From the NCBI RefSeq assembly GCF_003725695.1, contig NZ_RJSE01000007.1:124001-188000 (forward strand): a stretch of 64,000 nt of DNA, read 5' to 3'. How positions within the stretch are numbered: position 1 is the first letter of the stretch; the number at the start of each line of letters is the position of its first letter. Both the position numbers and the translations under genes were made by a program. This document shows, piece by piece, positions 1 to 64,000 of this stretch. The notes under the pieces were generated by a model. The model worked only from the letters and a program-made list of their open reading frames with translations, made no database searches and was not told the DNA's origin. Source of the stretch: Nocardioides marmoriginsengisoli. GTDB taxonomy: Bacteria; Actinomycetota; Actinomycetes; Propionibacteriales; Nocardioidaceae.

Positions 1-1
1 C

Positions 2-1705
2 GACCAGGGCGCGCTGGCCCGGCAGCGGTTGCTCGTCGAGTCGCTCGGCGGCAGCTACCACCAGGTGCTCGGCCACGACATCCCCGAGTCGCTGCTGGAG
101 TTCGCCCGTGCCGAGAACGCCACCCAGCTGGTGCTCGGCGACAGTCGCCGGCCGGCCTGGAGCCGGCTGCTCAACGCCGGCGTCGCGGCCTCGACGGTGC
201 GCGAGTCCGGTGACATCGACGTGCACATCGTCAACCACGGGCACGCCAGCGGCCGGACGACGCTGCCGGTCGGCCGGGGCAGCGTCAGCCGACGCCGGAA
301 GATCCGCGGCTACCTGCTGGCGGTGCTGCTGCCGCCGCTGCTCGCGTTGATCCTGGTCCCGGTCCGCGACGACCTCAACCTGGTCAGCGACATGCTGATG
401 TTCCTGCTGCTCACCGTGATCGTCTCCCTCGTCGGCGGCCTCGGTCCGGCGCTGGTCACGGCGGTCCTCGGGTCGGTGCTGCTGAACTACTACTTCACGC
501 CGCCGCTGCGCACCCTGAGCATCCGGGACACCAACAACGCGCTGGCGCTGGTCATCTTCATCCTGGTCGGGATGCTGGTCTCCTCGACCGTCGACCTCGC
601 GGCCCGGCGTACCCGGCAGGCGGCGCGCGCCGCCGCGGAGTCGCGCACGCTGGCGAACCTGGCCGGCAGCGTGCTGGCCGGCTCCTCGGCCCTGACCGAG
701 ATGCTGGAGCGGGTCCGGGAGACCTTCGGGCTCTCCGCGGTGGCGCTGCTGGAGCGCACCGACGAGGGCGGCGTCACCGTCCGCGGACAGGCCGGCCCGT
801 CGGTCCCGGAGCCTGCCGACGTCGAGGTCCCCGTCGAGCCTGGTGTCGTCCTGGCGCTGCACGGCCGGGTCCTGGAGGCGCAGGACCACCGGCTGCTTGG
901 CGCATTCGCCGCTCAGCTCGCGGTGGTGCTCGACCGGATGCGGCTCAGCGAGGAGGCGGCCGCGGCTGCCCCGCTGGCCGAGGCCAACAAGATGCGTACG
1001 GCGCTGCTCGCCGCCGTCGGACACGACCTGCGGGCTCCGCTGGCCGCGGCGAAGGCGGCGGTCTCCAGCCTGCGCAGCCCCGACATCGTGCTGCCGCCCG
1101 ACGACCGCACCGAGCTGCTCGCGGCCGCCGACGAATCGCTGGACAAGCTCGCTGCCCTGGTCGACAACCTGCTCGACATGAGCCGGTTGCAGGCCGGTGC
1201 GCTGAGCATCGAGGCCGAGCCGATCGCGCTGGACGAGGTGGTCGCCCGCGCCGTCGACGACGTCGCCGTCCAAGGGCTGCCGGTGACCGTCGACTTGGCG
1301 GAGGACCTGCCGCTGGTGCTCGCGGACGCCGGCCTGGCCGAGCGGGTGCTGGCGAACCTGGTCGCGAACGCGGTTCGGTACGCGCCGGCGGGGTCACCGC
1401 CGTACGTGACCGGCAGCCACCTCGGCGACGTCGTCCAGCTGCGGGTCGTGGACCGCGGCCCCGGCATCCCCGCGGCTGAGCGCGAACGGGTCTTCCTGCC
1501 GTTCCAGCGGATGGGCGACACCGACAACACCACCGGCATCGGTCTCGGCCTGGCCCTGGCGCGCGGGCTGACCGAGGCGATGGGGGGCACCCTCGAGCCC
1601 GAGGAGACTCCCGGTGGTGGCCTGACCATGGTGATGACCCTGGTGGCAGCACCCGATCAGGCCCGGGATCCCGGGCGACGCGAACGGAAGGAGGCCGGCG
1701 GATGA
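2..1705 (+). CDS. kdpD: KdpD-type osmosensitive K+ channel sensor histidine kinase, 5' end cut off
   Basis: Sensor kinase of the potassium-responsive Kdp system. The open frame runs in from the window edge; a TTG at 29 is not the true start. The 567 visible residues begin in the universal-stress-like domain (SRRPAWSRLLNAGVAAS), followed by a membrane block of hydrophobic helices at about residues 110-200, a GAF-like stretch, and the kinase core with the phospho-acceptor motif GHDLRAPLAA near residue 345. ATP-binding motifs follow (ANLVANAVRYAP, DRGPGIP, GIGLGLALARGL). The N-terminal KdpD Walker domain lies outside the window. The stop overlaps the next start by four bases (ATGA), so it is translationally coupled to the response regulator. 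In known systems this pair activates the kdpFABC K+ pump; no pump gene is visible here. Confidence 0.93.
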   Translation, partial: DQGALARQRLLVESLGGSYHQVLGHDIPESLLEFARAENATQLVLGDSRRPAWSRLLNAGVAASTVRESGDIDVHIVNHGHASGRTTLPVGRGSVSRRRKIRGYLLAVLLPPLLALILVPVRDDLNLVSDMLMFLLLTVIVSLVGGLGPALVTAVLGSVLLNYYFTPPLRTLSIRDTNNALALVIFILVGMLVSSTVDLAARRTRQAARAAAESRTLANLAGSVLAGSSALTEMLERVRETFGLSAVALLERTDEGGVTVRGQAGPSVPEPADVEVPVEPGVVLALHGRVLEAQDHRLLGAFAAQLAVVLDRMRLSEEAAAAAPLAEANKMRTALLAAVGHDLRAPLAAAKAAVSSLRSPDIVLPPDDRTELLAAADESLDKLAALVDNLLDMSRLQAGALSIEAEPIALDEVVARAVDDVAVQGLPVTVDLAEDLPLVLADAGLAERVLANLVANAVRYAPAGSPPYVTGSHLGDVVQLRVVDRGPGIPAAERERVFLPFQRMGDTDNTTGIGLGLALARGLTEAMGGTLEPEETPGGGLTMVMTLVAAPDQARDPGRRERKEAGG

Positions 1706-2376
1706 CGACGGTGCTGGTGGTCGACGACGAGCCGCAGCTGCTCCGCGCCCTCGGGATCAACCTGCGGGCGCGAGGCTACGAGGTGCACGCAGCCGCGACC
1801 GGGTCGGAGGCGCTGCGGCTCGCCGCCGCGCACCCGCCGGACCTGGTGGTCCTCGACCTCGGCCTGCCCGACATGGACGGCACCGAGGTCGTGGCCGGTC
1901 TCCGCGGCTGGACCGACGTACCGATCCTGGTGCTGTCGGGCCGCTCGGACTCGCACGACAAGGTCGACGCCCTCGACGCCGGCGCGGACGACTACGTCAC
2001 CAAGCCGTTCGGGATGGACGAGCTGCTGGCACGGTTGCGGGCGATGCTGCGCCGCAGCGGCGGCAAGGACGAGCTGCCCACGGTCGAGTTCGGCGGCAAC
2101 GTCGTAGACCTGGCCGCACGTCGGGTGACCCGCGGTGGCGACGACGTACGGCTCACCCCGACCGAGTGGCACCTCCTTGAGGTGCTGCTCCGCAACCCCG
2201 GCAAGCTGCTGAGCCAGAAGCAGCTCCTGCTCGAGGTCTGGGGCCCCGGCTACGAGACCGCCCGCGGCAACCTCCGGCTCTACATGGGCCAGCTGCGCCG
2301 CAAGCTCGAGGGCGACCCGGCGCGGCCGGTGCACCTGCTCAACGAGCCGGGGATGGGCTACCGCTTCGAACCGTAG
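1702..2376 (+). CDS. kdpE: KdpE-type response regulator (OmpR family)
   Basis: DNA-binding partner of the upstream KdpD kinase. The receiver domain occupies residues 1-115, with the acidic pair VVDDEP, the phospho-acceptor in VVLDLGLPDMDG and the conserved lysine in VTKPFGMDELLARL. A winged-helix DNA-binding domain follows (LTPTEWHLLEVLLRNPGKLL, then LRLYMGQLRRKLE and GYRFEP at the C-terminus). The 224-aa length is normal for OmpR/PhoB regulators. The ATG overlaps the kinase stop codon, consistent with a kdpDE operon. It is expected to bind upstream of kdp pump genes, which are probably left of the window or elsewhere. Confidence 0.94.
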   Translation: MTTVLVVDDEPQLLRALGINLRARGYEVHAAATGSEALRLAAAHPPDLVVLDLGLPDMDGTEVVAGLRGWTDVPILVLSGRSDSHDKVDALDAGADDYVTKPFGMDELLARLRAMLRRSGGKDELPTVEFGGNVVDLAARRVTRGGDDVRLTPTEWHLLEVLLRNPGKLLSQKQLLLEVWGPGYETARGNLRLYMGQLRRKLEGDPARPVHLLNEPGMGYRFEP

Positions 2377-2449
2377 GACGCGCTGTCGTATCCGGCGTCG
2401 TGCGTTCGTAGTACGGGTAGAGAACACCACAACCCGGAAGGACTTCACC

Positions 2450-2992
2450 ATGGCCGTCATCCGAGCCCACGAATTCATCTCCCTCGACGGCGTCTTCGAG
2501 TCGCCCAGCTGGACGATGGAGTTCGGTTTCGACCCGCAGATGGGCGAGACCATCGGGACGCTCACCGACAGCGCGGACGCGATCCTGCTCGGCCGAAAGA
2601 CCCACGAGATGTTCGCGCCGGCCTGGCGCGACCGCACCACCGAGGACGACCCGGGCGCGCCGTTCTTCAACGAGACGGAGAAGTTCGTGGTCGGCACCCA
2701 GGAGCCGGCCGAGGACTGGAACAACACCACCCGCTTCGGCCCGTACGACGCCGCGAAGCTGCGCGCGTTCAAGGAGTCCCGGGAGAACCCGGTCTACATC
2801 TCCGGGAGCGGTCAGCTGGTCCGCGCCATGATCGCCGACGGGCTTCTCGACGAGCTGCACCTCTTCATGTTCCCGATCGCGCTCGGCACCGGGGACCGGC
2901 TCTTCGCCGACGAGCTCGCGAAGTTCGAGCTCAAGGAGACCCACGTGTACCCGAACGGTGTGGTTCACCTGTGCCTGGTGCCTCGGGGCTGA
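2450..2992 (+). CDS. Dihydrofolate-reductase-like (RibD C-terminal domain) protein
   Basis: A 180-aa protein of the dihydrofolate-reductase-like superfamily, related to the C-terminal half of RibD and the YyaP/YwjB group. Seen: the N-terminal strand VIRAHEFISLDGVFESP, the central AILLGRKTHEMFAPAW segment, and the C-terminal LLDELHLFMFPIALGTGDRLF, all typical of this family. A GGAAGGA ribosome site precedes the ATG. Members are presumed NADPH-dependent reductases but most have no known substrate, so only a general call is justified. Its 3' end overlaps the convergent DUF6629 gene by 62 bp. No pathway partner is visible. Confidence 0.85.
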   Translation: MAVIRAHEFISLDGVFESPSWTMEFGFDPQMGETIGTLTDSADAILLGRKTHEMFAPAWRDRTTEDDPGAPFFNETEKFVVGTQEPAEDWNNTTRFGPYDAAKLRAFKESRENPVYISGSGQLVRAMIADGLLDELHLFMFPIALGTGDRLFADELAKFELKETHVYPNGVVHLCLVPRG

Positions 2993-3620
2993 CCCGCGCG
3001 CGCCGTCGTACGTAGAGGTTGATCAGCACGCTGCTGACCGCCGCCCAGACGCACCAGAGCGAGACCACCGCCGACTGGGCCAGCCAGATCAGCAGGGCGA
3101 CGACGAGCAGGTTGGTGGCGCCGAAGAGACGCAGTGGTGCCGCGTTCGCGAGGAGGGCCGGGCCGCAGGCCGCCAGGATGTAGAGCCCCAGTGTGAACAC
3201 CTGCCAGGGCGTGGTCACGTGGTACGCGATGTGGTGGCCGTCGATCTCCGGGCGGATCGAGTCCCGCACCAGGCCGATCGTGAGCAGCACGGCGGAGACG
3301 ATCCCGCAGGCCACCAGTCCGGTGGCCAGGAGGCGCGACCGGATCGCACCGATCCGCGCGAAGGCGAAGGGGACGAGCACCGGGACCAGGCACATCGCCA
3401 TCACCACGTAGATCCAGGCCGCCGGCTTCCCGACGCAGTCCGGGACGTCACCGCGCAGGTGCCACCAGACGAAGGTCTCGACCAGCTGGTGCACGCCGAA
3501 CACGAGCGGCAGCGAGGCCAGGGGTACCAGCTCGCGGCGTGGCACGTGCCGGAGCGCGTCGATGCCGATCGCGGTGACGACGACACCGGCGACCAGGTCC
3601 GCCTCGGGGGAGAAGCACAC
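2931..3620 (-). CDS. DUF6629-family integral membrane protein
   Basis: A 229-aa polytopic membrane protein of unknown function. The N-terminus MCFSPEADLVAG matches the hallmark opening of DUF6629 proteins. About six or seven hydrophobic helices follow, with tryptophan- and histidine-rich loops (VFGVHQLVETFVWW). The start is GTG at 3620, six bases after the stop of the upstream LuxR-type gene and without a clear ribosome site, so translation is probably coupled. The last 62 bases overlap the convergent reductase-like gene, so both C-termini are encoded on opposite strands of the same DNA. The C-terminal 25 residues are arginine- and glycine-rich. Confidence 0.8.
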   Translation of the reverse strand: MCFSPEADLVAGVVVTAIGIDALRHVPRRELVPLASLPLVFGVHQLVETFVWWHLRGDVPDCVGKPAAWIYVVMAMCLVPVLVPFAFARIGAIRSRLLATGLVACGIVSAVLLTIGLVRDSIRPEIDGHHIAYHVTTPWQVFTLGLYILAACGPALLANAAPLRLFGATNLLVVALLIWLAQSAVVSLWCVWAAVSSVLINLYVRRRARVSPEAPGTGEPHRSGTRGSP

Positions 3621-3626
3621 CGCGGA

Positions 3627-5228
3627 CTACTGGTCCAGGAGCCCGAGCTGCCGGGCCCGGGCCAGCACCTCGCCGCGCGACCGGGCGTCGAGCTTGCGGC
3701 GCAGGCTGGCGAGGTGGGTGCGGACCGTGTTCACCGAGACGTAGTTGTCGTCGGCGATCTCGGCGAGGGTCCGGTCCGAGCCGAGGTCGTGGAGCAGCTC
3801 GCGCTCGCGCTCGGTGACCGAGATCAGCTGCACGTCGGCCGGGTAGATGTCACGGACCCCGCGCTCGTCGACCAGTGCCAGCAGGGGGCCGAGGCCGGGC
3901 ACGTCGGGGGCTAGCTCGTCGAGCGCCGTCCGGGGCACGGTGGCGAGCAGCCGCGGGGCATGCCCCTCCTGCACCTGGACGACCGCGCGGCGGGCGGACT
4001 CCACCGCGGCCTCCCGGTCCCCGACGGCGAGGTGTGCCGCGGTCGCGACCAGGAGCGACTCGGTCCGAGCGCGGCGGCTGGTGCCGGCGACCGAGCCGAG
4101 GGCCTCGACCTCGAGCAGCGCGGCCGGGGCCTGGTCGGCGAGCAGCAGGGTCCGGGCGCGCAGGGTCCGGGTCATGCCGGCGACGTCCGGAGCGTCCTCG
4201 ATGTCGGCGAGGGCGCGGTGTGCCTGGCCCATCGCCAGGTGGATCTCGGCCCGCACCAGCGGAACCACCCCGGCCGCCAGGCCGGCCCGGATCAGCTCGG
4301 GCGGCCGCGCCTGGACGGCGTCCTCGAGGTAGCCCAGCGCCGAGGCGGTGTCCCCGTAGGTCAGCGCGTGCTGGACGAAGACCCAGAGGAAGATCACCCA
4401 CTGCTCGGAGCGCTGGCTCGGGTGCAGCGTCGCGTGCAGGTGGGTGTCGACCTGCGGGTCCAGGGCGTCGATGGCGTGGATGGTGCTGGTCGTGGTCAGG
4501 TTCGACTCGACGAAGTGGTCGACCCACAGGTCGGCGCGGCGGCCCTGGTCGAGGGCGCGCTCCAGCCAGGTCGCGCTGGAGGCCAGGTCGCCGGCCAGGG
4601 CATCGTGCTGGGCGAGCTTGCCGGCGGTGCCGCGGGCGACGAAGCCGTAGGGGTCCCGGTCGCGGTGGGTCCAGGCGTTCAGGAAGAACCTCCGGGCGAC
4701 GCCGAGGTCGCCGGCCACCTGGGCGGTGATCCCGGCCTGGAGGTACCAGTACGGCAGGATCTGGCTCCGGTCGCCGTACCAGGGGTAGACGCTCGCCTCG
4801 GCGAGCGGGGTCGCCGCGCGGACGATCGCCATCGCCTCGTCGAACCGGCCGAGCCGGCGGCGGGTGGTCAGCGGGAGCAGCGCCTGCCGCAGCCGGAGGT
4901 CGCCGTTGCTGGCGAACTCGGCCCGGGCCTCCTTGTGGGTCGGCGGCAGCCCGAGCGGCGTCGTCCCGATCGGGAGCCGGCCGATGTCCTCGAAGCGGAA
5001 GGCCAGGCCCGGGCGGGCGGCGCTGAGGTCGAGCGGCAGCTCGGCGGCGACGTCGTACAGCGCGGTCGCGAACGGGCTGTGGGCCAGGTCGACACCCCAG
5101 CGGTCGATGGTCTCGGCGAGCGCGTCCAGGTCGCCTCGCGCACGCGCCGCCAGCAGCGACTCTCCCGCTGCTACCAGCTCGGGGTCGGGGTTCGGGTCCG
5201 CGGCCACCGTGCGTGCCACCTTTCGCAC
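3627..5228 (-). CDS. LuxR-family transcriptional regulator with TPR-like helical body
   Basis: A 533-aa regulator ending in a LuxR-type helix-turn-helix (ISVTERERELLHDL, then VSVNTVRTHLASLRRKLDA) at about residues 465-533. The preceding 450 residues are alanine/leucine-rich helices resembling the TPR-like region of MalT/LAL regulators. The N-terminal ATPase of full LAL proteins is absent: there is no Walker A motif, and the gene starts directly in the helical body. Residues 1-60 carry ESLLAARARGDLDALAETID. It sits upstream of, and six bases from, the DUF6629 membrane protein on the same strand, suggesting a two-gene operon. The ligand and targets cannot be told. Confidence 0.82.
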   Translation of the reverse strand: MRKVARTVAADPNPDPELVAAGESLLAARARGDLDALAETIDRWGVDLAHSPFATALYDVAAELPLDLSAARPGLAFRFEDIGRLPIGTTPLGLPPTHKEARAEFASNGDLRLRQALLPLTTRRRLGRFDEAMAIVRAATPLAEASVYPWYGDRSQILPYWYLQAGITAQVAGDLGVARRFFLNAWTHRDRDPYGFVARGTAGKLAQHDALAGDLASSATWLERALDQGRRADLWVDHFVESNLTTTSTIHAIDALDPQVDTHLHATLHPSQRSEQWVIFLWVFVQHALTYGDTASALGYLEDAVQARPPELIRAGLAAGVVPLVRAEIHLAMGQAHRALADIEDAPDVAGMTRTLRARTLLLADQAPAALLEVEALGSVAGTSRRARTESLLVATAAHLAVGDREAAVESARRAVVQVQEGHAPRLLATVPRTALDELAPDVPGLGPLLALVDERGVRDIYPADVQLISVTERERELLHDLGSDRTLAEIADDNYVSVNTVRTHLASLRRKLDARSRGEVLARARQLGLLDQ

Positions 5229-5398
5229 TGGTCAGGCGCCCGGTCCTGGGGTCGGGCGTCCGGATCTCTGCGCGCTCAGGGTAATGGACGAGCAAGGGAT
5301 GAAACCAGGGATGAGATCGGCGGTGGACCCGTGACGGTGTCCGCTCGGGACACGTTGTGCGCGACGACCGACCCGAGACCGCACCCCGGAAGGCCCCT

Positions 5399-5956
5399 GT
5401 GAAGACCGTTGTCTGGATCGTCCTGGCGCTCACCCTGGTCAGCGCCTGCTCCTCGGAGAAGGACGACGCGCCGGCTGCCGGTCCCCGCCCGTCGGCTTCC
5501 CCGACGCTGGCGCTCCCGACGTCCTCGGTGACGGTGCGCCCGGAGACGCCTGCCTGGTCCACGGACGAGGAGGTCGACGGCTACCGCGCCGCGATGAAGC
5601 CGGTCACCAGCGAGCTGGACAAGCTCTCCGCGATGTCGCCGGACGCGAGGATCGGCCGGACCCGGGCCGCGCTGCGCGCCTACTCGGCGGCGTCGACAGA
5701 GGCGGTCGAGTCGCTGTTGCAGGGCAAATGGGGTGATAGGGCGCGCGGCAGCGTGAACACCCTGATCGCCGCCCTGCTCGAGCAGCAGCAGTACTTCGAC
5801 GCGCTGGCCAACGCCCGCGACGTCGCCGCCATCCGCGCCCGCTCCGACAAGACCGGGCAGACGCTGCTGGTCACCCGGGTCTGCGCCGCGGCCCTGGAGA
5901 AGGACCTCGGCATCGGCGACGGACTGCTCGACCTCGCCACGCGGGCCGCCTCGTGA
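5399..5956 (+). CDS. Putative secreted lipoprotein, function unknown
   Basis: I chose the GTG at 5399 because it gives a clean lipoprotein signal: VKTVVWIVLALTLVSAC, with the lipobox VSAC placing the lipidated cysteine near residue 18, and a purine-rich CCGGAAGG just upstream. An upstream in-frame start at 5357 would add 14 charged residues ahead of the signal. The mature part has a Ser/Pro/Ala-rich linker and then about 130 helical residues (EEVDGYRAAMKPVTSELDKLSAMS, in two parts) with no domain I recognise. It precedes a very large exported protein on the same strand, 64 bp away, and may share its surface location. Confidence 0.72.
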   Translation: MKTVVWIVLALTLVSACSSEKDDAPAAGPRPSASPTLALPTSSVTVRPETPAWSTDEEVDGYRAAMKPVTSELDKLSAMSPDARIGRTRAALRAYSAASTEAVESLLQGKWGDRARGSVNTLIAALLEQQQYFDALANARDVAAIRARSDKTGQTLLVTRVCAAALEKDLGIGDGLLDLATRAAS

Positions 5957-6020
5957 ACTTTCCCTCCCACCCCTCCCAGGAGCGCGCCCTTGCGTTCCGA
6001 ACCCCCGAAATGAGGAACGA

Positions 6021-9000
6021 ATGAACCTCTCCCGACAATTGGTGCGACGCGCGCCGTCCAGGAGGCGCCGGGGCCTCGTGGTCGCGCTGGTCTCGGCGCT
6101 GACCGCGAGCCTCGCGCTCGTCGCCAGCCCGGCCCAAGCCGCGGGCAACGGCGTCCTGGATCTGGTCATCTCTCCCGTCAACCAGGGCGACGGCACCCCG
6201 ATCACCGAGCTGAGCGCGCAGATCAGCGCGGGCAACAGCCCGGTCAGCACGCCGGTCACCTACAAGGTGCAGTACTCCTGCGCCACCGACGTCTGCGATG
6301 GCACGAAGGTCCACTTCACCCCGCCGCCGTCCGATCCGTGGGGTCTGAGCCCCGCCGGCCGCTCCGTCCTCCGCTACGCCAGCTGGGTCGCCCCGGCCGG
6401 CGGCGGCACCATCACCGGTGACGACCTCACCGGCAAGGTCGTCGATCTCGGCAACCTCGCCGCCGGCACGTCGGGCACCTTCTCGGTGACCTACAACAGC
6501 CCGGGCATCGCGGGCAACGACTCCGCGGGCGGCCAGTTCTTCCCGGACGGTTCTGACATCCCGATGTCGGCGACCGCCACGTCGGACTCGGCCTCCTCGA
6601 AGACCTCGGACACGCACCTCACCTGGCGCATCGGTACCCCGACCGGTCCCAACGCCGCGACGACCGCCAACCAGACGATCCGTCCGAATGCCACCCAGGT
6701 CGCCCTGATCTCGATGAGCACCGGCAGCGAGCGCATCTTCTCCGGCGCCAGCATCGCGGGCGACGGCACCGTCGTGGCGACCGGCGACTACAAGGTCGTC
6801 TACCACGCTCCGGCTCAGGCGGTCATCGGCGACGTGAAGAACACCGCCACCGGTGCAGCCGACCCGGACGCCGTCGTCGACCACGTGAACAACACGATCA
6901 CCTGGACGAAGGGCTCGCTCAACAACCCGTCGTACGGCGCTCGTGGCGGCTGGGGCGGTCCCGGCCTCGCCGCGTACAACAGCGGTGGCGCGGGCTCGAA
7001 CAACAGCCTCGTCCCCGACGCCGACAAGGCCTTCTGGGCGAAGCGCTCGGTGGAGCTGACCTACCCGGTGGCGAACTTCCCTGAGGCGGACGGCAGTGGC
7101 TGCAACTTCCGCACCGCGGTCACCAGCTCGCTGGACGTGAGCGTGCACTACCTCGACTCCGCGCGCACCGCCGGGTCGAAGAGCGTGAACGCGACCAACT
7201 ACGTCGCCTGTGGGGCGCCCTTCGGTGGACTCAACACCGCCAAGGACATCGTCGGTGGCCAGACGTCCTCGTTTGGCGACGGTGCCCTTCCGGGTGGCGT
7301 CTACGCCCTCAACGTGCCGCCGACCGGCACCACCGACTCCACCAACCGGATGTGGCGGGTCAACGCCCAGAACGTCGGCAACGTGGACGGCACGGTCGTG
7401 ATCGACGAGCCGAACCTCGACCAGGACCACATCAAGGTCAACCGGATCACCGCGACGTCGCTGTCGAGCTCGCTGGCGAACTGGTCAGCCCCGGACGACT
7501 TCACCGCGACGGTCGAGTGGACCGACAACGTCGGTGACACCGGCACGGCCGAACTCGCGATCGGTGAGTTCGTCGACGCCGCGGCCGGCCGCTGGTTCAC
7601 CAGCGCGACGACCACGGCTCTGGTGCCGGCCGGACGGATCCTGCGGGCCGACGCGACCGCGACCTCGTTCATCATGGGCTACCGATTCAAGGTCGACGAC
7701 GGCGCCGTTCCGCTGATCGGCGAGCAGCGCACCAACACTGCGGACGTCTCGATCAGCTACCCGGCGGACGCGGACGGCGACGGCGTCGACGACGACTACG
7801 TCACCACCGCCAACGGAGCCCCGCTGCCGAGCCGTGCGGTCGACGCGAGCGCGGCACGGACGGTGCAGTACACCCAGGGCCTGACCGTCGTGAACGCCCT
7901 CTTCGCCGCCGCGCCGGTGGTCCAGGGCGGCGGCTCGGTCCTGCCCGGCACCAACGTTACGTTCGGCGTCCGCGGACAGGTCGGTTCCGCGTGGCCGGGC
8001 ACGTCGATCACCCCGCAGACGGTGTTCATCGCACCGAAGGGCTGGAAGATCGTCCCTGGCTCTGCGTCGTTCACGGCTGCCGGCACGGGGGTCTTCAACT
8101 CGATCCCGGCGGGCGTCGCCTACCGCTACGGCACCGGCGTCTTCGGGACGGACACCCGCGACTACGTCGTGGCGACCTACCCGTCGCCGGTGGCGCTGCC
8201 GACGTCCGGGTCCGCCATGAACTGGCCGGTGCTCTCGGCCACGGCGTACCCGACCAACGCTGCCGTCCCGGGCGCCGCTCCGGTCGCGAACGTGTGGGCC
8301 GGTGAGGACAGCGGGACTTGGTACGAGCTCACCGCCAATGCTTACGCGACGGGACCGGGGCAGTATCGCTACGCCTCGGGCAATGCATCGGCGGACAGCC
8401 CGGACGTCGACGCTGACGGCAACACGACCGAGGAGTTCGTCAATGCCTCGACCTCCTACCCCGGCCTCGCCGTCGGCGCCTCCGACGGTCTGAGCGTGGT
8501 CAAGCAGCTGTGCGTGCCGCTCGACGGCGCACCCGACGGGTGCTCGTGGGTCTCCGGTCCGGTGACCTCCGGCATCCTGGCCGGTTCGGGCGTCGTGAAG
8601 TACCGGATCCAGGTCAGCAACGCGGGCAACACCGCGCTGCACGGCGTGGTCGCGTACGACGTGCTCCCGTACGTCGGTGACACCGGTCTGCTGGCCGGCG
8701 CACCGGCCCGCGGGTCGCAGTTCGCGCTGCCGCTGGCCTCGGTGGACTCGACGTCGTCCGGGCTGACGGTGACGGCCTCCGGCTCGACCAACCCGGCCCG
8801 CCCGGAGGTCAACCCGGGTGCTTCCGGCACCACGAACGACTGGGGTGCGGTGGTCGCCGGCAAGAAGGCGCTCCGGATCGCGGTCGACGGTGAGCTCGAG
8901 GTGGGCGCGGTCAAGGACGTCGTGTTCTCGACGACGCTGGCGAACAGCGCCCGTCAGGGCGAGAAGGCGTGCAACAGCGTCGCGGTCGACTCGAACGAGA

Positions 9001-10106
9001 CGCTGCCCGCCGAGCCGGCTTCGACCTGCGTCACGCTCGACGCGCCGCTCAACGCCCCGCCGACGGTGACGATCGACAGCCCGGTCGATGGCGCCGAGCT
9101 GGAGTACGGCTCGAGCGTCAACGCCACCTTCACCTGCGCCGACCCCGACGGGAACCTCGCCTCGTGCGTCGGCACCGACGAGAACGGTGCGGCGGTCGCT
9201 AACGGCAGCGCGCTGCCGACCACGACGCCGGGCACGCACACCCTCACGGTGAAGGCGACCGACGAGTTCGGTGAGACCGCCACCAAGACGGTGACGTACA
9301 CGGTGAAGCGGAAGCCGAACGTGCCGCCGACGGTGGACGTGGTCAAGCCGGGTGAGGGTGCGACGTACTTCGTCGGGCAGAACGTGCCCGCCGGGTACTC
9401 GTGCGCCGACTCCGACGGGACGGTGGTCTCCTGCCAGGGGCCGGTGGCGAACGGGTCGAACATCGATACCGCGACCCCCGGGACCAAGACCTTCCAGGTC
9501 ACGGCGACCGACAATGAGGGCGCCACTGCCTCGAAGACGGTCACCTACAAGGTGGTCGCGGTGGCCGGTGTCTGCCGGGGCACGGCGCTCTCCCTGCTCG
9601 GCATCGGCCTCGGGGTCGCCAACGGCAAGACCACGCCGTGCGCCACCGCCACCGACAAGGTGCTCAGCGCCAAGGTCGTGATCACCCCGGGCATCCCGCT
9701 GCTCGGTGTGGCGGCGAGCTCGGTGGAGACCGGCGTCCTGACGGCCGCGACCCAGTCGGGGCCGGGGTCGGCGAAGGCGCAGGCCGAGGTGGCCGGCGTC
9801 AAGATCGTGATCCTCGGCCAGACCATCGAGGCCACCGGGCTCAGCAGCTCGGCGTCGTCGGTGCTCAGCAGCTGCGGGACGCCGGCCGCGCTGGCCGGTG
9901 CCTCGACGATCGCATCGCTGAAGGTGAACAACAAGCCGATCGCCAACGTCAACCAGCCGATCTCGGTGCCCCTCATCGTGGGGTCGCTCGGGCTGAACGA
10001 GCGTGGCGTCGTCGGCAGCACGATCACCCAGTCCGCCCTGCACCTGAACGTGCTGGGCCTGGTGGATCTGGCCCTCGGCCAGTCGGTGGCGGGAGCCACC
10101 TGCTGA
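6021..10106 (+). CDS. Very large secreted surface protein with two Ig-like repeats
   Basis: A 1361-aa exported protein. It has a twin-basic N-terminus (RRAPSRRRRG), a hydrophobic stretch and a likely signal cleavage after SPAQA near residue 40. The long middle is Thr/Ser/Gly/Asp-rich beta-sandwich-like sequence with DUF11-like features (KYRIQVSNAGNTALHGVVAYD near residue 870, in two parts). Two tandem Ig-like or cadherin-like modules follow at about residues 1011-1095 and 1098-1180, each with PPTV, a Cys pair and TVTYTV/KVV endings. The last 175 residues (CRGTALSLLGIGLGVANG onward) resemble the choice-of-anchor-P type C-terminal domain; that assignment is from memory. No LPXTG motif or C-terminal membrane anchor is visible. 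A strong hairpin terminator follows. The role is probably adhesion or cell-surface decoration. Confidence 0.8.
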   Translation: MNLSRQLVRRAPSRRRRGLVVALVSALTASLALVASPAQAAGNGVLDLVISPVNQGDGTPITELSAQISAGNSPVSTPVTYKVQYSCATDVCDGTKVHFTPPPSDPWGLSPAGRSVLRYASWVAPAGGGTITGDDLTGKVVDLGNLAAGTSGTFSVTYNSPGIAGNDSAGGQFFPDGSDIPMSATATSDSASSKTSDTHLTWRIGTPTGPNAATTANQTIRPNATQVALISMSTGSERIFSGASIAGDGTVVATGDYKVVYHAPAQAVIGDVKNTATGAADPDAVVDHVNNTITWTKGSLNNPSYGARGGWGGPGLAAYNSGGAGSNNSLVPDADKAFWAKRSVELTYPVANFPEADGSGCNFRTAVTSSLDVSVHYLDSARTAGSKSVNATNYVACGAPFGGLNTAKDIVGGQTSSFGDGALPGGVYALNVPPTGTTDSTNRMWRVNAQNVGNVDGTVVIDEPNLDQDHIKVNRITATSLSSSLANWSAPDDFTATVEWTDNVGDTGTAELAIGEFVDAAAGRWFTSATTTALVPAGRILRADATATSFIMGYRFKVDDGAVPLIGEQRTNTADVSISYPADADGDGVDDDYVTTANGAPLPSRAVDASAARTVQYTQGLTVVNALFAAAPVVQGGGSVLPGTNVTFGVRGQVGSAWPGTSITPQTVFIAPKGWKIVPGSASFTAAGTGVFNSIPAGVAYRYGTGVFGTDTRDYVVATYPSPVALPTSGSAMNWPVLSATAYPTNAAVPGAAPVANVWAGEDSGTWYELTANAYATGPGQYRYASGNASADSPDVDADGNTTEEFVNASTSYPGLAVGASDGLSVVKQLCVPLDGAPDGCSWVSGPVTSGILAGSGVVKYRIQVSNAGNTALHGVVAYDVLPYVGDTGLLAGAPARGSQFALPLASVDSTSSGLTVTASGSTNPARPEVNPGASGTTNDWGAVVAGKKALRIAVDGELEVGAVKDVVFSTTLANSARQGEKACNSVAVDSNETLPAEPASTCVTLDAPLNAPPTVTIDSPVDGAELEYGSSVNATFTCADPDGNLASCVGTDENGAAVANGSALPTTTPGTHTLTVKATDEFGETATKTVTYTVKRKPNVPPTVDVVKPGEGATYFVGQNVPAGYSCADSDGTVVSCQGPVANGSNIDTATPGTKTFQVTATDNEGATASKTVTYKVVAVAGVCRGTALSLLGIGLGVANGKTTPCATATDKVLSAKVVITPGIPLLGVAASSVETGVLTAATQSGPGSAKAQAEVAGVKIVILGQTIEATGLSSSASSVLSSCGTPAALAGASTIASLKVNNKPIANVNQPISVPLIVGSLGLNERGVVGSTITQSALHLNVLGLVDLALGQSVAGATC

Positions 10107-10125
10107 GCTGACGATCGACCGCCGG

Positions 10126-10156
10126 CCCGGGTCACCTTGCGCAAAGGTGACCCGGG
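10126..10156 (+). terminator. Intrinsic-type hairpin after the large surface-protein gene
   Basis: Perfect 13-bp inverted repeat (cccgggtcacctt / aaggtgacccggg) with a five-base loop GCGCA, 19 bp after the surface-protein stop codon and before the MFS gene start. There is no long T-run, as is usual for actinobacterial terminators. Confidence 0.75.
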
Positions 10157-10210
10157 TCGGCGTCCTTGTCGCTAGCCTTCGGATCGAACCGACGGATCAC
10201 TAGGGGATAC

Positions 10211-11524
10211 ATGAGCGACCACCGGGTCAGACCGGCCACGATCGCTGCACTGTGCATCACCGAGTTCGCCGCACTCGGCGCCCTCGTGGTTCCGGCGATC
10301 ATCGCGCTCCAACTCCGGGTGCGGGAGCTGGAATCCACGCTCACCCCGGAGTCCCGGCTCAGCTGGGTGACGACCTGCGGTGCGGTCTCGGCGATGCTCG
10401 CCGGACCGATCTTCGGGTGGCTGAGCGACGCGTCGGCGCGACGGCACGGTCATCGCGCTACCTGGATCATCGGCGGTGCGGTAGCGGGTCTCGGCTGTGC
10501 CGTGGTCGCGGCGAACGTGACCACCCTGCCCGCGCTGGTGCTCGCCTGGATCGGCGTCCAGGTCTCCTACAGCGCCACCTTCGCCGCCCTGTTCGGCAGT
10601 CTCTCCGACTTCGTCCCGGCGCGGGATCGGGCCCGCGTCTCCGGACTCTTCGCCGCGTCCGGGATCGCCTCGGTTGCCTTCGGGGGCGCCCTGGTCGCGA
10701 TGCTGCTCAGCGGCCACCTGGGTGCCGCGCTGGAGAACCCGAAGTCGGTGTTCCTGGCGATGGCGGTGCTCGCGGTGCCGACCTCGGCGTTCACGAGCTG
10801 GCACCTCCGCTCGCTCGGTCGCGCCGCTGGACCGATCGTCGTGGAACCGCCTGCCGAGAAGCCGGGCGTCGTGAAGACGCTGATCGGTGCCGGCGGATGG
10901 TTCTGGTGGCTGCTCGCCCAGCGGGTGCTGGTCCAGGCGGCGTACACCTGCATGACCGTGTACGCCGTGCTGTACCTGGTCCGTCGTACCGGCGAGGAGG
11001 CGCACGACGCGGCCGTGCTCGTCGCGATCGCCACCGCCATCGGCGGCACCATGGGGGTGCTGGTCGCGGCCGGCGGTGCCCGCTCGCTGGCGCGCCGGAT
11101 CGGCTACAAGGCAGCGCTGGGCGTCGGGATCCTGTGCCTGGTCACGGCCACCGCCTTGATGAGCCTGTCGACGTCGCAGTCGGCGTTCGTGGTCGCCCAC
11201 GTCCTCGCCGGCAGCGGGCTGGGCACCTACCTCGCGCTCGACCTCGTGGTCGCGCTGACGCTGCTGCCGACCGCGTCCGCGGGCCGGCTGCTCGGGTACT
11301 TCACCACCGCGCGGAAGATCCCGCAGTCCGTCGTACCGGCGATCGCGCCGGCCCTGCTGGCCATCGGGTCCGGCGATCTGCTCGGGGTCGACCGCTCGCA
11401 GAACTACTTCGCGCTGCTGATCTTCGGCAGCGCCCTGGGCGTGGTCGCGCTCGGGCTGCTCGGCCGCCTCACGGTGCCCGACAAGAACGAGCACGCACCT
11501 GCTCTGACGGCCGAGAGTCGTTAG
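10211..11524 (+). CDS. Major facilitator superfamily transporter
   Basis: A 437-aa inner-membrane transporter with about twelve hydrophobic segments. The loop GPIFGWLSDASARRHGHR between helices 2 and 3 matches the MFS signature (G-x3-D-R/K-x-G-R/K-R/K), and a related copy, GGARSLARRIGYK, occurs in the second half. I chose the ATG at 10211 (MSDHRVRPATIAAL) because AGGGGATA lies just upstream; an earlier start at 10166 would sit inside the probable promoter. The substrate is unknown. Its stop codon overlaps that of the convergent secreted-protein gene (shared bases 11521-11524). It is flanked by exported-protein genes, but nothing shows a functional link. Confidence 0.88.
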   Translation: MSDHRVRPATIAALCITEFAALGALVVPAIIALQLRVRELESTLTPESRLSWVTTCGAVSAMLAGPIFGWLSDASARRHGHRATWIIGGAVAGLGCAVVAANVTTLPALVLAWIGVQVSYSATFAALFGSLSDFVPARDRARVSGLFAASGIASVAFGGALVAMLLSGHLGAALENPKSVFLAMAVLAVPTSAFTSWHLRSLGRAAGPIVVEPPAEKPGVVKTLIGAGGWFWWLLAQRVLVQAAYTCMTVYAVLYLVRRTGEEAHDAAVLVAIATAIGGTMGVLVAAGGARSLARRIGYKAALGVGILCLVTATALMSLSTSQSAFVVAHVLAGSGLGTYLALDLVVALTLLPTASAGRLLGYFTTARKIPQSVVPAIAPALLAIGSGDLLGVDRSQNYFALLIFGSALGVVALGLLGRLTVPDKNEHAPALTAESR

Positions 11525-13065
11525 CGCACCCGGACGCGCACGGTCCGGCTGTAGCCGTTCACGTGGTGGGCATCCCCGGGCTTGACCACCCGGTATGCCT
11601 GCAGGCCGCGCTTGTGCTCCCGGTAGGGAACTGCCAGCCGCTTGCCACCGGTACCCAGCTTCTTCGTCGCCACCGTGCGCCAGGTGCGACCGTCGTAGCG
11701 CTGCAGGCGGATGAACCCGCGCGAGCCCGCGCGAGCGCGCGAGGTCGTGAAGCGGATGACCGAGCCGCGTCGTACCGAGGACCGTGCGTTCTGCTCCGCC
11801 GCGCTTGCTCGTAGGTCGGCGTGCGGGGAGACGTTGGCGTTGATGACGCGGGACGAGTTGCCGAGCATGGTGGGGGTCGGCGGCACCGCGATGTCGTAGC
11901 GGCTGTTCTTCAGCGGGCGGGCGGACAGGGTGAAGCGTCCGTCAGCATCTGTGGTGGTGCGATCGACCGGCACGCACGCGCGCTGAGCGTCCTCGAGCAC
12001 CGACTGGCGGCACAGGACGACGGTGCGCCCGGCGAGCGGTGGACCCTTCATGACGTCGGCGACGCGAACGTAGTCCCACGCCTCCGTGAGGCGTCCGCTG
12101 AACGTCGCCTCGTCACCGATGGTGATCCGCTGCTTGGGCTCCGGGATGGACAGCCGGGTGCCCAGTACCGTCAGCAGGGTCATCGGCCCCAGGCGTCCGG
12201 TGGCTCCGCGGGCGAGAGCCCGGTAGGTCCGGGTGTCCATGAAGTCGATCTTGCCCTCGACGTAGCGACCTGCTCGGCCTCGGTACTGCAGGGTGTCGAA
12301 GGCGTTGATGACCGGGTGCAGCTTCGCGTGATTGGAGGACTGGATCCGCTCGAGATTGACGTCGAATCCTGCGGGGCCGTTCCACGTCAGCGTCGTGGTG
12401 TTGTAGCCCCAGCTGAACGGGTCCTCGTTGACAGCCTTGAGTCCGGTCACAGGTCCCGGGGTCGGGGGCGCGGGGGGCACCGGCGCCAGCGACCCGTTCA
12501 CGGCGACGCTTCCTTCGTAGCCCGGAGGCCCTGCGACGTACTGGCAGTTCACCTCGTACGTCGCGGCGAACCGGATCGCATTGCCGTAGGCGCCGTACTC
12601 GATCTCGCTGACGCGGAACCAGCCGGTCGCCGGGACCGGAGCCTCGTACTCGGCACCCAGCTTCTCCAGCTGCTCCCTCGTCTTGCCGCAGATCGTGCCG
12701 TCGCGCCAGACCTCGATTCGGCCGCGGGTGGTCGTGGCATCGTTCAGCGCCACATCGGCGGGATAGGTCTTCCCGGCTTGCAGGGTCTGCCCGAGAGGAG
12801 GCACGAAGTAGGCGCTGAGCGCGGGTCCCTCTGACGTCGGGGTGCTGCCCACACTGATCTGGTTGATGGTGGGCGTGTAGAGCCCTACCTCGGCGTCTGG
12901 ACCGGAGGAGTACGTCGTTGCCGCTGCGGGAGCCTGGGCATCCTCGCGGTGGATCCATCCGCCGGACACGTCCGCGGGCTCCGCCTGCGCCGGAAGGGCG
13001 ACGAGGCTGCCTGTCAGAACGACTGCGGCAGCCAGCGCACCCCGTGCGATCCCAGATGTACCCAT
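11521..13065 (-). CDS. Secreted protein of unknown function
   Basis: A 514-aa exported protein. The ATG at 13065 has AGGGGA six bases upstream and yields a good signal peptide (MGTSGIARGALAAAVVLTGS) with probable cleavage at ALPAQA-EP. I see beta-rich segments: a region with paired cysteines (GTICGKTREQLEKLG, ATYEVNCQYVAG), a carboxypeptidase-regulatory-like strand pattern around TTTDADGRFTLSARP, and a basic C-terminus (FIRLQRYDGRTWRTVATKKL) of the kind seen at the end of many actinobacterial wall-associated proteins. There is no catalytic motif I recognise. It lies downstream of, and in the same direction as, another secreted protein (13186-14154). Confidence 0.72.
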   Translation of the reverse strand: MGTSGIARGALAAAVVLTGSLVALPAQAEPADVSGGWIHREDAQAPAAATTYSSGPDAEVGLYTPTINQISVGSTPTSEGPALSAYFVPPLGQTLQAGKTYPADVALNDATTTRGRIEVWRDGTICGKTREQLEKLGAEYEAPVPATGWFRVSEIEYGAYGNAIRFAATYEVNCQYVAGPPGYEGSVAVNGSLAPVPPAPPTPGPVTGLKAVNEDPFSWGYNTTTLTWNGPAGFDVNLERIQSSNHAKLHPVINAFDTLQYRGRAGRYVEGKIDFMDTRTYRALARGATGRLGPMTLLTVLGTRLSIPEPKQRITIGDEATFSGRLTEAWDYVRVADVMKGPPLAGRTVVLCRQSVLEDAQRACVPVDRTTTDADGRFTLSARPLKNSRYDIAVPPTPTMLGNSSRVINANVSPHADLRASAAEQNARSSVRRGSVIRFTTSRARAGSRGFIRLQRYDGRTWRTVATKKLGTGGKRLAVPYREHKRGLQAYRVVKPGDAHHVNGYSRTVRVRVR

Positions 13066-13185
13066 GCTGTCCCCTGCTCTCGGCGACCGATTCGGTCCGG
13101 GCGCGAACCGCAACTCTAAGGGTCGGAACGCCGAGCGGCGGGCGAACTGTCCGCGCAGACGGTCTCGAGGTGGCCGTCGGCTGTC

Positions 13186-14154
13186 CTAGACAGCCGGAGC
13201 GACCCCGAGGTACACCCGCGTGGCGGTGGTCTGCACGAAGAACTTCGGTGTCTGACCGCAGGACCCGCCGTCGTTCACGCGCTTGATCGTGAACGTGTAG
13301 TCCTTGGTCTGGTTCTTCGCCAGGGTCGGCGACTCGAAGGAGTGGTTCTTCCAGGCGGCGGTGACGTCGGTGGTCCCCGCCTTGACCTTCACGGTGAAGC
13401 CGTCGTCGCAGCCGGCTTCGTTGCCCGTGAATGCCCAGATCCTGGTCGGTGCCGGGCCGTTGTTCCGGAGCCGGACCGTGAAGGTGGTGGAGGCGCCGAC
13501 CTTCAGCGGGGCGGCACCGGCGGTCTGGCCGTCGACCGAGCCGCCGACGTAGGAGAGCCCTCCGTTCCGGGCGAAGATCTCGGTCGGGTTGGTGCCCGCC
13601 GCCGGTGCACGGACCTCGGTCACCAGGGTGATGACATCCATCGCGTAGGTCGGGTGAGTCGGGCTCAGATCTCGTGGGAACAGGTGGATCCCCGTGTTGT
13701 ACGTGGCCTGGGGCGAGTTCTTCGCCAGCTGGACCTTGACCGAGTAGGTGAGCGACGCGCCCGGGTTGATCAGCGGTGTCAGGTACCGGTCGTCGTACGG
13801 GCCGATCTTGACGACCTTGCCGACGGCCGAACCGAAGCGCACAGTCGCGGTCGTGCCGCCGGTCATGAGTAGGCCGTACTGAGATGCCGTGGTGCCCTTG
13901 TTGAACACCTTGAACGAGTACGTCGCGGAACCCCCGGCCGGTACGGCGATCGCTGCCGAGGAACCGGCGCTGGAGGACCCGCTGGTCGCGGGGTAGCCCA
14001 TCGTGTAGGTCGATCCGGTACCGCGCACCAGCAGGTGCCCGTTCTGGTTGTACGCCGCCGCGGTCGCCGTGGCGGAGAGCAGGAGTGGCGCGATCAGTGC
14101 GACCGCGACCACGGCGATCGAACGGATCCGAGACGCGCGAGAGATCTTGTACAT
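13186..14154 (-). CDS. Secreted protein with two beta-sandwich-like domains, function unknown
   Basis: A 322-aa exported protein with a signal peptide (basic MYKISRASRIRS, a hydrophobic core, cleavage near SATATAAA). The mature protein contains two similar repeats typical of cell-surface beta-sandwich modules: AVPAGGSATYSFKVFNKGTT near residue 52 and LKVGASTTFTVRLRNNGPAP near residue 215, each followed by a conserved G-x-T/V core. No enzymatic signature is visible. The stop codon sits in the loop of an 8-bp hairpin (13178-13196), which may end transcription before the next secreted-protein gene 120 bp downstream. Confidence 0.72.
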   Translation of the reverse strand: MYKISRASRIRSIAVVAVALIAPLLLSATATAAAYNQNGHLLVRGTGSTYTMGYPATSGSSSAGSSAAIAVPAGGSATYSFKVFNKGTTASQYGLLMTGGTTATVRFGSAVGKVVKIGPYDDRYLTPLINPGASLTYSVKVQLAKNSPQATYNTGIHLFPRDLSPTHPTYAMDVITLVTEVRAPAAGTNPTEIFARNGGLSYVGGSVDGQTAGAAPLKVGASTTFTVRLRNNGPAPTRIWAFTGNEAGCDDGFTVKVKAGTTDVTAAWKNHSFESPTLAKNQTKDYTFTIKRVNDGGSCGQTPKFFVQTTATRVYLGVAPAV

Positions 14155-14309
14155 CGGGCTACTCCGGGGTCACGGCCGCGGCTGCCCTCCCAAGCAGGTC
14201 GTCGACCTCGTTGGAGTGAACCTAGTCGAGGTGGGCTGCTCCGCGCAGACGTTCCCCGCGTCGGGGACCGTCCGCTACGCCCCGGGCGCTCGGGTCTGAT
14301 CAACGAAAG

Positions 14310-14344
14310 CACGATGGCCGGCGGGAGTCCCGCCGGCCATCGTG
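14310..14344 (-). terminator. 16-bp perfect hairpin after the glucanase gene
   Basis: Inverted repeat cacgatggccggcggg / cccgccggccatcgtg with loop AGT, 16 bp beyond the stop of the GH16 gene on the minus strand. On that strand it is followed by CTTTCGTTG, a modest T-rich tail. It could also block read-through toward the secreted-protein gene beyond. Confidence 0.8.
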
Positions 14345-14360
14345 TTCCTCTCTCTCCTGA

Positions 14361-15683
14361 CTACTGCCAGACCCGCACGTAGTCGATCTCGGTGGTGCCG
14401 ACGTTGGCGTTCGAGTACGGCGCCGCCGGCAGGGCGTAGTCGTTCGCGGTGGCTGCGACGCCGTACGCCTGCATCAGGACCAGGTAGAACCCGCGGTCGA
14501 ACGGCTGACCGATGGTGACTTCCGTGCACGGTGTCGGGTTGTTGTTGACCCAGGTGGTCAGCGTGGTCGGCGTCCAGAGGAACTTGTAGGTGTTGAACCC
14601 TCCGGGGTTGCCGCCGTACGAGCTGGTGATGTTGCAGGCCTCGTGACCCCAGCCGCCGATGTTCGAGCCTTCGCCCGGGTAGTGGAACGCCGGCTTCGCC
14701 AGGTTGCCGGCCTTGCTGTAGAACTCCGCGAAGTCGATCTCGCCGGAGTACGGGTGGAACCCGTACCGGTCGTTCGTGGGCCACAGGTAGAACGTCTCCT
14801 GGAGGCCCGCGGTGGCATCGGTCGGCAGGTCAGCGAGGTCGGGGATGTACTTGCCCTCGATGGCGTTGCCGGGGCTGGTGCCGTGGTAGCCGGGCAGCTT
14901 GGCGCGGACCTCGTAGTAGCCGTAGACCTGTTGCAGGGTCGGCGAGGTGCCGTCCGCGATGTTGTGCCAGACGGTCGCGCCGAACTTGCGCGACGTCCTG
15001 GTCGACGGCCCCGGACAGTCGGTCGCGGCCGCCTTCACGCTGGCGGTGAGCAGCAGGTGGTCACCGTCGAGGGAGACGTTCCCGGAGCCCTGGTCGCCGT
15101 AGCAGGCAGGGTCGGCCTTCGGGTGCGGCATGTGGCCGGCGGTGGCGACGTGCCAGTACGTCGTGTCCAGCGTCATCGAGTTGAACTCGTCGTTGTACGT
15201 GCACTGCCAGCTGCCACCTCCGGGGTGCGCGACCGTCGGGGTCTGCGAGGCGCAGCTGTGGGAGCCCGGCACGGTGTACGGCGTCGCATCCTTCACGACG
15301 TCCAGGACGACGACCGACGAGGTGCCCGCCGTGTGGGTGGCGTTGCTCGCGACCTTCGCCCGGTACTGGTAGCTGGCGATGATCGACAGCTTCACCCGGA
15401 ACTGGGCCTTGTTGTCGGCGTCCAGGGGTTCGGTGTCGACCGCGGTCCAGAGCAGGCCGAGGACCTTCTGCTCGAGCGTCACGGTCTCGCCGAGCTGGCC
15501 GGGGTCGACGTTGACGGTGAAGGTGGCGTAGTCGTTCTGGCCGACAGGGTTGGGGGTCGCGATGACCTCCAACGTGGGCGCGGGCGGGGTGGCCTGCGCA
15601 ATCATGGGGGTGACCAACGATGCTGCGCCGAGAACCAAAGCAAGCGCGGACACGCTGATGAGCCTTCGGGGGTGAGTCATCAT
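14361..15683 (-). CDS. Secreted glycoside hydrolase family 16 (beta-glucanase-like)
   Basis: A 440-aa exported carbohydrate-active enzyme. It has a signal peptide at residues 1-32 (SALALVLGAASLVTPMIAQA), an Ig/beta-sandwich module at about residues 35-130, and the GH16 catalytic domain from about residue 155 to the end. The catalytic motif GEIDFAEF is intact, placing nucleophile E315, D317 and acid/base E320. The flanking YNDEF-x-TTYW and the C-terminal TEIDYVRVWQ are also characteristic of GH16. Likely substrates are beta-1,3- or beta-1,3-1,4-glucans such as laminarin, but the subfamily cannot be settled by eye. Two adjacent ATGs at 15683 and 15680 are both possible starts, and a strong hairpin follows the gene. 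Confidence 0.9.
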   Translation of the reverse strand: MMTHPRRLISVSALALVLGAASLVTPMIAQATPPAPTLEVIATPNPVGQNDYATFTVNVDPGQLGETVTLEQKVLGLLWTAVDTEPLDADNKAQFRVKLSIIASYQYRAKVASNATHTAGTSSVVVLDVVKDATPYTVPGSHSCASQTPTVAHPGGGSWQCTYNDEFNSMTLDTTYWHVATAGHMPHPKADPACYGDQGSGNVSLDGDHLLLTASVKAAATDCPGPSTRTSRKFGATVWHNIADGTSPTLQQVYGYYEVRAKLPGYHGTSPGNAIEGKYIPDLADLPTDATAGLQETFYLWPTNDRYGFHPYSGEIDFAEFYSKAGNLAKPAFHYPGEGSNIGGWGHEACNITSSYGGNPGGFNTYKFLWTPTTLTTWVNNNPTPCTEVTIGQPFDRGFYLVLMQAYGVAATANDYALPAAPYSNANVGTTEIDYVRVWQ

Positions 15684-15801
15684 CCCCCGAATCTGTACCC
15701 CTCAGTTCCGGTTGTCATGACACGTTCTCGCTATGGCTTTCGGGGTTGGAGACCTGCTAGTCGATGGGCCGGAGATGGGAGCGCGTCGAGGCCCGGATCG
15801 G

Positions 15802-16227
15802 CTAGGCGTAGACAGGTGTCGTTTGCGCGAGCGCGATCTTCCACGACGCGCCCGTCCGGACCAACACGTAGGTCAGGGCGCTCGTCGTCGGGAAGTCGTC
15901 GAGGTCGTCGCCGGCCGAACGCTCGTCGTCCGTTCGCTCGTCGTGCACGGCCTTGGTGCAGCTCACGACGGCGAGATCGGCGTGCGGGAACCGCACATCG
16001 AGAATCTCGACACTGGTCCGGACGTTCGCCAACGGCGAGGACAGCGCTTTCGTCATTGCGTGCGTGAGGGCCTCGAGTCCCAGCACTCGACGTCCGACGA
16101 TGTTGACGACCGCCGTGTCGGCGGTGTGCATCGGCAGGAGCGTTTCGGGACGGTTCTGAGCCTCGCTCGCGAGTGCGATGAAGGATCGGATGTCAGCCAC
16201 GTCGGGCGAATCTTTCGGTGTCGTCAT
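15802..16227 (-). CDS. SnoaL-like / SgcJ-EcaC-type protein
   Basis: A 141-aa protein of the SnoaL/NTF2-like fold, SgcJ/EcaC type (VADIRSFIALASEAQNRPE, ILDVRFPHADLAVVSCTKAV, ASWKIALAQTTPVY). Members are small alpha+beta proteins often called oxidoreductases, although activity is rarely proven. I chose the ATG at 16227, with GAGGA seven bases upstream, over a TTG at 16248. It begins 35 bp inside the 3' end of the MMPL transporter gene. A SoxR/MerR-type palindrome lies directly upstream, between a TTGACT box and a GAGGAT box, so it probably has its own inducible promoter, possibly responsive to redox-active compounds. Confidence 0.78.
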   Translation of the reverse strand: MTTPKDSPDVADIRSFIALASEAQNRPETLLPMHTADTAVVNIVGRRVLGLEALTHAMTKALSSPLANVRTSVEILDVRFPHADLAVVSCTKAVHDERTDDERSAGDDLDDFPTTSALTYVLVRTGASWKIALAQTTPVYA

Positions 16228-18361
16228 AGGGGAATCCTCGAACTTCAAGTGAACTTGAAGTCAAGTCGGATTCCTCCTCCACCGACGCCGAGTCCAGCCG
16301 CGGCAGCAACCGATCCAACCACTCCGGCAACCACCAGTTCGCATCACCGAGAAGCTTCATGGTCGCCGGGACGAGCACCAGGCGTACGACGGTCGCGTCG
16401 AGGAAGATCGCGGTGGCTAGTCCCACTCCCATCATCTTCACCGACGGGTCGCTGCCCAGGACGAAGCCCGAGAAGACCGCGACCATGATCAGCGCGGCGG
16501 CGGTGATGGTCCGACCGGTGCCGGCGATCCCCTCGATGACCGCGCGGGTGTTGTCCCCGTGGCGTCGGTACTCCTCGCGCACCCGCGACAGCAGGAACAC
16601 CTCGTAGTCCATGGAGAGCCCGAACAGGATCGCGAACATGAACAGCGGGATGAACGACACGATCGGCACCGTCGACTCCACGCCGATCAGCCCGGCCGCC
16701 CAGCCCCATTGGAAGACCATCACGAGCACCCCGTACGCCGCGCCGACGCTCAGCAGGTTCATCAGCACCGCCTTCAGCGGCACCAGGAGCGACCGGAACA
16801 GCAACGTGAGCAGGAGGAACGACAGCAGCAGCACGGCCACCACGAAGCGCGGCATCCGCTCCTGCACCCGGTCGCCGAGGTCCGCGAACGTTGCTGTCTG
16901 GCCGCCGACGTGGGCGGTCGCCTCGGTCCCGTCGAGCACCGCCGGGAAGACCTCGCTGCGCAGCCTCGCGACGGTCGCCCTGGTGGCCTCGTCCTGGGGT
17001 GAGGTGGTCGGCTGCGCCACGATGGTCGCCACGCCGGCGCTGCGATCGATGTCCGGTTCGCTGACCGCCTTGATGCCCCGGTCTGCTGCGACCGCAGCGG
17101 CCAGCGGCGCCACGACGGCGGAGTCGCGGGCGATGTCGACGGCGATCACCAAGGGCCCGTTGGCCCCCGGACCGAACCCGTCGGCGATCAGGTCGTAGGC
17201 CCGTCGTTCAGTCGTCGACGCGGGCTTGGCCCCGTCGTCCGGGAAGCCCAGGTTGAGCGCGAGCACCGGCGCGGCCAGCGCCACCATCAGGGCAGCCCCG
17301 CCGACGAGGTACGCCGTCGCGTGGCGGGTCACGTGAGCACCCCACCGGTACCAGCCGGTGCTCGGCCGGTGCACCCCGTCGACCCCCTGCCGCCGGCGCC
17401 CGTTGATCCGGTGCCCCGCCAGTCCGAGCAGCGCCGGCAGCAGGATGATCGAGGCGAGCACCATCACCAGCACCATCGCGGAGATGGCGACTCCGCCGCC
17501 GGTCACGAACGGGATCCCTGCGACGAGCAAGCCGAGGATCGCCACGACGACCGTGCCGCCGGCGAAGATCACCGCTTGCCCTGCTGTTGCCAGGGCGCGG
17601 CCGACCGCTTCGGGGACCGCCATACCGGCGGCCAGGTGCTCGCGCTGCCGGGTGACCAGGAAGAGCGCGTAGTCGATCCCGACGCCGACCCCGACCATGG
17701 CCGCGAGCTCCGGCGCCCACGCCGGGATGTCGACGAGATATGTCACCAGCTTCATCGAGGTCACGCCGACGGCCAGACCGACCAGCGCCATCCCGATCGG
17801 CAACCCCATCGCGACGAACGAGCCGAAGGCGATGAGCAGGACGATCATCGCGACGACGATCCCCCCGACCTCGCCGAGCCCGACGGGTGCTTCCTCGAAC
17901 GCGAAGAACAGATCGCCTCCGGCCTCGACCGTCAGCGACTCCTCGCGCAGGTCGGCGACTGCCTCCTTGAGGTTGTCCAGGTCGGAGGCAGCGAGGTGCT
18001 CGATCGCGGGGTACTGCACCCGCACGAGGGCGACGGTGCCGTCCGGCGACACGGTGCTGGTGGTCCCGAGCACGTGCGGGAGCTTCTCGAGGGCGGACTC
18101 CACCGGCGCCAGCGCGGTTGCTGCGTCCCGTGCTTCGAGGACGACCTGGGCTCTGATCCCGCCCTCGTCCGCCTGGGCCCCGGACAGCAGTTCCGCGGCT
18201 TGGTAGGAGTCGAGGCCGGGTGCCTCGAAGCTCTCCTCGAGATCGCGCCCGAAGGCGACCGAGGAGGCGATGACGACGAGGGCGAGGACGACCCAGGCGC
18301 CGATGGCGACCCAGGGCCGGGTGGCAGCGGTCCGACCGAGCCGGTAGAGGAGATTCGACAT
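16193..18361 (-). CDS. MMPL-family RND transporter
   Basis: A 722-aa inner-membrane transporter of the MMPL branch of RND exporters. The start at 18361 (MSNLLYRLGRTAATRPW) is the standard MMPL N-terminus; the open frame runs on upstream but overlaps the divergent kinase promoter. The layout is one helix, a periplasmic domain (residues 40-165), five or six helices with the signature GVGVGIDYALFLVTR, a second periplasmic domain, and a second helix bundle with FGLSMDYEVFLLSRVREEY. The Asp-Tyr pairs in both bundles are the proton-relay residues of the family. It is probably controlled by the divergent NarL-type pair; many such transporters export lipids or drugs. The substrate is unknown. Confidence 0.9.
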   Translation of the reverse strand: MSNLLYRLGRTAATRPWVAIGAWVVLALVVIASSVAFGRDLEESFEAPGLDSYQAAELLSGAQADEGGIRAQVVLEARDAATALAPVESALEKLPHVLGTTSTVSPDGTVALVRVQYPAIEHLAASDLDNLKEAVADLREESLTVEAGGDLFFAFEEAPVGLGEVGGIVVAMIVLLIAFGSFVAMGLPIGMALVGLAVGVTSMKLVTYLVDIPAWAPELAAMVGVGVGIDYALFLVTRQREHLAAGMAVPEAVGRALATAGQAVIFAGGTVVVAILGLLVAGIPFVTGGGVAISAMVLVMVLASIILLPALLGLAGHRINGRRRQGVDGVHRPSTGWYRWGAHVTRHATAYLVGGAALMVALAAPVLALNLGFPDDGAKPASTTERRAYDLIADGFGPGANGPLVIAVDIARDSAVVAPLAAAVAADRGIKAVSEPDIDRSAGVATIVAQPTTSPQDEATRATVARLRSEVFPAVLDGTEATAHVGGQTATFADLGDRVQERMPRFVVAVLLLSFLLLTLLFRSLLVPLKAVLMNLLSVGAAYGVLVMVFQWGWAAGLIGVESTVPIVSFIPLFMFAILFGLSMDYEVFLLSRVREEYRRHGDNTRAVIEGIAGTGRTITAAALIMVAVFSGFVLGSDPSVKMMGVGLATAIFLDATVVRLVLVPATMKLLGDANWWLPEWLDRLLPRLDSASVEEESDLTSSSLEVRGFPYDDTERFARRG
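16243..16260 (-). promoter_or_regulatory. SoxR/MerR-type operator in a stretched promoter
   Basis: An 18-bp dyad CTTCAAGTGAACTTGAAG (8-bp arms counting the flanking A and T) very close to the classic SoxR box CCTCAAGTTAACTTGAGG. On the minus strand it lies between TTGACT and GAGGAT with a spacer of about 19 bp, the long spacing typical of MerR-family promoters. The GAGGAT box is seven bases from the ATG, so the transcript could be leaderless. No soxR/merR gene is in the window. Confidence 0.7.
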
Positions 18362-18418
18362 GCCTCCACGTTCGCCCGTCGGCGAGCGATCCACATCGGG
18401 CCAAGGAGCGGGAGCCTT

Positions 18419-18436
18419 CTCGTCCGAAAGGACGAG
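18419..18436. promoter_or_regulatory. Candidate NarL-type operator between transporter and kinase
   Basis: Perfect inverted repeat CTCGTCC-GAAA-GGACGAG in the 132-bp divergent gap between the MMPL transporter and the histidine kinase. As the only dyad I saw in this gap, it is a natural target for the adjacent LuxR-type response regulator. In RNA it would be a short GAAA-loop hairpin, so a role in the transcript is an alternative. Confidence 0.45.
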
Positions 18437-18493
18437 ACGCTGCTCGTGCCTGAGCCCGGTACGACGACCGTCACCGCTCTCTAGTCTGGGGAC

Positions 18494-19624
18494 GTGTTCG
18501 CCGACTTCTTCCGCTCGATCCTTGCCGAGCCCCGCGCGCCGGACCCGCCTGCGCGGGTGTGGCGGGACTGGGTTCTCGTCGGCGCGCTGCTGGTCACAGC
18601 CGCGGGCGAGGCGATCTTCCGCACCGACGTACCGGCGCGGCCGTTGGCCACCGTGGTCGCGTTCCTGGTGATCCCGGTCCTGCTCTGGCGGCGGACGCAT
18701 CCGCTCCTGGCAACCGCGGCCGGCTTCGGCTGCGCGATGGTGCTGCACGTCCCGATGTTCGTCGCCGACATCTCCGACGCGGGGCTCAACGTGATGGCCT
18801 GCGTCCTGCTGCTGCCGTACGCCTTGTACCGCTGGGCATCCGGACGCGAGGCGCTGATCGGTACGGCGGTCGTCGCCGTACCGGCCGGCCTGGGTCTCGC
18901 GACCACCGAGGATCTTGCGGAGGTGATCGGTGGCTCCACGGTGCTGGTCGCGGCGTTCGCCCTGGGGGCTGCGATGCGTTACCGCGCGGTGGCTCGCCAG
19001 CGCGAGGTGCAGCAGGTCCGGACGCTCGAGCGCGGGGAGCTCGCCCGCGAGCTGCACGACACCGTCGCGCACCACGTGTCGGCGATCGCGATCCAGGCCC
19101 AGGCGGGGCGGGCGGTGGCGGCCACCGACCCGGCTTCGGCGGTCGAGGCGCTGGCCGTGATCGAGGCGGAGGCATCACGGACCCTGTACGAGATGCGCAC
19201 GATGGTCCGGGTGCTGCGGGACGGCGAGGCCGCTGACTACGCACCACCGCGGGGTATCGGCGACCTGGACGACCTGACCCGGATGAGCCCGGTGGTGCAG
19301 GTGCACCGCGACGGTGATCTCGCCGGTCTGTCGCAACCGGTGGAGGTCGCCGTCTACCGGATCTGCCAAGAGGCGGTCACCAACGCGATCCGGCACTCGC
19401 TGAACGCCACGACCGTCACGGTGGCGGTCACCGGCGACGTCGGCGTCGTACGGTTGCGTGTGCACGACGACGGAGAAGCAGCCCGCCCCGGACCGGGCGT
19501 GGGCTACGGCCTGCTCGGTATGGCGGAGCGCGCCAAGCTGCTCGGCGGCGCCTGCCAGGCCGGACCGGATCCGCTCGGCGGCTGGACCGTCGAGGCGACG
19601 CTCCCTCGCGAGGTGCCCCAGTGA
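18494..19624 (+). CDS. Sensor histidine kinase (NarL/DesK type)
   Basis: A 376-aa kinase that phosphorylates the regulator encoded immediately downstream. The N-terminal half has about five membrane helices (VLVGALLVTAAGEAIF onward) with little periplasmic sequence. The HisKA_3 motif ERGELARELHDTVAHHVSAI places the phospho-histidine near residue 193, and the HATPase region has CQEAVTNAIRHS and GVGYGLLGMAERAKLLGG. It starts with GTG at 18494; TAGTCT at 18482-18487 lies six bases upstream, so the message may be leaderless. Its stop overlaps the next start (GTGA). Divergent from the MMPL transporter, its likely target. Confidence 0.9.
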   Translation: MFADFFRSILAEPRAPDPPARVWRDWVLVGALLVTAAGEAIFRTDVPARPLATVVAFLVIPVLLWRRTHPLLATAAGFGCAMVLHVPMFVADISDAGLNVMACVLLLPYALYRWASGREALIGTAVVAVPAGLGLATTEDLAEVIGGSTVLVAAFALGAAMRYRAVARQREVQQVRTLERGELARELHDTVAHHVSAIAIQAQAGRAVAATDPASAVEALAVIEAEASRTLYEMRTMVRVLRDGEAADYAPPRGIGDLDDLTRMSPVVQVHRDGDLAGLSQPVEVAVYRICQEAVTNAIRHSLNATTVTVAVTGDVGVVRLRVHDDGEAARPGPGVGYGLLGMAERAKLLGGACQAGPDPLGGWTVEATLPREVPQ

Positions 19625-20289
19625 CGACCCCCGCGACGATCCGGGTAGTGGTCGCCGACGACCAGGTCCTGGTCCGCACCGGGCTCACCATGATCCTCAA
19701 CGCCCAGCCCGGGATCGAGGTCGTCGGCGAGGCGACCGACGGTCACGAGGCGGTGGCGGTGGCACGCGAGCTGCGTCCCGACGTCTGCCTCTTCGACATC
19801 CGGATGCCCGGCATCGACGGCGTCGAGGCCACCCGCCAGCTCGCCGGCCCAGGCGTCGAGGACCCGATGGCCGTCGTGGTCATCACGACCTTCGATCTCG
19901 ACGAGTACGTGCACGGGGCACTCAAGGCCGGCGCCCGAGGATTCCTCCTCAAGGACGCCGGGCCCGAGCTGCTGGTCCAGGCGATCCAGGCAGCCGCGAA
20001 CGGCGACGCGCTCATCTCGCCCGACATCACCCGCCGCCTGCTCACCACGCTGGCCGGTCTCGGTCGCGCGGCCCCACCGGCCCAGCCGATCGAGCCGCTC
20101 ACCGAGCGCGAGGAAGAAGTACTCCTCACCGTCGCCCGCGGCCGCACCAACGCCGAGATCGCCGACGAGCTGCACATCACCCTGAGCACCGTGAAGACCC
20201 ATGTGGCGGCGCTGATGACCAAGCTCGGCGCGCGCAACCGTGTCGAGGTCGCGATGTGGGCCTATGAGACGGGGCGGGTCAAGGGGTAG
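19621..20289 (+). CDS. LuxR/NarL-type response regulator
   Basis: A 222-aa partner of the preceding kinase. The receiver domain occupies residues 1-122, with the VVADDQ acidic pair, the phospho-acceptor Asp in CLFDIRMPGIDG and Lys in GFLLKDAGPELL. The C-terminal LuxR helix-turn-helix is LTEREEEVLLTVARGRTN followed by LHITLSTVKTHVAALMTKLG. The GTG start overlaps the kinase stop by four bases, so the two are translationally coupled. It probably regulates the divergent MMPL gene and its own operon through the dyad at 18419-18436. Confidence 0.92.
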   Translation: MTTPATIRVVVADDQVLVRTGLTMILNAQPGIEVVGEATDGHEAVAVARELRPDVCLFDIRMPGIDGVEATRQLAGPGVEDPMAVVVITTFDLDEYVHGALKAGARGFLLKDAGPELLVQAIQAAANGDALISPDITRRLLTTLAGLGRAAPPAQPIEPLTEREEEVLLTVARGRTNAEIADELHITLSTVKTHVAALMTKLGARNRVEVAMWAYETGRVKG

Positions 20290-20296
20290 TCGGCCC

Positions 20297-20539
20297 TCAG
20301 GCGGTCTGCTCCCCGAGCCGGGGGAACGGCGCCAGGGAGAAGATGACCTCGACCGGCACCTCGAAGAAGGCCGCGATGCTGAGGGCGAGGTGGAGGCTGG
20401 GGCTGAACTCGCCGCGTTCGAGGTAGCCGATCGTCTGGTAGTGCACGCCGACCCCGTCCGCCAGGTCGCGGCGGGAGATGCCTCGCTCTGCTCGGAGCAT
20501 GGCGATGCGCTGGTGGACGAGCTCGCTGGAGGGTGCCAT
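20297..20539 (-). CDS. Small XRE-family (Cro/CI-like) regulator
   Basis: An 80-aa, nearly all-HTH protein: LVHQRIAMLRAERGISRRDL, then HYQTIGYLERGEFSPSLHLA and a short VPVEVIFSLAPF tail, the compact YozG-like form. The ATG at 20539 follows the permease stop by one base, making it the last gene of the ABC operon (ATPase, permease, XRE). Such small repressors usually control their own operon. The TGTAGCA palindrome just ahead of the ATPase gene is an obvious candidate site. Confidence 0.87.
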   Translation of the reverse strand: MAPSSELVHQRIAMLRAERGISRRDLADGVGVHYQTIGYLERGEFSPSLHLALSIAAFFEVPVEVIFSLAPFPRLGEQTA

Positions 20540-20540
20540 G

Positions 20541-21422
20541 TCAGCCCCACCCTTGCATGGCCTTGGCCTTCCGGCCCTCGACGACGGACCCGGACTCCTT
20601 CCGCGCCATCGCCCGCAGCACACGAGGTGCCACCAGCAGGCCGAGGACCGCGTAGCCGCCGAGCACTCCGAACATCGTCAGCGTGTGGAACTGCCCGCCG
20701 AGCTCGGCTGCCGCTGCGGCATCGGGGAGCAGTGCCTCGCGCATCCCCGCGCCGAGCCAGTAGACCGGGAAGACCTGGGCGACCGGATGGAGCCAGTCCG
20801 GCATCCCGGTGATCGGGTAGAAGATGCCCGAGATCGCGATCAGCACGATCATCGGCAAGAAGGTCAGACCGAATCCGGCGCCGGCCGACTTCACCGAGGC
20901 CCCGACGACTGCGCCCCACGGCATCGTGGCGAGCATCCCGAGCAGGAACACTCCGAGCAGCATCAGCCAACCGCTGACCGGTACGTCGTTGAGGCCGGGA
21001 AGCAGGAACAGGCCGGCAACCAGGAAGATCACCAGGCCGAGAGCCGTGTTGAGCACCGCCAAGGTGACGCGTGCGACCAGGTAGGCCAGCATCCCGTGCG
21101 GCGTCGACTTGGCCCGCAGGAGCGTGCCGTCCTCGCGTTCGACGGCGAGCATCTGGGCGGTGCCCATCCATTCACCCATGACCACGTTCATGCCGATGAG
21201 CCCGGGCAGCGTCGCCACCGCGAGCGAGTATCCGGTGTCGGCGAGGTCGGAGTTGCGCTGCAGGACGAGCACTCCCACGAAGACGCCGTTCATCACGACG
21301 ATCCAGATCTGGTCGGCGCGATTGGTCAGGCTGTGCATCATCTCGATGTACCCGCGCCTGATACCGAGTCGGGCCGCCTGCAGGACGGGGCTCGGCAAGC
21401 GCGCGCCGGACGTCGTGCTCAT
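20541..21422 (-). CDS. ABC-2 type exporter permease
   Basis: A 293-aa membrane subunit with six hydrophobic helices, typical of ABC-2 permeases of drug or lantibiotic exporters (DQIWIVVMNGVFVGVLVLQR, then MGEWMGTAQMLAVEREDGTL, GMLAYLVARVTLAVLNTALG). The VEREDGTLLRAK segment is the cytoplasmic coupling region found in DrrB-like proteins. The ATG at 21422 overlaps the stop of the ATPase gene by four bases. It works with the upstream ATPase to export an unknown substrate from cytoplasm or membrane. Confidence 0.88.
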   Translation of the reverse strand: MSTTSGARLPSPVLQAARLGIRRGYIEMMHSLTNRADQIWIVVMNGVFVGVLVLQRNSDLADTGYSLAVATLPGLIGMNVVMGEWMGTAQMLAVEREDGTLLRAKSTPHGMLAYLVARVTLAVLNTALGLVIFLVAGLFLLPGLNDVPVSGWLMLLGVFLLGMLATMPWGAVVGASVKSAGAGFGLTFLPMIVLIAISGIFYPITGMPDWLHPVAQVFPVYWLGAGMREALLPDAAAAAELGGQFHTLTMFGVLGGYAVLGLLVAPRVLRAMARKESGSVVEGRKAKAMQGWG

Positions 21423-22357
21423 CGGACGACCTCCAGGGTCTCTCGCTGGGCGCTGCCTACGGGGTCGGTCTCGAAGCGGTGGACCAGAGTCATGTAGCTG
21501 TCCTCCAAGGTGCTGCGGCGGACCTCGAGGTCGCCGATGGCGTCGCCGTGCTGCTGGAAGAGCTCGCGCACGAAGCGGGTGGCGTCGTCGGCGGCGTGGA
21601 CGAAGTGCTCTCCGTCCTGGCTCCAACGCACCTCGGTGCGTCCCTCGACCTCGCGCGAGAGCTGGGCCGCGCTGCCGTTGGCGACGATGCGCCCGCCGGC
21701 CAGGATCAGGATGCGGTCGGCGAGCTTCTCAGCTTCGTCGAGGTCGTGGGTCGTCAGCAGGATCGTGGTGCCGTCGAGGTCGGCGAGACCGTGTACGACG
21801 TCGTGGAAGTCGCGCCGCGCCTGCGGGTCGAAGCCCGTGGTGGGTTCGTCGAGGAAGAGCACCTCGGGTCGACCGATCAGGCCGATCGCGACATCGAGCC
21901 GACGCCGCTGACCGCCCGAGAGCGATCCGGCCTTCTGGTTCGCGTGCTCGGAGAGCCCGACGGTCGCCAGGAGTTCGTCGACGTCCATCGGGCGCGGACG
22001 GGAGGGCTCGGAGAAGGGCGCGTAGTACGCACCCAAGTGTTCGAGCAGCTGACGCACCCCCCACCGTCCGTGGTCGCGCCACGACTGCTGCACGATGCCC
22101 AGACGCGCCCGCCACGCCTCGTCCGCCGTCGCCGGGTCCACCCCGAGGACCGAGACCTTCCCGTGGGATCGGTTGCGGAACCCTTCGAGGATCTCGATCG
22201 TCGTGCTCTTCCCCGCGCCGTTGGGTCCGAGGAGTGCCAGGACCTCACCGGGTCGGGCCTCGAACGAGACGCCGTTGAGGACCAGGTGGTCGCCGTAGCT
22301 CATGTGCAGGTCGGAGACCGAGATCACGGGGCTCGACGTCGATTGCGGGATCGCCAT
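21419..22357 (-). CDS. ABC exporter ATP-binding protein
   Basis: A 312-aa ATPase subunit of the drug/antibiotic exporter class (DrrA-like). Walker A is LLGPNGAGKSTTIEILEGF, the Q-loop is GIVQQSW, the signature is LSGGQRRRLDVAIGL, Walker B is VLFLDEPTTGFDP, and the switch histidine sits in LLTTHDLDEAEKLADR. A C-terminal 80-residue extension is normal for this class. First gene of a three-gene operon with permease and XRE regulator. The start region has a TACATT box overlapping an 18-bp palindrome nine bases before the ATG, so expression is probably repressed by a dimeric regulator and the transcript almost leaderless. Confidence 0.92.
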   Translation of the reverse strand: MAIPQSTSSPVISVSDLHMSYGDHLVLNGVSFEARPGEVLALLGPNGAGKSTTIEILEGFRNRSHGKVSVLGVDPATADEAWRARLGIVQQSWRDHGRWGVRQLLEHLGAYYAPFSEPSRPRPMDVDELLATVGLSEHANQKAGSLSGGQRRRLDVAIGLIGRPEVLFLDEPTTGFDPQARRDFHDVVHGLADLDGTTILLTTHDLDEAEKLADRILILAGGRIVANGSAAQLSREVEGRTEVRWSQDGEHFVHAADDATRFVRELFQQHGDAIGDLEVRRSTLEDSYMTLVHRFETDPVGSAQRETLEVVR

Positions 22358-22366
22358 GAAACAGAA

Positions 22367-22384
22367 TGTAGCATTACTGCTACA
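22367..22384 (-). promoter_or_regulatory. Palindromic operator of the ABC exporter operon
   Basis: Perfect dyad TGTAGCA-GTAA-TGCTACA (minus-strand reading), nine bases before the ATPase ATG. TACATT overlaps its right end and could be the -10 box, with a weak ACAACG 17 bp upstream as -35. The palindrome therefore fills the promoter spacer. It also overlaps the stop codon of the upstream RelA/SpoT-like gene. Confidence 0.65.
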
Positions 22385-23399
22385 GATCGTTGTTGGAGTT
22401 AGTCCCCTCCACCGACTCCGCCCGCAGCTTCTCCAACCGAGTCCGCAGCATCTCCACCCGGTGCGAGTTCCCATGCAGATCCACGTACCCCTGCCCGAAC
22501 ACCGCCAGCAGCGCATCATCCAGCCGCCGCACGGCTCCCGGCGGGTACTTGTAGGCCAGCCGCTCGTTGATCACGCCGCTGTCCACCGACGTCAGCAGAC
22601 CCGCGAGCTCCTCGAGAGACGTGATCCCGAGCTCCAGCAACAACCCGGAGATCCAGGTGTAGTGGTCGGTGCGGGACCAGCCGGCGTCGGCGTACTGGCC
22701 GGAGAGGAAAGCGGCGAGGTCCTGGGCCGAGAGGCGCGGGTCTCCGGCGTCCTCGCCTTCGTGCGGCTGGGGAGTCGCGGCCTGCAGGCGGTCGCGGATC
22801 TCGGAGAACTCCCGGTCGGCGAGCTCCAGCAGTCCGGCGGCGAGGGTGAAGCGGCGGTCGAGGTCGGGGACGTACTCCTCGGGGATGGTGCCCTTGTAGC
22901 GGATGTCGTGCTCGAACTCCGCCCACGCGTGCTGGAGCACCGTCCGGACCTGGACCGATGCCGGCCGGACCAGCGGGGCGTCCAGGTCGACCAGCACGTG
23001 CCGGCTCGCGTAGCCGAAGCTGCCCTTGCTCGCGGTCTCCTGCGCCATGTCGCGGTCGTCGAGCACGTTCATCTGGTCGGCGAGCAGCTCCGCCACCGCG
23101 GCAACGTCGGAGAGCACGTAGGTGATCACCCGGACGCCGACCTGGTCGGTGATCCCGGCCAGCGGTTCGTCGTGGGCGGGGGTGCCGGGGCGTGACCGGT
23201 TCGCCTTGGCCGCGAAGGACGCGACGCTCTTGGCGCGGCCGGTCACCGAGAGGTAGTTGATGCCGGCGTCGTCGAGAAGCCGGGTGATCAGGTCGACGTA
23301 CTGGTCGGTGACCTCGAGAAGGGTCGGTTGCAGCTCGGCGTACGCCTGGACGGCGCCGTGCACCGGGGCTACTGATTCGCCCTGCTCCAGATCGGTCAT
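22380..23399 (-). CDS. RelA/SpoT-fold nucleotidyltransferase-like protein
   Basis: A 339-aa protein with the alarmone-synthetase fold but no HD hydrolase domain. Motifs: GRAKSVASFAAKANR (substrate loop), GITDQVGVRVITYVLSDV (G-x-R strand), and SVQVRTVLQHAWAEFEHDIR followed by YK, corresponding to the conserved E-x-Q-x-R-T-x3-H-x-W motif. The glutamate that normally opens this last motif is serine here, so (p)ppGpp synthesis may be lost or altered. The C-terminal 120 residues form a helical domain with no clear assignment (SQAP-free, WISGLLLELGITSLEELAGL). The start ATG at 23399 is supported by the divergence from neighbours. Its 3' end touches the ABC operon promoter. Confidence 0.82.
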   Translation of the reverse strand: MTDLEQGESVAPVHGAVQAYAELQPTLLEVTDQYVDLITRLLDDAGINYLSVTGRAKSVASFAAKANRSRPGTPAHDEPLAGITDQVGVRVITYVLSDVAAVAELLADQMNVLDDRDMAQETASKGSFGYASRHVLVDLDAPLVRPASVQVRTVLQHAWAEFEHDIRYKGTIPEEYVPDLDRRFTLAAGLLELADREFSEIRDRLQAATPQPHEGEDAGDPRLSAQDLAAFLSGQYADAGWSRTDHYTWISGLLLELGITSLEELAGLLTSVDSGVINERLAYKYPPGAVRRLDDALLAVFGQGYVDLHGNSHRVEMLRTRLEKLRAESVEGTNSNNDL

Positions 23400-23418
23400 G
23401 ACCCCATCATGGCGGAAC

Positions 23419-24090
23419 TCACCGGGGGACGAGGCCGTGCTCGTGGGCGAACACCACGATCTGGACCCGGTCCCGCAGCGCCAGCTTGCGGAGGATCGCG
23501 CCGACGTGGGTCTTCACCGTGGACTCGCTGGCGAAGACCAGGCCGGCGATCTCCGCGTTGGACATCCCGCGCGCCACCGCGTCGAAGACCTCGCGCTCCT
23601 TCTCGGTCAGCTCCAGGTAGGGCGCCGGAGCGGGCGTGACCGCCTGGAACTGCTGGTCCATCAGCACCGAGAGGTCCGCCGGCGCGAGCACCGCGTTTCC
23701 GGCGTGCACGGTCCGGATCGCGTCGCGCAGCATCACCGGGGTGGTGTCCTTGAGCAGGAAGCCGCTGGCGCCGTACCGGATCGCGGTCGCGGCGCGGTCG
23801 TCCAGGTTGAACGTCGTCAGGACGACGACCCGCACCGGCGACGACCGCCGCGCCACCCGGTCGGGGCTGAAGATCTGCCGGGTCGCCTCGACACCGTCCA
23901 TCTCCGGCATCCGGATGTCCATCAGCACGACGTCCGGCTCCAGCTCGTCGACAAGGCGGACCGCCTCGAACCCGTCGGCCGCCGAACCGATCACGCTCAT
24001 CCCGTCCTGGGCGCCGACGATCACGGCCACGCCCTCGCGGAAGAGGTCCTGGTCGTCGACGAGCAGGACCTTGATGTCAGAGGTGCTCAC
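23419..24090 (-). CDS. LuxR/NarL-type response regulator of the D-Ala operon
   Basis: A 223-aa response regulator. The receiver domain carries LLVDDQDLFREGVAVIV, phospho-acceptor VVLMDIRMPEMDG and Lys in GFLLKDTTPVML. The LuxR helix-turn-helix is LTEKEREVFDAVARGMSNAE followed by ESTVKTHVGAILRKL. The GTG start at 24090 overlaps the kinase stop (GTGA). It is the last gene of the five-gene run dipeptidase, racemase, ligase, kinase, regulator, all spaced 12 bp or less apart. This suggests it responds to an envelope signal and controls peptidoglycan-precursor enzymes. Vancomycin-type regulators (VanR) are OmpR-like, so any parallel is functional rather than homologous. Confidence 0.91.
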   Translation of the reverse strand: MSTSDIKVLLVDDQDLFREGVAVIVGAQDGMSVIGSAADGFEAVRLVDELEPDVVLMDIRMPEMDGVEATRQIFSPDRVARRSSPVRVVVLTTFNLDDRAATAIRYGASGFLLKDTTPVMLRDAIRTVHAGNAVLAPADLSVLMDQQFQAVTPAPAPYLELTEKEREVFDAVARGMSNAEIAGLVFASESTVKTHVGAILRKLALRDRVQIVVFAHEHGLVPR

Positions 24091-25349
24091 GGGTAGACCG
24101 TACGCATCGGGATCCAGCCGGTCGCGGTGAAGGTCTGCAGCGACCCTGAGTCGCGGCGCAGGATCTCGAGCCGACCACCCGCGGACTCCAGCCGCCGGCG
24201 CATCCCGTGCACTCCTTGGCCGCCGCCCTGGTCCTCGGCCTGCTCGGCCTGCGCGTCGCCCTCGCCGACGAAGTTGGTCACCTCGATGGCCAGCTCGTTG
24301 CCCCAGTCCAGGGAGACCGCCAGCACCTTGTTCCGGACCCCGTGCCGGATCGCATTGGTGAGCATCTCCTGGAGCACCCGGTACGCGATCGTGGCGACCT
24401 CCGGCGGTAGCGGCCGCGCCGCGCCGGTCTCGGACAACGCGATCTCGTGGCCGCTGGCGCGGACGCCCTCGACCAGGTCCAGCAACCCTCCCGGTGCGGA
24501 CGAGGACTCCTGCGCCGGAGTCAGCACGTGCCGGACGTCCTGGAGCGAGCTCCGGGCCGAGGTCGCGATGTTCGCCATCGAGAGCCGCAGCGCCGCGGTG
24601 TCGGCATCGTCGAGGAACTGCGCCGATTCCGCCTGCGCCAGGATCACCGCGAGGGAGTGGCCGACCACGTCGTGCACGTCGTGCGCGAGCTGGGCCTGCT
24701 CCTCCCGGAGCCGGGCGATCTCGCGGGCCTGCTCGCGCTCCCGGTGCGCCTGCGCGGCATCCGCCTCGGCGGCGGCCTGCGATTCCAGCGACTCGGCCGC
24801 CCGGCTGCTGAACCGCAGCACCAGACCGGCCATCCACGGCACCGCGAGGCAGGCAGCGGCCAGGACGCCGGCGCCCACCTGCCAGGTGTCGCTGAACTTC
24901 TGGACGGTGTCGTAGAAGGTGCGGAACCGCTCCGAGTCGACGACGCTCGCGAAGCCGCGGGCCTTCAGGAACGCGATCGCGATGAACCCTGCCGCCGGGA
25001 TCGACAGACCGCTCAGGACGACGGTGACGTGGTTGCCCCAGCGCGCGGCACCGAAGCCGACCACGACGACGGCGGCCTCGACCAGGAGCATCGGGATGCC
25101 GAAGGCGACCTGCATCGAGCAGACGAACCAGACCAGCAGCAGTGCGAGGCCGGGCGCGCGCCGGGCGAGCCCGACGGTGATCGCGATGAAGATCGCCAGG
25201 ACGACCAGGTTCACCCGCATGCTGGTGCTGAGGTAGGCGAAGCTGTTCTGCTCGATCAGCCCGGCCACCAGCACCAGGACACCGAGGATCGCGTCCGGCA
25301 GCCAGGGCCGGAACGCTGTCCAGCCCGTGCTCGCACCTCGATCGCTCAT
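24087..25349 (-). CDS. Sensor histidine kinase (NarL/DesK type) of the D-Ala operon
   Basis: A 420-aa kinase. Membrane helices occupy residues 15-125 and 165-190, then a long charged coiled-coil (ESQAAAEADAAQAHREREQA, continuing AREIARLREEQAQL). The H-box LAHDVHDVVGHSLAVILAQA places the phospho-histidine near residue 232. The ATP-binding part has LQEMLTNAIRHG and GVHGMRRRLESAGGRLEI, with a Glu/Gln/Gly-rich insert (AEQAEDQGGGQG) between them. It starts 12 bp after the ligase stop and overlaps the regulator start. Its position inside the ligase/racemase/dipeptidase operon suggests it senses a cell-wall signal. Confidence 0.91.
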   Translation of the reverse strand: MSDRGASTGWTAFRPWLPDAILGVLVLVAGLIEQNSFAYLSTSMRVNLVVLAIFIAITVGLARRAPGLALLLVWFVCSMQVAFGIPMLLVEAAVVVVGFGAARWGNHVTVVLSGLSIPAAGFIAIAFLKARGFASVVDSERFRTFYDTVQKFSDTWQVGAGVLAAACLAVPWMAGLVLRFSSRAAESLESQAAAEADAAQAHREREQAREIARLREEQAQLAHDVHDVVGHSLAVILAQAESAQFLDDADTAALRLSMANIATSARSSLQDVRHVLTPAQESSSAPGGLLDLVEGVRASGHEIALSETGAARPLPPEVATIAYRVLQEMLTNAIRHGVRNKVLAVSLDWGNELAIEVTNFVGEGDAQAEQAEDQGGGQGVHGMRRRLESAGGRLEILRRDSGSLQTFTATGWIPMRTVYP

Positions 25350-25361
25350 GGAGCCATTCTC

Positions 25362-26300
25362 TCAGTCACCGGCGAGCGCGTCCCGCACCAGCAGCTCCAG
25401 CAGCTCCGGGTACGGCGTCCCGGCGGCCGCGAACATCTTCGGCGCCTGGGACTGCTCGGTGAAGCCCGGGATCGTGTTGACCTCGTTGAGGACCGGCCCG
25501 GACTCGGTGAGGAAGAAGTCGACGCGCGCGACTCCCGCGCACCCGAGGGCGTCGTACATCGTCACGGCGGCGTCCTCGAGACCCTTCAGCTCGGCGGCGT
25601 CGATCGCCGCCGGGATCCGGAAGTCGGCGCTGCCGCCGTACTTGCTGTCGAAGTCGAAGAACCCGTCGACGACGATCTCCAGCGCCGGAGCCACCACCCG
25701 GCTGCCGTCGGGACGACCGAGGACGGCCAGGTCGATCTCGCGGCCGACCACGACCTCCTCGACCAGGACGCGGTCGTCCAGGGCGAGCGCGGCATCGAGT
25801 GCCGCGGCCAGGTCGCGCTCCTCGCGGACCAGGCTGACGCCCTGGCTGGAACCCGCTGCCACCGGCTTCACCACGACCACCCCGTCCCACCCGTACGACG
25901 GCGCCGTCGCCGCGGTGAGCAGCACGCCGTCGGCGACCCCGATGCCGTGCGCCTGCGCGATCAGCTTGGTCACCCACTTGTCCATCGCCAGCGCACCGGC
26001 GCCGAGCCCGGACCCGACGCACGGCACCCCGGCCAGCTCGCACAGCGCCGCCAGGGTGCCGTCCTCGCCGCGCGGGCCGTGCACCAGCGGGAGCACCGCG
26101 TCGCAGGTCTGGAGCAGGTCGATCGCCGTACCGAGGGTGAGCAGCTCGGCGCCGTGGCTCCAGGACCCGTCGACGCCGATGGTCAGCTCGACCACCTGGA
26201 AGCGGCTGCGGTCGAAGGCAGCCGATGCGGACGCGGCCGAGGCCAGCGACACCTCGTGCTCGCAGTTCTGGCCGCCGCCGATGACGGCGACCCGGATCAT
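25362..26300 (-). CDS. D-alanine-D-alanine-type ligase (ATP-grasp), Van-like features
   Basis: A 312-aa ATP-grasp ligase joining D-Ala to D-Ala or another D-acid for peptidoglycan precursors. Seen: VIGGGQNCEHEVSLASA (first-substrate Glu in EHE), VLPLVHGPRGEDGT, ATP-grasp VVVKPVAAGSSQGVSLV, and metal-binding RVDFFLTESG-x-NEVNTIPGF. The omega-loop reads FFDFDSKYGG and retains the Lys-Tyr pair of D-Ala-D-Ala and D-Ala-D-Ser ligases rather than the His of VanA-type D-lactate ligases. After NTIPGFT the subsite-2 loop is EQSQAP, where Ddl has Leu and Van enzymes Arg (from memory). Overlaps the racemase by four bases. Confidence 0.9.
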   Translation of the reverse strand: MIRVAVIGGGQNCEHEVSLASAASASAAFDRSRFQVVELTIGVDGSWSHGAELLTLGTAIDLLQTCDAVLPLVHGPRGEDGTLAALCELAGVPCVGSGLGAGALAMDKWVTKLIAQAHGIGVADGVLLTAATAPSYGWDGVVVVKPVAAGSSQGVSLVREERDLAAALDAALALDDRVLVEEVVVGREIDLAVLGRPDGSRVVAPALEIVVDGFFDFDSKYGGSADFRIPAAIDAAELKGLEDAAVTMYDALGCAGVARVDFFLTESGPVLNEVNTIPGFTEQSQAPKMFAAAGTPYPELLELLVRDALAGD

Positions 26301-27463
26301 CGGACGCTCCTCAGCGCCGCCGCCGGAGGGCGAGCCGGGCGGAACCCGCGTGCGACCCGCGCCCCCAGGCCGGTGACGATCTCGTGCTCGAGGACGTCGG
26401 CCGCGTCCGCCCACTCCCGCACGGTCGGCTCGCCGGCGTCGCCCGGCCCGAAGACCGTGACGATCTCGCCGACCTCGGCCCCCGAGGCGCCGAGGTCGAC
26501 GACCGCCATGTCCATCGAGATCCGGCCGACGACCGGCACCCGCTCGCCGCGAACCTGCATCTCGGCACGCCCGGACGCGGACCGCGGCAGGCCGTCGGCG
26601 TACCCGAGCGGGACCAGCCCGAGGCGGGTCGGGCCGGGCGCGGTCCAGGTGTGGCCGTAGCCGATCGAGGTGCCGCCGTGGATGCTGCGCACCTCGACCA
26701 GCGGCGCGGTCAGCGTCAGCGCCGGCCGCAACGCCGTCGTCCGGCTCGGGTCGATGCCGACCAGCCCGGCGCCGACCCGCGTGGTGGTGTGGTGTGCGAG
26801 CGGGTCGAGGAGGGTCGCGGAGGTCGCGGCCAGGTGACGCACGGTCGGGCGCAGACCGGCTGCCCGGGCCGTCATCAGGCCCCAGCTGAACCGGTTGCGG
26901 CCGCGGCTGTTGCTCGGGTCCTCCGGTACGTCGGCGCAGGGCAGGTGCCCCATCATCCCGACCACGGTGAGCCGGCCCTGGCGCTCCGCCATCCGGGCCG
27001 CTCGGCAGAGGTCGGCCCACTCGACCGGGGAGCAGCCGTCCCGGCCCATCCCGGTGTCCAGGCTCAGGTGCACCCGGGCGCCGATGGTCGCGCGGGTGAG
27101 CGCGTCGAGGTGGTCGCGGGACGGGATCGCGACGTCGACGTCCTGGCCGACCGCGCCGGCCCAGTCCGCGTCGACAGCGTTCAGCCAGCTCAGCACCGGC
27201 GCATGCAGGCCGGCGGCGCGCAACGCCTGCGCCTCGGCGATGCTGGTCACGCCGAGGCTGCTCGCCCCGGCGGCGAGCGCCGTCCGGGCGACCGCGACGG
27301 CGCCGTGACCGAAGCCGTCGGCCTTGACCACGGCCATCAGGTCGCCGGTACTGCGGCGGGCCAGCAGCCGGGTGTTCGCGGCGATCGCACTCAGGTCGAT
27401 CTCCAGGCGGGGCGCGGAGCCGGCGACGGCCGTCCGCGGCGAGGTGCGCACCGGGTGGCTCAT
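26297..27463 (-). CDS. alr: Alanine racemase (PLP)
   Basis: A 388-aa fold-III PLP racemase interconverting L- and D-alanine. The PLP lysine lies in VVKADGFGHGAVAVARTAL near residue 45; other motifs are LDTGMGRDGC, GMMGHLPCADVPED, the catalytic Tyr in GTSIGYGHTW, and the C-terminal-domain signature RVPVVGRISMDMAVVDLG. It has no membrane domain, unlike VanT serine racemases. It overlaps the dipeptidase gene upstream and the ligase downstream by four bases each. It is likely to supply D-Ala (or another D-amino acid) to the adjacent ligase. Whether this is the only alr in the genome cannot be seen here. Confidence 0.94.
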   Translation of the reverse strand: MSHPVRTSPRTAVAGSAPRLEIDLSAIAANTRLLARRSTGDLMAVVKADGFGHGAVAVARTALAAGASSLGVTSIAEAQALRAAGLHAPVLSWLNAVDADWAGAVGQDVDVAIPSRDHLDALTRATIGARVHLSLDTGMGRDGCSPVEWADLCRAARMAERQGRLTVVGMMGHLPCADVPEDPSNSRGRNRFSWGLMTARAAGLRPTVRHLAATSATLLDPLAHHTTTRVGAGLVGIDPSRTTALRPALTLTAPLVEVRSIHGGTSIGYGHTWTAPGPTRLGLVPLGYADGLPRSASGRAEMQVRGERVPVVGRISMDMAVVDLGASGAEVGEIVTVFGPGDAGEPTVREWADAADVLEHEIVTGLGARVARGFRPARPPAAALRSVR

Positions 27464-28086
27464 GCCGCGGCGTCCGCGACGTACGCCGGACCGTAGAGCG
27501 CGGTCGGGGCGCCGGTGATCAGCGCCCAGTAGCGGTCGCCGTACGACCAGTGCCACCACTCGGTCGGGTAGTTGACCAGCCCGGCCGCCTCCAGGGTCGA
27601 GGCGAGCAGGTCCCGGTTCGCCCGGGCGTCGGCGGAGATGTCCTCGGCGGCGAAGTAGCAACGCCCGCCGGACTCCTCGGGGGTGGCGTCGATCGCCGTG
27701 CCGAGGTCCAGTGCGTCGCCGCAGGCATCGACCAGGGTGAGGTCGACGGCCGCGCCGGCCACGTGCGGAGCCACCTCCAGCGGAGCCACGAACCGGCTGG
27801 TCAGCCGGTCCAGCTCGTCCGCGGAGATCCCGGGGCGGAGCGCGCAGATCTCGGCCGAGTAGCGGGCGATGATCGCGAGCTGGTCGGTCGGACGGCGGTA
27901 CCCCTCGACTACCCGGAGGTCGATCCCCGCCGGCAGCAGCAGGCTTGCCTCCGCGAGCCGGTCGGCGAGGCCGGCACGCACCAGCGCCCGGGCCGGACCG
28001 TACGACGGCGGAAGCGTCACCAGGGGCTCGTCGGTGGCCGGCACCGGCACGGCCAGGACGCGAGGGTCGGAGAGCAGGATCGTCAT
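27460..28086 (-). CDS. VanX-like D-alanyl-D-alanine dipeptidase (M15D)
   Basis: A 208-aa zinc dipeptidase of the VanX/DdpX type that cleaves D-Ala-D-Ala in the cytoplasm. Motifs: VVEGYRRPTDQ (transition-state Arg region), zinc ligands in PHVAGAAVDLTLVD (H-x3-G-x-A-x-D) and the catalytic Glu plus third ligand in TEWWHWSYGDRYW. There is no signal peptide. It is the first gene of the five-gene operon and overlaps the racemase by four bases. In Van systems this enzyme removes ordinary D-Ala-D-Ala so that the altered precursor wins. Alone it may recycle dipeptide or free D-Ala. Confidence 0.88.
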   Translation of the reverse strand: MTILLSDPRVLAVPVPATDEPLVTLPPSYGPARALVRAGLADRLAEASLLLPAGIDLRVVEGYRRPTDQLAIIARYSAEICALRPGISADELDRLTSRFVAPLEVAPHVAGAAVDLTLVDACGDALDLGTAIDATPEESGGRCYFAAEDISADARANRDLLASTLEAAGLVNYPTEWWHWSYGDRYWALITGAPTALYGPAYVADAAA

Positions 28087-28163
28087 GCCACCCAATCTCG
28101 CCCGCGGGGCGGGGGTGCCGCCTCCGCCGCAGGTACCGACCTGCTGACCGGAAGGACGAGATC

Positions 28164-28472
28164 GTGCTGAAGGTGCGAAGCGAATCCGCGACCAGGCTGC
28201 AGCGAATCCGCGACTCAGGTCGGCTCTTCCACTTCCGTGATCGGAACGGACGCGAGGTCGATCTCGTGCTGGAGAGTGACGACCGCCGGGTCGCCGGCGT
28301 CGAGACGAAGGCATCCGGCTCGGTCGCAGGAGCCGACTTCAGGGGCCTGACGTTTCTCCGTGACAAGCTCGGGTCGCGCTTCTCGCTGGGGGTCGTCTTC
28401 TACACGGGGACCAAGCCGCTGCCGTTCGGTGAGCGGCTGTGGGCCTTGCCGTACTCGGCACTCTGGAGCTGA
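28164..28472 (+). pseudogene. C-terminal remnant of a DUF4143-type ATPase
   Basis: About 100 codons from a GTG at 28164 match the C-terminal end of AAA-family ATPases with DUF4143: LFHFRDRNGREVDLVLES, VETKASGSVAGADFRGLTFL, VFYTGTKPLPFGERLWALP and terminal SALWS. The EVDLV and E-x-K residues form the PD-(D/E)XK-like core of DUF4143. The ATPase half is missing: upstream DNA is the dipeptidase operon start on the other strand. A 14-bp direct repeat, AGCGAATCCGCGAC (28179-28192 and 28201-28214), lies at the junction and may mark the deletion or insertion. I treat it as a decayed gene; a short expressed protein is not excluded. Confidence 0.7.
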
Positions 28473-28541
28473 CCCGCGGGGAACTCGCTGGGGGTCCCCG
28501 GCGTTAGATTGCAGTCCCGTCAACGCCTGGGAGGCGACTGC

Positions 28542-31244
28542 GTGAGTTTTGTCCCGTTGCAAGGCCCGGCGACGCTCTACCTCGCCGATCCGCCGCGGGA
28601 CAGCGAGGTCGAGTTCTCCGGCCCGCAACGGGTGGTGCGGCTGCCGATGCGCGGGGCGATCCCGGTGCTGACCCGCGCGCTGCGCGTCGGCGACGCTCAT
28701 GCCTCGGTCACGCTGCTCAGCGCGGCGACGATGCTGGCGATGAAGTTCGTCGCCGCGGGCTCGCTGTCGCGCGCCGAGGCCGGCACCGCCTGGCAGGTCG
28801 GTCCGCTGACCCACGAGGACGAGGACCGGGTCCGGCAGCTCGCGCTGGCCCGGACCTACGACGAGGTCGACGCCGAGCAGGCCGAGGACCTGGTCCGGGG
28901 GCTGCTCGACGCGGTCGCGGACACGATGACGCGGCAGCCGGCGCAGGCGGTCGCGGCCGGGGCGCCGCCGTCCACGGCCCCGCGGACCACCGTCGCCGAA
29001 CGGCTCAACGAGCGGCTGGCCGACCGGGTGATGGACGACCTCCCCGCCGAGGTCTACGTCTCGCTCCGGGTGGAGGCGCCCGAGGAGGAGCTGGCCGCCG
29101 GCACCCTGAGCGTGGTGCCGCAGGTGCACGAGGTCGACCTGGCCACCCACGTCAGCGACCTGGCCGAGCTCTGGTCGGCCGACGACGGCGGCCCCGGCAG
29201 TCACGGCTTCGGTCGCAAGGCCCGGGTCAACGCCACCGTCGCGCTCCGCCGGGCCGCCGCCGCATGGCCGGTGCTCGACGGCCTGCTCCGGCGCCGGGTT
29301 CCCGACCGGCTCGTGCTCAGCGCCGACGAGTTGGCCGACCTGCTCGAGGTGGGCCTGGAAGCACTCGCCGAGATCGGCGTCGAGGTCTACTGGCCGCGCG
29401 GGCTCCGTCAGGAGCTGACACCCCAGGCGCGGGTCGAGGCCCGGGGTGGTGGTGACCGCGAGGAGCCCCTGATGACCGGGCTCTTCGGCCCGGACGCGCT
29501 GTTCGCCTTCGACTGGCGGCTGGCGCTCGGCAACGACCCGCTGACCGACGACGAGATGGCGACCCTCGCGGCCGCCAGCACTCCGGTGATCAAGCTCCGC
29601 AACAACTGGATGGTGATCGACCCGGCGCTGGCCCGACGCGCCAAGGTCGCGATGGGCAAGCACCGCGACGGCAAGCCGATCGCGCCGGCCGTCGCACTGC
29701 GGGCGGCGCTGACCGGCTCCATCGACGTCGACGGCGCCACCGTCGAGGTGCACCCAGGCGCGACGCTGGAGAAGGCGCGCGCCAAGGTCGTCGACGCCGC
29801 GACGGTCAGTCCGCTGGAGAGTCCGGGCGGACTCGACGCCACCCTGCGCGACTACCAGCGGCAGGGCTTCACCTGGCTGGCGGAGCTGACCGGGATCGGG
29901 CTCGGCGCCTGCCTGGCAGACGACATGGGCCTCGGCAAGACCATCACCGTGATCGCGCTGCACCTGCACCGGCGCGAGCGCGGCCTGGCGAGCGGGCCGA
30001 CCCTGGTGGTCTGCCCGGCCTCGCTGCTCGGCAACTGGGAACGGGAGGTACGACGGTTCGCCCCGGGCGTGCCGACCCGCCGGTTCCACGGCGCCGACCG
30101 TGATCTCACCGGCATCGGTGACGGGTTCGTCTTCACGACGTACGGGACGATGCGGGTCGACCACGAGGCGCTCGCCGCGGTCTCCTGGGACCTGGTCGTC
30201 GCGGACGAGGCGCAGCACATCAAGAACGCGACCTCCTCGACCGCGCGCAACCTGCGACTGATCGGCTCGCGCTGCCGGGTCGCCCTCACCGGCACCCCGG
30301 TGGAGAACAACCTGACCGAGCTCTGGGCGATCCTGGACTGGGCGACGCCGGGGCTGCTCGGGTCGCGCAACGCCTTCCGCAAGGTCTGGGCGGCGCCGAT
30401 CGAGAGCGGGGTCGACGCGGCGGTCGCGCGCCAGTTCGCCCAGCTCGTCGAGCCGTTCCTGCTCCGGCGCCGCAAGTCCGATCCGGGGATCGCGCCGGAG
30501 CTGCCGCCGAAGACCGAGACCGATCAGGTGGTCGGGCTCACCCAGGAGCAGGTGGTGCTCTACGAGGCGCTGGTCCGGGAGTCGATGGAGCGGATCGAGG
30601 CGGCCGACGAGGATGCCCGCCGCGGCCTCGTGCTGGCGCTGCTGACCGGGCTCAAGCAGATCTGCAACCATCCGGCGCACTACCTGCGGCAGCCGAACGG
30701 CCGGATCAAGGGGCGCTCGGAGAAGATCGACCTGCTCGACGAGCTGCTCGGCACGATCCTCGCCGAGGACGGCGCGGTGCTCCTCTTCACCCAGTACGTC
30801 GCGATGGCGCGACTGCTCGAACGGCACCTCGCCGCCGCGAACGTGCCGACGCTCTTCCTGCACGGCGGCACCCCGATCCGGCAGCGCGAGCAGCTGGTCG
30901 ACGCGTTCCAGTCCGGCCAGGCTCCCGTCTTCCTGCTCTCCCTGAAGGCCGGCGGCACGGGACTCAACCTGACCCGTGCCGACCACGTGATCCACGTGGA
31001 CCGGTGGTGGAACCCGGCGGTCGAGGACCAGGCCACCGATCGCGCGTACCGGATCGGCCAGACCCGGCCGGTGCAGGTGCACAAGCTGATCACCGAGGGC
31101 ACCATCGAGCAGAAGATCGGCGAGCTGCTCACCCGCAAGCGCGGTCTCGCCGAGTCCGTCCTCGGCAACGGCGACGTCGCCCTGACCGAGCTTTCCAACG
31201 ACGAGCTGCGCGACCTGGTCGCGCTGAGGGCGCCCCATGGGTGA
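28542..31244 (+). CDS. SNF2-family DEAD-like helicase
   Basis: A 900-aa SNF2/HepA-type ATPase. The N-terminal 420 residues hold a family-specific region (the SNF2_assoc type seen before bacterial SNF2 cores). The helicase core has Walker A DDMGLGKTITVIAL, DEAQHIKN, ALTGTPVENNLTELWAIL, then motif V GTGLNLTRADHVIHVDRWWN and VI ATDRAYRIGQTRPVQVHK. The GTG at 28542 with GGGAGG 12 bases upstream fits better than an ATG-like start at 28509. The SWIM zinc-finger gene overlaps its 3' end by 8 bp; this pairing recurs in actinobacteria and suggests a common complex acting on DNA-protein assemblies. Confidence 0.92.
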   Translation: MSFVPLQGPATLYLADPPRDSEVEFSGPQRVVRLPMRGAIPVLTRALRVGDAHASVTLLSAATMLAMKFVAAGSLSRAEAGTAWQVGPLTHEDEDRVRQLALARTYDEVDAEQAEDLVRGLLDAVADTMTRQPAQAVAAGAPPSTAPRTTVAERLNERLADRVMDDLPAEVYVSLRVEAPEEELAAGTLSVVPQVHEVDLATHVSDLAELWSADDGGPGSHGFGRKARVNATVALRRAAAAWPVLDGLLRRRVPDRLVLSADELADLLEVGLEALAEIGVEVYWPRGLRQELTPQARVEARGGGDREEPLMTGLFGPDALFAFDWRLALGNDPLTDDEMATLAAASTPVIKLRNNWMVIDPALARRAKVAMGKHRDGKPIAPAVALRAALTGSIDVDGATVEVHPGATLEKARAKVVDAATVSPLESPGGLDATLRDYQRQGFTWLAELTGIGLGACLADDMGLGKTITVIALHLHRRERGLASGPTLVVCPASLLGNWEREVRRFAPGVPTRRFHGADRDLTGIGDGFVFTTYGTMRVDHEALAAVSWDLVVADEAQHIKNATSSTARNLRLIGSRCRVALTGTPVENNLTELWAILDWATPGLLGSRNAFRKVWAAPIESGVDAAVARQFAQLVEPFLLRRRKSDPGIAPELPPKTETDQVVGLTQEQVVLYEALVRESMERIEAADEDARRGLVLALLTGLKQICNHPAHYLRQPNGRIKGRSEKIDLLDELLGTILAEDGAVLLFTQYVAMARLLERHLAAANVPTLFLHGGTPIRQREQLVDAFQSGQAPVFLLSLKAGGTGLNLTRADHVIHVDRWWNPAVEDQATDRAYRIGQTRPVQVHKLITEGTIEQKIGELLTRKRGLAESVLGNGDVALTELSNDELRDLVALRAPHG

Positions 31245-31944
31245 CCGTCAGCTCGGCGGGGACCCGATGATCTTCGCGCGCCGCGGCCGGGCGCGCGGTC
31301 CGTCGGCGCGCAGCACCACCTGGTGGGGGAAGGCCTGGGTGCGCAGCTTCGAGGAGACGGTGATCGAGCCGAACGACCTGATCACCGCGCGCGGTCTGGC
31401 CCGCTCCGGCCGGCTCGGCGCGGTGATGGTGATCTCCGGGATGGCCTCCGCGGTGCTCGACCCGGGCAGCCCCTCTGCATTGATAGCGCAGGTCAAGGTG
31501 CGCCGCCTGACCGACGCCCAGTGGGAGACCTTCGCGGTCGAGGTCGCCCGCGAGTCCGGCAACCTGGCGGCGCTGGAGGCCGGCGAGCTGCCGACCGACC
31601 TGGTGGAGCACGCCGACGAGGCGGGCGTCGAGGTCGTCCCCGGCCCGGGGGACCTGGACTCGGCCTGCGAGTGCGACGCCTGGGCGCAACCGTGCCTGCA
31701 CGTCCTGGCGCTCTGCTACCAGCTCGCCTGGCACATCGACGCCGACCCGTACGCACTGCTCCTCCTCCGCGGCCGCACCCGCGAACAGGTCCAGGACCCC
31801 GGTACGGCGATCTCCGGTGAGGCCGGCGACGCGGCGGCCCGGGCGGCGACGATCCTGGCGATGGCCGACGACGCCCCGACCGGACACGGGCTGGCGGACA
31901 CGGCGGTGGCGGCGTACGACGACGAGGTCGGCCGGCTGCTGTAG
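31237..31944 (+). CDS. SWIM zinc-finger protein
   Basis: A 235-aa protein partnered with the SNF2 helicase. The SWIM motif is CECDAWAQPCLHVLALCYQL (C-x-C-xn-C-x-H) at about residues 147-166. The N-terminus is Arg-rich, followed by TTWWGKAWVRSFEETV, typical of this family. The Ala-rich C-terminus has no recognised domain. The ATG lies within the last codons of the helicase gene, so translation is coupled. It is presumed to bind DNA or protein partners of the helicase. A long REP-like inverted repeat follows 25 bp after the stop. Confidence 0.88.
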   Translation: MGDRQLGGDPMIFARRGRARGPSARSTTWWGKAWVRSFEETVIEPNDLITARGLARSGRLGAVMVISGMASAVLDPGSPSALIAQVKVRRLTDAQWETFAVEVARESGNLAALEAGELPTDLVEHADEAGVEVVPGPGDLDSACECDAWAQPCLHVLALCYQLAWHIDADPYALLLLRGRTREQVQDPGTAISGEAGDAAARAATILAMADDAPTGHGLADTAVAAYDDEVGRLL

Positions 31945-31968
31945 TGGTGGTCGAGGTGCACGCGCGAT

Positions 31969-32041
31969 CGGACGTCGAGCCTGTCGAGACGCGGTGATAG
32001 TGCGCGCAGACCTCACCGCGTCTCGACAAGCTCGACGTCCG
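31969..32041. repeat. REP-like inverted element, copy A (complete)
   Basis: Two 29-bp arms (31969-31997 and 32013-32041) match at 28 of 29 positions around a 15-bp centre. The core is cggacgtcgagcctgtcgag and its complement. It lies between the SWIM gene and a TetR gene. Related copies are at 33530, 36340 and 41464. Confidence 0.85.
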
Positions 32042-32085
32042 GGCACTGGTGAATGCTCGCTAACGCAGCCCCTAAACTCCTCGGT

Positions 32086-32637
32086 GTGACCACGACCCGC
32101 CGCGAGCAGATCCTCGAGACCGCGGCAGGGCTTTTCGCCCAGCACGGGTTCCACGGTGTCTCGATCGCCGACCTCGGCGCGGCGTGCGGGTTCTCCGGTC
32201 CGGCGCTCTACAAGCACTTCCGCGGCAAGCAGGCGATCCTCTCGGAGATGCTGGTCTCGATCAGCGAGGAGCTGCTCCGCGAGGGGCGGGCCCGGGTCCG
32301 GGCGGCCGAGGACGACCACGCCGCGCTGGTCTCGCTGATCGCCTGGCACGTCGACTTCGCCATCGACCACAAGCCGCTGATCGTGGTGCAGGACCGGGAC
32401 TGGTCCGCGCTGCCGCTGGAGGCCCGCGAGAAGGTCCGGGAGACCCAGCGCAAGTACGTCGACGTCTGGGTCAAGGTGCTGCGCAAGCTCCGCCCCGAGC
32501 TCAGCGGCCCGCAGGGTCAGGCGACCGTGCACGCGGCGTTCGGCCTGATCAACTCGACGCCGCACAGCGCCCTGGTCTCCGACGACGCGATGCGCGAGAT
32601 CCTCAACCCGATGGCGCTGCGCGCGCTGCTCGGCTGA
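32086..32637 (+). CDS. TetR-family regulator of the carboxylase/lyase operon
   Basis: A 183-aa TetR/AcrR-type repressor. The N-terminal HTH is REQILETAAGLFAQHGFHGV, then IADLGAACGFSGPALYKHFR; the C-terminal helices form a ligand domain (VSLIAWHVDFAIDHKPLIVV). The start GTG at 32086 is chosen because the upstream frame enters the repeat element. It is followed 62 bp later by a perfect 16-bp palindrome and then the carboxyltransferase gene, in the same direction. By position and analogy to other leucine/isovalerate operons, it probably represses these genes and is released by an acyl-CoA intermediate. Confidence 0.88.
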   Translation: MTTTRREQILETAAGLFAQHGFHGVSIADLGAACGFSGPALYKHFRGKQAILSEMLVSISEELLREGRARVRAAEDDHAALVSLIAWHVDFAIDHKPLIVVQDRDWSALPLEAREKVRETQRKYVDVWVKVLRKLRPELSGPQGQATVHAAFGLINSTPHSALVSDDAMREILNPMALRALLG

Positions 32638-32699
32638 GCCTCGATCTCGGCCTCGCCGAGCCTGCTCTGGATTTCTCCGTCCACTTCGCCCTACGATAG

Positions 32700-32715
32700 G
32701 TTAACGATCGTTAAC
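32700..32715 (+). promoter_or_regulatory. TetR-type operator of the carboxylase operon
   Basis: Perfect palindrome GTTAACGATCGTTAAC, 18 bp before the GTG start of the carboxyltransferase. TACGAT at 32692-32697 is a plausible -10 box just upstream, so a bound repressor would cover the transcription start. The TetR gene lies immediately upstream. Confidence 0.78.
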
Positions 32716-32733
32716 TTCGGCTGAGGGTGGACC

Positions 32734-34347
32734 GTGGCATCGGAAATGAAGGAGCTCGTCGAGCAGTTGCGCGAGCGGCTCGCCGTCGTGCGCTTGGGCG
32801 GCTCGGAGAGCGCCCGCAAGAAGCACACCGACCGCGACAAGCTGCTGGTCCGCGACCGCATCGACACCCTGCTCGACCCGGGCAGCCCGTTCCTCGAGCT
32901 CAGCGCCCTGGCGGCGTACGGGATGTACGGGACCGGTCCGGAGGACGCGAACGCGGTGCCGAGCGCGAGCGTCGTCACCGGCATCGGGCGGATCGGTGGT
33001 CGGCTCTGCATGATCGTCGCGAACGACGCCACCGTGAAGGGCGGCACCTACTACCCGATCACGGTGAAGAAGCACCTCCGCGCCCAGGAGGTCGCCCGCG
33101 CCAACAAGCTGCCGTGCATCTACCTGGTCGACTCCGGTGGCGCGTTCCTGCCGATGCAGGACGACGTGTTCCCCGACAAGGAGCACTTCGGCCGGATCTT
33201 CTTCAACCAGGCGAACCTGTCCGCCGAGGGCATCCCGCAGATCGCCGCCGTGATGGGGTCCTGCACGGCCGGCGGCGCCTACGTCCCGGCGATGTCCGAC
33301 GAGACCGTCATCGTCAAGGAGCAGGGCACGATCTTCCTCGGCGGTCCGCCGCTGGTGAAGGCCGCCACCGGTGAGGTCGTCACCGCGGAGGACCTCGGCG
33401 GCGGCGACGTCCACGCCCGCAAGTCCGGCGTGGTCGATCACCTGGCCGACGACGACGCGCACGCGCTGGCGATCATCCGGTCGATCGTCGGGACGCTGCC
33501 CGAGCAGCGGGGTGCGTCGGGTGCGGGCATCTCGACAAGCTCGATGTCCGGGGTCGGGAGGTCCGCGGCCGAGGTCGAGGAGCCGCGCTTCTCCGCCGAG
33601 TCGCTCTACGACGTGGTTCCGACGGACTCGCGGACGCCGTACGACGTCCGCGAGGTGATCGAGCGGATCGTCGATGGCAGCCGGTTCCACGAGTTCAAGA
33701 AGCTGTACGGCGAGACCCTGGTCACCGGCTTCGCCACCATCTGGGGGCACCAGGTCGGCATCGTCGCGAACAACGGGATCCTGTTCGCCGAGTCCGCTCG
33801 CAAGGGCGCCCACTTCATCGAGCTCTGCAACCAGCGCAAGACGCCGATCATCTTCCTGCAGAACATCTCCGGCTTCATGGTCGGCCGCGAGTACGAGAAC
33901 AACGGCATCGCCCGGGACGGCGCCAAGCTGGTCACCGCGGTGGCCTGCTCGGTGGTGCCCAAGTTCACCGTCGTGATCGGCGGCTCGTTCGGGGCCGGCA
34001 ACTACGGCATGTGCGGCCGGGCCTACGACCCGCGCTTCCTGTGGATGTGGCCGAACGCGCGGATCTCGGTGATGGGCGGCGAGCAGGCCGCCTCGGTGCT
34101 GGCGACGGTGCGCCGGGACGGGATCGAGGGCAAGGGTGAGGAGTGGAGCGCCGAGGACGAGGAGGCGTTCCGCGCTCCGATCCGGGAGCAGTACGACGTC
34201 CAGGGCTCGGCGTACTACTCGACCGCGCGGCTCTGGGACGACGGCATCATCGACCCGGCCGACACCCGCCGGGTGCTCGGCATGGGCCTGGAGGTCGCCG
34301 CGCTCGCGCCGGTCCCGGAGCCCCACTACGGAATCTTCAGGATGTAG
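32734..34347 (+). CDS. Acyl-CoA carboxylase carboxyltransferase subunit (methylcrotonyl-CoA type)
   Basis: A 537-aa carboxyltransferase transferring CO2 from biotin to an acyl-CoA, most likely 3-methylcrotonyl-CoA given the neighbours. Features: the acyl-CoA site region [54 protein letters not shown], and in the C-terminal half [17 protein letters not shown] and [20 protein letters not shown]. At about residues 260-280 the linker between halves has an extra Gly/Ser-rich stretch ([16 protein letters not shown]) encoded by a REP-like copy at 33530, kept in frame. The 16-bp operator precedes the gene. First of a three-gene operon. Confidence 0.93.
33530..33554 (+). repeat. REP-like element, copy B, inside a coding sequence
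   Basis: The half-unit tctcgacaagctcgatgtcc followed by gggg lies in frame inside the carboxyltransferase gene. Its complement plus the 10 bp beyond it closely match the left half of copy D (41461-41494). It encodes ISTSSMSG. Confidence 0.8.
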
Positions 34348-34352
34348 CGGCC

Positions 34353-36374
34353 ATGACCCGACCGACTGGACGACCCTTCGGCACCCTGCTGGTGGCGAAC
34401 CGGGGCGAGATCGCCATCCGGGTGATGAAGACCGCGCGGGCGATGGGCCTGCGCACCGTCGCCGTGTACTCCGAGGGCGACCGGCAGGCGCCGCACGTCC
34501 GGTACGCCGACGCGGCGGTATTGATCGGACCGACCCCGGCGACCGAGTCCTACCTCTCGATCCCGGCGATCCTCAAGGCCGCCGCCGACACCGGCGCCGA
34601 GGCGATCCACCCCGGCTACGGCTTCCTCTCCGAGCGCGCCGAGTTCGCCCGTGCGGTGGTCGACGCCGGCCTGGTCTTCGTCGGCCCGGCCGCCGAGGTG
34701 ATGGACCGGATGGGCCGCAAGGACCACGCCCGCGAGATCGCGATCGCCGCCGGGGTGCCGGTGGTGCCGTCGTACGCGGCCGTCTCGGAGATCGCGGCCG
34801 GCGACTTCCCGGTGCTCGTCAAGGCGGCGGCCGGCGGTGGCGGCAAGGGCATGCGGGTGGTGCGCGCGGCCGACGAGCTCGACGACGCGATCGCCGCAGC
34901 CAAGCGCGAAGCGGCCAGCGCCTTCGGTGACGACACCCTCCTGATCGAGAAGTACGTCGAGCGCGGCCGACACGTCGAGGTCCAGGTGATGGGCGACGAC
35001 CAGGGCAACGTCATCCACCTCTACGAGCGCGACTGCTCGACCCAGCGCCGGCACCAGAAGGTGCTGGAGGAGGCGCCGGCGCCGACGCTCAGCGCCGACC
35101 TCCGCCGGCTGCTCACCGAGTCCTCGGTCGCGCTCTCCGAGCAGGTCGGCTACGTCAACGCGGGCACGGTCGAGTTCCTGGTGGACGCGACGCCGGGGGT
35201 CGACGCGGCGTACTTCCTGGAGATGAACACCCGGCTCCAGGTCGAGCACCCGGTGACCGAGGCGATCACGGGCCTCGACCTGGTCGAGCTGCAGCTCCGG
35301 GTCGCGATGGGCAAGCCGCTGTCGCTGACCCAGGACGACGTGACGGTCACCGGCCACGCGATCGAGGCCCGGGTCTACGCCGAGGACGCCTTCGGCGGGT
35401 TCCTGCCCCAGGCCGGGACGGCGGAGATGGTGCGCTGGTCCGACCGCTCCCGCAACGACGTGGCGCTGGAGCCCCGCCAGGTGGTCAGCAGCTCCTACGA
35501 CCCGATGCTCGGCAAGGTGATCGTGCACGGCCCCGACCGGGAGGCTGCCCGCAAGCTGCTGATCGGCGCGCTGGACGGCACCGCGATCCTCGGCCTGACC
35601 ACCAACGTCGGGTTCCTCCGCGGACTCGCCGCCAGCCCCGCCTTCCGGGACTGCGCGATCGACACCGCGTGGCTCGACCGGCACCCCGACGAGATCGCGC
35701 CGGTCGGCAGCAAGGTCGCGGCGATCTTCGCGGCCTGGGCGATCGCCGACGACGAGATCGGCCAGCAGCCCGGCAACCCGTTCGGGACCGCCGACGGTTG
35801 GCGGCTCGCCGGACCGGCCGCGCCCGCCACGATCCTGCTGGTGGTCGACGGCGAGGAGACCCGCTGGTCGGTCTCCTGGAAGCGCATCGTCGGCCCGTAC
35901 GGCGAGTCGTCGACCCGGCTGATCGCCCGCGAGCCCGATCGGCTGCGGATCGAGATCGACGGCCGGATCCGGGAGGCCGCCGTACGGGTCGGTCCGCGCA
36001 GTGTCGACGTCGTCGTCCTCGGCAACGCGTTCACCTTCGACCGGCCGGATCCGTTCGCGCCCGGCGCCGCGAGCCAGGACTCCTCCGGCGCGGTGCTCGC
36101 GCCGATGCCCGGGACGGTGCTCGCGATCGACGTCGCCGTCGGCGACCGGGTCGAGGAGGGGCAGCGGCTCGGGGTGATCGAGGCGATGAAGATGGAGCTG
36201 GCGCTGAAGGCGCCGTTCGCCGGGACCGTCGTCCAGGTCGGTGCTGCCGTGGGCGGCCAGGTCGATCTCAAGCAGCAGCTCTTCGAGGTGACAGCCTCGG
36301 ACGTCGAGGTGACGGCCTCGGACGCCGGGGGGACGGCCTCGGACGTCGAGCCTGTCGAGACGAGGCGACCATGA
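34353..36374 (+). CDS. Biotin carboxylase / biotin carboxyl carrier subunit (methylcrotonyl-CoA carboxylase alpha type)
   Basis: A 673-aa biotin-dependent subunit. Biotin carboxylase domain: LLVANRGEIAIRVMKTARAM, HPGYGFLSERAEFA, ATP-grasp LVKAAAGGGGKGMRVV, ERDCSTQRRHQKVLEEAPAP, LEMNTRLQVEHPVTE. A BT-like linker follows, then the biotinyl domain APMPGTVLAIDVAVG with the biotin lysine in EAMKMEL. Normal BCCP ends near DLKQQLFEV; here it is followed by three 7-residue repeats (V/GTASD-x-x) encoded by a 21-bp tandem repeat and by a REP-like element. The ATG at 34353 is six bases after the beta-subunit stop. The stop overlaps the HMG-CoA lyase start (ATGA). Confidence 0.93.
   Translation: MTRPTGRPFGTLLVANRGEIAIRVMKTARAMGLRTVAVYSEGDRQAPHVRYADAAVLIGPTPATESYLSIPAILKAAADTGAEAIHPGYGFLSERAEFARAVVDAGLVFVGPAAEVMDRMGRKDHAREIAIAAGVPVVPSYAAVSEIAAGDFPVLVKAAAGGGGKGMRVVRAADELDDAIAAAKREAASAFGDDTLLIEKYVERGRHVEVQVMGDDQGNVIHLYERDCSTQRRHQKVLEEAPAPTLSADLRRLLTESSVALSEQVGYVNAGTVEFLVDATPGVDAAYFLEMNTRLQVEHPVTEAITGLDLVELQLRVAMGKPLSLTQDDVTVTGHAIEARVYAEDAFGGFLPQAGTAEMVRWSDRSRNDVALEPRQVVSSSYDPMLGKVIVHGPDREAARKLLIGALDGTAILGLTTNVGFLRGLAASPAFRDCAIDTAWLDRHPDEIAPVGSKVAAIFAAWAIADDEIGQQPGNPFGTADGWRLAGPAAPATILLVVDGEETRWSVSWKRIVGPYGESSTRLIAREPDRLRIEIDGRIREAAVRVGPRSVDVVVLGNAFTFDRPDPFAPGAASQDSSGAVLAPMPGTVLAIDVAVGDRVEEGQRLGVIEAMKMELALKAPFAGTVVQVGAAVGGQVDLKQQLFEVTASDVEVTASDAGGTASDVEPVETRRP
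36288..36350 (+). repeat. Three tandem 21-bp units at the 3' end of the biotin carboxylase gene
   Basis: Units at 36288-36308, 36309-36329 and 36330-36350, consensus gtgacggcctcggacgtcgag, each encoding VTASDVE-like heptads. They run straight into the left arm of REP-like copy C, whose cggacgtcgag core they share, so they probably arose by duplication of that arm. Confidence 0.8.
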
Positions 36375-36405
36375 GTGCCGGCAGCTCGACAAGCTCGATG
36401 CCCGG
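36340..36405. repeat. REP-like inverted element, copy C, across a gene junction
   Basis: Left arm cggacgtcgagcctgtcgag at 36340-36359 and right arm ctcgacaagctcgatgcccg at 36385-36404 (about 17 of 20 positions pair). It spans the end of the biotin carboxylase gene and the start of the lyase gene, and codes for the last residues of one and the first ten of the other. Confidence 0.78.
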
Positions 36406-37300
36406 TGACCGCGACGTCACGATTTACGAGGTGGGTCCCCGCGACGGCCTGCAGAACGAGAAGGGCATCGTGCCGGTGGCGGCCAAGGCGGAGTTCATCA
36501 CCCGCCTGGTGGCGGCCGGCCTGCCGATCGTGGAGGCGACCTCGTTCGTGCACCCGAAGTGGGTCCCGCAGCTGGCCGACGCCGCCGAGCTGATCGAGCT
36601 GCTCGGCCCCGACGGCCGCAAGCACCCGGTGCTGGTCCCGAACGAACGCGGCCTGGACCGTGCCCTCGAGCTCGGCTGCGAGCACCTCGCCATCTTCGGC
36701 AGCGCCACCGAGACCTTCGCCCGGAAGAACCTCAACTCCTCCCTCGACGAGCAGTTCGCGATGTTCGAGCCGACGGTGGCCCGGGCCCGCGCGGCCGGGA
36801 TGGACGTCCGCGCCTACATCAGCATGTGCTTCGGCGACCCGTGGGAGGGTGCGGTCCCGGTCGACCAGGTGGTCGCGGTCGGCAAGCGGCTCTTCGACCT
36901 CGGCGCCAGCCAGCTCTCCCTCGGCGACACCATCGGCGTCGGCACCACGGGCCAGGTCGGCGCGCTGCTCGACGCGTTCAACGCGGCCGGACTGCCCGAC
37001 GACGTGCTGGCGGTGCACTTCCACGACACCTACGGCCAGGCGCTGGCCAACGCGTACGCGGCCTGGCAGCACGGCATCCGGACCTTCGACGCCAGCGCCG
37101 GCGGACTCGGCGGCTGCCCGTACGCGGAGAGCGCCACCGGCAACCTCGCCACCGAGGACCTGGTGTGGATGTTCCGCGGGCTGGGCGTCGAGACCGGGGT
37201 CGACCTGGACGCGCTGGTCGCGACCAGCACCTGGATGGCCGGGGTGCTCGGCAAGCCCAGCGTCTCCCGCGTGGTGACCGCGCTAGCGGGTTCCGCCTAG
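36371..37300 (+). CDS. Hydroxymethylglutaryl-CoA lyase
   Basis: A 309-aa TIM-barrel lyase cleaving HMG-CoA to acetoacetate and acetyl-CoA, the last step of leucine degradation. Seen: the opening TIYEVGPRDGLQNEKG with catalytic Arg-Asp, TSFVHPKWVPQLADA, SLGDTIGVGTTGQVGALLDA, metal-binding VLAVHFHDTYGQALANAYAA, and the active-site loop DASAGGLGGCPYAESATGNL with its Cys. Two starts are possible: ATG 36371 (overlapping the upstream stop) or ATG 36398; the ten residues between them come from a REP-like repeat. It forms an operon with both carboxylase subunits, which is why the carboxylase is read as methylcrotonyl-CoA specific. Confidence 0.94.
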   Translation: MSAGSSTSSMPGDRDVTIYEVGPRDGLQNEKGIVPVAAKAEFITRLVAAGLPIVEATSFVHPKWVPQLADAAELIELLGPDGRKHPVLVPNERGLDRALELGCEHLAIFGSATETFARKNLNSSLDEQFAMFEPTVARARAAGMDVRAYISMCFGDPWEGAVPVDQVVAVGKRLFDLGASQLSLGDTIGVGTTGQVGALLDAFNAAGLPDDVLAVHFHDTYGQALANAYAAWQHGIRTFDASAGGLGGCPYAESATGNLATEDLVWMFRGLGVETGVDLDALVATSTWMAGVLGKPSVSRVVTALAGSA

Positions 37301-37340
37301 TCCGCACCGCGGCCCGGACGGCGTACGGCAGAATGCGGCC

Positions 37341-38414
37341 ATGCCACGTCGCGTCTTCCTCCACATCGGGACACCGAAGAGTGGGACGTCGTACCTGCAG
37401 GACCGTCTCGACCTCAACCGGGACGCGGTCGCGAAGGCCGGGCTCACCTACCTGCCGACCCGGACCGGTGACCACTTCGAGGCCGCGCTCGACCTGATCG
37501 AGGAGCGCTGGGCCGGGCAGGGCGCCGTCGCGAAGGGCCAGTGGGCGGCCATCGTCGCCGAGGCCAAGCGGACCTCCGGGGACGTGCTGATCAGTCACGA
37601 GATCCTGGCCGCCGCCTCGTCGGCGCAGGTGGCGAAGGCGATGGCCGCGTTCGCGGGCGACGAGGTGCACGTCATCCTCACCGCGCGCGACCTGGCCCGG
37701 CAGATCCCGGCCGAGTGGCAGGAGCTGATCAAGCACCGCAGCCGCAGGTCGTTCAAGAAGTTCATGAGCGAGGTCGCCCAGGGCCGCCGCTCCTCCCCGA
37801 CGCTGTGGTTCTGGCGGGTGCAGAGCATCCCGGACGTCCTCACCCGCTGGGGCAACGGGCTCGCGCCGGCACAGGTGCACGTCGTCACGGTGCCGCCGAA
37901 GGGCGGACCTCCCGGAGAGCTCTGGAAGCGGTTCGCCGGAGTGGTCGGCATCGACCCGCGGGTGGCGAAGGTCGAGAGCACCAACTTCAACGCCTCCCTC
38001 GGCGTGGCCGAGGCCTCGGTGGTGCGCCGGCTCAACAAGCTGCTCAGCCCGAAGCGGATCCCGCGCGCCGTCTACATCGACCTGGTCCGCGACGTCGTGG
38101 TCCGCGGTTCCCTGGGGGCACGGCCGGACCCGATCCCGGTGGTCGTGCCGCAGGGTCGCTGGCCGTTCGTCGAGAAGGTGACCGGCGAGTGGCTCGAGTG
38201 GATCCAGGGTGCGGGCGTCGACGTCGTCGGCGACCTCAGCGACCTGGTCCCGGCCCGGCCCGGTCCGGACCACGTCTGGATCCACCCCGACGAGCCGCCG
38301 GCGGACCAGGTCGCGGATGCCGCGATCGAAGCCCTGGCGGCGGTGATCGCCGGGGTCGCGCCGACGCACACCTCCCCGGTACGGCGGATCGCGCGCAAGC
38401 TGCTGCGCGGGTGA
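37341..38414 (+). CDS. Sulfotransferase-like protein (first of two paralogues)
   Basis: A 357-aa protein. The N-terminal P-loop-like FLHIGTPKSGTSYLQDRLDL matches the PAPS 5'-phosphosulfate loop (PKSGT) of sulfotransferases, and ARDLARQIPAEWQELIKHRS resembles the 3'-phosphate-binding R-D-x-x-R-x-x-S/P region. The rest is helical, with TVPPKGGPPGELWKRFAGVVG. The acceptor is unknown; family members modify glycans or lipids, and many are uncharacterised. It is followed 103 bp later by a paralogue with the same architecture (VTVPP-x-G, ADFLDG/KKFMSEV), so the pair arose by duplication. Confidence 0.78.
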   Translation: MPRRVFLHIGTPKSGTSYLQDRLDLNRDAVAKAGLTYLPTRTGDHFEAALDLIEERWAGQGAVAKGQWAAIVAEAKRTSGDVLISHEILAAASSAQVAKAMAAFAGDEVHVILTARDLARQIPAEWQELIKHRSRRSFKKFMSEVAQGRRSSPTLWFWRVQSIPDVLTRWGNGLAPAQVHVVTVPPKGGPPGELWKRFAGVVGIDPRVAKVESTNFNASLGVAEASVVRRLNKLLSPKRIPRAVYIDLVRDVVVRGSLGARPDPIPVVVPQGRWPFVEKVTGEWLEWIQGAGVDVVGDLSDLVPARPGPDHVWIHPDEPPADQVADAAIEALAAVIAGVAPTHTSPVRRIARKLLRG

Positions 38415-38517
38415 TCTGCTCCGTCGGCGGACCTGCGCCGATTGGTAGGCTGACGCTGCCTTGTTCGGGCCGTTTCCAGGGCTTTCCCGGGGGACGACGT
38501 GACGCAGTGAGGGTTTG

Positions 38518-39717
38518 ATGGCAACGAAGGTGATCCTCCACGTCGGCTCCCCGAAGACCGGCACCTCGCTCCTGCAGGAGATGTTCTTCGCCGAGCGCGA
38601 GCGGCTGAGCGAGCAGGGGATCCTCTACCCGGCTGAGCGCTTCGACGCGCACTTCCTGGCCGCGCTGGACCTGATGGACCTGAAGTGGGGCGGCCTCGAG
38701 GCCCAGGCCGTCGGTGCCTGGGACCGGTTGGCCGCGGAGGTCCGGGACTGGCCCGGCACCGTGATCATCAGCCACGAGATCCTGGCTCGGGCGACGCCCG
38801 ACCAGGTCGCGCGGGCACTCGCCTCGCTCGGCGGCGAGGTGCACATCGTGCTCTCGGCGCGGGACCTCGTCCGGCAGATCCCGGCCGAGTGGCAGGAGAA
38901 CGTCAAGCACCGCCGGGTGAAGACCTACGCCGACTTCCTCGACGGCATCCGCGACCCGGAGCGGAGCAGCATCCTCGGGCAGTGGTTCTGGGGCGTCCAG
39001 GAGACGCCGGCCGTCCTCGAGCGGTGGGGCGCCGGCGTACCGCGTGAGCAGGTGCACCTGGTCACGGTGCCGCCGCCGGGTGCTCCGAAGGACCAGCTGT
39101 GGCAGCGGTTCGCGCAGGTCTTCGGCTTCGACCCGCAGGCGTTCCCCGCACCCGGTACCCGGGCGAACCACTCGCTCGGCGTGGCCGAGGCGACCGCCGT
39201 ACGACGCCTCAACGAGCAGATCGCGACCGCGGTGCCGAACCACCACTACCGGGCCCTGGTCCGGGAGAGCCTGGTCCACCAGAACCTCTCCCAGGAGCGT
39301 GCCTCGTCGCGGATCTCGGTGCCCGACGACGTCTGGGCGTGGGCCGAGCAGCTCAGCCGCACCTGGGTCGCCGAGATCGCGCTCCAGGGGTACGACGTCG
39401 TCGGCGACCTGGACGACCTGGTCCCGCAACCCGCCCTCCCGTACGTCGACCCAGCGGCCTCGACGTCCGAGGAGCAGTCCGCGGTGCTGCTCCGCGCGCT
39501 GACCGCGATGACGGTCGAGGCCGCCCGGCTGCGCGACGAGATCGAGCTGCGCGACGCCGAGATCGGGCGCCTGCACGGTGAGCTCGCCGCGGTCTACGCG
39601 ACCCGGACCTACCGGATGAAGCAGCGCCTGGTGGCGGCCGCCGACAACAGCAGGACCGCCGCCGTGGGACTTGCGGCCTACCGGCGCTTGCGCGGCAAGA
39701 ACTCGCGCTCGACGTAG
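38518..39717 (+). CDS. Sulfotransferase-like protein with C-terminal coiled coil (second paralogue)
   Basis: A 399-aa paralogue of the preceding protein: ILHVGSPKTGTSLLQEMFFA (PAPS loop), SARDLVRQIPAEWQENVKHR, LVTVPPPGAPKDQLWQRFAQ. Unlike the first copy it carries a 70-residue tail with heptad-like charged sequence (AARLRDEIELRDAEIGRLHG, ELAAVYATRTYRMKQRL) of the type appended to glycosyltransferases and sulfotransferases in polysaccharide clusters. ATG at 38518 preferred over TTG at 38515. The last 40 bp overlap the convergent EcsC-type gene. No glycosyltransferases are nearby, so the acceptor cannot be guessed. Confidence 0.76.
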   Translation: MATKVILHVGSPKTGTSLLQEMFFAERERLSEQGILYPAERFDAHFLAALDLMDLKWGGLEAQAVGAWDRLAAEVRDWPGTVIISHEILARATPDQVARALASLGGEVHIVLSARDLVRQIPAEWQENVKHRRVKTYADFLDGIRDPERSSILGQWFWGVQETPAVLERWGAGVPREQVHLVTVPPPGAPKDQLWQRFAQVFGFDPQAFPAPGTRANHSLGVAEATAVRRLNEQIATAVPNHHYRALVRESLVHQNLSQERASSRISVPDDVWAWAEQLSRTWVAEIALQGYDVVGDLDDLVPQPALPYVDPAASTSEEQSAVLLRALTAMTVEAARLRDEIELRDAEIGRLHGELAAVYATRTYRMKQRLVAAADNSRTAAVGLAAYRRLRGKNSRST

Positions 39718-40358
39718 CGGCCGATCTTCCAGGTCACGAACGCGTCGGTGCCGGCGCCGACGACACCGCCGACGACCGGGACCCGGCGCCCGACCGTGGT
39801 GGCCAGCCGCTTGCCCGCCGCCCGGGTGATCAGCTCGGAGGCGACCTCGTTGGCGAGCACCGTGTCCAGCGCGGGGTCGTGCATCGCGGTGCCGGCGACC
39901 TCCATCGGCGTGCCCGGCAGCTCACGCTGCTTGATCATCTTGAGGATCCGCTCCTCGCCGAGCAGGCAGGCCAGGATCGCGTCCCGGACCCGCTGGTCGT
40001 CGAGGTCGTAGCCGCGCAGGTGCACGATGCCGGCGACCATCCGGCACTGGATCAGCGCCAGGCCGGTGATGTTGGTCGGCACCGTGAAGGCCATCGTGAC
40101 CAGGCCGCCGATGTTGGTCAGGAAGCCCTGCGTCGCGGCGTACCGGACGTGGTTCTCGATGACGTCGTGGGTGGCGCGCTCGATGTCGCCGCCGTTCTGG
40201 GCGAGCTGCTTGTCGGCCGCGGCAGCCGCGCTCGGCAGCGGGCCGACACCGGAGATGGCCTTGGCCAGCGCCTGGTGCACGAAGGCGGCCGACAGGTTCG
40301 GCGCGACCTGGGTGACTTTGGGGGCGAGGGCTGCACCCATCCGCTTGGCGACGCTCAT
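39678..40358 (-). CDS. EcsC-family protein
   Basis: A 226-aa protein matching the EcsC family (DKQLAQNGGDIERATHDVIE, GFLTNIGGLVTMAFTVPTNI, ALIQCRMVAGIVHLRGYDLD, VVGGVVGAGTDAFVTWKIGR). One hydrophobic stretch near residue 90 and a glycine-rich one near residue 195 suggest membrane association. EcsC of Bacillus accompanies an ABC transporter, but its biochemical role is unknown. Here it stands alone, overlapping the convergent sulfotransferase-like gene by 40 bp. Confidence 0.82.
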   Translation of the reverse strand: MSVAKRMGAALAPKVTQVAPNLSAAFVHQALAKAISGVGPLPSAAAAADKQLAQNGGDIERATHDVIENHVRYAATQGFLTNIGGLVTMAFTVPTNITGLALIQCRMVAGIVHLRGYDLDDQRVRDAILACLLGEERILKMIKQRELPGTPMEVAGTAMHDPALDTVLANEVASELITRAAGKRLATTVGRRVPVVGGVVGAGTDAFVTWKIGRYVEREFLPRKRR

Positions 40359-40439
40359 GACGCGAGCCTAGTGGGCGCGTGGCGACGGAGGGGCCGAGCC
40401 GGTCGTCCCGGTCCGCCGGAAACCCGCGATGATGGGCGC

Positions 40440-41102
40440 ATGCCGATCGACCCCGGACCGTCGCGCTGGGCGATGCCGACACCGCCGCCCTCCGCGGGCG
40501 ACTTCCTCGGGATCGGCGCGGACCTGGAACCGGCGACGCTGCTGGACGCCTACGCGGGCGGGCTCTTCCCGATGCCGGAGGGGCCGGACGAGATCGGCTG
40601 GTGGTCGCCGCGACATCGCGGGGTGCTGCCGCTCGACGGGCTGCGGGTCTCCCGGTCGCTGCGCGCCTCGGTCCGCCGCTACGAGGTGCGGGTCGACACC
40701 GCCTTCGCCGCGGTGGTCGCCGGGTGCGCCGACCCGGCGCGCGACGGCAGCTGGATCGACGACCGGATCGCGGGCGCCTACCGGCGGCTGCACGAGCTCG
40801 GCTGGGCGCACTCGGTGGAGACCTGGCACGACGGCGAGCTGGTCGGCGGGCTCTACGGGATCGCGATCGGCGGGTTGTTCGCCGGGGAGTCGATGTACTC
40901 CCGGTCGCGGGATGCGTCCAAGGTGGCGCTGGTAGGCCTGGTCGGGCTGCTCGCCGACGAGCACGCGGCCGAGAGGGTCATCGACACCCAGTGGCGGACC
41001 GACCACCTGGGCACCCTGGGCGTGGTCGAGATCCCGCGGGCGTCGTACCTGGAGCGGTTGGAGCGGGCGCTCCGACTGCCGCTGCCGGCAGCCTTCGGGT
41101 GA
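40440..41102 (+). CDS. aat: Leucyl/phenylalanyl-tRNA-protein transferase
   Basis: A 220-aa transferase that adds Leu or Phe from charged tRNA to N-terminal Arg or Lys of proteins, marking them for ClpAP/ClpS degradation (N-degron pathway). Signature segments: LLDAYAGGLFPMPEGPDEIG followed by WWSPRHRGVLPLD, DGSWIDDRIAGAYRRLHELG, WHDGELVGGLYGIAIGGLFA and GESMYSRSRDASKVALVGLV. The ATG at 40440 gives the usual N-terminus. It stands alone between the EcsC and rhodanese genes. Confidence 0.93.
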   Translation: MPIDPGPSRWAMPTPPPSAGDFLGIGADLEPATLLDAYAGGLFPMPEGPDEIGWWSPRHRGVLPLDGLRVSRSLRASVRRYEVRVDTAFAAVVAGCADPARDGSWIDDRIAGAYRRLHELGWAHSVETWHDGELVGGLYGIAIGGLFAGESMYSRSRDASKVALVGLVGLLADEHAAERVIDTQWRTDHLGTLGVVEIPRASYLERLERALRLPLPAAFG

Positions 41103-41108
41103 AGCCGG

Positions 41109-41444
41109 TCAGACCACCATCGGGTCGCCGGCGTCGCTGACCATCGCTCGGCCGGCGGCCGCCCACTCGAGCATCCCGCCGTCGAGGTTGATCGCCTCGC
41201 GGCCGGACTGCACCAGGAAGCCGGTCGCCTGCGCGGACCGGCCGCCGACCTTGCAGACCACCAGGACCTGGGACTCGGTCGGCACCTCGTCGACGCGCTC
41301 CATCAGCTCCATCAGCGGGATGTGCAGCGCGCCGTCGATCCGGCCGTGCGCCCACTCGACGGGTTCCCGTACGTCGAGCACGGTGAGGCCCTCGGGAAGC
41401 GGGTCGGGGACCTGGTCGACGGTGACCGTGGGGATGCCGTTCAT
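41109..41444 (-). CDS. Rhodanese-like single-domain protein
   Basis: A 111-aa single rhodanese domain: LTVLDVREPVEWAHGRIDGA, HIPLMELMERVDEVP and the active-site loop VVCKVGGRSAQAT with its persulfide-forming Cys near residue 72. The ATG at 41444 gives the normal length; the frame continues upstream through REP-like copy D, which would add 34 unlikely residues. It probably acts as a sulfurtransferase or sulfur-carrier in the cytoplasm. Only six bases separate its stop from that of the convergent aat gene. Confidence 0.88.
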   Translation of the reverse strand: MNGIPTVTVDQVPDPLPEGLTVLDVREPVEWAHGRIDGALHIPLMELMERVDEVPTESQVLVVCKVGGRSAQATGFLVQSGREAINLDGGMLEWAAAGRAMVSDAGDPMVV

Positions 41445-41463
41445 GGCGACCAAGATACGTCCC

Positions 41464-41535
41464 CGGACATCGAGCTCGTCGAGGTGCCCGCACCTGTGCG
41501 CGGACGTCACCACGTCTCGACAGGCTCGACGTCCG
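41464..41535. repeat. REP-like inverted element, copy D
   Basis: Left arm cggacatcgagctcgtcgag (41464-41483) and right arm tctcgacaggctcgacgtcc (41515-41534), imperfect complements (about 17 of 20), with an internal small hairpin ggtg-cccg-cacc. It sits between the rhodanese start and the Fpg stop. Confidence 0.78.
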
Positions 41536-41558
41536 AGAGCCCGCACCTACGCGCCGAC

Positions 41559-42425
41559 CTACTTCAGCAGCTTCGACATCCGCCGGTCGGCCAGGGGCTT
41601 GCCGCCGGTCTGGCAGGTTGCGCAGTACTGGAGGCTGCGGTCGGCGAACGAGACCGAGCGGACGATGTCACCGCAGACCGGGCACTTCTCGCCGGCCTGA
41701 CCGTGCACGGCCATGTTCGACTTCTTCTCGCGCTTGAGCTCGCTCGCCGGCAATCCGTCGGCTCGGGCGACCGCGTCGCCGAGGACGCTGCGGATCGTGT
41801 CGTGGAGCAGCTGGACCTCGAACTCGGTCAGGCTGTTCGCCGGCTTGAACGGCGACATCTTGGCGGCGTGCAGGATCTCGTCGGAGTAGGCGTTCCCGAT
41901 CCCGGCGATGGTGCTCTGGTAACGGAGAACGCCCTTGATCTGGGCGCGCCCGGCCGTCTCCAGGATGCCCGCGAGCACGTCGGTGGTGAACTCCTCGGCC
42001 AGCGGGTCCGGGCCGAGCCGGGCGATCCCCTCGACGTCCTGCGGGTCCCGGACGACGTACAGGGCGAGGCTCTTGCGGGTGCCGGCCTCGGTGATGTCCA
42101 GGCCGCTGCCGTCGTCCAGGATCACCCGCGCGGCGAGCGGGGACTTGCTGTTCGGCTTCGCCGGCAGCTTGGGGACCTCGTCCTTCCAGCGCACCCACCC
42201 GGCCAGCGCGAGGTGCAGCACCAGGTGCGTGCCGGAGACGTCGAAGTCGAGGAACTTGCCGTGCCGGCTGACCCCGTCGACCATCCCGCCGGAGAGCGCG
42301 GTGATCGGCGGGTCGTAGGTCTTCAGGCAGCTGAAGTTGGCGATGTCGACCCGGACGATCGCGCGACCGTCGAGCCGCTTCGCCAGGTCGTGGGCGAGCG
42401 CTTCCACCTCGGGCAGCTCGGGCAT
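41559..42425 (-). CDS. Fpg/Nei-type DNA glycosylase
   Basis: A 288-aa base-excision-repair glycosylase/AP lyase. The N-terminal catalytic Pro-Glu is intact (MPELPEVEALAHDLAKRLDG), the beta-lysine is in SRHGKFLDF, the helix-two-turn-helix is YQSTIAGIGNAYSDEILHAA, and the C-terminal zinc finger is CPVCG ... YCATCQTGG. The insert EVPKLPAKPNSKSPLAARVI is longer than in E. coli Fpg and resembles the actinobacterial branch of Fpg/Nei-like proteins, so substrate preference (8-oxoG or oxidised pyrimidines) is open. It lies 19 bp downstream of the sigma-like membrane protein, possibly co-transcribed. Confidence 0.92.
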   Translation of the reverse strand: MPELPEVEALAHDLAKRLDGRAIVRVDIANFSCLKTYDPPITALSGGMVDGVSRHGKFLDFDVSGTHLVLHLALAGWVRWKDEVPKLPAKPNSKSPLAARVILDDGSGLDITEAGTRKSLALYVVRDPQDVEGIARLGPDPLAEEFTTDVLAGILETAGRAQIKGVLRYQSTIAGIGNAYSDEILHAAKMSPFKPANSLTEFEVQLLHDTIRSVLGDAVARADGLPASELKREKKSNMAVHGQAGEKCPVCGDIVRSVSFADRSLQYCATCQTGGKPLADRRMSKLLK

Positions 42426-42444
42426 GCCGGAAATCTACTCGTGT

Positions 42445-43791
42445 TCAGCAGAGGCCGAGCAACTTCTGGAGCGCGTTGCACGGCTTGGGGGTCGTGGTCG
42501 GGGTGGGAGTCGGGGTCGGGGTCGGCTCCGCGGTGGTCGGCGGGTCGCTCGGACGCGGGGTCGACGACGGCTTCGTGGTCGGCTTCTTGGTGGGCGTCGA
42601 CTTCTTCGTCGGCTTGGCGGCCGCGGTGGTCGCGTCAGCCGTGGCGGCGTCGGTCGGGGTGGCGGTCGGGGTCGGTGCCTCGGTGGTGGCGGCCGGGGTC
42701 GTCGGCGCAGTCTCCGGAGCCTCGGGTCCGCCGATGGAGGGCGGCAGCGTCGGGTCGTCCGCGGTGGCGCTCGGGGTGGTGCCGGCCGATGCCGGCGTGG
42801 TGCCGTCGTCACCGCCGCTGAGGACGACCGCGACGACGGCTACGGCGGCGGCCGTGACCGCGGCCAGGGCTACCAGCCTGCGTCGCCTGCCTCGCTTCCG
42901 GGCTCCGGCAGCGGAGGCCACACCCACCGCGGCCACCTCGGTGGTGTCGTCGGTGGCCGTGGCTTCGCTCGCCCAGGGTTCGAACGGGACCGGTGTGGTC
43001 ACCTCGAGAGCAGCCGGTACGGCGGCCAGCGCGGCGACCTCGGTGTCGTCGGGTTCGGCGGCCCACGGCTCGACCGCCTCGGTGGCGGCTGCAACACCGG
43101 CGACGGGCGCGATCGGGGCTGAGGCGACCGGGTGCAGCACCGCGGGGTCGATGAGCGCACCGAGTGCGGTGTTGCTGGAGGCGATCTCGTGGAACGCCTC
43201 CGTGCACCAGGCGCAGGTGCTCAGGTGCACCCAGGCCTCGGCGGACATGTTCTTGGTCGAACCCTCGGCCACCGACATCAGCGCGATGTGCGGGCGCCGG
43301 CAGGCGGTCGAGATGGCGTTGTCGGCGTGCTCGGCGAGGTAGTAGTGCTGGAGCACGGTGAGCGCGCGGGCGTGGTCGTCGTCGAGCGCCTGGTCGGCGG
43401 CGATCGTGCGCAGGCTGTCCTGGGTCGCCTCGTCCAGCTCGGCGAACGACCGGGTCATCGCGGCCGAGACGAACACGTCGGGGTGCCCGGCCGCGTTGCC
43501 CGGGTCCGGGGTCTGGTCGTCGCCCTCGCCGAGCTCGCGGACGGCGGAGGTCACGAACTCCTCGACGTCCTCCCGGGGTCCTCGGCCGATCGCGATCGCG
43601 GCGATGGTGCCGATCAGGGCCTCGGCGGCGAGCCCGGGGACCTCGGCCGGCTCGACGTACTGGCGGGCCGCGGTGAGCGCGGTCGGCCAGTACCGGACCC
43701 AGAGCCGGGCGGCGGATCCGACGTCGCCGGCGCCGATGCTGTCGGTGATCTCGGCATCGCCGAGAACATCGGATGCAAGTGTGATGGCCAC
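42445..43791 (-). CDS. Sigma-like / zinc-anti-sigma-like membrane fusion protein
   Basis: A 448-aa protein from GTG 43791 (GGGAGAAG upstream; the frame opens at 43866). Residues 1-100 resemble a degenerate ECF sigma region 2 (GDVGSAARLWVRYWPTALTA). Next comes a helical stretch with FAELDEATQDSLRTIAADQA (sigma-4-like), then AWVHLSTCAWCTEAFHEIAS, the H-x3-C-x2-C zinc motif of anti-sigma factors. A Glu/Ala linker, a basic RKRGRRRR and one membrane helix (LVALAAVTAAAVAVVAVVLS) follow, then about 110 Thr/Pro/Ala residues outside the cell ending in LLGLC. It looks like a sigma/anti-sigma fusion tethered to the wall. Function not proven. Confidence 0.7.
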   Translation of the reverse strand: MAITLASDVLGDAEITDSIGAGDVGSAARLWVRYWPTALTAARQYVEPAEVPGLAAEALIGTIAAIAIGRGPREDVEEFVTSAVRELGEGDDQTPDPGNAAGHPDVFVSAAMTRSFAELDEATQDSLRTIAADQALDDDHARALTVLQHYYLAEHADNAISTACRRPHIALMSVAEGSTKNMSAEAWVHLSTCAWCTEAFHEIASSNTALGALIDPAVLHPVASAPIAPVAGVAAATEAVEPWAAEPDDTEVAALAAVPAALEVTTPVPFEPWASEATATDDTTEVAAVGVASAAGARKRGRRRRLVALAAVTAAAVAVVAVVLSGGDDGTTPASAGTTPSATADDPTLPPSIGGPEAPETAPTTPAATTEAPTPTATPTDAATADATTAAAKPTKKSTPTKKPTTKPSSTPRPSDPPTTAEPTPTPTPTPTTTPKPCNALQKLLGLC

Positions 43792-43881
43792 CGTGGTCTT
43801 CTCCCGAGTCGAGGGCAACGCGTTCGATCCTAAGCGCATCGGGCGGATCGGCGCAGCGACGTCCATACGACTCGCTACCGA

Positions 43882-43903
43882 TGTCTAAGGAATTCCCTAG
43901 ACA
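43882..43903. promoter_or_regulatory. 22-bp palindrome between divergent sigma-like and ATPase genes
   Basis: tgtctaaggaattccctaga followed by ca is a dyad matching at 20 of 22 positions with no spacer. It lies 18 bp before the ATPase ATG and 90 bp before the sigma-like GTG (16 bp if that gene starts at 43866). GATACT at 43908-43913 could be the ATPase -10 box with a leaderless start. Confidence 0.6.
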
Positions 43904-43921
43904 ACTGGATACTCTCTGATC

Positions 43922-45130
43922 ATGGACCCGATCCGGAACCCGTACGCCCCTGGTGCCGGCCAGCGGCCCCCAGAACTTGCGGGCCGCGACGACCAGCTCG
44001 GTGCGTTCGACGTCGTCCTGGAGCGGATCGCCCACGGTCGTCCGGAGCGGTCGCTGGTGCTTACCGGCCTCCGCGGCGTCGGCAAGACGGTCCTGCTCAA
44101 CGCGCTCCGCTCCGCCGCCGTACGACGGGGATGGGGGACCGGGAAGCTCGAGGCGCGTCCGGACCAGGGCCTGCGCCGACCGCTGTCGAGTGCCCTGCAC
44201 CAGGCGGTCCGCGAGCTCGGCCACCCCGAGCCGGCCCAGGTGGACCAGGTGCTCGGTGTGATCCGGGCGTTCGCGCAACGTGACGCCGCACCGGGCGCCA
44301 AGCTGCGCGACGTCTGGAACCCGGGGATCGAGGCTCCGGTGGTGAAGGGTCGCGCGGACTCGGGCGACATCGAGATCGACCTGGTGGAGCTGTTCAGCGA
44401 CGCCGGCGGGCTGGCCGCGGACGTGGGCAAGGGGGTCGCGGTCTTCATCGACGAGATGCAGGACCTCGGCCCGGACGACGTCTCCGCGCTCTGCGCCGCC
44501 TGCCACGAGATCAGCCAGTCGGGGCTGCCGATGATCGTCGTCGGCGCCGGTCTGCCGCACCTCCCGGCGGTGCTCTCGGCGAGCAAGTCCTACTCCGAGC
44601 GGTTGTTCCGCTACCAGCGGATCGACCGGCTCGGGCGGGCCGAGGCCGACCGGGCGCTGGCCGCCCCGGCGGCCGAGGAGTCCGCCGCCTACGACGACGA
44701 CGCGCTCGCGGCGATGTACGCCGCGACCGGCGGCTACCCGTACTTCATCCAGGCCTACGGCAAGGCGGTCTGGGACGTCGCGCCGAGCAGCCCGATCACC
44801 GCGGCCGACGTGGCGGTCGCCGCTCCCGAGGCCGAGACCGAGCTCGCGGTGGGGTTCTTCGGCAGCCGCTACGAGCGGGCGACGCCGGGGGAGCGGGAGT
44901 ACCTGCGGGCGATGGCTGATGCCGCGGTCGCCCGCGCCGAGTCCGGCGAGGACCTCGACGTCATCGAGTCCGTCCCGACCGCGGACGTCGCCGCCGTACT
45001 CGGGAAGAAGCCGCAGTCCCTCTCCCCGGCCCGCGACGCCCTCCTCAAGAAGGGCCTGATCTACTCCGCCGAACGAGGCCGGATCGCCTTCACCGTCCCC
45101 CATTTCGGTCGCTATCTCCGGGATCGCTGA
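43922..45130 (+). CDS. AAA-family ATPase (AAA_16/ORC-like)
   Basis: A 402-aa ATPase. The N-terminal NPYAPGAGQRPPELAGRDDQ is the usual opening of this group; Walker A is LTGLRGVGKTVLLNALRS and Walker B VAVFIDEMQDL. Sensor-1-like IVVGAGLPHLP follows, and a C-terminal winged-helix-like part ends with GKKPQSLSPARDALLKKGLI (wing and recognition helix). This domain order resembles Orc1/Cdc6-type or archaeal-type ATPases found across bacteria, often near toxin, transposon or stress genes. The role is unknown. It is divergent from the sigma-like membrane protein across a strong palindrome, so the two may be co-regulated. Confidence 0.82.
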   Translation: MDPIRNPYAPGAGQRPPELAGRDDQLGAFDVVLERIAHGRPERSLVLTGLRGVGKTVLLNALRSAAVRRGWGTGKLEARPDQGLRRPLSSALHQAVRELGHPEPAQVDQVLGVIRAFAQRDAAPGAKLRDVWNPGIEAPVVKGRADSGDIEIDLVELFSDAGGLAADVGKGVAVFIDEMQDLGPDDVSALCAACHEISQSGLPMIVVGAGLPHLPAVLSASKSYSERLFRYQRIDRLGRAEADRALAAPAAEESAAYDDDALAAMYAATGGYPYFIQAYGKAVWDVAPSSPITAADVAVAAPEAETELAVGFFGSRYERATPGEREYLRAMADAAVARAESGEDLDVIESVPTADVAAVLGKKPQSLSPARDALLKKGLIYSAERGRIAFTVPHFGRYLRDR

Positions 45131-45138
45131 TCCGCTGA

Positions 45139-45226
45139 TCGACGGGCCGAAACGCCCGGTTCCACGGGCCATCACGCCCATTTCGACGCACCAGAACGCG
45201 CGACTCGACGAGTGCGCCGGGTCGAC
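45139..45226 (+). repeat. Four-unit 22-bp-period repeat cluster
   Basis: Four consecutive 22-bp units (45139-45160, 45161-45182, 45183-45204, 45205-45226), each opening with tcgac or tccac; the first reads tcgacgggccgaaacgcccg plus gt. They are degenerate relatives of the units at 54029 and 54984. The cluster starts eight bases after the ATPase stop codon. Confidence 0.62.
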
Positions 45227-45290
45227 GCGTCGAAAATTTCCTCTTCGTACTACTTCCGCTCGTCAGGTGACCTGTGTCATATTCCTCCCT

Positions 45291-45308
45291 ACCGAGCGAT
45301 CGCTCGGT
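45291..45308 (+). promoter_or_regulatory. TetR-type operator ahead of the monooxygenase
   Basis: Perfect 18-bp palindrome ACCGAGCGATCGCTCGGT, 41 bp before the preferred monooxygenase start. The CCGAGCG/CGCTCGG form is common among TetR-family sites. The only TetR-type domain in this island is fused to the acyl-CoA synthetase at 50552-53155. Confidence 0.72.
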
Positions 45309-45348
45309 CGGGCCAGGTAGGGCACGAAGGCGTCAAGGAGGAATGCAC

Positions 45349-47118
45349 GTGAGGGTTGGCACCGATTCGTCCCCCGTCGAGGTGAAGGCGGCTTTCCAGG
45401 GCTGGCTCACGGAGTTCGCGGGGACCCTGGAATCGGCCGACACGGCCGGCACCGTCGGCTTGCTCGACGCGGACTGCTGGTGGCGGGACCTCCTGGCGCT
45501 CAGCTGGGACCTGGGCACCTTCCACGGCACCGACAAGGTGGCCGGCCTGCTCGACGAGAACCTGAAATCGGCGGCCGTCTCCGACGTGCAGCTGATCACC
45601 GACTTCGGCCCCCGGTTCGTCGCCGAGGAGGGCGGCAGCGGTTCGATCGAGGGCTTCTTCACCTTCCAGACCGCCGGCGCCTGGTGCCGGGGCGTCGCTC
45701 GCATCCGGGAAGGCGCGGACGGCTGGCGCGCCTGGACCGTGATGACCGGCGCCGAGGACCTCAAGGGCCACGAGCGCGCCCTCGGCAGCCGCCGTCCCAC
45801 CGGCCCGCGCCACGAGGTCGGTGCCACCACGCAGCGCAACTGGAAGGACCAGCGCGACGCGGCGCAGGCCTACGCCGACCGGGAGCCCGAGGTGGTCATC
45901 CTCGGAGCCGGCCAGGGCGGCCTCGCGCTCGCGGCGAACCTCCGGCTGATGGGCGTCGACGCGCTGATCCTGGAGAAGAGCGGCCGGATCGGCGACGGCT
46001 GGCGCAGCCGCTACCACTCGCTGGTGCTGCACGACCCCGTCTGGGCCGACCACCTGCCCTACCTCCCGTTCCCGCAGTCGTGGCCGATCTACTCGGCGAA
46101 GGACAAGATCGCCGACTGGTTCGAGTTCTACGCCCAGGCGATGGAGCTCAACGTCTGGTGCTCGGCGGAGATGACCGACGCGGCGTACGACGAAGCGGCC
46201 GGCACCTGGACGGTCAAGGTCCGGACCGCCGACGGCGAGCGCACCCTCAAGCCGCGTGACGTCGTCCTCGCCACCGGTGCGGCCGGTGAGCCCAACGTCC
46301 CCGACTTCCCGGGCCGCGACTCCTTCGCCGGCACCGTCTACCACTCGAGCAAGCACGGCGCGGGCGGCAGCTGGGCCGGCAAGAAGGCGATCGTCGTCGG
46401 CGCGTGCAACAGCGGTCACGACATCGCGCAGGACCTCCACGAGGCCGGTGCCCAGGTCACCCTGGTGCAGCGCTCCTCGACGCACATCATCAGCCAGCTG
46501 CACGGCATCCCGGCGATCTTCGGTGCCAACTTCACCGAGTCGGGCCCGCCGACCGAGTACTCCGACCTGCTGGCGAGCGCCTTCCCGTGGCCGCTGGTGC
46601 TGGAGGCCGCGAAGGACGGGGTCAAGCAGACGGCCGAGAAGGACGCCGAGCTGCTGAGCTCGCTGGAAGCGGTCGGCTTCAAGCTCAACGACGGCCCCGA
46701 CGGCACCGGCCTGATGGGCTACGCCCTCGCCAAGGGCGGCGGCTACTACATCGACGTCGGCGCCTCCGGCCTGATCGCGGACGGCAAGATCGGGCTCGCC
46801 CAGGGCTCCGGCCTCGCCGAGTTCACGCCGTCGGGGATCAAGCTGGCCGACGGCCGCGAGCTGGACGCCGACCTCGTCGTCCTGGCGACCGGCTACTCCA
46901 ACATGCGCGAGACGGCGCGCCGGCTCTTCGGCGACCAGGTCGCGGACCGGTGCCCGCTGGTGCTGGGCATCGGGGAGGACGGCGAGATCGGCGGGCTCTA
47001 CCGCCGTACCGGGCAGCGCGGCTTCTGGTTCATGGGCGGACCGCTGGCCTGGGTGCGGATCTACTCCAAGCACCTCGCGCTGCAGATCACCGCGGACCTC
47101 CGCGGAGTACGTCCCTGA
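45349..47118 (+). CDS. SnoaL-like domain fused to flavin-containing monooxygenase
   Basis: A 589-aa flavoprotein. Residues 1-150 form an NTF2/SnoaL-like domain (GWLTEFAGTLESADTAGTVG, GSGSIEGFFTFQTAGAWCRG). The class-B monooxygenase follows: FAD site VVILGAGQGGLALAANLRLM near residue 181, FMO fingerprint FAGTVYHSSKH near 325, NADPH site IVVGACNSGHDIAQDL near 347 and the ATGYSN motif near the end. Such enzymes oxygenate ketones (Baeyer-Villiger) or soft nucleophiles. The GTG at 45349 is seven bases from AAGGAGG; an ATG at 45343 would be too close to it. First gene of the transport/catabolic island, preceded by a TetR-type palindrome. Confidence 0.87.
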   Translation: MRVGTDSSPVEVKAAFQGWLTEFAGTLESADTAGTVGLLDADCWWRDLLALSWDLGTFHGTDKVAGLLDENLKSAAVSDVQLITDFGPRFVAEEGGSGSIEGFFTFQTAGAWCRGVARIREGADGWRAWTVMTGAEDLKGHERALGSRRPTGPRHEVGATTQRNWKDQRDAAQAYADREPEVVILGAGQGGLALAANLRLMGVDALILEKSGRIGDGWRSRYHSLVLHDPVWADHLPYLPFPQSWPIYSAKDKIADWFEFYAQAMELNVWCSAEMTDAAYDEAAGTWTVKVRTADGERTLKPRDVVLATGAAGEPNVPDFPGRDSFAGTVYHSSKHGAGGSWAGKKAIVVGACNSGHDIAQDLHEAGAQVTLVQRSSTHIISQLHGIPAIFGANFTESGPPTEYSDLLASAFPWPLVLEAAKDGVKQTAEKDAELLSSLEAVGFKLNDGPDGTGLMGYALAKGGGYYIDVGASGLIADGKIGLAQGSGLAEFTPSGIKLADGRELDADLVVLATGYSNMRETARRLFGDQVADRCPLVLGIGEDGEIGGLYRRTGQRGFWFMGGPLAWVRIYSKHLALQITADLRGVRP

Positions 47119-47284
47119 CGTCCGGCGTCAGCGGATCCCATGAGTCGGCTCGGGGGCTCTGGGTGAGAACGACGCGGCGGAGGGAGGAGACCTCCACCCG
47201 CCCCGTCACCTGATGAGCGGCTGCGAACAGCGCTCATGAAGAACCCTGCCACCCGGCCGGGTGCGTCCCTCGAAGGAGAAGAAG

Positions 47285-48436
47285 ATGCAAGGCAGTAGAA
47301 ATGCATGGCTGAGGCCCGGCCTTGTCGCGATCGTGGCGGGGCTCAGCCTGGTGCTGGCCGCCTGCGGTGGCGGCGACGGGGACTCCGATGGCGGCGGCTC
47401 GTCGTCCGGCAAGAAGCTCGTCTACTTCATGGCCCCCAACACCACTCCGACCCGCTACATCGAGCAGGACGGCCCGGACTTCGAGAAGGCCCTCGAGGCG
47501 CTCGACCCCGATATCGAGGTGAAGTTCGTCAACGGCGGCGGCGACTCGGCCACCCAGCTGTCGCAGGCGAACTCGGCGATCTCGGCCGGAGCGAAGGCCC
47601 TGGTCGTGGTGGCGGCCGACCCGAACACCAGTGCCGGTCTGCTGCAGGCCGCCGCGGCCGCGAAGGTCCCCGTGATCGGCTACGAGAACCCGCCGCTCAA
47701 CGGACCGATGTACGCCCAGGTGATCTTCGACCCGTACAAGGTCGGCGTCCAGCAAGGCGAGTACTTCAAGAGCCAGGTCGAGGCCGGTGCTTTCGGCGAC
47801 GGTCCGATCGACCTCGCCCGCCAGTACGGCAACAAGGGCGACGTCTACACGACCGACATGCTCAAGGGCCAGAACGAGGTGCTGCAGCCGCTGATCGACG
47901 ACGGCACCCTGAAGGTGGTCTGCGAGGACTACATCAAGGACTGGGCCCCCGACAACGCCCAGAAGGCTGCCGAGCAGTGCCTGACCAAGACCCAGAACAA
48001 GGTCGACGTCTTCCTCGGCTTCTACGACGGCAACGCCGCGGGCATCATCGCCGCGCTCAAGGGCAAGGACGTCAAGATCCCCGTGTACGGCGGCCAGAAC
48101 CCGGAGCTGACCGGCATGCAGTACATGCTGACCGGCGACCAGCAGGACGCCGTCCTGAAGCCGTTCTCGGTCGAGGCCGAGGCGGCCGCCAAGATCGCCC
48201 TCGCGGCCATCAACGGCGAGGACCCGCCGTCCGACCTGGTGCAGGACTCGGTCAACAACGGGACGAACGACATCCCGACCGCCAAGCTCGACACCACCCT
48301 GATCCACCTCGAGGAGGGCAAGGACCCCGGAGAGATCGTCCAGCAGGCCGTCGACCTCGGGATCTTCACCTGGAAGCAGATCTGCGACGGCGGTCCTGCC
48401 GCTGACACGCCGACCTGCAAGGCCAAGGTCGGCTGA
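47285..48436 (+). CDS. ABC importer substrate-binding lipoprotein (sugar type)
   Basis: A 383-aa periplasmic-binding-protein-like lipoprotein: signal LRPGLVAIVAGLSLVLAAC with the lipobox LAAC (Cys near residue 26), a Gly/Ser/Asp linker, then a Peripla_BP_4 (ribose/xylose-type) fold with PDFEKALEALDPDIEVKFVN, ALVVVAADPNTSAGLLQAAA and PVYGGQNPELTGMQYMLTGD. AAGGAG precedes the ATG. It delivers an unknown ligand to the ABC ATPase and permease that follow. The co-located monooxygenase, CoA ligase and SDR suggest a ligand catabolised oxidatively, perhaps not a sugar. A 16-bp hairpin separates it from the ATPase gene. Confidence 0.92.
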   Translation: MQGSRNAWLRPGLVAIVAGLSLVLAACGGGDGDSDGGGSSSGKKLVYFMAPNTTPTRYIEQDGPDFEKALEALDPDIEVKFVNGGGDSATQLSQANSAISAGAKALVVVAADPNTSAGLLQAAAAAKVPVIGYENPPLNGPMYAQVIFDPYKVGVQQGEYFKSQVEAGAFGDGPIDLARQYGNKGDVYTTDMLKGQNEVLQPLIDDGTLKVVCEDYIKDWAPDNAQKAAEQCLTKTQNKVDVFLGFYDGNAAGIIAALKGKDVKIPVYGGQNPELTGMQYMLTGDQQDAVLKPFSVEAEAAAKIALAAINGEDPPSDLVQDSVNNGTNDIPTAKLDTTLIHLEEGKDPGEIVQQAVDLGIFTWKQICDGGPAADTPTCKAKVG

Positions 48437-48449
48437 CCGACCCACGATC

Positions 48450-48485
48450 GAGGTGTGGCCGCCCGTCGGCGGGCGGCCACACCTC
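48450..48485 (+). terminator. Intercistronic hairpin after the binding-protein gene
   Basis: Perfect 16-bp stem gaggtgtggccgcccg / cgggcggccacacctc with loop TCGG, between the binding-protein stop and the ATPase start. It probably acts as a partial terminator or RNA-stabilising hairpin so that the binding protein is made in excess. Confidence 0.78.
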
Positions 48486-48504
48486 ACCCAAGGAGGGGAA
48501 CCCC

Positions 48505-49299
48505 ATGCCTGACGCTGCTACCACCGTGGAGCGCGGCGAGCTGCTGCTCGAGCTCAACCAGGTCTCGAAGTACTTCGGCGGAGTCCGTGCGCTCCACGAC
48601 GTCGACCTGGAGCTCTACCGAGGCGAGGTCGTCGCCCTGGTGGGCGACAACGGCGCGGGGAAGTCCACCCTCGTCAAGGTCATCTCCGGAGTGGAGCACC
48701 CCGACTCGGGCGCCCTCCGCGTGCGCGGTGAGGCGGTGCGGCTGGAGACGCCGCGGGCCGCCCAGAGCGCCGGGATCCACACCGTCTACCAGGACCTCTC
48801 GTTGTGCGACAACCTCGACGCGGTCCGCAACCTCTTCCTCGGCCAGGAGATCACCGGCGGGTTCCTGCGGGGCCGGCCGGTCAGCCGGCACCGGATGGAG
48901 CAGCAGGCCCGCGACGTGCTGGACAGCCTGGCCGTCAAGGTCCGCTCGCTCAACACGCCCGTCGGCGGGCTCTCCGGCGGCCAGCGGCAGGGCATCGCGA
49001 TCTGCCGCGCCCTGATCTCCGACCCGAGCATGGTGCTGCTCGACGAGCCGACGGCAGCGCTGGGCGTCTCCCAGCGCGCCGAGGTGCTCGACCTGATCCT
49101 GCGCCTGAAGTCCCAGAACCGCGGCGTCCTGGTGATCTCGCACGACCTCAAGGACGTCCAGGAGGTCGCCGACCGCGTCGTGGTCATGCGCCTGGGCAGC
49201 AAGGTCGCCGAGTTCGGTCGCGGCGAGTACACCTCGAGCGACCTGATCGCCGCCATCACCGGAGCCCACGAGGCCCCCCGATCCCCCGAGAGCAACTGA
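48505..49299 (+). CDS. ABC importer ATP-binding protein (sugar type)
   Basis: A 264-aa single-domain ATPase of the RbsA/XylG class: VALVGDNGAGKSTLVKVISG (Walker A), VYQDLSLCDNLDAVRNLFLG (Q-loop and the class-specific segment), GGLSGGQRQGIAICRALISD (signature), VLLDEPTAALGVSQRAEVLD (Walker B) and VLVISHDLKDV (switch His). Many relatives carry two fused ATPase halves; this one has only one, so it must act as a homodimer. GGAGGGGAA precedes the ATG. The stop overlaps the permease start (TGATG). Confidence 0.93.
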   Translation: MPDAATTVERGELLLELNQVSKYFGGVRALHDVDLELYRGEVVALVGDNGAGKSTLVKVISGVEHPDSGALRVRGEAVRLETPRAAQSAGIHTVYQDLSLCDNLDAVRNLFLGQEITGGFLRGRPVSRHRMEQQARDVLDSLAVKVRSLNTPVGGLSGGQRQGIAICRALISDPSMVLLDEPTAALGVSQRAEVLDLILRLKSQNRGVLVISHDLKDVQEVADRVVVMRLGSKVAEFGRGEYTSSDLIAAITGAHEAPRSPESN

Positions 49300-50507
49300 T
49301 GAGCACGCACAAGGCCCCGGCACCGACGACCGCGGGGGAGCAGAGCACGCCCTTGCTCTCGCGCCTGGTCGAGGGACTGAGCGGGCGCTACCGCAGCATC
49401 CCGGTGCTGTTCGTCCTCGGCCTGATCTGGCTGTACTTCTACTCCCGCAACTCGGCGTACCTCACCTCGACGAACATCACGAACCTCTCCCTCCAGATCG
49501 TCACCACGGCGATCCTGGCGCTGGGCATCGTGTTCGTGCTGCTCGTCGGCGAGATCGACCTCTCCTCCGCGCTGCTCTCCGGCGTCTGCGCCACCGTCAC
49601 CGCGCAGCTGGCGATCAAGAGCGACTGGCCGTTGTGGATGGCCATCCTCGGCGGTGTCGCCACCGGTCTGGTCTTCGTCCTGGCCGAGGTGCTGGCGATC
49701 ATCTTCGGCGTACCGTCGCTGATCGTCACGCTCGGCGGCATGGTGATCCTGCAGGGTCTCCTGCTGGTGGTGCTGCCGCCCGAGTTCGTGATCAACATCG
49801 GCGGCACCGACTTCGCCAAGATCTCCTCCACCTACATCCCGTCCGGCTGGGCGTTCGTCATCGCCGGCGTGGGCTGGCTGCTCTTCTGCGCGGCCCGCTT
49901 CCGCGCGCACCGGGAGCGCGGCGCGGCTGCGGACTCGTCAGCACTGGTCTCGGTCGGCGTCCCGGCCGTCCTCTGCGGGGTCGTGGTCTTCGGGGCGGTG
50001 GCGGTCCTCGGTGAGGGCCGCGGTCTGCCGCTGCCGGTGCTGATCCTGGTCGCGATGCTGCTGATCGCGTCGTACGCGACGAGCCGGACCCGCTACGGCA
50101 CCCACCTGTACGCCGTCGGCGGCAACCGCGAGGCCGCGCAGCGTGCCGGCATCCCGGTCTCCCGGATGGTCATCTACTCCTTCCTGGTGCTCGGCGCCTG
50201 CGCGGCCGTGGCCGGGATCATCGAGGCGTCCCGCCTGCTGGCGGTCTCCAACTCGTCGGGTGGCGGGCCGCTGATGCTGAACGCGATCGCCGCCGCCGTC
50301 GTCGGCGGGGCGAGCCTCTTCGGCGGCCGCGGCACGGTCTGGGCCGCCCTGCTGGGTGCCCTGGTGATCGGGTCGATCAACAACGGCGTCCAGCTCCTGG
50401 GTCTCTCGACCGAGGTGCAGAGCTTCGCGACGGGCGGTGTACTTATCCTTGCTGTTGCGATCGACGTCGTGATCACCCGAGGGTCGCTGCTGCCCAACCG
50501 CCGATGA
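49299..50507 (+). CDS. ABC importer permease (BPD_transp_2, sugar type)
   Basis: A 402-aa permease of the RbsC/XylH class with about ten hydrophobic helices. The signature region VLLVGEIDLSSALLSGVCAT matches the EIDLS motif of this family, and RTRYGTHLYAVGGNREAAQR followed by AGIPVSRM is the ATPase-contact loop. The last helices carry AAAVVGGASLFGGRGTVWAA. It starts at the ATPase stop (TGATG), and its own stop overlaps an ATG at 50504, linking it to the ligase-TetR gene downstream. With the binding protein and ATPase it makes a complete importer. Confidence 0.93.
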   Translation: MSTHKAPAPTTAGEQSTPLLSRLVEGLSGRYRSIPVLFVLGLIWLYFYSRNSAYLTSTNITNLSLQIVTTAILALGIVFVLLVGEIDLSSALLSGVCATVTAQLAIKSDWPLWMAILGGVATGLVFVLAEVLAIIFGVPSLIVTLGGMVILQGLLLVVLPPEFVINIGGTDFAKISSTYIPSGWAFVIAGVGWLLFCAARFRAHRERGAAADSSALVSVGVPAVLCGVVVFGAVAVLGEGRGLPLPVLILVAMLLIASYATSRTRYGTHLYAVGGNREAAQRAGIPVSRMVIYSFLVLGACAAVAGIIEASRLLAVSNSSGGGPLMLNAIAAAVVGGASLFGGRGTVWAALLGALVIGSINNGVQLLGLSTEVQSFATGGVLILAVAIDVVITRGSLLPNRR

Positions 50508-50551
50508 CCAGTGAACGTTCAGGTGTGCAACGCGAAAGGGGATGTGCAGAC

Positions 50552-53155
50552 GTGACAGTCGAGGCGGCGTGGCTGCCCACGGACGACCAGATCGATCGCT
50601 CCCGAGTGGTCGACTTCGCTCGGTGGCTCGGAGCGCAGGGAGTCGTCACGCTGGCCGACCCGCGGGACTACCGCGAGCTCCAGGCGTGGTCGGCGGCGGA
50701 GCCCGCGCTCTTCTGGGAGGCGGTGGCGACGTACTTCGGGGTCGACTTCGGGGTGAAGGCCACCGAGGTGCTCTCGTCGCGGGAGATGCCCGGGGCGCGC
50801 TGGTTCCACGGCGGCTCGCTGAACTTCGCCCGGGAGATGCTCAAGCACGGGGCCGCCGAGCGCGAGGCGATCATCCTGGTGCGCGACGACGGGCACCGTG
50901 AGTCGGTCACCTTCGGCCAGCTCCGCGAGCAGGTCGCCGCGGTCGCGGGTGCGCTCGCCGATCGGGGTGTCGGCGAGGGCGACCGGGTGGTCGCCTACCT
51001 GCCGAACTGCATCGAGGGCGTGGTCGCGTTCCTGGCGTCGGCGACCCTGGGAGCGGTCTGGTCGCAGACCGGCATGGACTACGCGCCGGCCGCGGCGATG
51101 GACCGCCTCGGCCAGCTCGACCCGACCGTCTTCATCACCGGCACCGGCTACCTGTTCAAGGGCGTCCAGCAGGACCGCCGCGACGCGGTCGCCGAGCTCC
51201 GGGTGTTGCTGCCGGTCGACGCCTTCGTCGTGTCGATCGAGACCGGCGGCGTCGCGCGCGACGACACCACGCCGTACGACGCCACCTGGGAGCAGCTGCA
51301 GCGGTTCAGCAAGCCGGTGAGCACCGAGGTCAACGTGCCCTTCGACCATCCGCTTTGGGTGCTGTTCACCTCGGGCACCACGGGTCGGCCCAAGGGCATC
51401 GTGCACGGGCACGGCGGCGCCCTGCTCGAGCAGCTCGTCTCGCCGGGATTCCACATGGACCTCGACGAGAGCGACGTCTTCTTCTGGTTCACCACGCCCA
51501 ACTGGATGATGTGGAACGCGCAGATCTGCGGGCTCCTGCACGGCGCCACCATCGTCCTGTTCGACGGCAGCCCGACCCACCCCGACACCGGTCTGCTCTG
51601 GCGGCTGGTGCAGGACCTGGGCGTCACGGTGTTCGGCACCAGCCCGGGCTACCTGCAGGCCAGCGCGCGGGACGGTCTCGAGCCGGGCCGCGACCTGGAC
51701 CTTTCGGCGCTCCAGCTGATCGGCGTCACCGGTTCGGTGCTGCCGGCCAGCAGCAACGAGTGGGTCCGTGAGCACGTGCGCGCCGACCTCCAGCTCGGCT
51801 CGATGAGCGGTGGTACCGACATCGTCGGCATCTTCGTGGCCAGCGCGCCGAACCTCCCGGTCTACGACGGCGAGCTCAGCGGTGCCGCGCTCGGCGTCGC
51901 CCTGGAGGTCTGGGACGAGCGCGGCAACCGGCTGCCCGACGGCGAGACCGGCGAGATGGTGATCACCCAGCCGATGCCGTCGATGCCGATCGCGTTCTGG
52001 GACGACCCGGAGGGCGAGCGCTACCGGGACGCGTACTTCGACGTCTTCCCGGGGGTCTGGCGGCACGGCGACTCGATCACGGTCACCGAGCGCGGGACCG
52101 TGCTGATCCACGGCCGCACCGACTCGGTGCTCAACCGCAACGGGGTCCGGCTCGGCAGCGCCGAGATCTACGAGGCCGTCGAGTCGCTGACCGAGGTGAG
52201 CGACAGCCTCGTCGTCGGCGTCGAGCTCCCCGAGGGCGGCTACTGGATGCCGTTGTTCGTGGTGGCCGACCCGGGGACCGACGAGGTGGCACTGCGCTCG
52301 AGCATCGTCGAGACCATCGCCGGCCGGACCTCGCGCCGGCACGTGCCGGACGAGATCATCGTCGCGCCGGCCCTCCCGCGCACCCGCACCGGCAAGCGGC
52401 TGGAGGTGCCGGTCAAGCGGATCCTCCAGGGAACCGCCGCCCGTCGGGTCACCAGCATGGGAGCGGTCGACGACGTCGAGGCGCTGAAGTGGCTGATCGA
52501 CTTCGCCCGGAAGCGAAACGGGGACGCCGCGGTCAGCACCACCGTGCTGCCCACCGACACCTACGAGGACTGGCGGATCTACCACGAGCAGAACCTGCCG
52601 CGGGTACTGAGCGCCGCCCTCGACGTGTTCGCGGAGAAGGGCTACCACGGGACGACCACGCGTCAGCTCGCCGACCGGTCCGGGCTCTCGGTGCCCGGCA
52701 TCTACCACCACTACAAGTCCAAGCAGGACATCCTCTTCGACCTGATGATGGTGATCGTCGACGAGCTGATCGAGCGGAGCCGCTTCGCGGTGGCCGACGC
52801 CGACGCCGAGCCGCGGGCGCAGTTCGACGCGCTCGTCTCGAGCATGCTGCTGTTCCACGTCTACCGGCGCAAGGGCGCGATCGTCTCCACCAGCGAGCTC
52901 CGGAGCCTCGAGTCCGTCAACCGGCGGAAGTACCTCGACCGCCGTGACGAGCTGCAGGCGATGCTGGACAAGGTGATCGACGACGGCGTCGCCACCGGGG
53001 TGTTCCACACGCCGTACCCGGGGGACGCGGCGCGGGCGATCACGTCGATGTGCGCCGGGGTCGCGACCTGGTACCGGCCGGAGGCGCCGCTCAGCTTCGA
53101 CCCGCTGCTCGACCGCTACCTCTCGATCGCCGAGGCGATCGTCGGGGTCGGCTGA
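50552..53155 (+). CDS. Acetoacetyl-CoA-synthetase-like ligase fused to a TetR regulator
   Basis: One continuous 867-aa frame. Residues 1-650 are an acyl-CoA synthetase of the acetoacetate-CoA ligase type: N-terminal VTVEAAWLPTDDQIDRSRVV, ATP loop FTSGTTGRPKGIVHGHGG near 272, the mid-domain HGRTDSVLNRNGVRLGSAEI and the acylation lysine in PRTRTGKRLEVPVKRIL. After a 40-residue linker a full TetR domain follows: LPRVLSAALDVFAEKGYHGT, TTRQLADRSGLSVPGIYHHY, KSKQDILFDLMM, then a helical ligand domain to the end. GTG 50552 has GAAAGGGGA upstream; ATG 50504, overlapping the permease stop, is the alternative. The enzyme may sense its own substrate and repress the island. Confidence 0.88.
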   Translation: MTVEAAWLPTDDQIDRSRVVDFARWLGAQGVVTLADPRDYRELQAWSAAEPALFWEAVATYFGVDFGVKATEVLSSREMPGARWFHGGSLNFAREMLKHGAAEREAIILVRDDGHRESVTFGQLREQVAAVAGALADRGVGEGDRVVAYLPNCIEGVVAFLASATLGAVWSQTGMDYAPAAAMDRLGQLDPTVFITGTGYLFKGVQQDRRDAVAELRVLLPVDAFVVSIETGGVARDDTTPYDATWEQLQRFSKPVSTEVNVPFDHPLWVLFTSGTTGRPKGIVHGHGGALLEQLVSPGFHMDLDESDVFFWFTTPNWMMWNAQICGLLHGATIVLFDGSPTHPDTGLLWRLVQDLGVTVFGTSPGYLQASARDGLEPGRDLDLSALQLIGVTGSVLPASSNEWVREHVRADLQLGSMSGGTDIVGIFVASAPNLPVYDGELSGAALGVALEVWDERGNRLPDGETGEMVITQPMPSMPIAFWDDPEGERYRDAYFDVFPGVWRHGDSITVTERGTVLIHGRTDSVLNRNGVRLGSAEIYEAVESLTEVSDSLVVGVELPEGGYWMPLFVVADPGTDEVALRSSIVETIAGRTSRRHVPDEIIVAPALPRTRTGKRLEVPVKRILQGTAARRVTSMGAVDDVEALKWLIDFARKRNGDAAVSTTVLPTDTYEDWRIYHEQNLPRVLSAALDVFAEKGYHGTTTRQLADRSGLSVPGIYHHYKSKQDILFDLMMVIVDELIERSRFAVADADAEPRAQFDALVSSMLLFHVYRRKGAIVSTSELRSLESVNRRKYLDRRDELQAMLDKVIDDGVATGVFHTPYPGDAARAITSMCAGVATWYRPEAPLSFDPLLDRYLSIAEAIVGVG

Positions 53156-53190
53156 GCCGGGCACCGCAGATCGCACTCGAGGAGGAGAGC

Positions 53191-54024
53191 ATGGGACGGG
53201 TAGAGGACAAGGTCGCGCTCATCACCGGAGCCGGCCGCGGCCAGGGACGCAGCCACGCCGTACGGCTGGCCGAGGAGGGCGCGTCGATCATCGCGTTCGA
53301 CATCTGCGCGCCGGTGGCGTCGGTGAGCTACGAGATGTCGACGCGCGAGGACCTCGAGGAGACCTGCGAGCTGGTGCGGGCCGCCGGCGGTCAGGCGTAC
53401 GCCGCGCAGGTGGACGTCCGGGACTTCGACGTCCTCAGCCGTGAGCTCGCGGCCGGGATCGATGCCCTCGGCGGGCTCGACGTCGTGGTGGCCAACGCCG
53501 GCATCGCCAGCTACGCCCCGGGTCACGAGATCTCCGAGGCCGCCTGGCAGGAGATGATCGACATCAACCTCACGGGCACCTGGCACACCATCAAGGCCGC
53601 GGTCCCGCACCTGGTCGCCGCGGGTCGCGGCGGGTCGATCGTGCTGACCAGCTCTGCGGCGGGCCTGCAGGGCACCCCGAACCTGGCCCACTACGTGGCA
53701 GCCAAGCACGGGGTCACCGGCCTGGTGCGCACCTTCGCCAACGAGCTGGCACCGCACTGGATCCGGGTCAACAGCGTGAACCCGACCCAGGTGGACACAC
53801 CGATGATCATGAACGACGAGATCTTCCGGCTGTTCCGGCCCGACCTGGAGTCCCCGGGCCGCGACGACATCGTCGACGTCTCGATCGCGACCAACGCGCT
53901 GCCGGTTCCCTGGGTGGAGGCGAGCGACGTCTCCAACGCCGTCCTCTTCCTCGCCTCCGACGAGGCCCGCTACATCACCGGCGTGACGCTGCCGGTCGAC
54001 GCCGGCATCCTCGCCAAGGTGTAG
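53191..54024 (+). CDS. Mycofactocin-coupled-type SDR oxidoreductase
   Basis: A 277-aa short-chain dehydrogenase. The opening MGRVEDKVALITGAGRGQGR and SHAVRLAEEGASIIAFDICA are the hallmark of the mycofactocin-coupled SDR subfamily, with the family insert after DICAPV. Other motifs are VVVANAGIAS, VLTSSAAGLQG and the catalytic YVAAK. Known members bind NAD tightly and hand electrons to mycofactocin, typically oxidising alcohols. GAGGAGGAG precedes the ATG. It lies 35 bp after the ligase-TetR gene in the same direction and fits as the alcohol-oxidising step of this island. No mycofactocin biosynthesis gene is in the window. Confidence 0.92.
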   Translation: MGRVEDKVALITGAGRGQGRSHAVRLAEEGASIIAFDICAPVASVSYEMSTREDLEETCELVRAAGGQAYAAQVDVRDFDVLSRELAAGIDALGGLDVVVANAGIASYAPGHEISEAAWQEMIDINLTGTWHTIKAAVPHLVAAGRGGSIVLTSSAAGLQGTPNLAHYVAAKHGVTGLVRTFANELAPHWIRVNSVNPTQVDTPMIMNDEIFRLFRPDLESPGRDDIVDVSIATNALPVPWVEASDVSNAVLFLASDEARYITGVTLPVDAGILAKV

Positions 54025-54028
54025 CACC

Positions 54029-54094
54029 GTCGAATAGGCCTGTTTCGTCCGTCGAATAGGCCCGTTCGGTCAGTCGAGTGGGCCTGTTCCGTCA
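54029..54094 (+). repeat. Three-unit 22-bp repeat cluster (left copy)
   Basis: Three exact-length units at 54029-54050, 54051-54072 and 54073-54094, consensus gtcgaataggcccgttcsgtc plus one base. The cluster begins five bases after the SDR stop. An inverted cluster of three units lies at 54984-55049, on the far side of a two-gene unit. Confidence 0.85.
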
Positions 54095-54099
54095 ACTAC

Positions 54100-54128
54100 T
54101 TGCCATGTTGGAAAGTTCGATCCATACT
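54100..54128 (+). promoter_or_regulatory. Promoter of the membrane-protein/regulator unit
   Basis: TTGCCA (54100-54105) and CATACT (54123-54128) are spaced 17 bp, and the start codon at 54136 is seven bases beyond the -10 box, so the transcript should be leaderless. The inverted repeat 54103-54139 overlaps nearly all of it. Confidence 0.6.
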
Positions 54129-54139
54129 TTCCAACATGG
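54103..54139 (+). promoter_or_regulatory. 37-bp inverted-repeat operator across a start codon
   Basis: Perfect 14-bp arms ccatgttggaaagt (54103-54116) and actttccaacatgg (54126-54139) around a 9-bp centre. It covers the predicted promoter and the ATG at 54136. The regulator encoded as second gene of this unit is the natural ligand. Confidence 0.82.
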
Positions 54140-54699
54140 AAACTTCACCTGCAAGGCCCACTCCGGAGGAAGCTGCCGCCGTACTCCGGGACGCCGAGGA
54201 GTCGCGCGACCGGCTGGCTGAGGACCTGGTCCTGCCGCCGTACTTCCATGCGTCGATCGGTGCGTCGATCGTTGCCCAGATCGTCACCGGAGCCGTCGGG
54301 ATCGCTCGGCAGGACGGTGCCGGCATGCGGCTCGTCGTGCTCGGGCTGGTGGTCTTCTACGCGGTGGGGGCGGCCCAGCTCTTCGCGTTCCGCCGCCGGA
54401 ACGGCGTCTGGCTGGGCGGGCTGATGAGCCGGGTCGTCTTCGGTACGGCGACCCTCGCCTCGACCGTGTACGCCCTCGCGTTCGGCGCCGCCGTCTGGGC
54501 AGCGTTCGCCGACCTCTGGTGGGTCGTCGCGATCTGCGCAGTCGTGGGCGGTGCGGGCTACGTCGTCAGCGGCGTCCGGTGGATGCGCACCTACCGCTCG
54601 GACCCGGCCAGGCACGGACGTGGCGAGTCGCTCCTGATGGTGGTTCTGCTGGTGCTCTCGAGCGTCGTCCTCGGCGTCCTGCTCGTGATCGGAAGCTGA
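54136..54699 (+). CDS. Four-helix membrane protein, function unknown
   Basis: A 187-aa protein with an acidic/basic N-terminal stretch (TPEEAAAVLRDAEESRDRLA) and four membrane helices (near residues 40-60, 65-85, 105-150 and 165-185). I recognise no family signature beyond a general resemblance to small actinobacterial membrane proteins encoded beside a winged-helix regulator. The ATG at 54136 lies inside the right arm of an inverted repeat and seven bases after a -10 box, so it is probably translated from a leaderless message. Its stop overlaps the regulator start (TGATG). Confidence 0.75.
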   Translation: METSPARPTPEEAAAVLRDAEESRDRLAEDLVLPPYFHASIGASIVAQIVTGAVGIARQDGAGMRLVVLGLVVFYAVGAAQLFAFRRRNGVWLGGLMSRVVFGTATLASTVYALAFGAAVWAAFADLWWVVAICAVVGGAGYVVSGVRWMRTYRSDPARHGRGESLLMVVLLVLSSVVLGVLLVIGS

Positions 54700-54986
54700 T
54701 GGGAGAGCTCGACCGGCACCTCCAGCCCCCGGCGCGCCTCAAGCTGATGACGATGCTCGCCACCACCTCTGAGGTGGAGTTCGTGGTCCTGCGTGACGGG
54801 CTCGACGTGTCCGACTCGGTGCTCTCCAAGCACGTCGCCGCTCTCTCCGAGGTCGGCTACCTGCGCAGTCGGAAGGGCACTCGCGGCGGCCGGCGTACGA
54901 CCTGGGTCTCGTTGACGGGCAAGGGGCGCAAGGTATTGACGGAGCACGTCGGCGCGTTGCGGGCGATCATCGCGTCGGTCGAGTGA
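54699..54986 (+). CDS. Winged-helix transcriptional regulator (MarR/HTH_27-like)
   Basis: A 95-aa DNA-binding protein: HLQPPARLKLMTMLATTSEV, LDVSDSVLSKHVAALSEVGY (recognition helix) and RSRKGTRGGRRTTWVSLTGK, a wing with the typical basic turn. This compact form is common next to a membrane protein of unknown function in actinobacteria. It starts on the stop codon of that gene and probably binds the large inverted repeat at 54103-54139, which gives negative autoregulation. Its stop codon lies within the first unit of the right 22-bp repeat cluster. Confidence 0.86.
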   Translation: MGELDRHLQPPARLKLMTMLATTSEVEFVVLRDGLDVSDSVLSKHVAALSEVGYLRSRKGTRGGRRTTWVSLTGKGRKVLTEHVGALRAIIASVE

Positions 54987-55049
54987 CCAATCGGGCCCAC
55001 TCGACGAACCGAAGGGGCCTATTCGACGCACAGAACGGGCCTACTCGAC
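54984..55049 (-). repeat. Three-unit 22-bp repeat cluster (right copy, inverted)
   Basis: Units 54984-55005, 55006-55027 and 55028-55049 are the reverse complement of the left cluster's consensus (e.g. gggcccactcgac, ggcctattcgac, gggcctactcgac cores). It fills the whole gap between the regulator stop and the convergent SDR-like gene. Confidence 0.83.
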
Positions 55050-55050
55050 G

Positions 55051-56571
55051 TCACCAGGGGCTTGGCTTGAAGTCCTTCACGAAGCACCCGTACAGGTCCT
55101 CGCCGGCCTCGCCCAGCACGATCGGGTCGTAGACCCGCGCGGCCCCGTCGACCAGGTCCAGCGGCGCGTGCCAGCCCTCGGCCGCGATCCGGAGCTTCTC
55201 CTGGTGCGGCCGCTCGTCGGTGATCCAGCCGGTGTCGACGGCGGTCATCAGGATCTGGTCGGTCTCGAACATCTCCCCGGCGCTGGTCCGGGTCAGCATG
55301 TTCAGCGCCGCCTTCGCCATGTTGGTGTGCGGGTGGCCGGGGCCCTTGTAGCGGCGCGAGAACTGGCCCTCCATGGCACTCACGTTGACGACGTACGCGC
55401 GGCGCGCACCGGCCCGTACGGCGGCACGCATCGACGGTCGCAGCCGGGAGATCAGCAGGAACGGTGCGATCGAGTTGCAGAACTGCACCTCGAGCAGCTC
55501 CAGCGGATCGACCTCCTCGACGACCTGGGTCCAGGAGTTGTTCGTCTGGGTGTCCGGGAGCAGTCCGCCGGCGTCGACCGCGGTCCCGGCCAGGTGCGCC
55601 TCCAGGGACGCGTTGCCCGCCTTCAGGGCGAGCGCGGTCAGCGAGGCGGCGTTGTGCATCGCGATCGCGTGCTCCTCGGACTCGCCCTCGTGGTGCGCGA
55701 CGGCGGCCGCGGCGAGCGCGCCGGAGATGGCCGCCGGGTGCGCCTCGGAGATTCGGTCGAACGCCACCATCTCGGGGAGCACCGGCAGGTCCGGCAGGGG
55801 AGCGGACTCCATCTCCACCAGGTTGGAGTAGGCGCCCGGCGAGCGTCGTACGGTCTGGCAGGCGTTGTTGATCAGGATGTCCAGCGGCCCGTCCGCGGCG
55901 ACGTCGTCGGTCAGCGCCACCACCTGGGTCGGGTCGCGCAGGTCGATGCCGACGATTTTCAGCCGGTGCAGCCAGTCGGCGCTGTCCTCCATCGCCGCGA
56001 ACCGGCGTACGGCGTCCTTCGGGAAGCGGGTGGTGATGGTGGTGTGCGCGCCGTCGCGGAGCAGCCGCAGCGCGATGTACATCCCGATCTTGGCGCGGCC
56101 GCCGGTGAGCAGCGCGCGCTTGCCGGTCAGGTCGGTGCGCTGGTCGCGCTTGGTGTGGCTGAACGCCGCGCACTCGGGGCAGAGGTGGTGGTAGAATGCG
56201 TCGACCAGGGTGAAGTCGTTCTTGCAGATGTAGCAGCCGCGCGGGTTGATCAGCTCGCCGGCGAACGCGCCCCGGGTGTTCGAGACCAGCGGGATGCCCT
56301 GGGTCTCGTCGTCGATCCGCATCGGCGAACCGGTCGCCGTCGCCTCGATCACGGCCCGGTCGGCGGCCAGCTCGGCGTCGCGCTTCCGCTTGCGGCGCTC
56401 GGCCTTGAGGGCTTTGTACATGTGCGACGCGGCCCGCTTCACCGTGACCAGGTCGGGGTCGGTCTCGTCGAGGTGGTGCAGCTGCTGGAGGACCCGGACG
56501 GTGGTCTCGAGGTCCGCCGGGTCGATCCCGCCGGTCCCGGGGTCGGGGGCGGTGTCGTCGGTCGGGGTCAC
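55051..56571 (-). CDS. Zinc-ribbon SDR-like protein lacking the catalytic tyrosine
   Basis: A 506-aa Rossmann protein. Residues 1-130 form an extension with a basic helix (KALKAERRKRKRDAELAADR) and a zinc ribbon CYICKNDFTLVDAFYHHLC followed by PEC. The SDR core starts at LTGKRALLTGGRAKIGMYIA (nucleotide loop TGGRAKIG), with LDILINNACQTVRR and NVSAMEGQFSRR. Where SDRs have Tyr-x3-Lys this reads HTNMAK, so the tyrosine is Thr. An 85-residue insert (SEAHPAAISGALAAAAVAHH onward) separates the core strands. Conserved SDR relatives with the same TGGRxKIG and TNMAK motifs exist, as I recall, so it is a distinct subfamily rather than a broken gene. Role unknown. Confidence 0.8.
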   Translation of the reverse strand: MTPTDDTAPDPGTGGIDPADLETTVRVLQQLHHLDETDPDLVTVKRAASHMYKALKAERRKRKRDAELAADRAVIEATATGSPMRIDDETQGIPLVSNTRGAFAGELINPRGCYICKNDFTLVDAFYHHLCPECAAFSHTKRDQRTDLTGKRALLTGGRAKIGMYIALRLLRDGAHTTITTRFPKDAVRRFAAMEDSADWLHRLKIVGIDLRDPTQVVALTDDVAADGPLDILINNACQTVRRSPGAYSNLVEMESAPLPDLPVLPEMVAFDRISEAHPAAISGALAAAAVAHHEGESEEHAIAMHNAASLTALALKAGNASLEAHLAGTAVDAGGLLPDTQTNNSWTQVVEEVDPLELLEVQFCNSIAPFLLISRLRPSMRAAVRAGARRAYVVNVSAMEGQFSRRYKGPGHPHTNMAKAALNMLTRTSAGEMFETDQILMTAVDTGWITDERPHQEKLRIAAEGWHAPLDLVDGAARVYDPIVLGEAGEDLYGCFVKDFKPSPW

Positions 56572-56703
56572 CGGCGAATCCTACGTCGTGCCGCGGCCGT
56601 CCCCGGACATGCGAAGGTGGCGGGAGGGACGCCTGGACGCCCCACCAGTCCCGCGCGCGACATTTGCATGTCGCCGTACGAGGATCACGAGCACAATGTC
56701 CCC

Positions 56704-57498
56704 ATGGGAGTGACGAGGCCGCAGGTGGTCGCGCACCGGGGGTCGAGCGCCACCAATGCCGAGCACACCTTGGGTGCGTACGTCGCGGCGCTCGACGAGG
56801 GTGCCGAGGCGTTGGAGTGCGATGTCCGGCTGACCGCCGACGGGCACCTGGTCTGCGTCCACGACCGCGACCTGAAGCGGACCGCCCAGAAGCGTGCCCT
56901 GGTCTCGTCGATGGAGCTCTCGGACCTGGAGCAGCTCGACTTCGCGAGCTGGAAGCACCCGTGGGCGGAGCTGGACGACGAGGCGCCCGAGCTGGACCCG
57001 GAGCTGGGCAAGGTGCTCACCCTGCGGCGGCTGCTGGAGACCGTGCGGGACTACGAGCGCCTGGTCGAGCTGGCGATCGAGACCAAGCACCCGACCCGGT
57101 ACGCAGGTCTGGTCGAGCGCCGGCTGGTGGAGCTGCTCGACGACTTCGGCTGGGCGGGCGCCGACTCCCCGGCCCGGGTGATGAGCTTCTCCTGGATCGC
57201 GCTGCGCCGGGTACGCCGGCTGGCCCCCGACCTGCGCCTGGTATTCCTGATGGACGGCCCGACCGACTGGGCCCGGGTACGACCGTTCGCCGAGCCGGAC
57301 TGGATCGCCGGACCGGGGATCAAGGTGCTGCGCAAGCACCCGGACCTGATCACGCGGATCCGGGAGGCGGGCACCGAGCTGCACGTCTGGACTGTCAACA
57401 AGGAGTCCGACATCGATCTCTGCCGGTCGATGGGCGTGAGCGCCGTGATCACGGACAGACCGGGTCCGACGAAGAGGTACCTCGACGCCGACGTTTGA
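56704..57498 (+). CDS. Glycerophosphodiester phosphodiesterase
   Basis: A 264-aa GDPD-family TIM barrel hydrolysing glycerophosphodiesters to glycerol-3-phosphate and an alcohol. Motifs: VVAHRGSSATNAEHTLGAYV (catalytic HRG), ALECDVRLTADGHLVCVHDR (metal-binding E-x-D and HD), LVELAIETKHP and the C-terminal ELHVWTVNKESDIDLCRSMG followed by VSAVITDRP. There is no signal peptide, so it is cytoplasmic. The ATG at 56704 begins directly with the family strand. Confidence 0.93.
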   Translation: MGVTRPQVVAHRGSSATNAEHTLGAYVAALDEGAEALECDVRLTADGHLVCVHDRDLKRTAQKRALVSSMELSDLEQLDFASWKHPWAELDDEAPELDPELGKVLTLRRLLETVRDYERLVELAIETKHPTRYAGLVERRLVELLDDFGWAGADSPARVMSFSWIALRRVRRLAPDLRLVFLMDGPTDWARVRPFAEPDWIAGPGIKVLRKHPDLITRIREAGTELHVWTVNKESDIDLCRSMGVSAVITDRPGPTKRYLDADV

Positions 57499-57557
57499 CG
57501 GCGCCCGGCGCGGGGAAGGGTCAGTCCGCCAACGGTTCGAACGCCGAAGGAAGTCCC

Positions 57558-57974
57558 TTGAGCACACTCCTCGCAGCCCCTCTGCAAGGTCCCGTTTCGC
57601 TGAGTCTCCCGTTCTCCGCCGAGAGCGCCGGAGCGGTACGCCGCGCCCTGGTCAGCTGGCTTGCCCACCAGGGCTCGTCCCCGGTCACGATCCACGACGC
57701 CCGCCTGGTGGCGACCGAGCTGGTCGCCAACTCGATCCGGCACGCCACGCCGCTGCGGAACCAGACCCTGCTGGTGAGGTGGCGCCGCGAGGGCGACGAC
57801 CTGGTCCTCAGCGTCTGCGACGGCGGCGGCTCCACCGAACCCCGGGTCGTCACCGCCGACTACGACGCCGAACGCGGCCGCGGACTGGCCATCGTCGAGG
57901 CGCTGAGCCTGCGCTGGTGGACGGAGCGGACCCGGCGGATCCACGTCGTGCACGTCCTGATCCCGCTGGCCTGA
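57558..57974 (+). CDS. RsbW-like anti-sigma-type ATP-binding protein
   Basis: A 138-aa HATPase_c_2 protein of the RsbW/SpoIIAB group. VATELVANSIRHATPL is the N-box with catalytic Glu-Asn, LVLSVCDGGGS the G1 box and RGRGLAIVEALSLRWWTERT the G2 region. I chose the TTG at 57558 (LSTLLAAPLQGPVSLSLPFS), with GAAGGAAG just upstream. Actinobacteria carry many such orphan kinases; partners are usually anti-anti-sigma (STAS) proteins, none of which is nearby. It probably acts in stress signalling. Confidence 0.88.
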   Translation: MSTLLAAPLQGPVSLSLPFSAESAGAVRRALVSWLAHQGSSPVTIHDARLVATELVANSIRHATPLRNQTLLVRWRREGDDLVLSVCDGGGSTEPRVVTADYDAERGRGLAIVEALSLRWWTERTRRIHVVHVLIPLA

Positions 57975-58067
57975 ACGCCTCCGCCAGGAGCCCTCGGCCG
58001 TACCGGTACGCCGGCGGTGCCACGGGTGGGGCGTCGAGCAGGCCCGGGCACTCGGTAGCCTCCCCCC

Positions 58068-59003
58068 ATGGGAAAGAAGTCGCGCACCAAGGGTCGTTCC
58101 GTCGAGTCAGCTCCCGGCGAGGTCGGCCCGCGCCAACCGTGCCCGTGCGGCTCCGGGCGTCAGTACAAGTCCTGCCACGGCAGCCCGTCCGGACCCCCGC
58201 CGATCTTCTCGGCCCGGCCCTTCGAGGGCTTCGTCGGCGAGACGGATCTGATCGCCCTGCGCGAGTTCGTGCCGGCGGCCTCGGCGCCGCTGACCCTCAA
58301 GGAGGACCCGAAGCGCGAGGTCACCCTCTGCACCCTGCTGCCCGGCGCCGCGCCGGCCCTGGTCCGGGAGAACGGCGCCATCTGGCTCGGGCTCCAGGTC
58401 CAGCACGCGTACGGCGACCCGAGCCGTGACCTGGCCGCGGTGCTGACCGCCGCGCTGACGGCAGAGCCCGGCACGATGGTCGGCCTGACCGAGAGCCCCG
58501 GCGACGGACCGCGGCTGCAGGACCTGGTCACCGGCGAGCTCGCCGTGACCGTCCACGAGGGCTTCGACTTCTGGCTCTCCGACGTCGACGACGAGGACGG
58601 CAGCATGGCCGCCGTGCTCGAGCAGGCCAACGGATCGGCGGCGCCGACGGTCCGGCTCGACGGCGTCGAGGCGGCGTACTGGACGGCACTCGGGGAACGC
58701 GAGTTCCTCCGCTGGGTCCGCCCCGAGGACGAGGACCAGCTCCTCGACGCACTGGCCCGCCTGCACGCCGCCGGCGAGGACCACCTGGTCGAGGACGGCC
58801 GCCTGATCGGGATGTTCCGTGCGCACGGCGTCCTGGTTCCGGTGTGGGACCTGCCGCAGGGCACCGGTGCCGAAGCGCTGGTCGCTCCGGTGGCGGAGTT
58901 CGAGAAGAAGCTGGTCGCCACCCTCGCCGATGCTCGCCCGTTGGAGACCCACGAGCGCTCGGTTCGATCCGGGTTGGCGAGCCGCCAGCTCACGATCCGC
59001 TAA
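58068..59003 (+). CDS. DUF5926-type protein with SEC-C zinc motif
   Basis: A 311-aa cytoplasmic protein. After a basic N-terminus (MGKKSRTKGRSVES) comes the SEC-C motif PCPCGSGRQYKSCHG, a zinc-binding element like that at the end of SecA. The remainder (PFEGFVGETDLIALREFVPA, HEGFDFWLSDVDDEDGSMAA, ALARLHAAGEDHLVEDGRLI) matches the DUF5926 proteins found throughout actinobacteria, which have no known function. The ATG start and full length look normal. A probable bidirectional terminator lies 80 bp downstream. Confidence 0.88.
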   Translation: MGKKSRTKGRSVESAPGEVGPRQPCPCGSGRQYKSCHGSPSGPPPIFSARPFEGFVGETDLIALREFVPAASAPLTLKEDPKREVTLCTLLPGAAPALVRENGAIWLGLQVQHAYGDPSRDLAAVLTAALTAEPGTMVGLTESPGDGPRLQDLVTGELAVTVHEGFDFWLSDVDDEDGSMAAVLEQANGSAAPTVRLDGVEAAYWTALGEREFLRWVRPEDEDQLLDALARLHAAGEDHLVEDGRLIGMFRAHGVLVPVWDLPQGTGAEALVAPVAEFEKKLVATLADARPLETHERSVRSGLASRQLTIR

Positions 59004-59085
59004 CTGGTCTACTTTCCGAAGTTAAAGAACATCGGAGTATCGGAATCCCTGGCACGAAACGGATACTTGTTCTAGAGTCGCAAAT

Positions 59086-59125
59086 GCCCGGTCGGTGTTG
59101 CATCCCCCGTCAACATCGGCCGGGC
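59086..59125. terminator. Bidirectional terminator between DUF5926 and arginine deiminase genes
   Basis: Imperfect 15-bp stem gcccggtcggtgttg / caacatcggccgggc (two G-U type mismatches) with a 10-base loop, in the convergent gap. A second small hairpin, tcacg-ttttcg-cgtga, follows at about 59128-59143. The preceding 80 bp is AT-richer than its surroundings. Confidence 0.68.
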
Positions 59126-59147
59126 TCTCACGTTTTCGCGTGACTCT

Positions 59148-60335
59148 TTAGAGCTCGTCCCGTGCGATCGGGCAGCTCATGCAACGGGGTCCGCCGCGAC
59201 CGGAGCCGAGCTCGGATCCGGCGATCGCGATCACCTCGATCCCGGCCTCCTCCAGCCGGGCGTTGGTCTCGACGTTGCGCTCGTAGGCGACGGCCAGCCG
59301 GGGCGCCAGTGCCAGGGTGTTGTTGCCGTCGTCCCACTGCTCGCGCTCCGCGGTGACCGCGTCCAGGCCGGTGTCGATCTGGTGCAGCGTGTCGATCTGC
59401 ATCGCCTTCGCGGCCGCCACCAGGAACGGTTCCGCGCGGGCTACCTGGAGGACGCCGTCGCGCTGAGTGACGGCGTACGCCTGGAGGTGGTCGGCCACGT
59501 TCGGGTACATCACGATCTTGTCGACGTCGACCATCGTGCAGACCGTGTCCAGGTGCATGGTGGCGCGCTCCTGGGCGATCGGTACGGCGAGCACCGTGGT
59601 CGCCAGGCCCGCGTCGAAGACCTGGCGGGCGAGTCGTTCGGCACCGGCCGGCGTGGTCCGCTCGCCGACGCCGACGGCGATCACCCCCGCCGAGAGCAGC
59701 AGCACGTCACCGCCCTCGACGTGCTCGTGGTGGGCACCGTGGATCGTCTGCACGCCGGCGAACCGGGGGTGCGCGGTGTAGATCAGCTCGGTCAGCTGGG
59801 TCTCGCGCTCCCGGGCCGGCATCGCCAGCGAGGTGATCGCGACCCGGTCCCGGACCCAGACGCTGGAGTCGCGGGTGAAGAGCAGGTTCGGCAGCGGGTC
59901 GATCAGGAAGTCGTCGTGGGCCAGCAGCGAGGTCACCAGGCCGAAGCCGCCGCGGACCTCGTCGTTGCGGATGCCGGCGGTGAGAACCGACGCCAGGCCC
60001 TCGGGGGAGAGCCCGCCGAGCGCCAGCCGCAGGTAGTCGCGCAGCGTGTCGCCGAGGTTCAGCGAGCCGAGCACGTCGGAGATCGCGCGGGTCCGGGCGC
60101 GCTCGTCGGCGAGGGTCTCGACCAGCAGGTCGACCAGGTAGAGGACCTCGACATCGCGGTCGCGCAGTGCCGCGGCGAACGCGTCGTGCTCGTCCTGGGC
60201 CCGGGAGACCCAGGGGATGCCGTCGAAGAGCAGCTTGTCGTTGTTCCGCGGGGTCAGCCGCTTCAGCTCGGGGCCGGGACGGTGCAGCATCACGGTCCGC
60301 AACCGGCCGACTTCACTGGAGGCTCCAAGAGGCAT
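59148..60335 (-). CDS. arcA: Arginine deiminase
   Basis: A 395-aa amidinotransferase-fold enzyme converting arginine to citrulline and ammonia. Catalytic motifs: [13 protein letters not shown] (F-x-R-D), [17 protein letters not shown] (H-x-E and the G-D), [19 protein letters not shown] and the nucleophile Cys385 in [11 protein letters not shown] at the C-terminus. It is usually part of an arc operon with ornithine carbamoyltransferase and carbamate kinase; here it stands alone, so the pathway may be dispersed or used for nitrogen rather than ATP. The ATG at 60335 begins with the usual [20 protein letters not shown]. Confidence 0.95.
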
Positions 60336-60367
60336 GGTGCGAGCCTACGACTCCGGCGCCAGGTGGG

Positions 60368-60970
60368 TCAGGTCGCGAGCTCGTAGAGCGTCAGCGCCTC
60401 GAGCACCAGGCAGATCGCGGCGCCGGCGTAGAAGACCCGGGAGAGCTTGAGGTGCCGGAGCAGGAACCGGCCGGCGACGACGGCGAGCCCGGAGACCGCC
60501 AGCAGCGCACCCCAGGCGCCGAGGAAGACGCTGACCGGCTCGTCGTACTTGCCGACCAGGCTGATCGTGAGCAGCTGGGAGAGATCGCCCCACTCCGCGG
60601 CGAAGAGGACGATGAACGAGGTCCCGATCGCGGCCAGGCCGGTCTTGCTGGCGGTCGCTTTCGCCGCGAACTCCTCCTCGGTCTCCGCTTCCGCGGCGTC
60701 GGCCTTGGGTGCCTCCCGGATCAGCAGGATCGCGCCGAACAGGAAGATCGCCGCCGCCACGACCTTCACCAGGTCGTCGGGCAGGAAGGACACCGCACGG
60801 CCGACGGTGACCGCGATCAGGGTCTGCACCAGGAACGCCAGGCCGACGCCGATCCAGACGTAGATGCCGCGGTAGCGGGTGGAGAGCACCAGGGCGGCGA
60901 TGAAGGTCTTGTCGGGGAGCTCGACGACGAAGATCGCCGCGAAGCTCAGGGCAATGACGGCGAGATCCAC
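60368..60970 (-). CDS. TMEM165/GDT1-family cation transporter
   Basis: A 200-aa membrane protein with six helices in two homologous halves. The family signature E-x-G-D-K/R-S/T appears as FVVELPDKTFIAALVL in the first half and LFAAEWGDLSQLLTISLVGK in the second. A charged loop (APKADAAEAETEEEFAAKAT) lies between. Relatives exchange Mn2+ or Ca2+ for protons (for example manganese exporters). It is immediately downstream of larB/larC on the same strand but is not a known partner of them. Confidence 0.9.
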   Translation of the reverse strand: MDLAVIALSFAAIFVVELPDKTFIAALVLSTRYRGIYVWIGVGLAFLVQTLIAVTVGRAVSFLPDDLVKVVAAAIFLFGAILLIREAPKADAAEAETEEEFAAKATASKTGLAAIGTSFIVLFAAEWGDLSQLLTISLVGKYDEPVSVFLGAWGALLAVSGLAVVAGRFLLRHLKLSRVFYAGAAICLVLEALTLYELAT

Positions 60971-60979
60971 CCGGCAAAT

Positions 60980-62158
60980 CTACGAGGTGGCGGCGCGGGC
61001 CAGCACGTTGGCCTCGGCCAGGACGTCCTTGATCGGCCGGTCGAGGGCGCGGGCCGCTGCGGCGACGTCCTCGTACTCCGGCTGCACGTTCATCAGCTCG
61101 CCGTCCAGGCGGGCAAGCTTGACCGCGATCCGGTGGCCGTCGAGGTCGACGGAGATCAGCTCGCGGTCGAGGGCGTGCTTGGCGAACGTGCTCTCCCGCA
61201 TGCCGATCGTCGAGGTCTGCCGGAAGATCTCTCGTCGTACGGCGGCCGCGGCGTCGGCGGCGACCAGGACGTGCAGGGTGTGCGCGGGCCGCCCCTTCTT
61301 CATCAGGATCGGCGTCAGCCAGGCATCCGCCGCTCCTGCCGCGAGCAGAGCGGCGATCACGTCCGGCCAGAGCCGCGGGTCGAGGTCGTCGACGTTGGTC
61401 TCGATCACCAGCGCGCTCCCGGGCGCTTCGCTCGCCGGGGTACTCGTCCCCACGCTGAGCCGCAGCACGTTCGCGTGCCCCTCGGGATCGGCCCCGCCGG
61501 CGCCGACCCCGGTGTCGTCGACCGTCATCGCCGGCTGGACGCCGTACCGGGTCACCACCGAGGCCAGGATCGCGGCGCCGGTCGGGGTGGTCAGCTCGCG
61601 CTCGATCGGGCCGCCGTATGTCGGCGCGTCGCGGAGCAGCTCGACCACGGCCGGTGCCGGTACGCCGATCCGGCCGTGGGCGATCGCGACGGAGCCGCCC
61701 CCGAGGGCGACCGGCGTGCAGACGACCTCGTCCAGGCCGAGGTGCACGAAGCCGGCGGCCGCCCCGACGATGTCCGCGATCGAGTCCAGGGCGCCGACCT
61801 CGTGGAAGTGCACTCCTTCGACCCCGGTCCCGTGCACGGTGGCCTCGGCCCAGGCGAGCCGCTCGAAGATCTCCAGGGCGAGGGTCCGGACGGGGGCGTC
61901 GAGCGCGGAGTCCTGGAGCAGCTCCTGGATGCTGGCCCAGCTCCGCTCGGTCACCGAGTCCGCCACCTCGACATGGCACCGGGTGGCCGCGAACCCGTTG
62001 CGGGTGACCGTCTCGACGGCGACGTCGATCGGTTCGGGGGCGACCGCGACGATCGCGCCGACGATCACCTCGGACGGGACGCCGGCACCGATCAGGGCGC
62101 CGAGGACCATGTCGCCGCTGATCCCCGACGAGGCGTCGAACCAGCCGACCCTGCTCAT
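60980..62158 (-). CDS. larC: Nickel-pincer cofactor synthesis protein LarC
   Basis: A 392-aa protein that inserts nickel into the pincer cofactor of LarA-type racemases. Diagnostic segments: VGWFDASSGISGDMVLGALI, GVEGVHFHEVGALDSIADIV, ELTTPTGAAILASVVTRYGV, VIETNVDDLDPRLWPDVIAA and AWLTPILMKKGRPAHTLHVL. The stop codon precedes the GDT1 gene by nine bases, and the start overlaps larB (ATGA). It is made as a single reading frame, with no sign of the programmed frameshift that splits LarC1 and LarC2 in some lactobacilli. Confidence 0.95.
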   Translation of the reverse strand: MSRVGWFDASSGISGDMVLGALIGAGVPSEVIVGAIVAVAPEPIDVAVETVTRNGFAATRCHVEVADSVTERSWASIQELLQDSALDAPVRTLALEIFERLAWAEATVHGTGVEGVHFHEVGALDSIADIVGAAAGFVHLGLDEVVCTPVALGGGSVAIAHGRIGVPAPAVVELLRDAPTYGGPIERELTTPTGAAILASVVTRYGVQPAMTVDDTGVGAGGADPEGHANVLRLSVGTSTPASEAPGSALVIETNVDDLDPRLWPDVIAALLAAGAADAWLTPILMKKGRPAHTLHVLVAADAAAAVRREIFRQTSTIGMRESTFAKHALDRELISVDLDGHRIAVKLARLDGELMNVQPEYEDVAAAARALDRPIKDVLAEANVLARAATS

Positions 62159-62841
62159 CGGCGCGGCCTGGCGTTGCGGGCGACCCGGGCCGCGAAGACG
62201 CCGGCGCCGTACCCGTTGTCGATGTTGACGACGCTGATCCCGGGCGCGCAGGAGTTGAGCATCCCGAGGAGCGCCGCGAGTCCGCCGAACGACGCGCCGT
62301 ACCCGACGCTGGTGGGGACGGCCACCAGCGGCACCCCGGTCAGGCCGCCGACGACGCTCGGCAGCGCGCCCTCCATCCCGGCGACCACGATCAGGCAGTC
62401 GGCGTCGGCGAACCGGTCGCGGGCCTCGAGCAGGCGGTGGATGCCGGCGACGCCGACGTCGTCGATCCGGCGTACCTCGGCGCCGTGCACCTGGACGGTG
62501 AGCGCGGCTTCGGCGGCGACGGGCGCATCGCTGGTGCCGGCCGCGATCACGGCGACCAGCCCCTGCGCGATCGGCAGCGGGCCGAGGGTCGCGGCGCGGG
62601 CGGTCTCGTCGATGCGCGCCCCGTCGAGCTCGGCGGCGACCAGGGCGATCGCGTCGTCCGCGAGCCGGGTCGCCAGCACCGCGCGCTCGGGTTGCCGCTC
62701 GTGCAGGGTGCGGAGGATGTCGACGACCTGGCGTGCGGTCTTGCCGGCGCCATACACGACCTCCGGGTCGCCGGTACGCCGGGCACGGTCGAGGTCGACC
62801 TGGGCGAAGCCGAGATCCGCCGTCCGCTCACCGTCATCCAT
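62155..62841 (-). CDS. larB: Nickel-pincer cofactor synthesis protein LarB
   Basis: A 228-aa carboxylase/hydrolase acting on nicotinic acid adenine dinucleotide, first step of the pincer cofactor. N-terminal LGFAQVDLDRARRTGDPEVV, then YGAGKTARQVVDILRTLHER; the C-terminal PurE-like domain has VIAAGTSDAPVAAEAALTVQ, VVAGMEGALPSVVGGLTGVP and VAVPTSVGYGASFGGLAALL. The start overlaps nothing upstream; the stop overlaps larC (ATGA). Neither larE nor larA is visible in the window. Confidence 0.95.
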   Translation of the reverse strand: MDDGERTADLGFAQVDLDRARRTGDPEVVYGAGKTARQVVDILRTLHERQPERAVLATRLADDAIALVAAELDGARIDETARAATLGPLPIAQGLVAVIAAGTSDAPVAAEAALTVQVHGAEVRRIDDVGVAGIHRLLEARDRFADADCLIVVAGMEGALPSVVGGLTGVPLVAVPTSVGYGASFGGLAALLGMLNSCAPGISVVNIDNGYGAGVFAARVARNARPRR

Positions 62842-62949
62842 GGCGCCAACCTAACCCGTTCATCCACCGTTGGGTTGTCGCTGTCGGTGGCGGGGAGTAG
62901 GACTAGGGGTGTCCATGAAGCCGGGGTCGATCCACGAGAAGAGAGCGCC

Positions 62950-63735
62950 ATGCCGAAGTTTGAGAAGTACCAGCAGGCCACGCCGAACTACGTCGAGCTG
63001 ACGACCCCGGACCCCGAGGCAGGAGCGGCCTTCTACGCCGGTCTGTTCGGCTGGGACATCGAGGAGATGCCGCTGCCCGCGGAGGCCGGCGGCGGGGTCT
63101 ACCGGCAGAGCAAGCTGGACGGGGACACCGTGACCGGGATCAGCGGCCAGATGCCCGGGATGGAAGGGCACCCGGCGTTCTGGGGCGTCTACCTCGCGGT
63201 CGACGACGTCGACGCGGCGGCGGCCAAGGTCGAGCCGGCCGGCGGCAAGGTCGAGGCCGGCCCGTTCGACGTGATGGACGCCGGCCGGATGGTGGCGATC
63301 CAGGACCCGACCGGAGCCCGCGTCAACCTGTGGCAGGCGGCCGCATCGATCGGCACCGAGCGCGCCAACGAGCCGGGCACCCCGATCTGGAACGAGGTGA
63401 TCACCCCCGACGTGCCGAAGGCGCTCGCCTTCTACGCCGACGTGGTCGGCCTGGGCACCGAGGTGATGGAGATGCCCGAGGGCGAGTACACGACGATCAA
63501 GAACGTCGCCGGCGACGTCGTCGGCGGGGCGATGCTCCCGATGATGGAGGGCATCCCGCCGCACTGGAACGTCTACTTCAACGTCGAGGACGCCGACGCC
63601 AGCGGTGCCAGGGCCGTCGAGCTCGGCGGCAAGGTGGTCGCGCCGAACTTCGACGTCCAGGGCGTCGGCCGGATGGGGTTCTACAGCGACCCGCAGGGCG
63701 GGATGTTCGCGCTGATGCAGAACCCGCCGGCCTAG
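62950..63735 (+). CDS. VOC-superfamily protein, two tandem domains
   Basis: A 261-aa protein with two glyoxalase/bleomycin-resistance-type domains: first PNYVELTTPDPEAGAAFYAG, LFGWDIEEMPLP; second WNEVITPDVPKALAFYADVV, GLGTEVMEMPEGEY. VAIQDPTGARVNLWQAAASI and GFYSDPQGGMFALMQ end each half, which suggests internal duplication. The paired metal-ligand positions are only partly kept, so it is probably not glyoxalase I. Relatives are annotated as hydroxylases or resistance proteins without firm evidence. Its stop overlaps that of the convergent PheA gene. Confidence 0.85.
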   Translation: MPKFEKYQQATPNYVELTTPDPEAGAAFYAGLFGWDIEEMPLPAEAGGGVYRQSKLDGDTVTGISGQMPGMEGHPAFWGVYLAVDDVDAAAAKVEPAGGKVEAGPFDVMDAGRMVAIQDPTGARVNLWQAAASIGTERANEPGTPIWNEVITPDVPKALAFYADVVGLGTEVMEMPEGEYTTIKNVAGDVVGGAMLPMMEGIPPHWNVYFNVEDADASGARAVELGGKVVAPNFDVQGVGRMGFYSDPQGGMFALMQNPPA

Positions 63736-64000
63736 ACGTCCGAGCGGAAGGCGTCCGCCGGGTAGACCCCGAGGATCTTCACCTCGGTCGTGAAGAACGC
63801 CAGCTCCTCGAGCGCGTTCTTCAGGGCCGGGTCCTCGGGGTGCCCGTCGACCTCGGCCAGGAACTGGGTGGCGGCGAAGTGCCCGCCGACCATGTAGCTC
63901 TCCAGCTTGGTCATGTTCACGCCGTTGGTGGCGAACCCGCCGAGCGCCTTGTAGAGCGCGGCGGGCAGGTTCCGCACGTTGAAGATGAAACTCGTGACGA
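63732..64000 (-). CDS. pheA: Prephenate dehydratase, C-terminal ACT domain only (cut by window edge)
   Basis: The frame continues through the right edge without a start. The visible 89 residues read SFIFNVRNLPAALYKALGGF, GVNMTKLESYMVGG, FLAEVDGHPEDPALKNALEE and TEVKILGVYPA, the ACT regulatory domain of prephenate dehydratase (phenylalanine synthesis; allosteric Phe site GALxKxL and ESRP are usually near here, and NMTKLES matches the latter). The catalytic domain lies outside. The shared stop region with the VOC gene means both ends overlap by three bases. Confidence 0.88.
   Translation of the reverse strand, partial: VTSFIFNVRNLPAALYKALGGFATNGVNMTKLESYMVGGHFAATQFLAEVDGHPEDPALKNALEELAFFTTEVKILGVYPADAFRSDV

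Follow-up and report, generated by a model that had tools for sequence, protein, structure and literature searches.

Two described proteins in which an enzyme doubles as repressor, BirA and PutA, are the natural point of departure for what follows. BirA is built from folds unrelated to those treated here, with an N-terminal winged helix; it serves a biosynthetic pathway and senses its own adenylate, which is the corepressor. PutA has another DNA-binding domain, and its activity is governed by a redox-driven membrane switch. Both are described as enzyme-repressors, BirA being biotin protein ligase and bio repressor, and PutA being proline dehydrogenase and put repressor (PMC6978683). A second precedent is KstR2, a TetR protein that is described as being released by HIP-CoA, which is made by a separate acyl-CoA synthetase (PMC6678751).

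We find that in a group of soil actinobacteria a CoA ligase and what is probably its own repressor are one protein, and that in many relatives they are the products of two neighbouring genes. The fusion was first noticed in the window, that is, the whole stretch of 64,000 nucleotides of Nocardioides marmoriginsengisoli DNA that was analysed. As in BirA, a ligase and a repressor form one polypeptide, here as read from the sequence, which would control the pathway that it serves, and, as in PutA, a catabolic enzyme would repress its own operon (PMC6978683). The joining of an enzyme to a DNA-binding domain, in the manner of BirA and PutA, is thus found at the sequence level; because those two proteins do likewise with other parts, the kind of device is already known and it is the parts that are new. 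The likeness to KstR2 and its synthetase FadD3 is of a different sort. The TetR half is a sequence relative of KstR2, and in both cases a ligase makes, or would make, a CoA thioester that is read by a TetR protein of the same pathway; KstR2 and FadD3, however, are two proteins, KstR2 controls a set of ring-degradation genes, and FadD3 is another ligase. Among the papers listed by searches of 5.39 million open papers, none has a title or abstract start that deals with a TetR domain fused to a CoA ligase; sequence-database records may well show both domains together.

One protein or two neighbouring genes

The fusion gene is one open frame at 50504-53155 on the forward strand, with no interruption, encoding 883 amino acids. 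The sequence-only reading had given the frame as 50552-53155; the end was right, but the frame opens at ATG 50504, which overlaps the permease stop as ATGA, and 50552 is an in-frame GTG at residue 17. The first 19 residues show free variation in five relatives, with amino-acid-changing codon differences outnumbering silent ones, so that the real start is either ATG 50504 or GTG 50552. The same reading had seen a complete ligase followed by a complete TetR domain in this single frame, and profile matches above their cut-offs bear it out.

By profile, motif and fold matches the ligase half, at 50504-52519 (forward strand, to about residue 672), is of the acetoacetate--CoA-ligase type. The two profiles of that name score well above their cut-offs (NCBIfam NF002937, 795.8 bits against 639, residues 20-671 covering model positions 5-655 of 657; TIGR01217, 686.2 bits against 520.9), and Pfam finds AMP-binding at residues 120-490 and AMP-binding_C at 557-631, both above their gathering scores. 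The ATP loop and acylation lysine that had been pointed out earlier are present and intact as the P-loop SGTTGRPK and the catalytic-lysine motif TGKRLEVP; TGK(R/K)LEVP occurs in all 22 operon loci, the window counted. The best PDB sequence match of this half is the acetoacetyl-CoA synthetase of Streptomyces lividans (4wd1; 641 bits, residues 21-671), which is also the best fold match of the predicted structure (TMt 0.89), the best 50 matches listed being all of the ligase class. As a system 4wd1 differs, being a 658-residue chain without a TetR domain and having STGWMMWN where the fusion has TPNWMMWN.

The TetR half occupies 52601-53152 (forward strand), as defined by Pfam, PDB matches and the structure model. 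Its DNA-binding helices (TetR_N, residues 702-745, 57.6 bits, gathering score 24) and its TetR_C_24 domain (residues 768-876, 83.9 bits, gathering score 26.4) are both above threshold, which makes the domain complete, as had been supposed. Among PDB matches whose function is named, KstR2 (4w97, E 1.9e-17) is the closest; 3dcf, 3vpr and 3him score higher and have only general names in the PDB match table. Variable sites of this half number 29, 17 and 112 at codon positions 1, 2 and 3 (112/158 at position 3), and because they lie mostly at third positions the half is under purifying selection. In the AlphaFold2 model (34 alignment rows, mean pLDDT 76.2, pTM 0.65) the ligase closes with a helix at 658-672, a stretch of low confidence follows, and then come nine helices at 700-880; ranges of low confidence also occur within the ligase half, for example at 289-299, 506-518 and 537-551.

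How widespread is the fused form? A scan of genome contigs for peptides identical to those of the window's own protein retained 80 out of 200 relatives, and 21 of those 80 loci (L018-L036, L070 and L093) have both ligase and TetR matches. Four others (L037, L041, L047 and L049) match past the ligase and have no TetR match at 1e-8; they were left out of the pair counts. The earlier concern that homologues might consistently be separate genes is correct for most of these loci, 15 of the 21 having separate, adjacent ligase and TetR genes, but not for the six others (L018-L021, L023 and L024), in which one frame runs through both halves, nor for most of the family genomes with a strong match. Among 341 genomes of the family, 15 have a match at E 1e-240 or better, and in 12 of the 15 the fusion runs without a stop: the window's own genome, nine of genus code g18 and two of g2. 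These 12, found by the search for the same two-domain order that had been proposed at the outset, are our count of fused genomes, because linker sequences show several of them to be the same organisms as loci of the contig scan. The frame is open in the 11 other genomes at 59-89% identity to the window's fusion. As read from the junctions, the stop codon of the ligase is overlapped by a putative start codon of the TetR frame in 11 of the 15 split loci (nine ATGA, two GTGA).

Within the window's genus, the fusion was found in one of 24 genomes, the window's own. Samples of the order (6/391 with the fusion) and of the class (1/394) overlap the family search, and in neither was a fusion found outside the window's family. 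Carriage on plasmids was likewise sought: 103 plasmid records have a match at 1e-100, and in none does a single place account for 80% of the fusion.

Operon, operator and substrate

The fusion gene had been said to sit within a single island, and that picture is reinforced by gene order, since monooxygenase, substrate-binding protein, ATPase, permease, ligase and TetR follow one another in 21/21 loci as far as the contigs reach. In the window, with all genes on the forward strand, the series begins with a flavin monooxygenase of 589 residues (45349-47118, GTG start; Pfam FMO-like and Pyr_redox_3; 464 bits to PDB 8acs, a FAD-dependent oxidoreductase), which is 67-88% identical to its counterparts in the operon loci that hold one. 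No monooxygenase was found at 1e-20 in 75 other loci searched, many of which have short flanks (L001, the window's own, was excluded). An ABC importer follows, consisting of a sugar-type substrate-binding protein (47261-48436; Pfam Peripla_BP_4, with an NCBIfam XylF/ChvE-like match below cut-off), an ATPase of 264 residues found in 21/21 operon loci (48505-49299), and a permease of 402 residues (49299-50507; Pfam BPD_transp_2) whose stop overlaps the ATG of the fusion. The last gene of the island, after the fusion, encodes a mycofactocin-coupled short-chain dehydrogenase (53191-54024; TIGR03971, 403.6 bits, cut-off 300). A relative of it, 90-91% identical, follows the fusion gene in L018-L021; at that position the dehydrogenase match in L035, L036 and L093 is a distant one (28-30%).

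Ahead of the monooxygenase gene lies a perfect palindrome, ACCGAGCGATCGCTCGGT, at 45291-45308, 40 bases 5' of the GTG at 45349; it is the putative operator. The exact sequence ACCGAGCGNNCGCTCGGT occurs in the 4.46 Mb of the window's genome at this site only. With at most one mismatch it stands before the monooxygenase in 18/18 readable operon heads, exact in eight and with a last-base mismatch in ten; L019, L022 and L030, where the head is absent or incomplete on the contig, were left out of this count. None of 75 control loci, some of them shorter, has such a site, their best matches having two mismatches in 2, three in 16, four in 47 and five in 10. A whole-genome search found exactly one exact site in each of the 12 fused genomes; in 11 of them it lies 5.1-5.25 kb upstream of the fusion gene, and in G126 it is on a different contig. 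The sequence-only reading's perfect TetR-type palindrome before the first gene has therefore gained a phylogenetic footprint, by which it is a conserved putative operator. Further sites are few. Only G130 and G296 among the 12 have an extra single-mismatch site, one each, while the reversed control pattern gives six sites with at most one mismatch in five of 15 genomes. Because each genome has one exact site and the extras are no more than in the control, the fused protein appears to have a regulon of just one operon.

Some observations concern the palindrome outside the fused operons. A second exact site in L025 and a one-mismatch site in L022 lie 3' of TetR, ahead of the dehydrogenase gene. 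Of three non-fused genomes searched, G252 and G278 have the exact site. In the third, G036, whose locus L112 has a ligase of the subfamily and no TetR, neither an exact nor a one-mismatch site occurs anywhere in the genome, and in its ligase locus of 4,950 bases no other operon proteins were found at 1e-5. Just ahead of the operator, at 45269-45283 (forward strand), a promoter-like stretch was picked out by eye, GACCTGTGTCATATT in the window and GACGTGTGNNACACT in relatives. The window's version has three mismatches; of 12 other heads, five are exact (L018, L020, L021, L023 and L025), two have one mismatch (L026 and L027), and in five the stretch is diverged or not recognisable. No sigma-70 consensus promoter was found at the operon head.

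What acid does the ligase activate? The residues PN precede WMMWN in 22/22 operon loci (the window included) versus 1/58 of the other loci read; the motif script covered 97 loci, of which 17 were not read. The sole other read locus with PN is the window genome's own paralogue, L002; PN is likewise found in L112, a locus not among the 97. The WMMWN stretch presumably lies by the acyl pocket, as in related enzymes. Because the subfamily's PN motif adjoins this stretch, acetoacetate is not assured as the substrate, and the motif may point to another acid.

The split operons offer a hint of their own. An APH-type kinase is present in 15/15 split loci and an acyl-CoA dehydrogenase in 12/15, placed either so as to face the monooxygenase or behind TetR. 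The kinases have the motif HGD-R-DN in 16/16, and all 13 dehydrogenases checked (those of the 12 loci and the window genome's own paralogue) have YDG, that is, Asp at the catalytic place. A kinase like LvaA together with a dehydrogenase of predicted catalytic Asp is described as the route that 4-hydroxy acids take (PMC12440821). Judged by these motifs, the pair of the split operons is like that of 4-hydroxy-acid catabolism, of which LvaA/LvaC and ACAD10/ACAD11 (4-hydroxyacyl-CoA kinase plus dehydrogenase) are known examples, but the fused genes have no close relative of the pair beside them. The kinase and Asp-type dehydrogenase are absent from the operon in the window and in 6/6 fused loci; Nocardioides-type fused operons have the mycofactocin-type dehydrogenase in place of the pair, and the two Aeromicrobium fused operons have neither. 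Elsewhere, a distant pair (35% and 39%) lies on the opposite strand in L018, some 6 kb downstream; the window's genome has a pair of this sort accompanied by a TetR of its own; and an Asp-type dehydrogenase is found in 4/12 fused genomes at E 1e-120. A levulinate-type (Lva) pathway for the fused operon is rejected, since the pair is not in the operon. LvaE is described as grouping with medium-chain CoA synthetases (PMC6692424), unlike the ligase of the fusion.

Models of control

We favour, with a probability of about 0.7, a model in which the fused protein, a catabolic acyl-CoA ligase with a built-in repressor, binds the palindrome of its own operon and is released by a CoA thioester. That it represses its own operon through the palindrome is most likely because the operator is conserved, is present in one copy per fused genome, and has no close rival for its attention: in 11/12 fused genomes no other TetR exceeds 42% identity to the fused half, and in three of these (G116, G033 and G070) no other TetR was found at E 1e-25. 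By comparison, the TetR proteins encoded separately in the 15 split operons share 60-74% identity with the fused half.

The protein would dimerise through its TetR half, which would bind the single palindrome at the head of the operon and so silence the genes for importer, monooxygenase, ligase-repressor and dehydrogenase at one stroke. Ligase-repressor made by leaky expression would turn an acid, imported or made by the monooxygenase, into its CoA thioester. Either this product or a thioester formed further along the pathway would enter the TetR_C_24 pocket, and the repressor would leave the DNA; more ligase-repressor would be made, and the loop would close again once the thioester had been consumed. 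Fusion would fix the ratio of catalyst to sensor at one to one and would compel the ligase to take part in the repressor's dimer. Because the KstR2 kin senses HIP-CoA, we take the inducer to be a CoA thioester of the pathway, with about two chances in three. The contacts of CoA are described as not strictly conserved across TetR repressors (PMC11667970), and for that reason a CoA inducer is not something to be read from the sequence.

Might the fusion exist in the gene only, the TetR half being also or mainly free, through an internal start or cleavage of the linker, and the system working like a split one? We think this unlikely. The linker, at about residues 673-699 (52520-52600, forward strand), is probably flexible by the model, pLDDT being below 50 at residues 674-688 and 691-695, and it is the least conserved inner part of the fusion; the 15 split relatives do have a separate TetR gene, and residue 681, the column nearest the split-TetR starts, is GTG in 6/12 fused genes, as residue 652 is ATG in 6/12. 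However, across residues 632-702 no in-frame ATG, GTG or TTG column is common to all 12 fused genes, the best being residue 635, inside the ligase, with 9/12, and codon 681 is GTC in 4/7 fused genes of the first comparison. Linker length also differs among homologues by one whole codon, with the frame kept. In residues 672-699 of ten Nocardioides-type sequences the variable sites number 14, 8 and 21 at codon positions 1, 2 and 3, a third-position share of 21/43 or 49% (p 0.025 against one third, the sites not being independent), lower than the 69-71% of the ligase half (403/585) and of the TetR half. Because of the third-position changes and the whole-codon length change, a translated, loosely constrained linker is weakly favoured. 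Some internal starts may give free TetR in some species.

A different proposal keeps the single polypeptide and changes the signal: what the repressor half senses would be not a CoA thioester but the free acid, an acyl-adenylate or the ligase's catalytic state. In this enzyme class the ligase C-terminal part turns during catalysis, and in the model the TetR half is tethered directly behind that part. Catalysis itself could then be the signal: no inducer would have to diffuse, the operator being freed by an adenylate- or thioester-forming conformation or by a product passed directly to the tethered pocket. On this view a metabolic enzyme would signal to its own promoter that it is turning over. 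BirA, described as ligase and repressor in one, lends the general idea some credit (PMC6978683; PMC4016012). We nevertheless hold sensing of a signal other than the thioester to be improbable, and the version in which catalysis itself signals to be doubtful in like degree, since KstR2, the closest named PDB kin, senses a CoA thioester and the split relatives keep the same TetR without any tether, so that sensing would originally have had no need of one.

It is very unlikely that only the ligase still works, the TetR half being a relic whose operator is served by another TetR. The window's own genome is the one exception to the low identities given above: a stand-alone TetR paralogue, 52% identical, is encoded at C2:1094340-1094921, with a two-mismatch palindrome beside it at 1094973-1094990, ahead of genes for an acyl-CoA dehydrogenase and an APH kinase. 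That this is a second operator is suggested by its place only, because two-mismatch sites are near chance, five in all being found in that genome versus three for the reversed control pattern. Cross-talk between the fused TetR and the paralogue at a shared site is possible in this genome. In the other 11 fused genomes, the distance of all other TetRs disfavours the relic proposal, as do the exact operator in 12/12 and the purifying selection on the TetR half. Finally, an assembly or sequencing error that joined two genes, although two genes are what most loci with both halves have, is rejected with near certainty, since the frame is open in 12 genomes, three of them single-contig (G116, G159 and G288); the fusion is genuine, and the frameshift that the sequence-only reading had named as a danger is excluded.

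Origin of the fusion and its significance

What evolutionary steps account for the fused form? The most likely forerunner of the fusion is a translationally coupled gene pair that already worked as ligase and cognate repressor, to judge by the stop/start overlaps of the split relatives. The presence of that overlap in most split forms also suggests that coupled dosage was favoured before fusion took place. There may have been one such event or two. In both the ligase tree and the concatenated tree the two fused groups lie in separate starred clades, with unstarred forks between them. The concatenated tree, from which L034 was omitted after falling out of the ligase tree, sets the Nocardioides-type fusions apart from those of Aeromicrobium, and a single clade is not rejected (p-AU 0.375). 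The window's genome falls inside the g18 rows at a starred fork, with g18 as one clade not rejected (p-AU 0.196), and the window's genus may have gained the fusion horizontally.

Enzyme-repressors of the BirA and PutA kind are model cases of direct metabolic control, and the present fusion unites TetR with the AMP-forming CoA ligases, a repressor family and an enzyme class that are both widespread. Living split relatives have the same operator, and therefore what is gained by the tether is testable by comparison of fused and split forms. The fusion also gives its TetR protein a defined putative operator and a short list of candidate inducers.

The fusion gene and the monooxygenase

An 885-aa open frame on the minus strand (50519-53176) runs antisense to nearly all of the ligase-TetR fusion gene. 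Because third positions in the sense frame of the fusion gene are 95% G+C, long antisense frames are expected, and we do not accept this one as a gene. In the monooxygenase of the fusion operon (45349-47118), no Pfam family matches the N-terminal stretch of about 180 residues, and PDB 8acs matches the protein over almost its entire length. In Paractinoplanes, the ligase genes of this operon read longer, at 700 aa (locus L035), 696 aa (L036) and 793 aa (L093), and in L093 the match is broken between 8705 and 9153.

A paralogous cluster in the same genome

Elsewhere in this genome (locus L098:8328-11207, equal to G000:C2:1094328-1097207) lies a paralogous cluster comprising a stand-alone TetR with 52% identity to the fused TetR half, a palindrome with two mismatches to that of the fusion operon, an acyl-CoA dehydrogenase and an APH kinase.

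The dehydrogenase/kinase pair

An acyl-CoA dehydrogenase of the Asp type also occurs, together with an APH kinase, in loci where ligase and TetR are separate genes, either 3' of TetR (L022, L025, L026) or facing the monooxygenase (L028, L029, L031, L032, L034-L036, L070, L093), and there copies of the fusion operon's predicted operator adjoin the pair. This pair is a signature of 4-hydroxy-acid catabolism.
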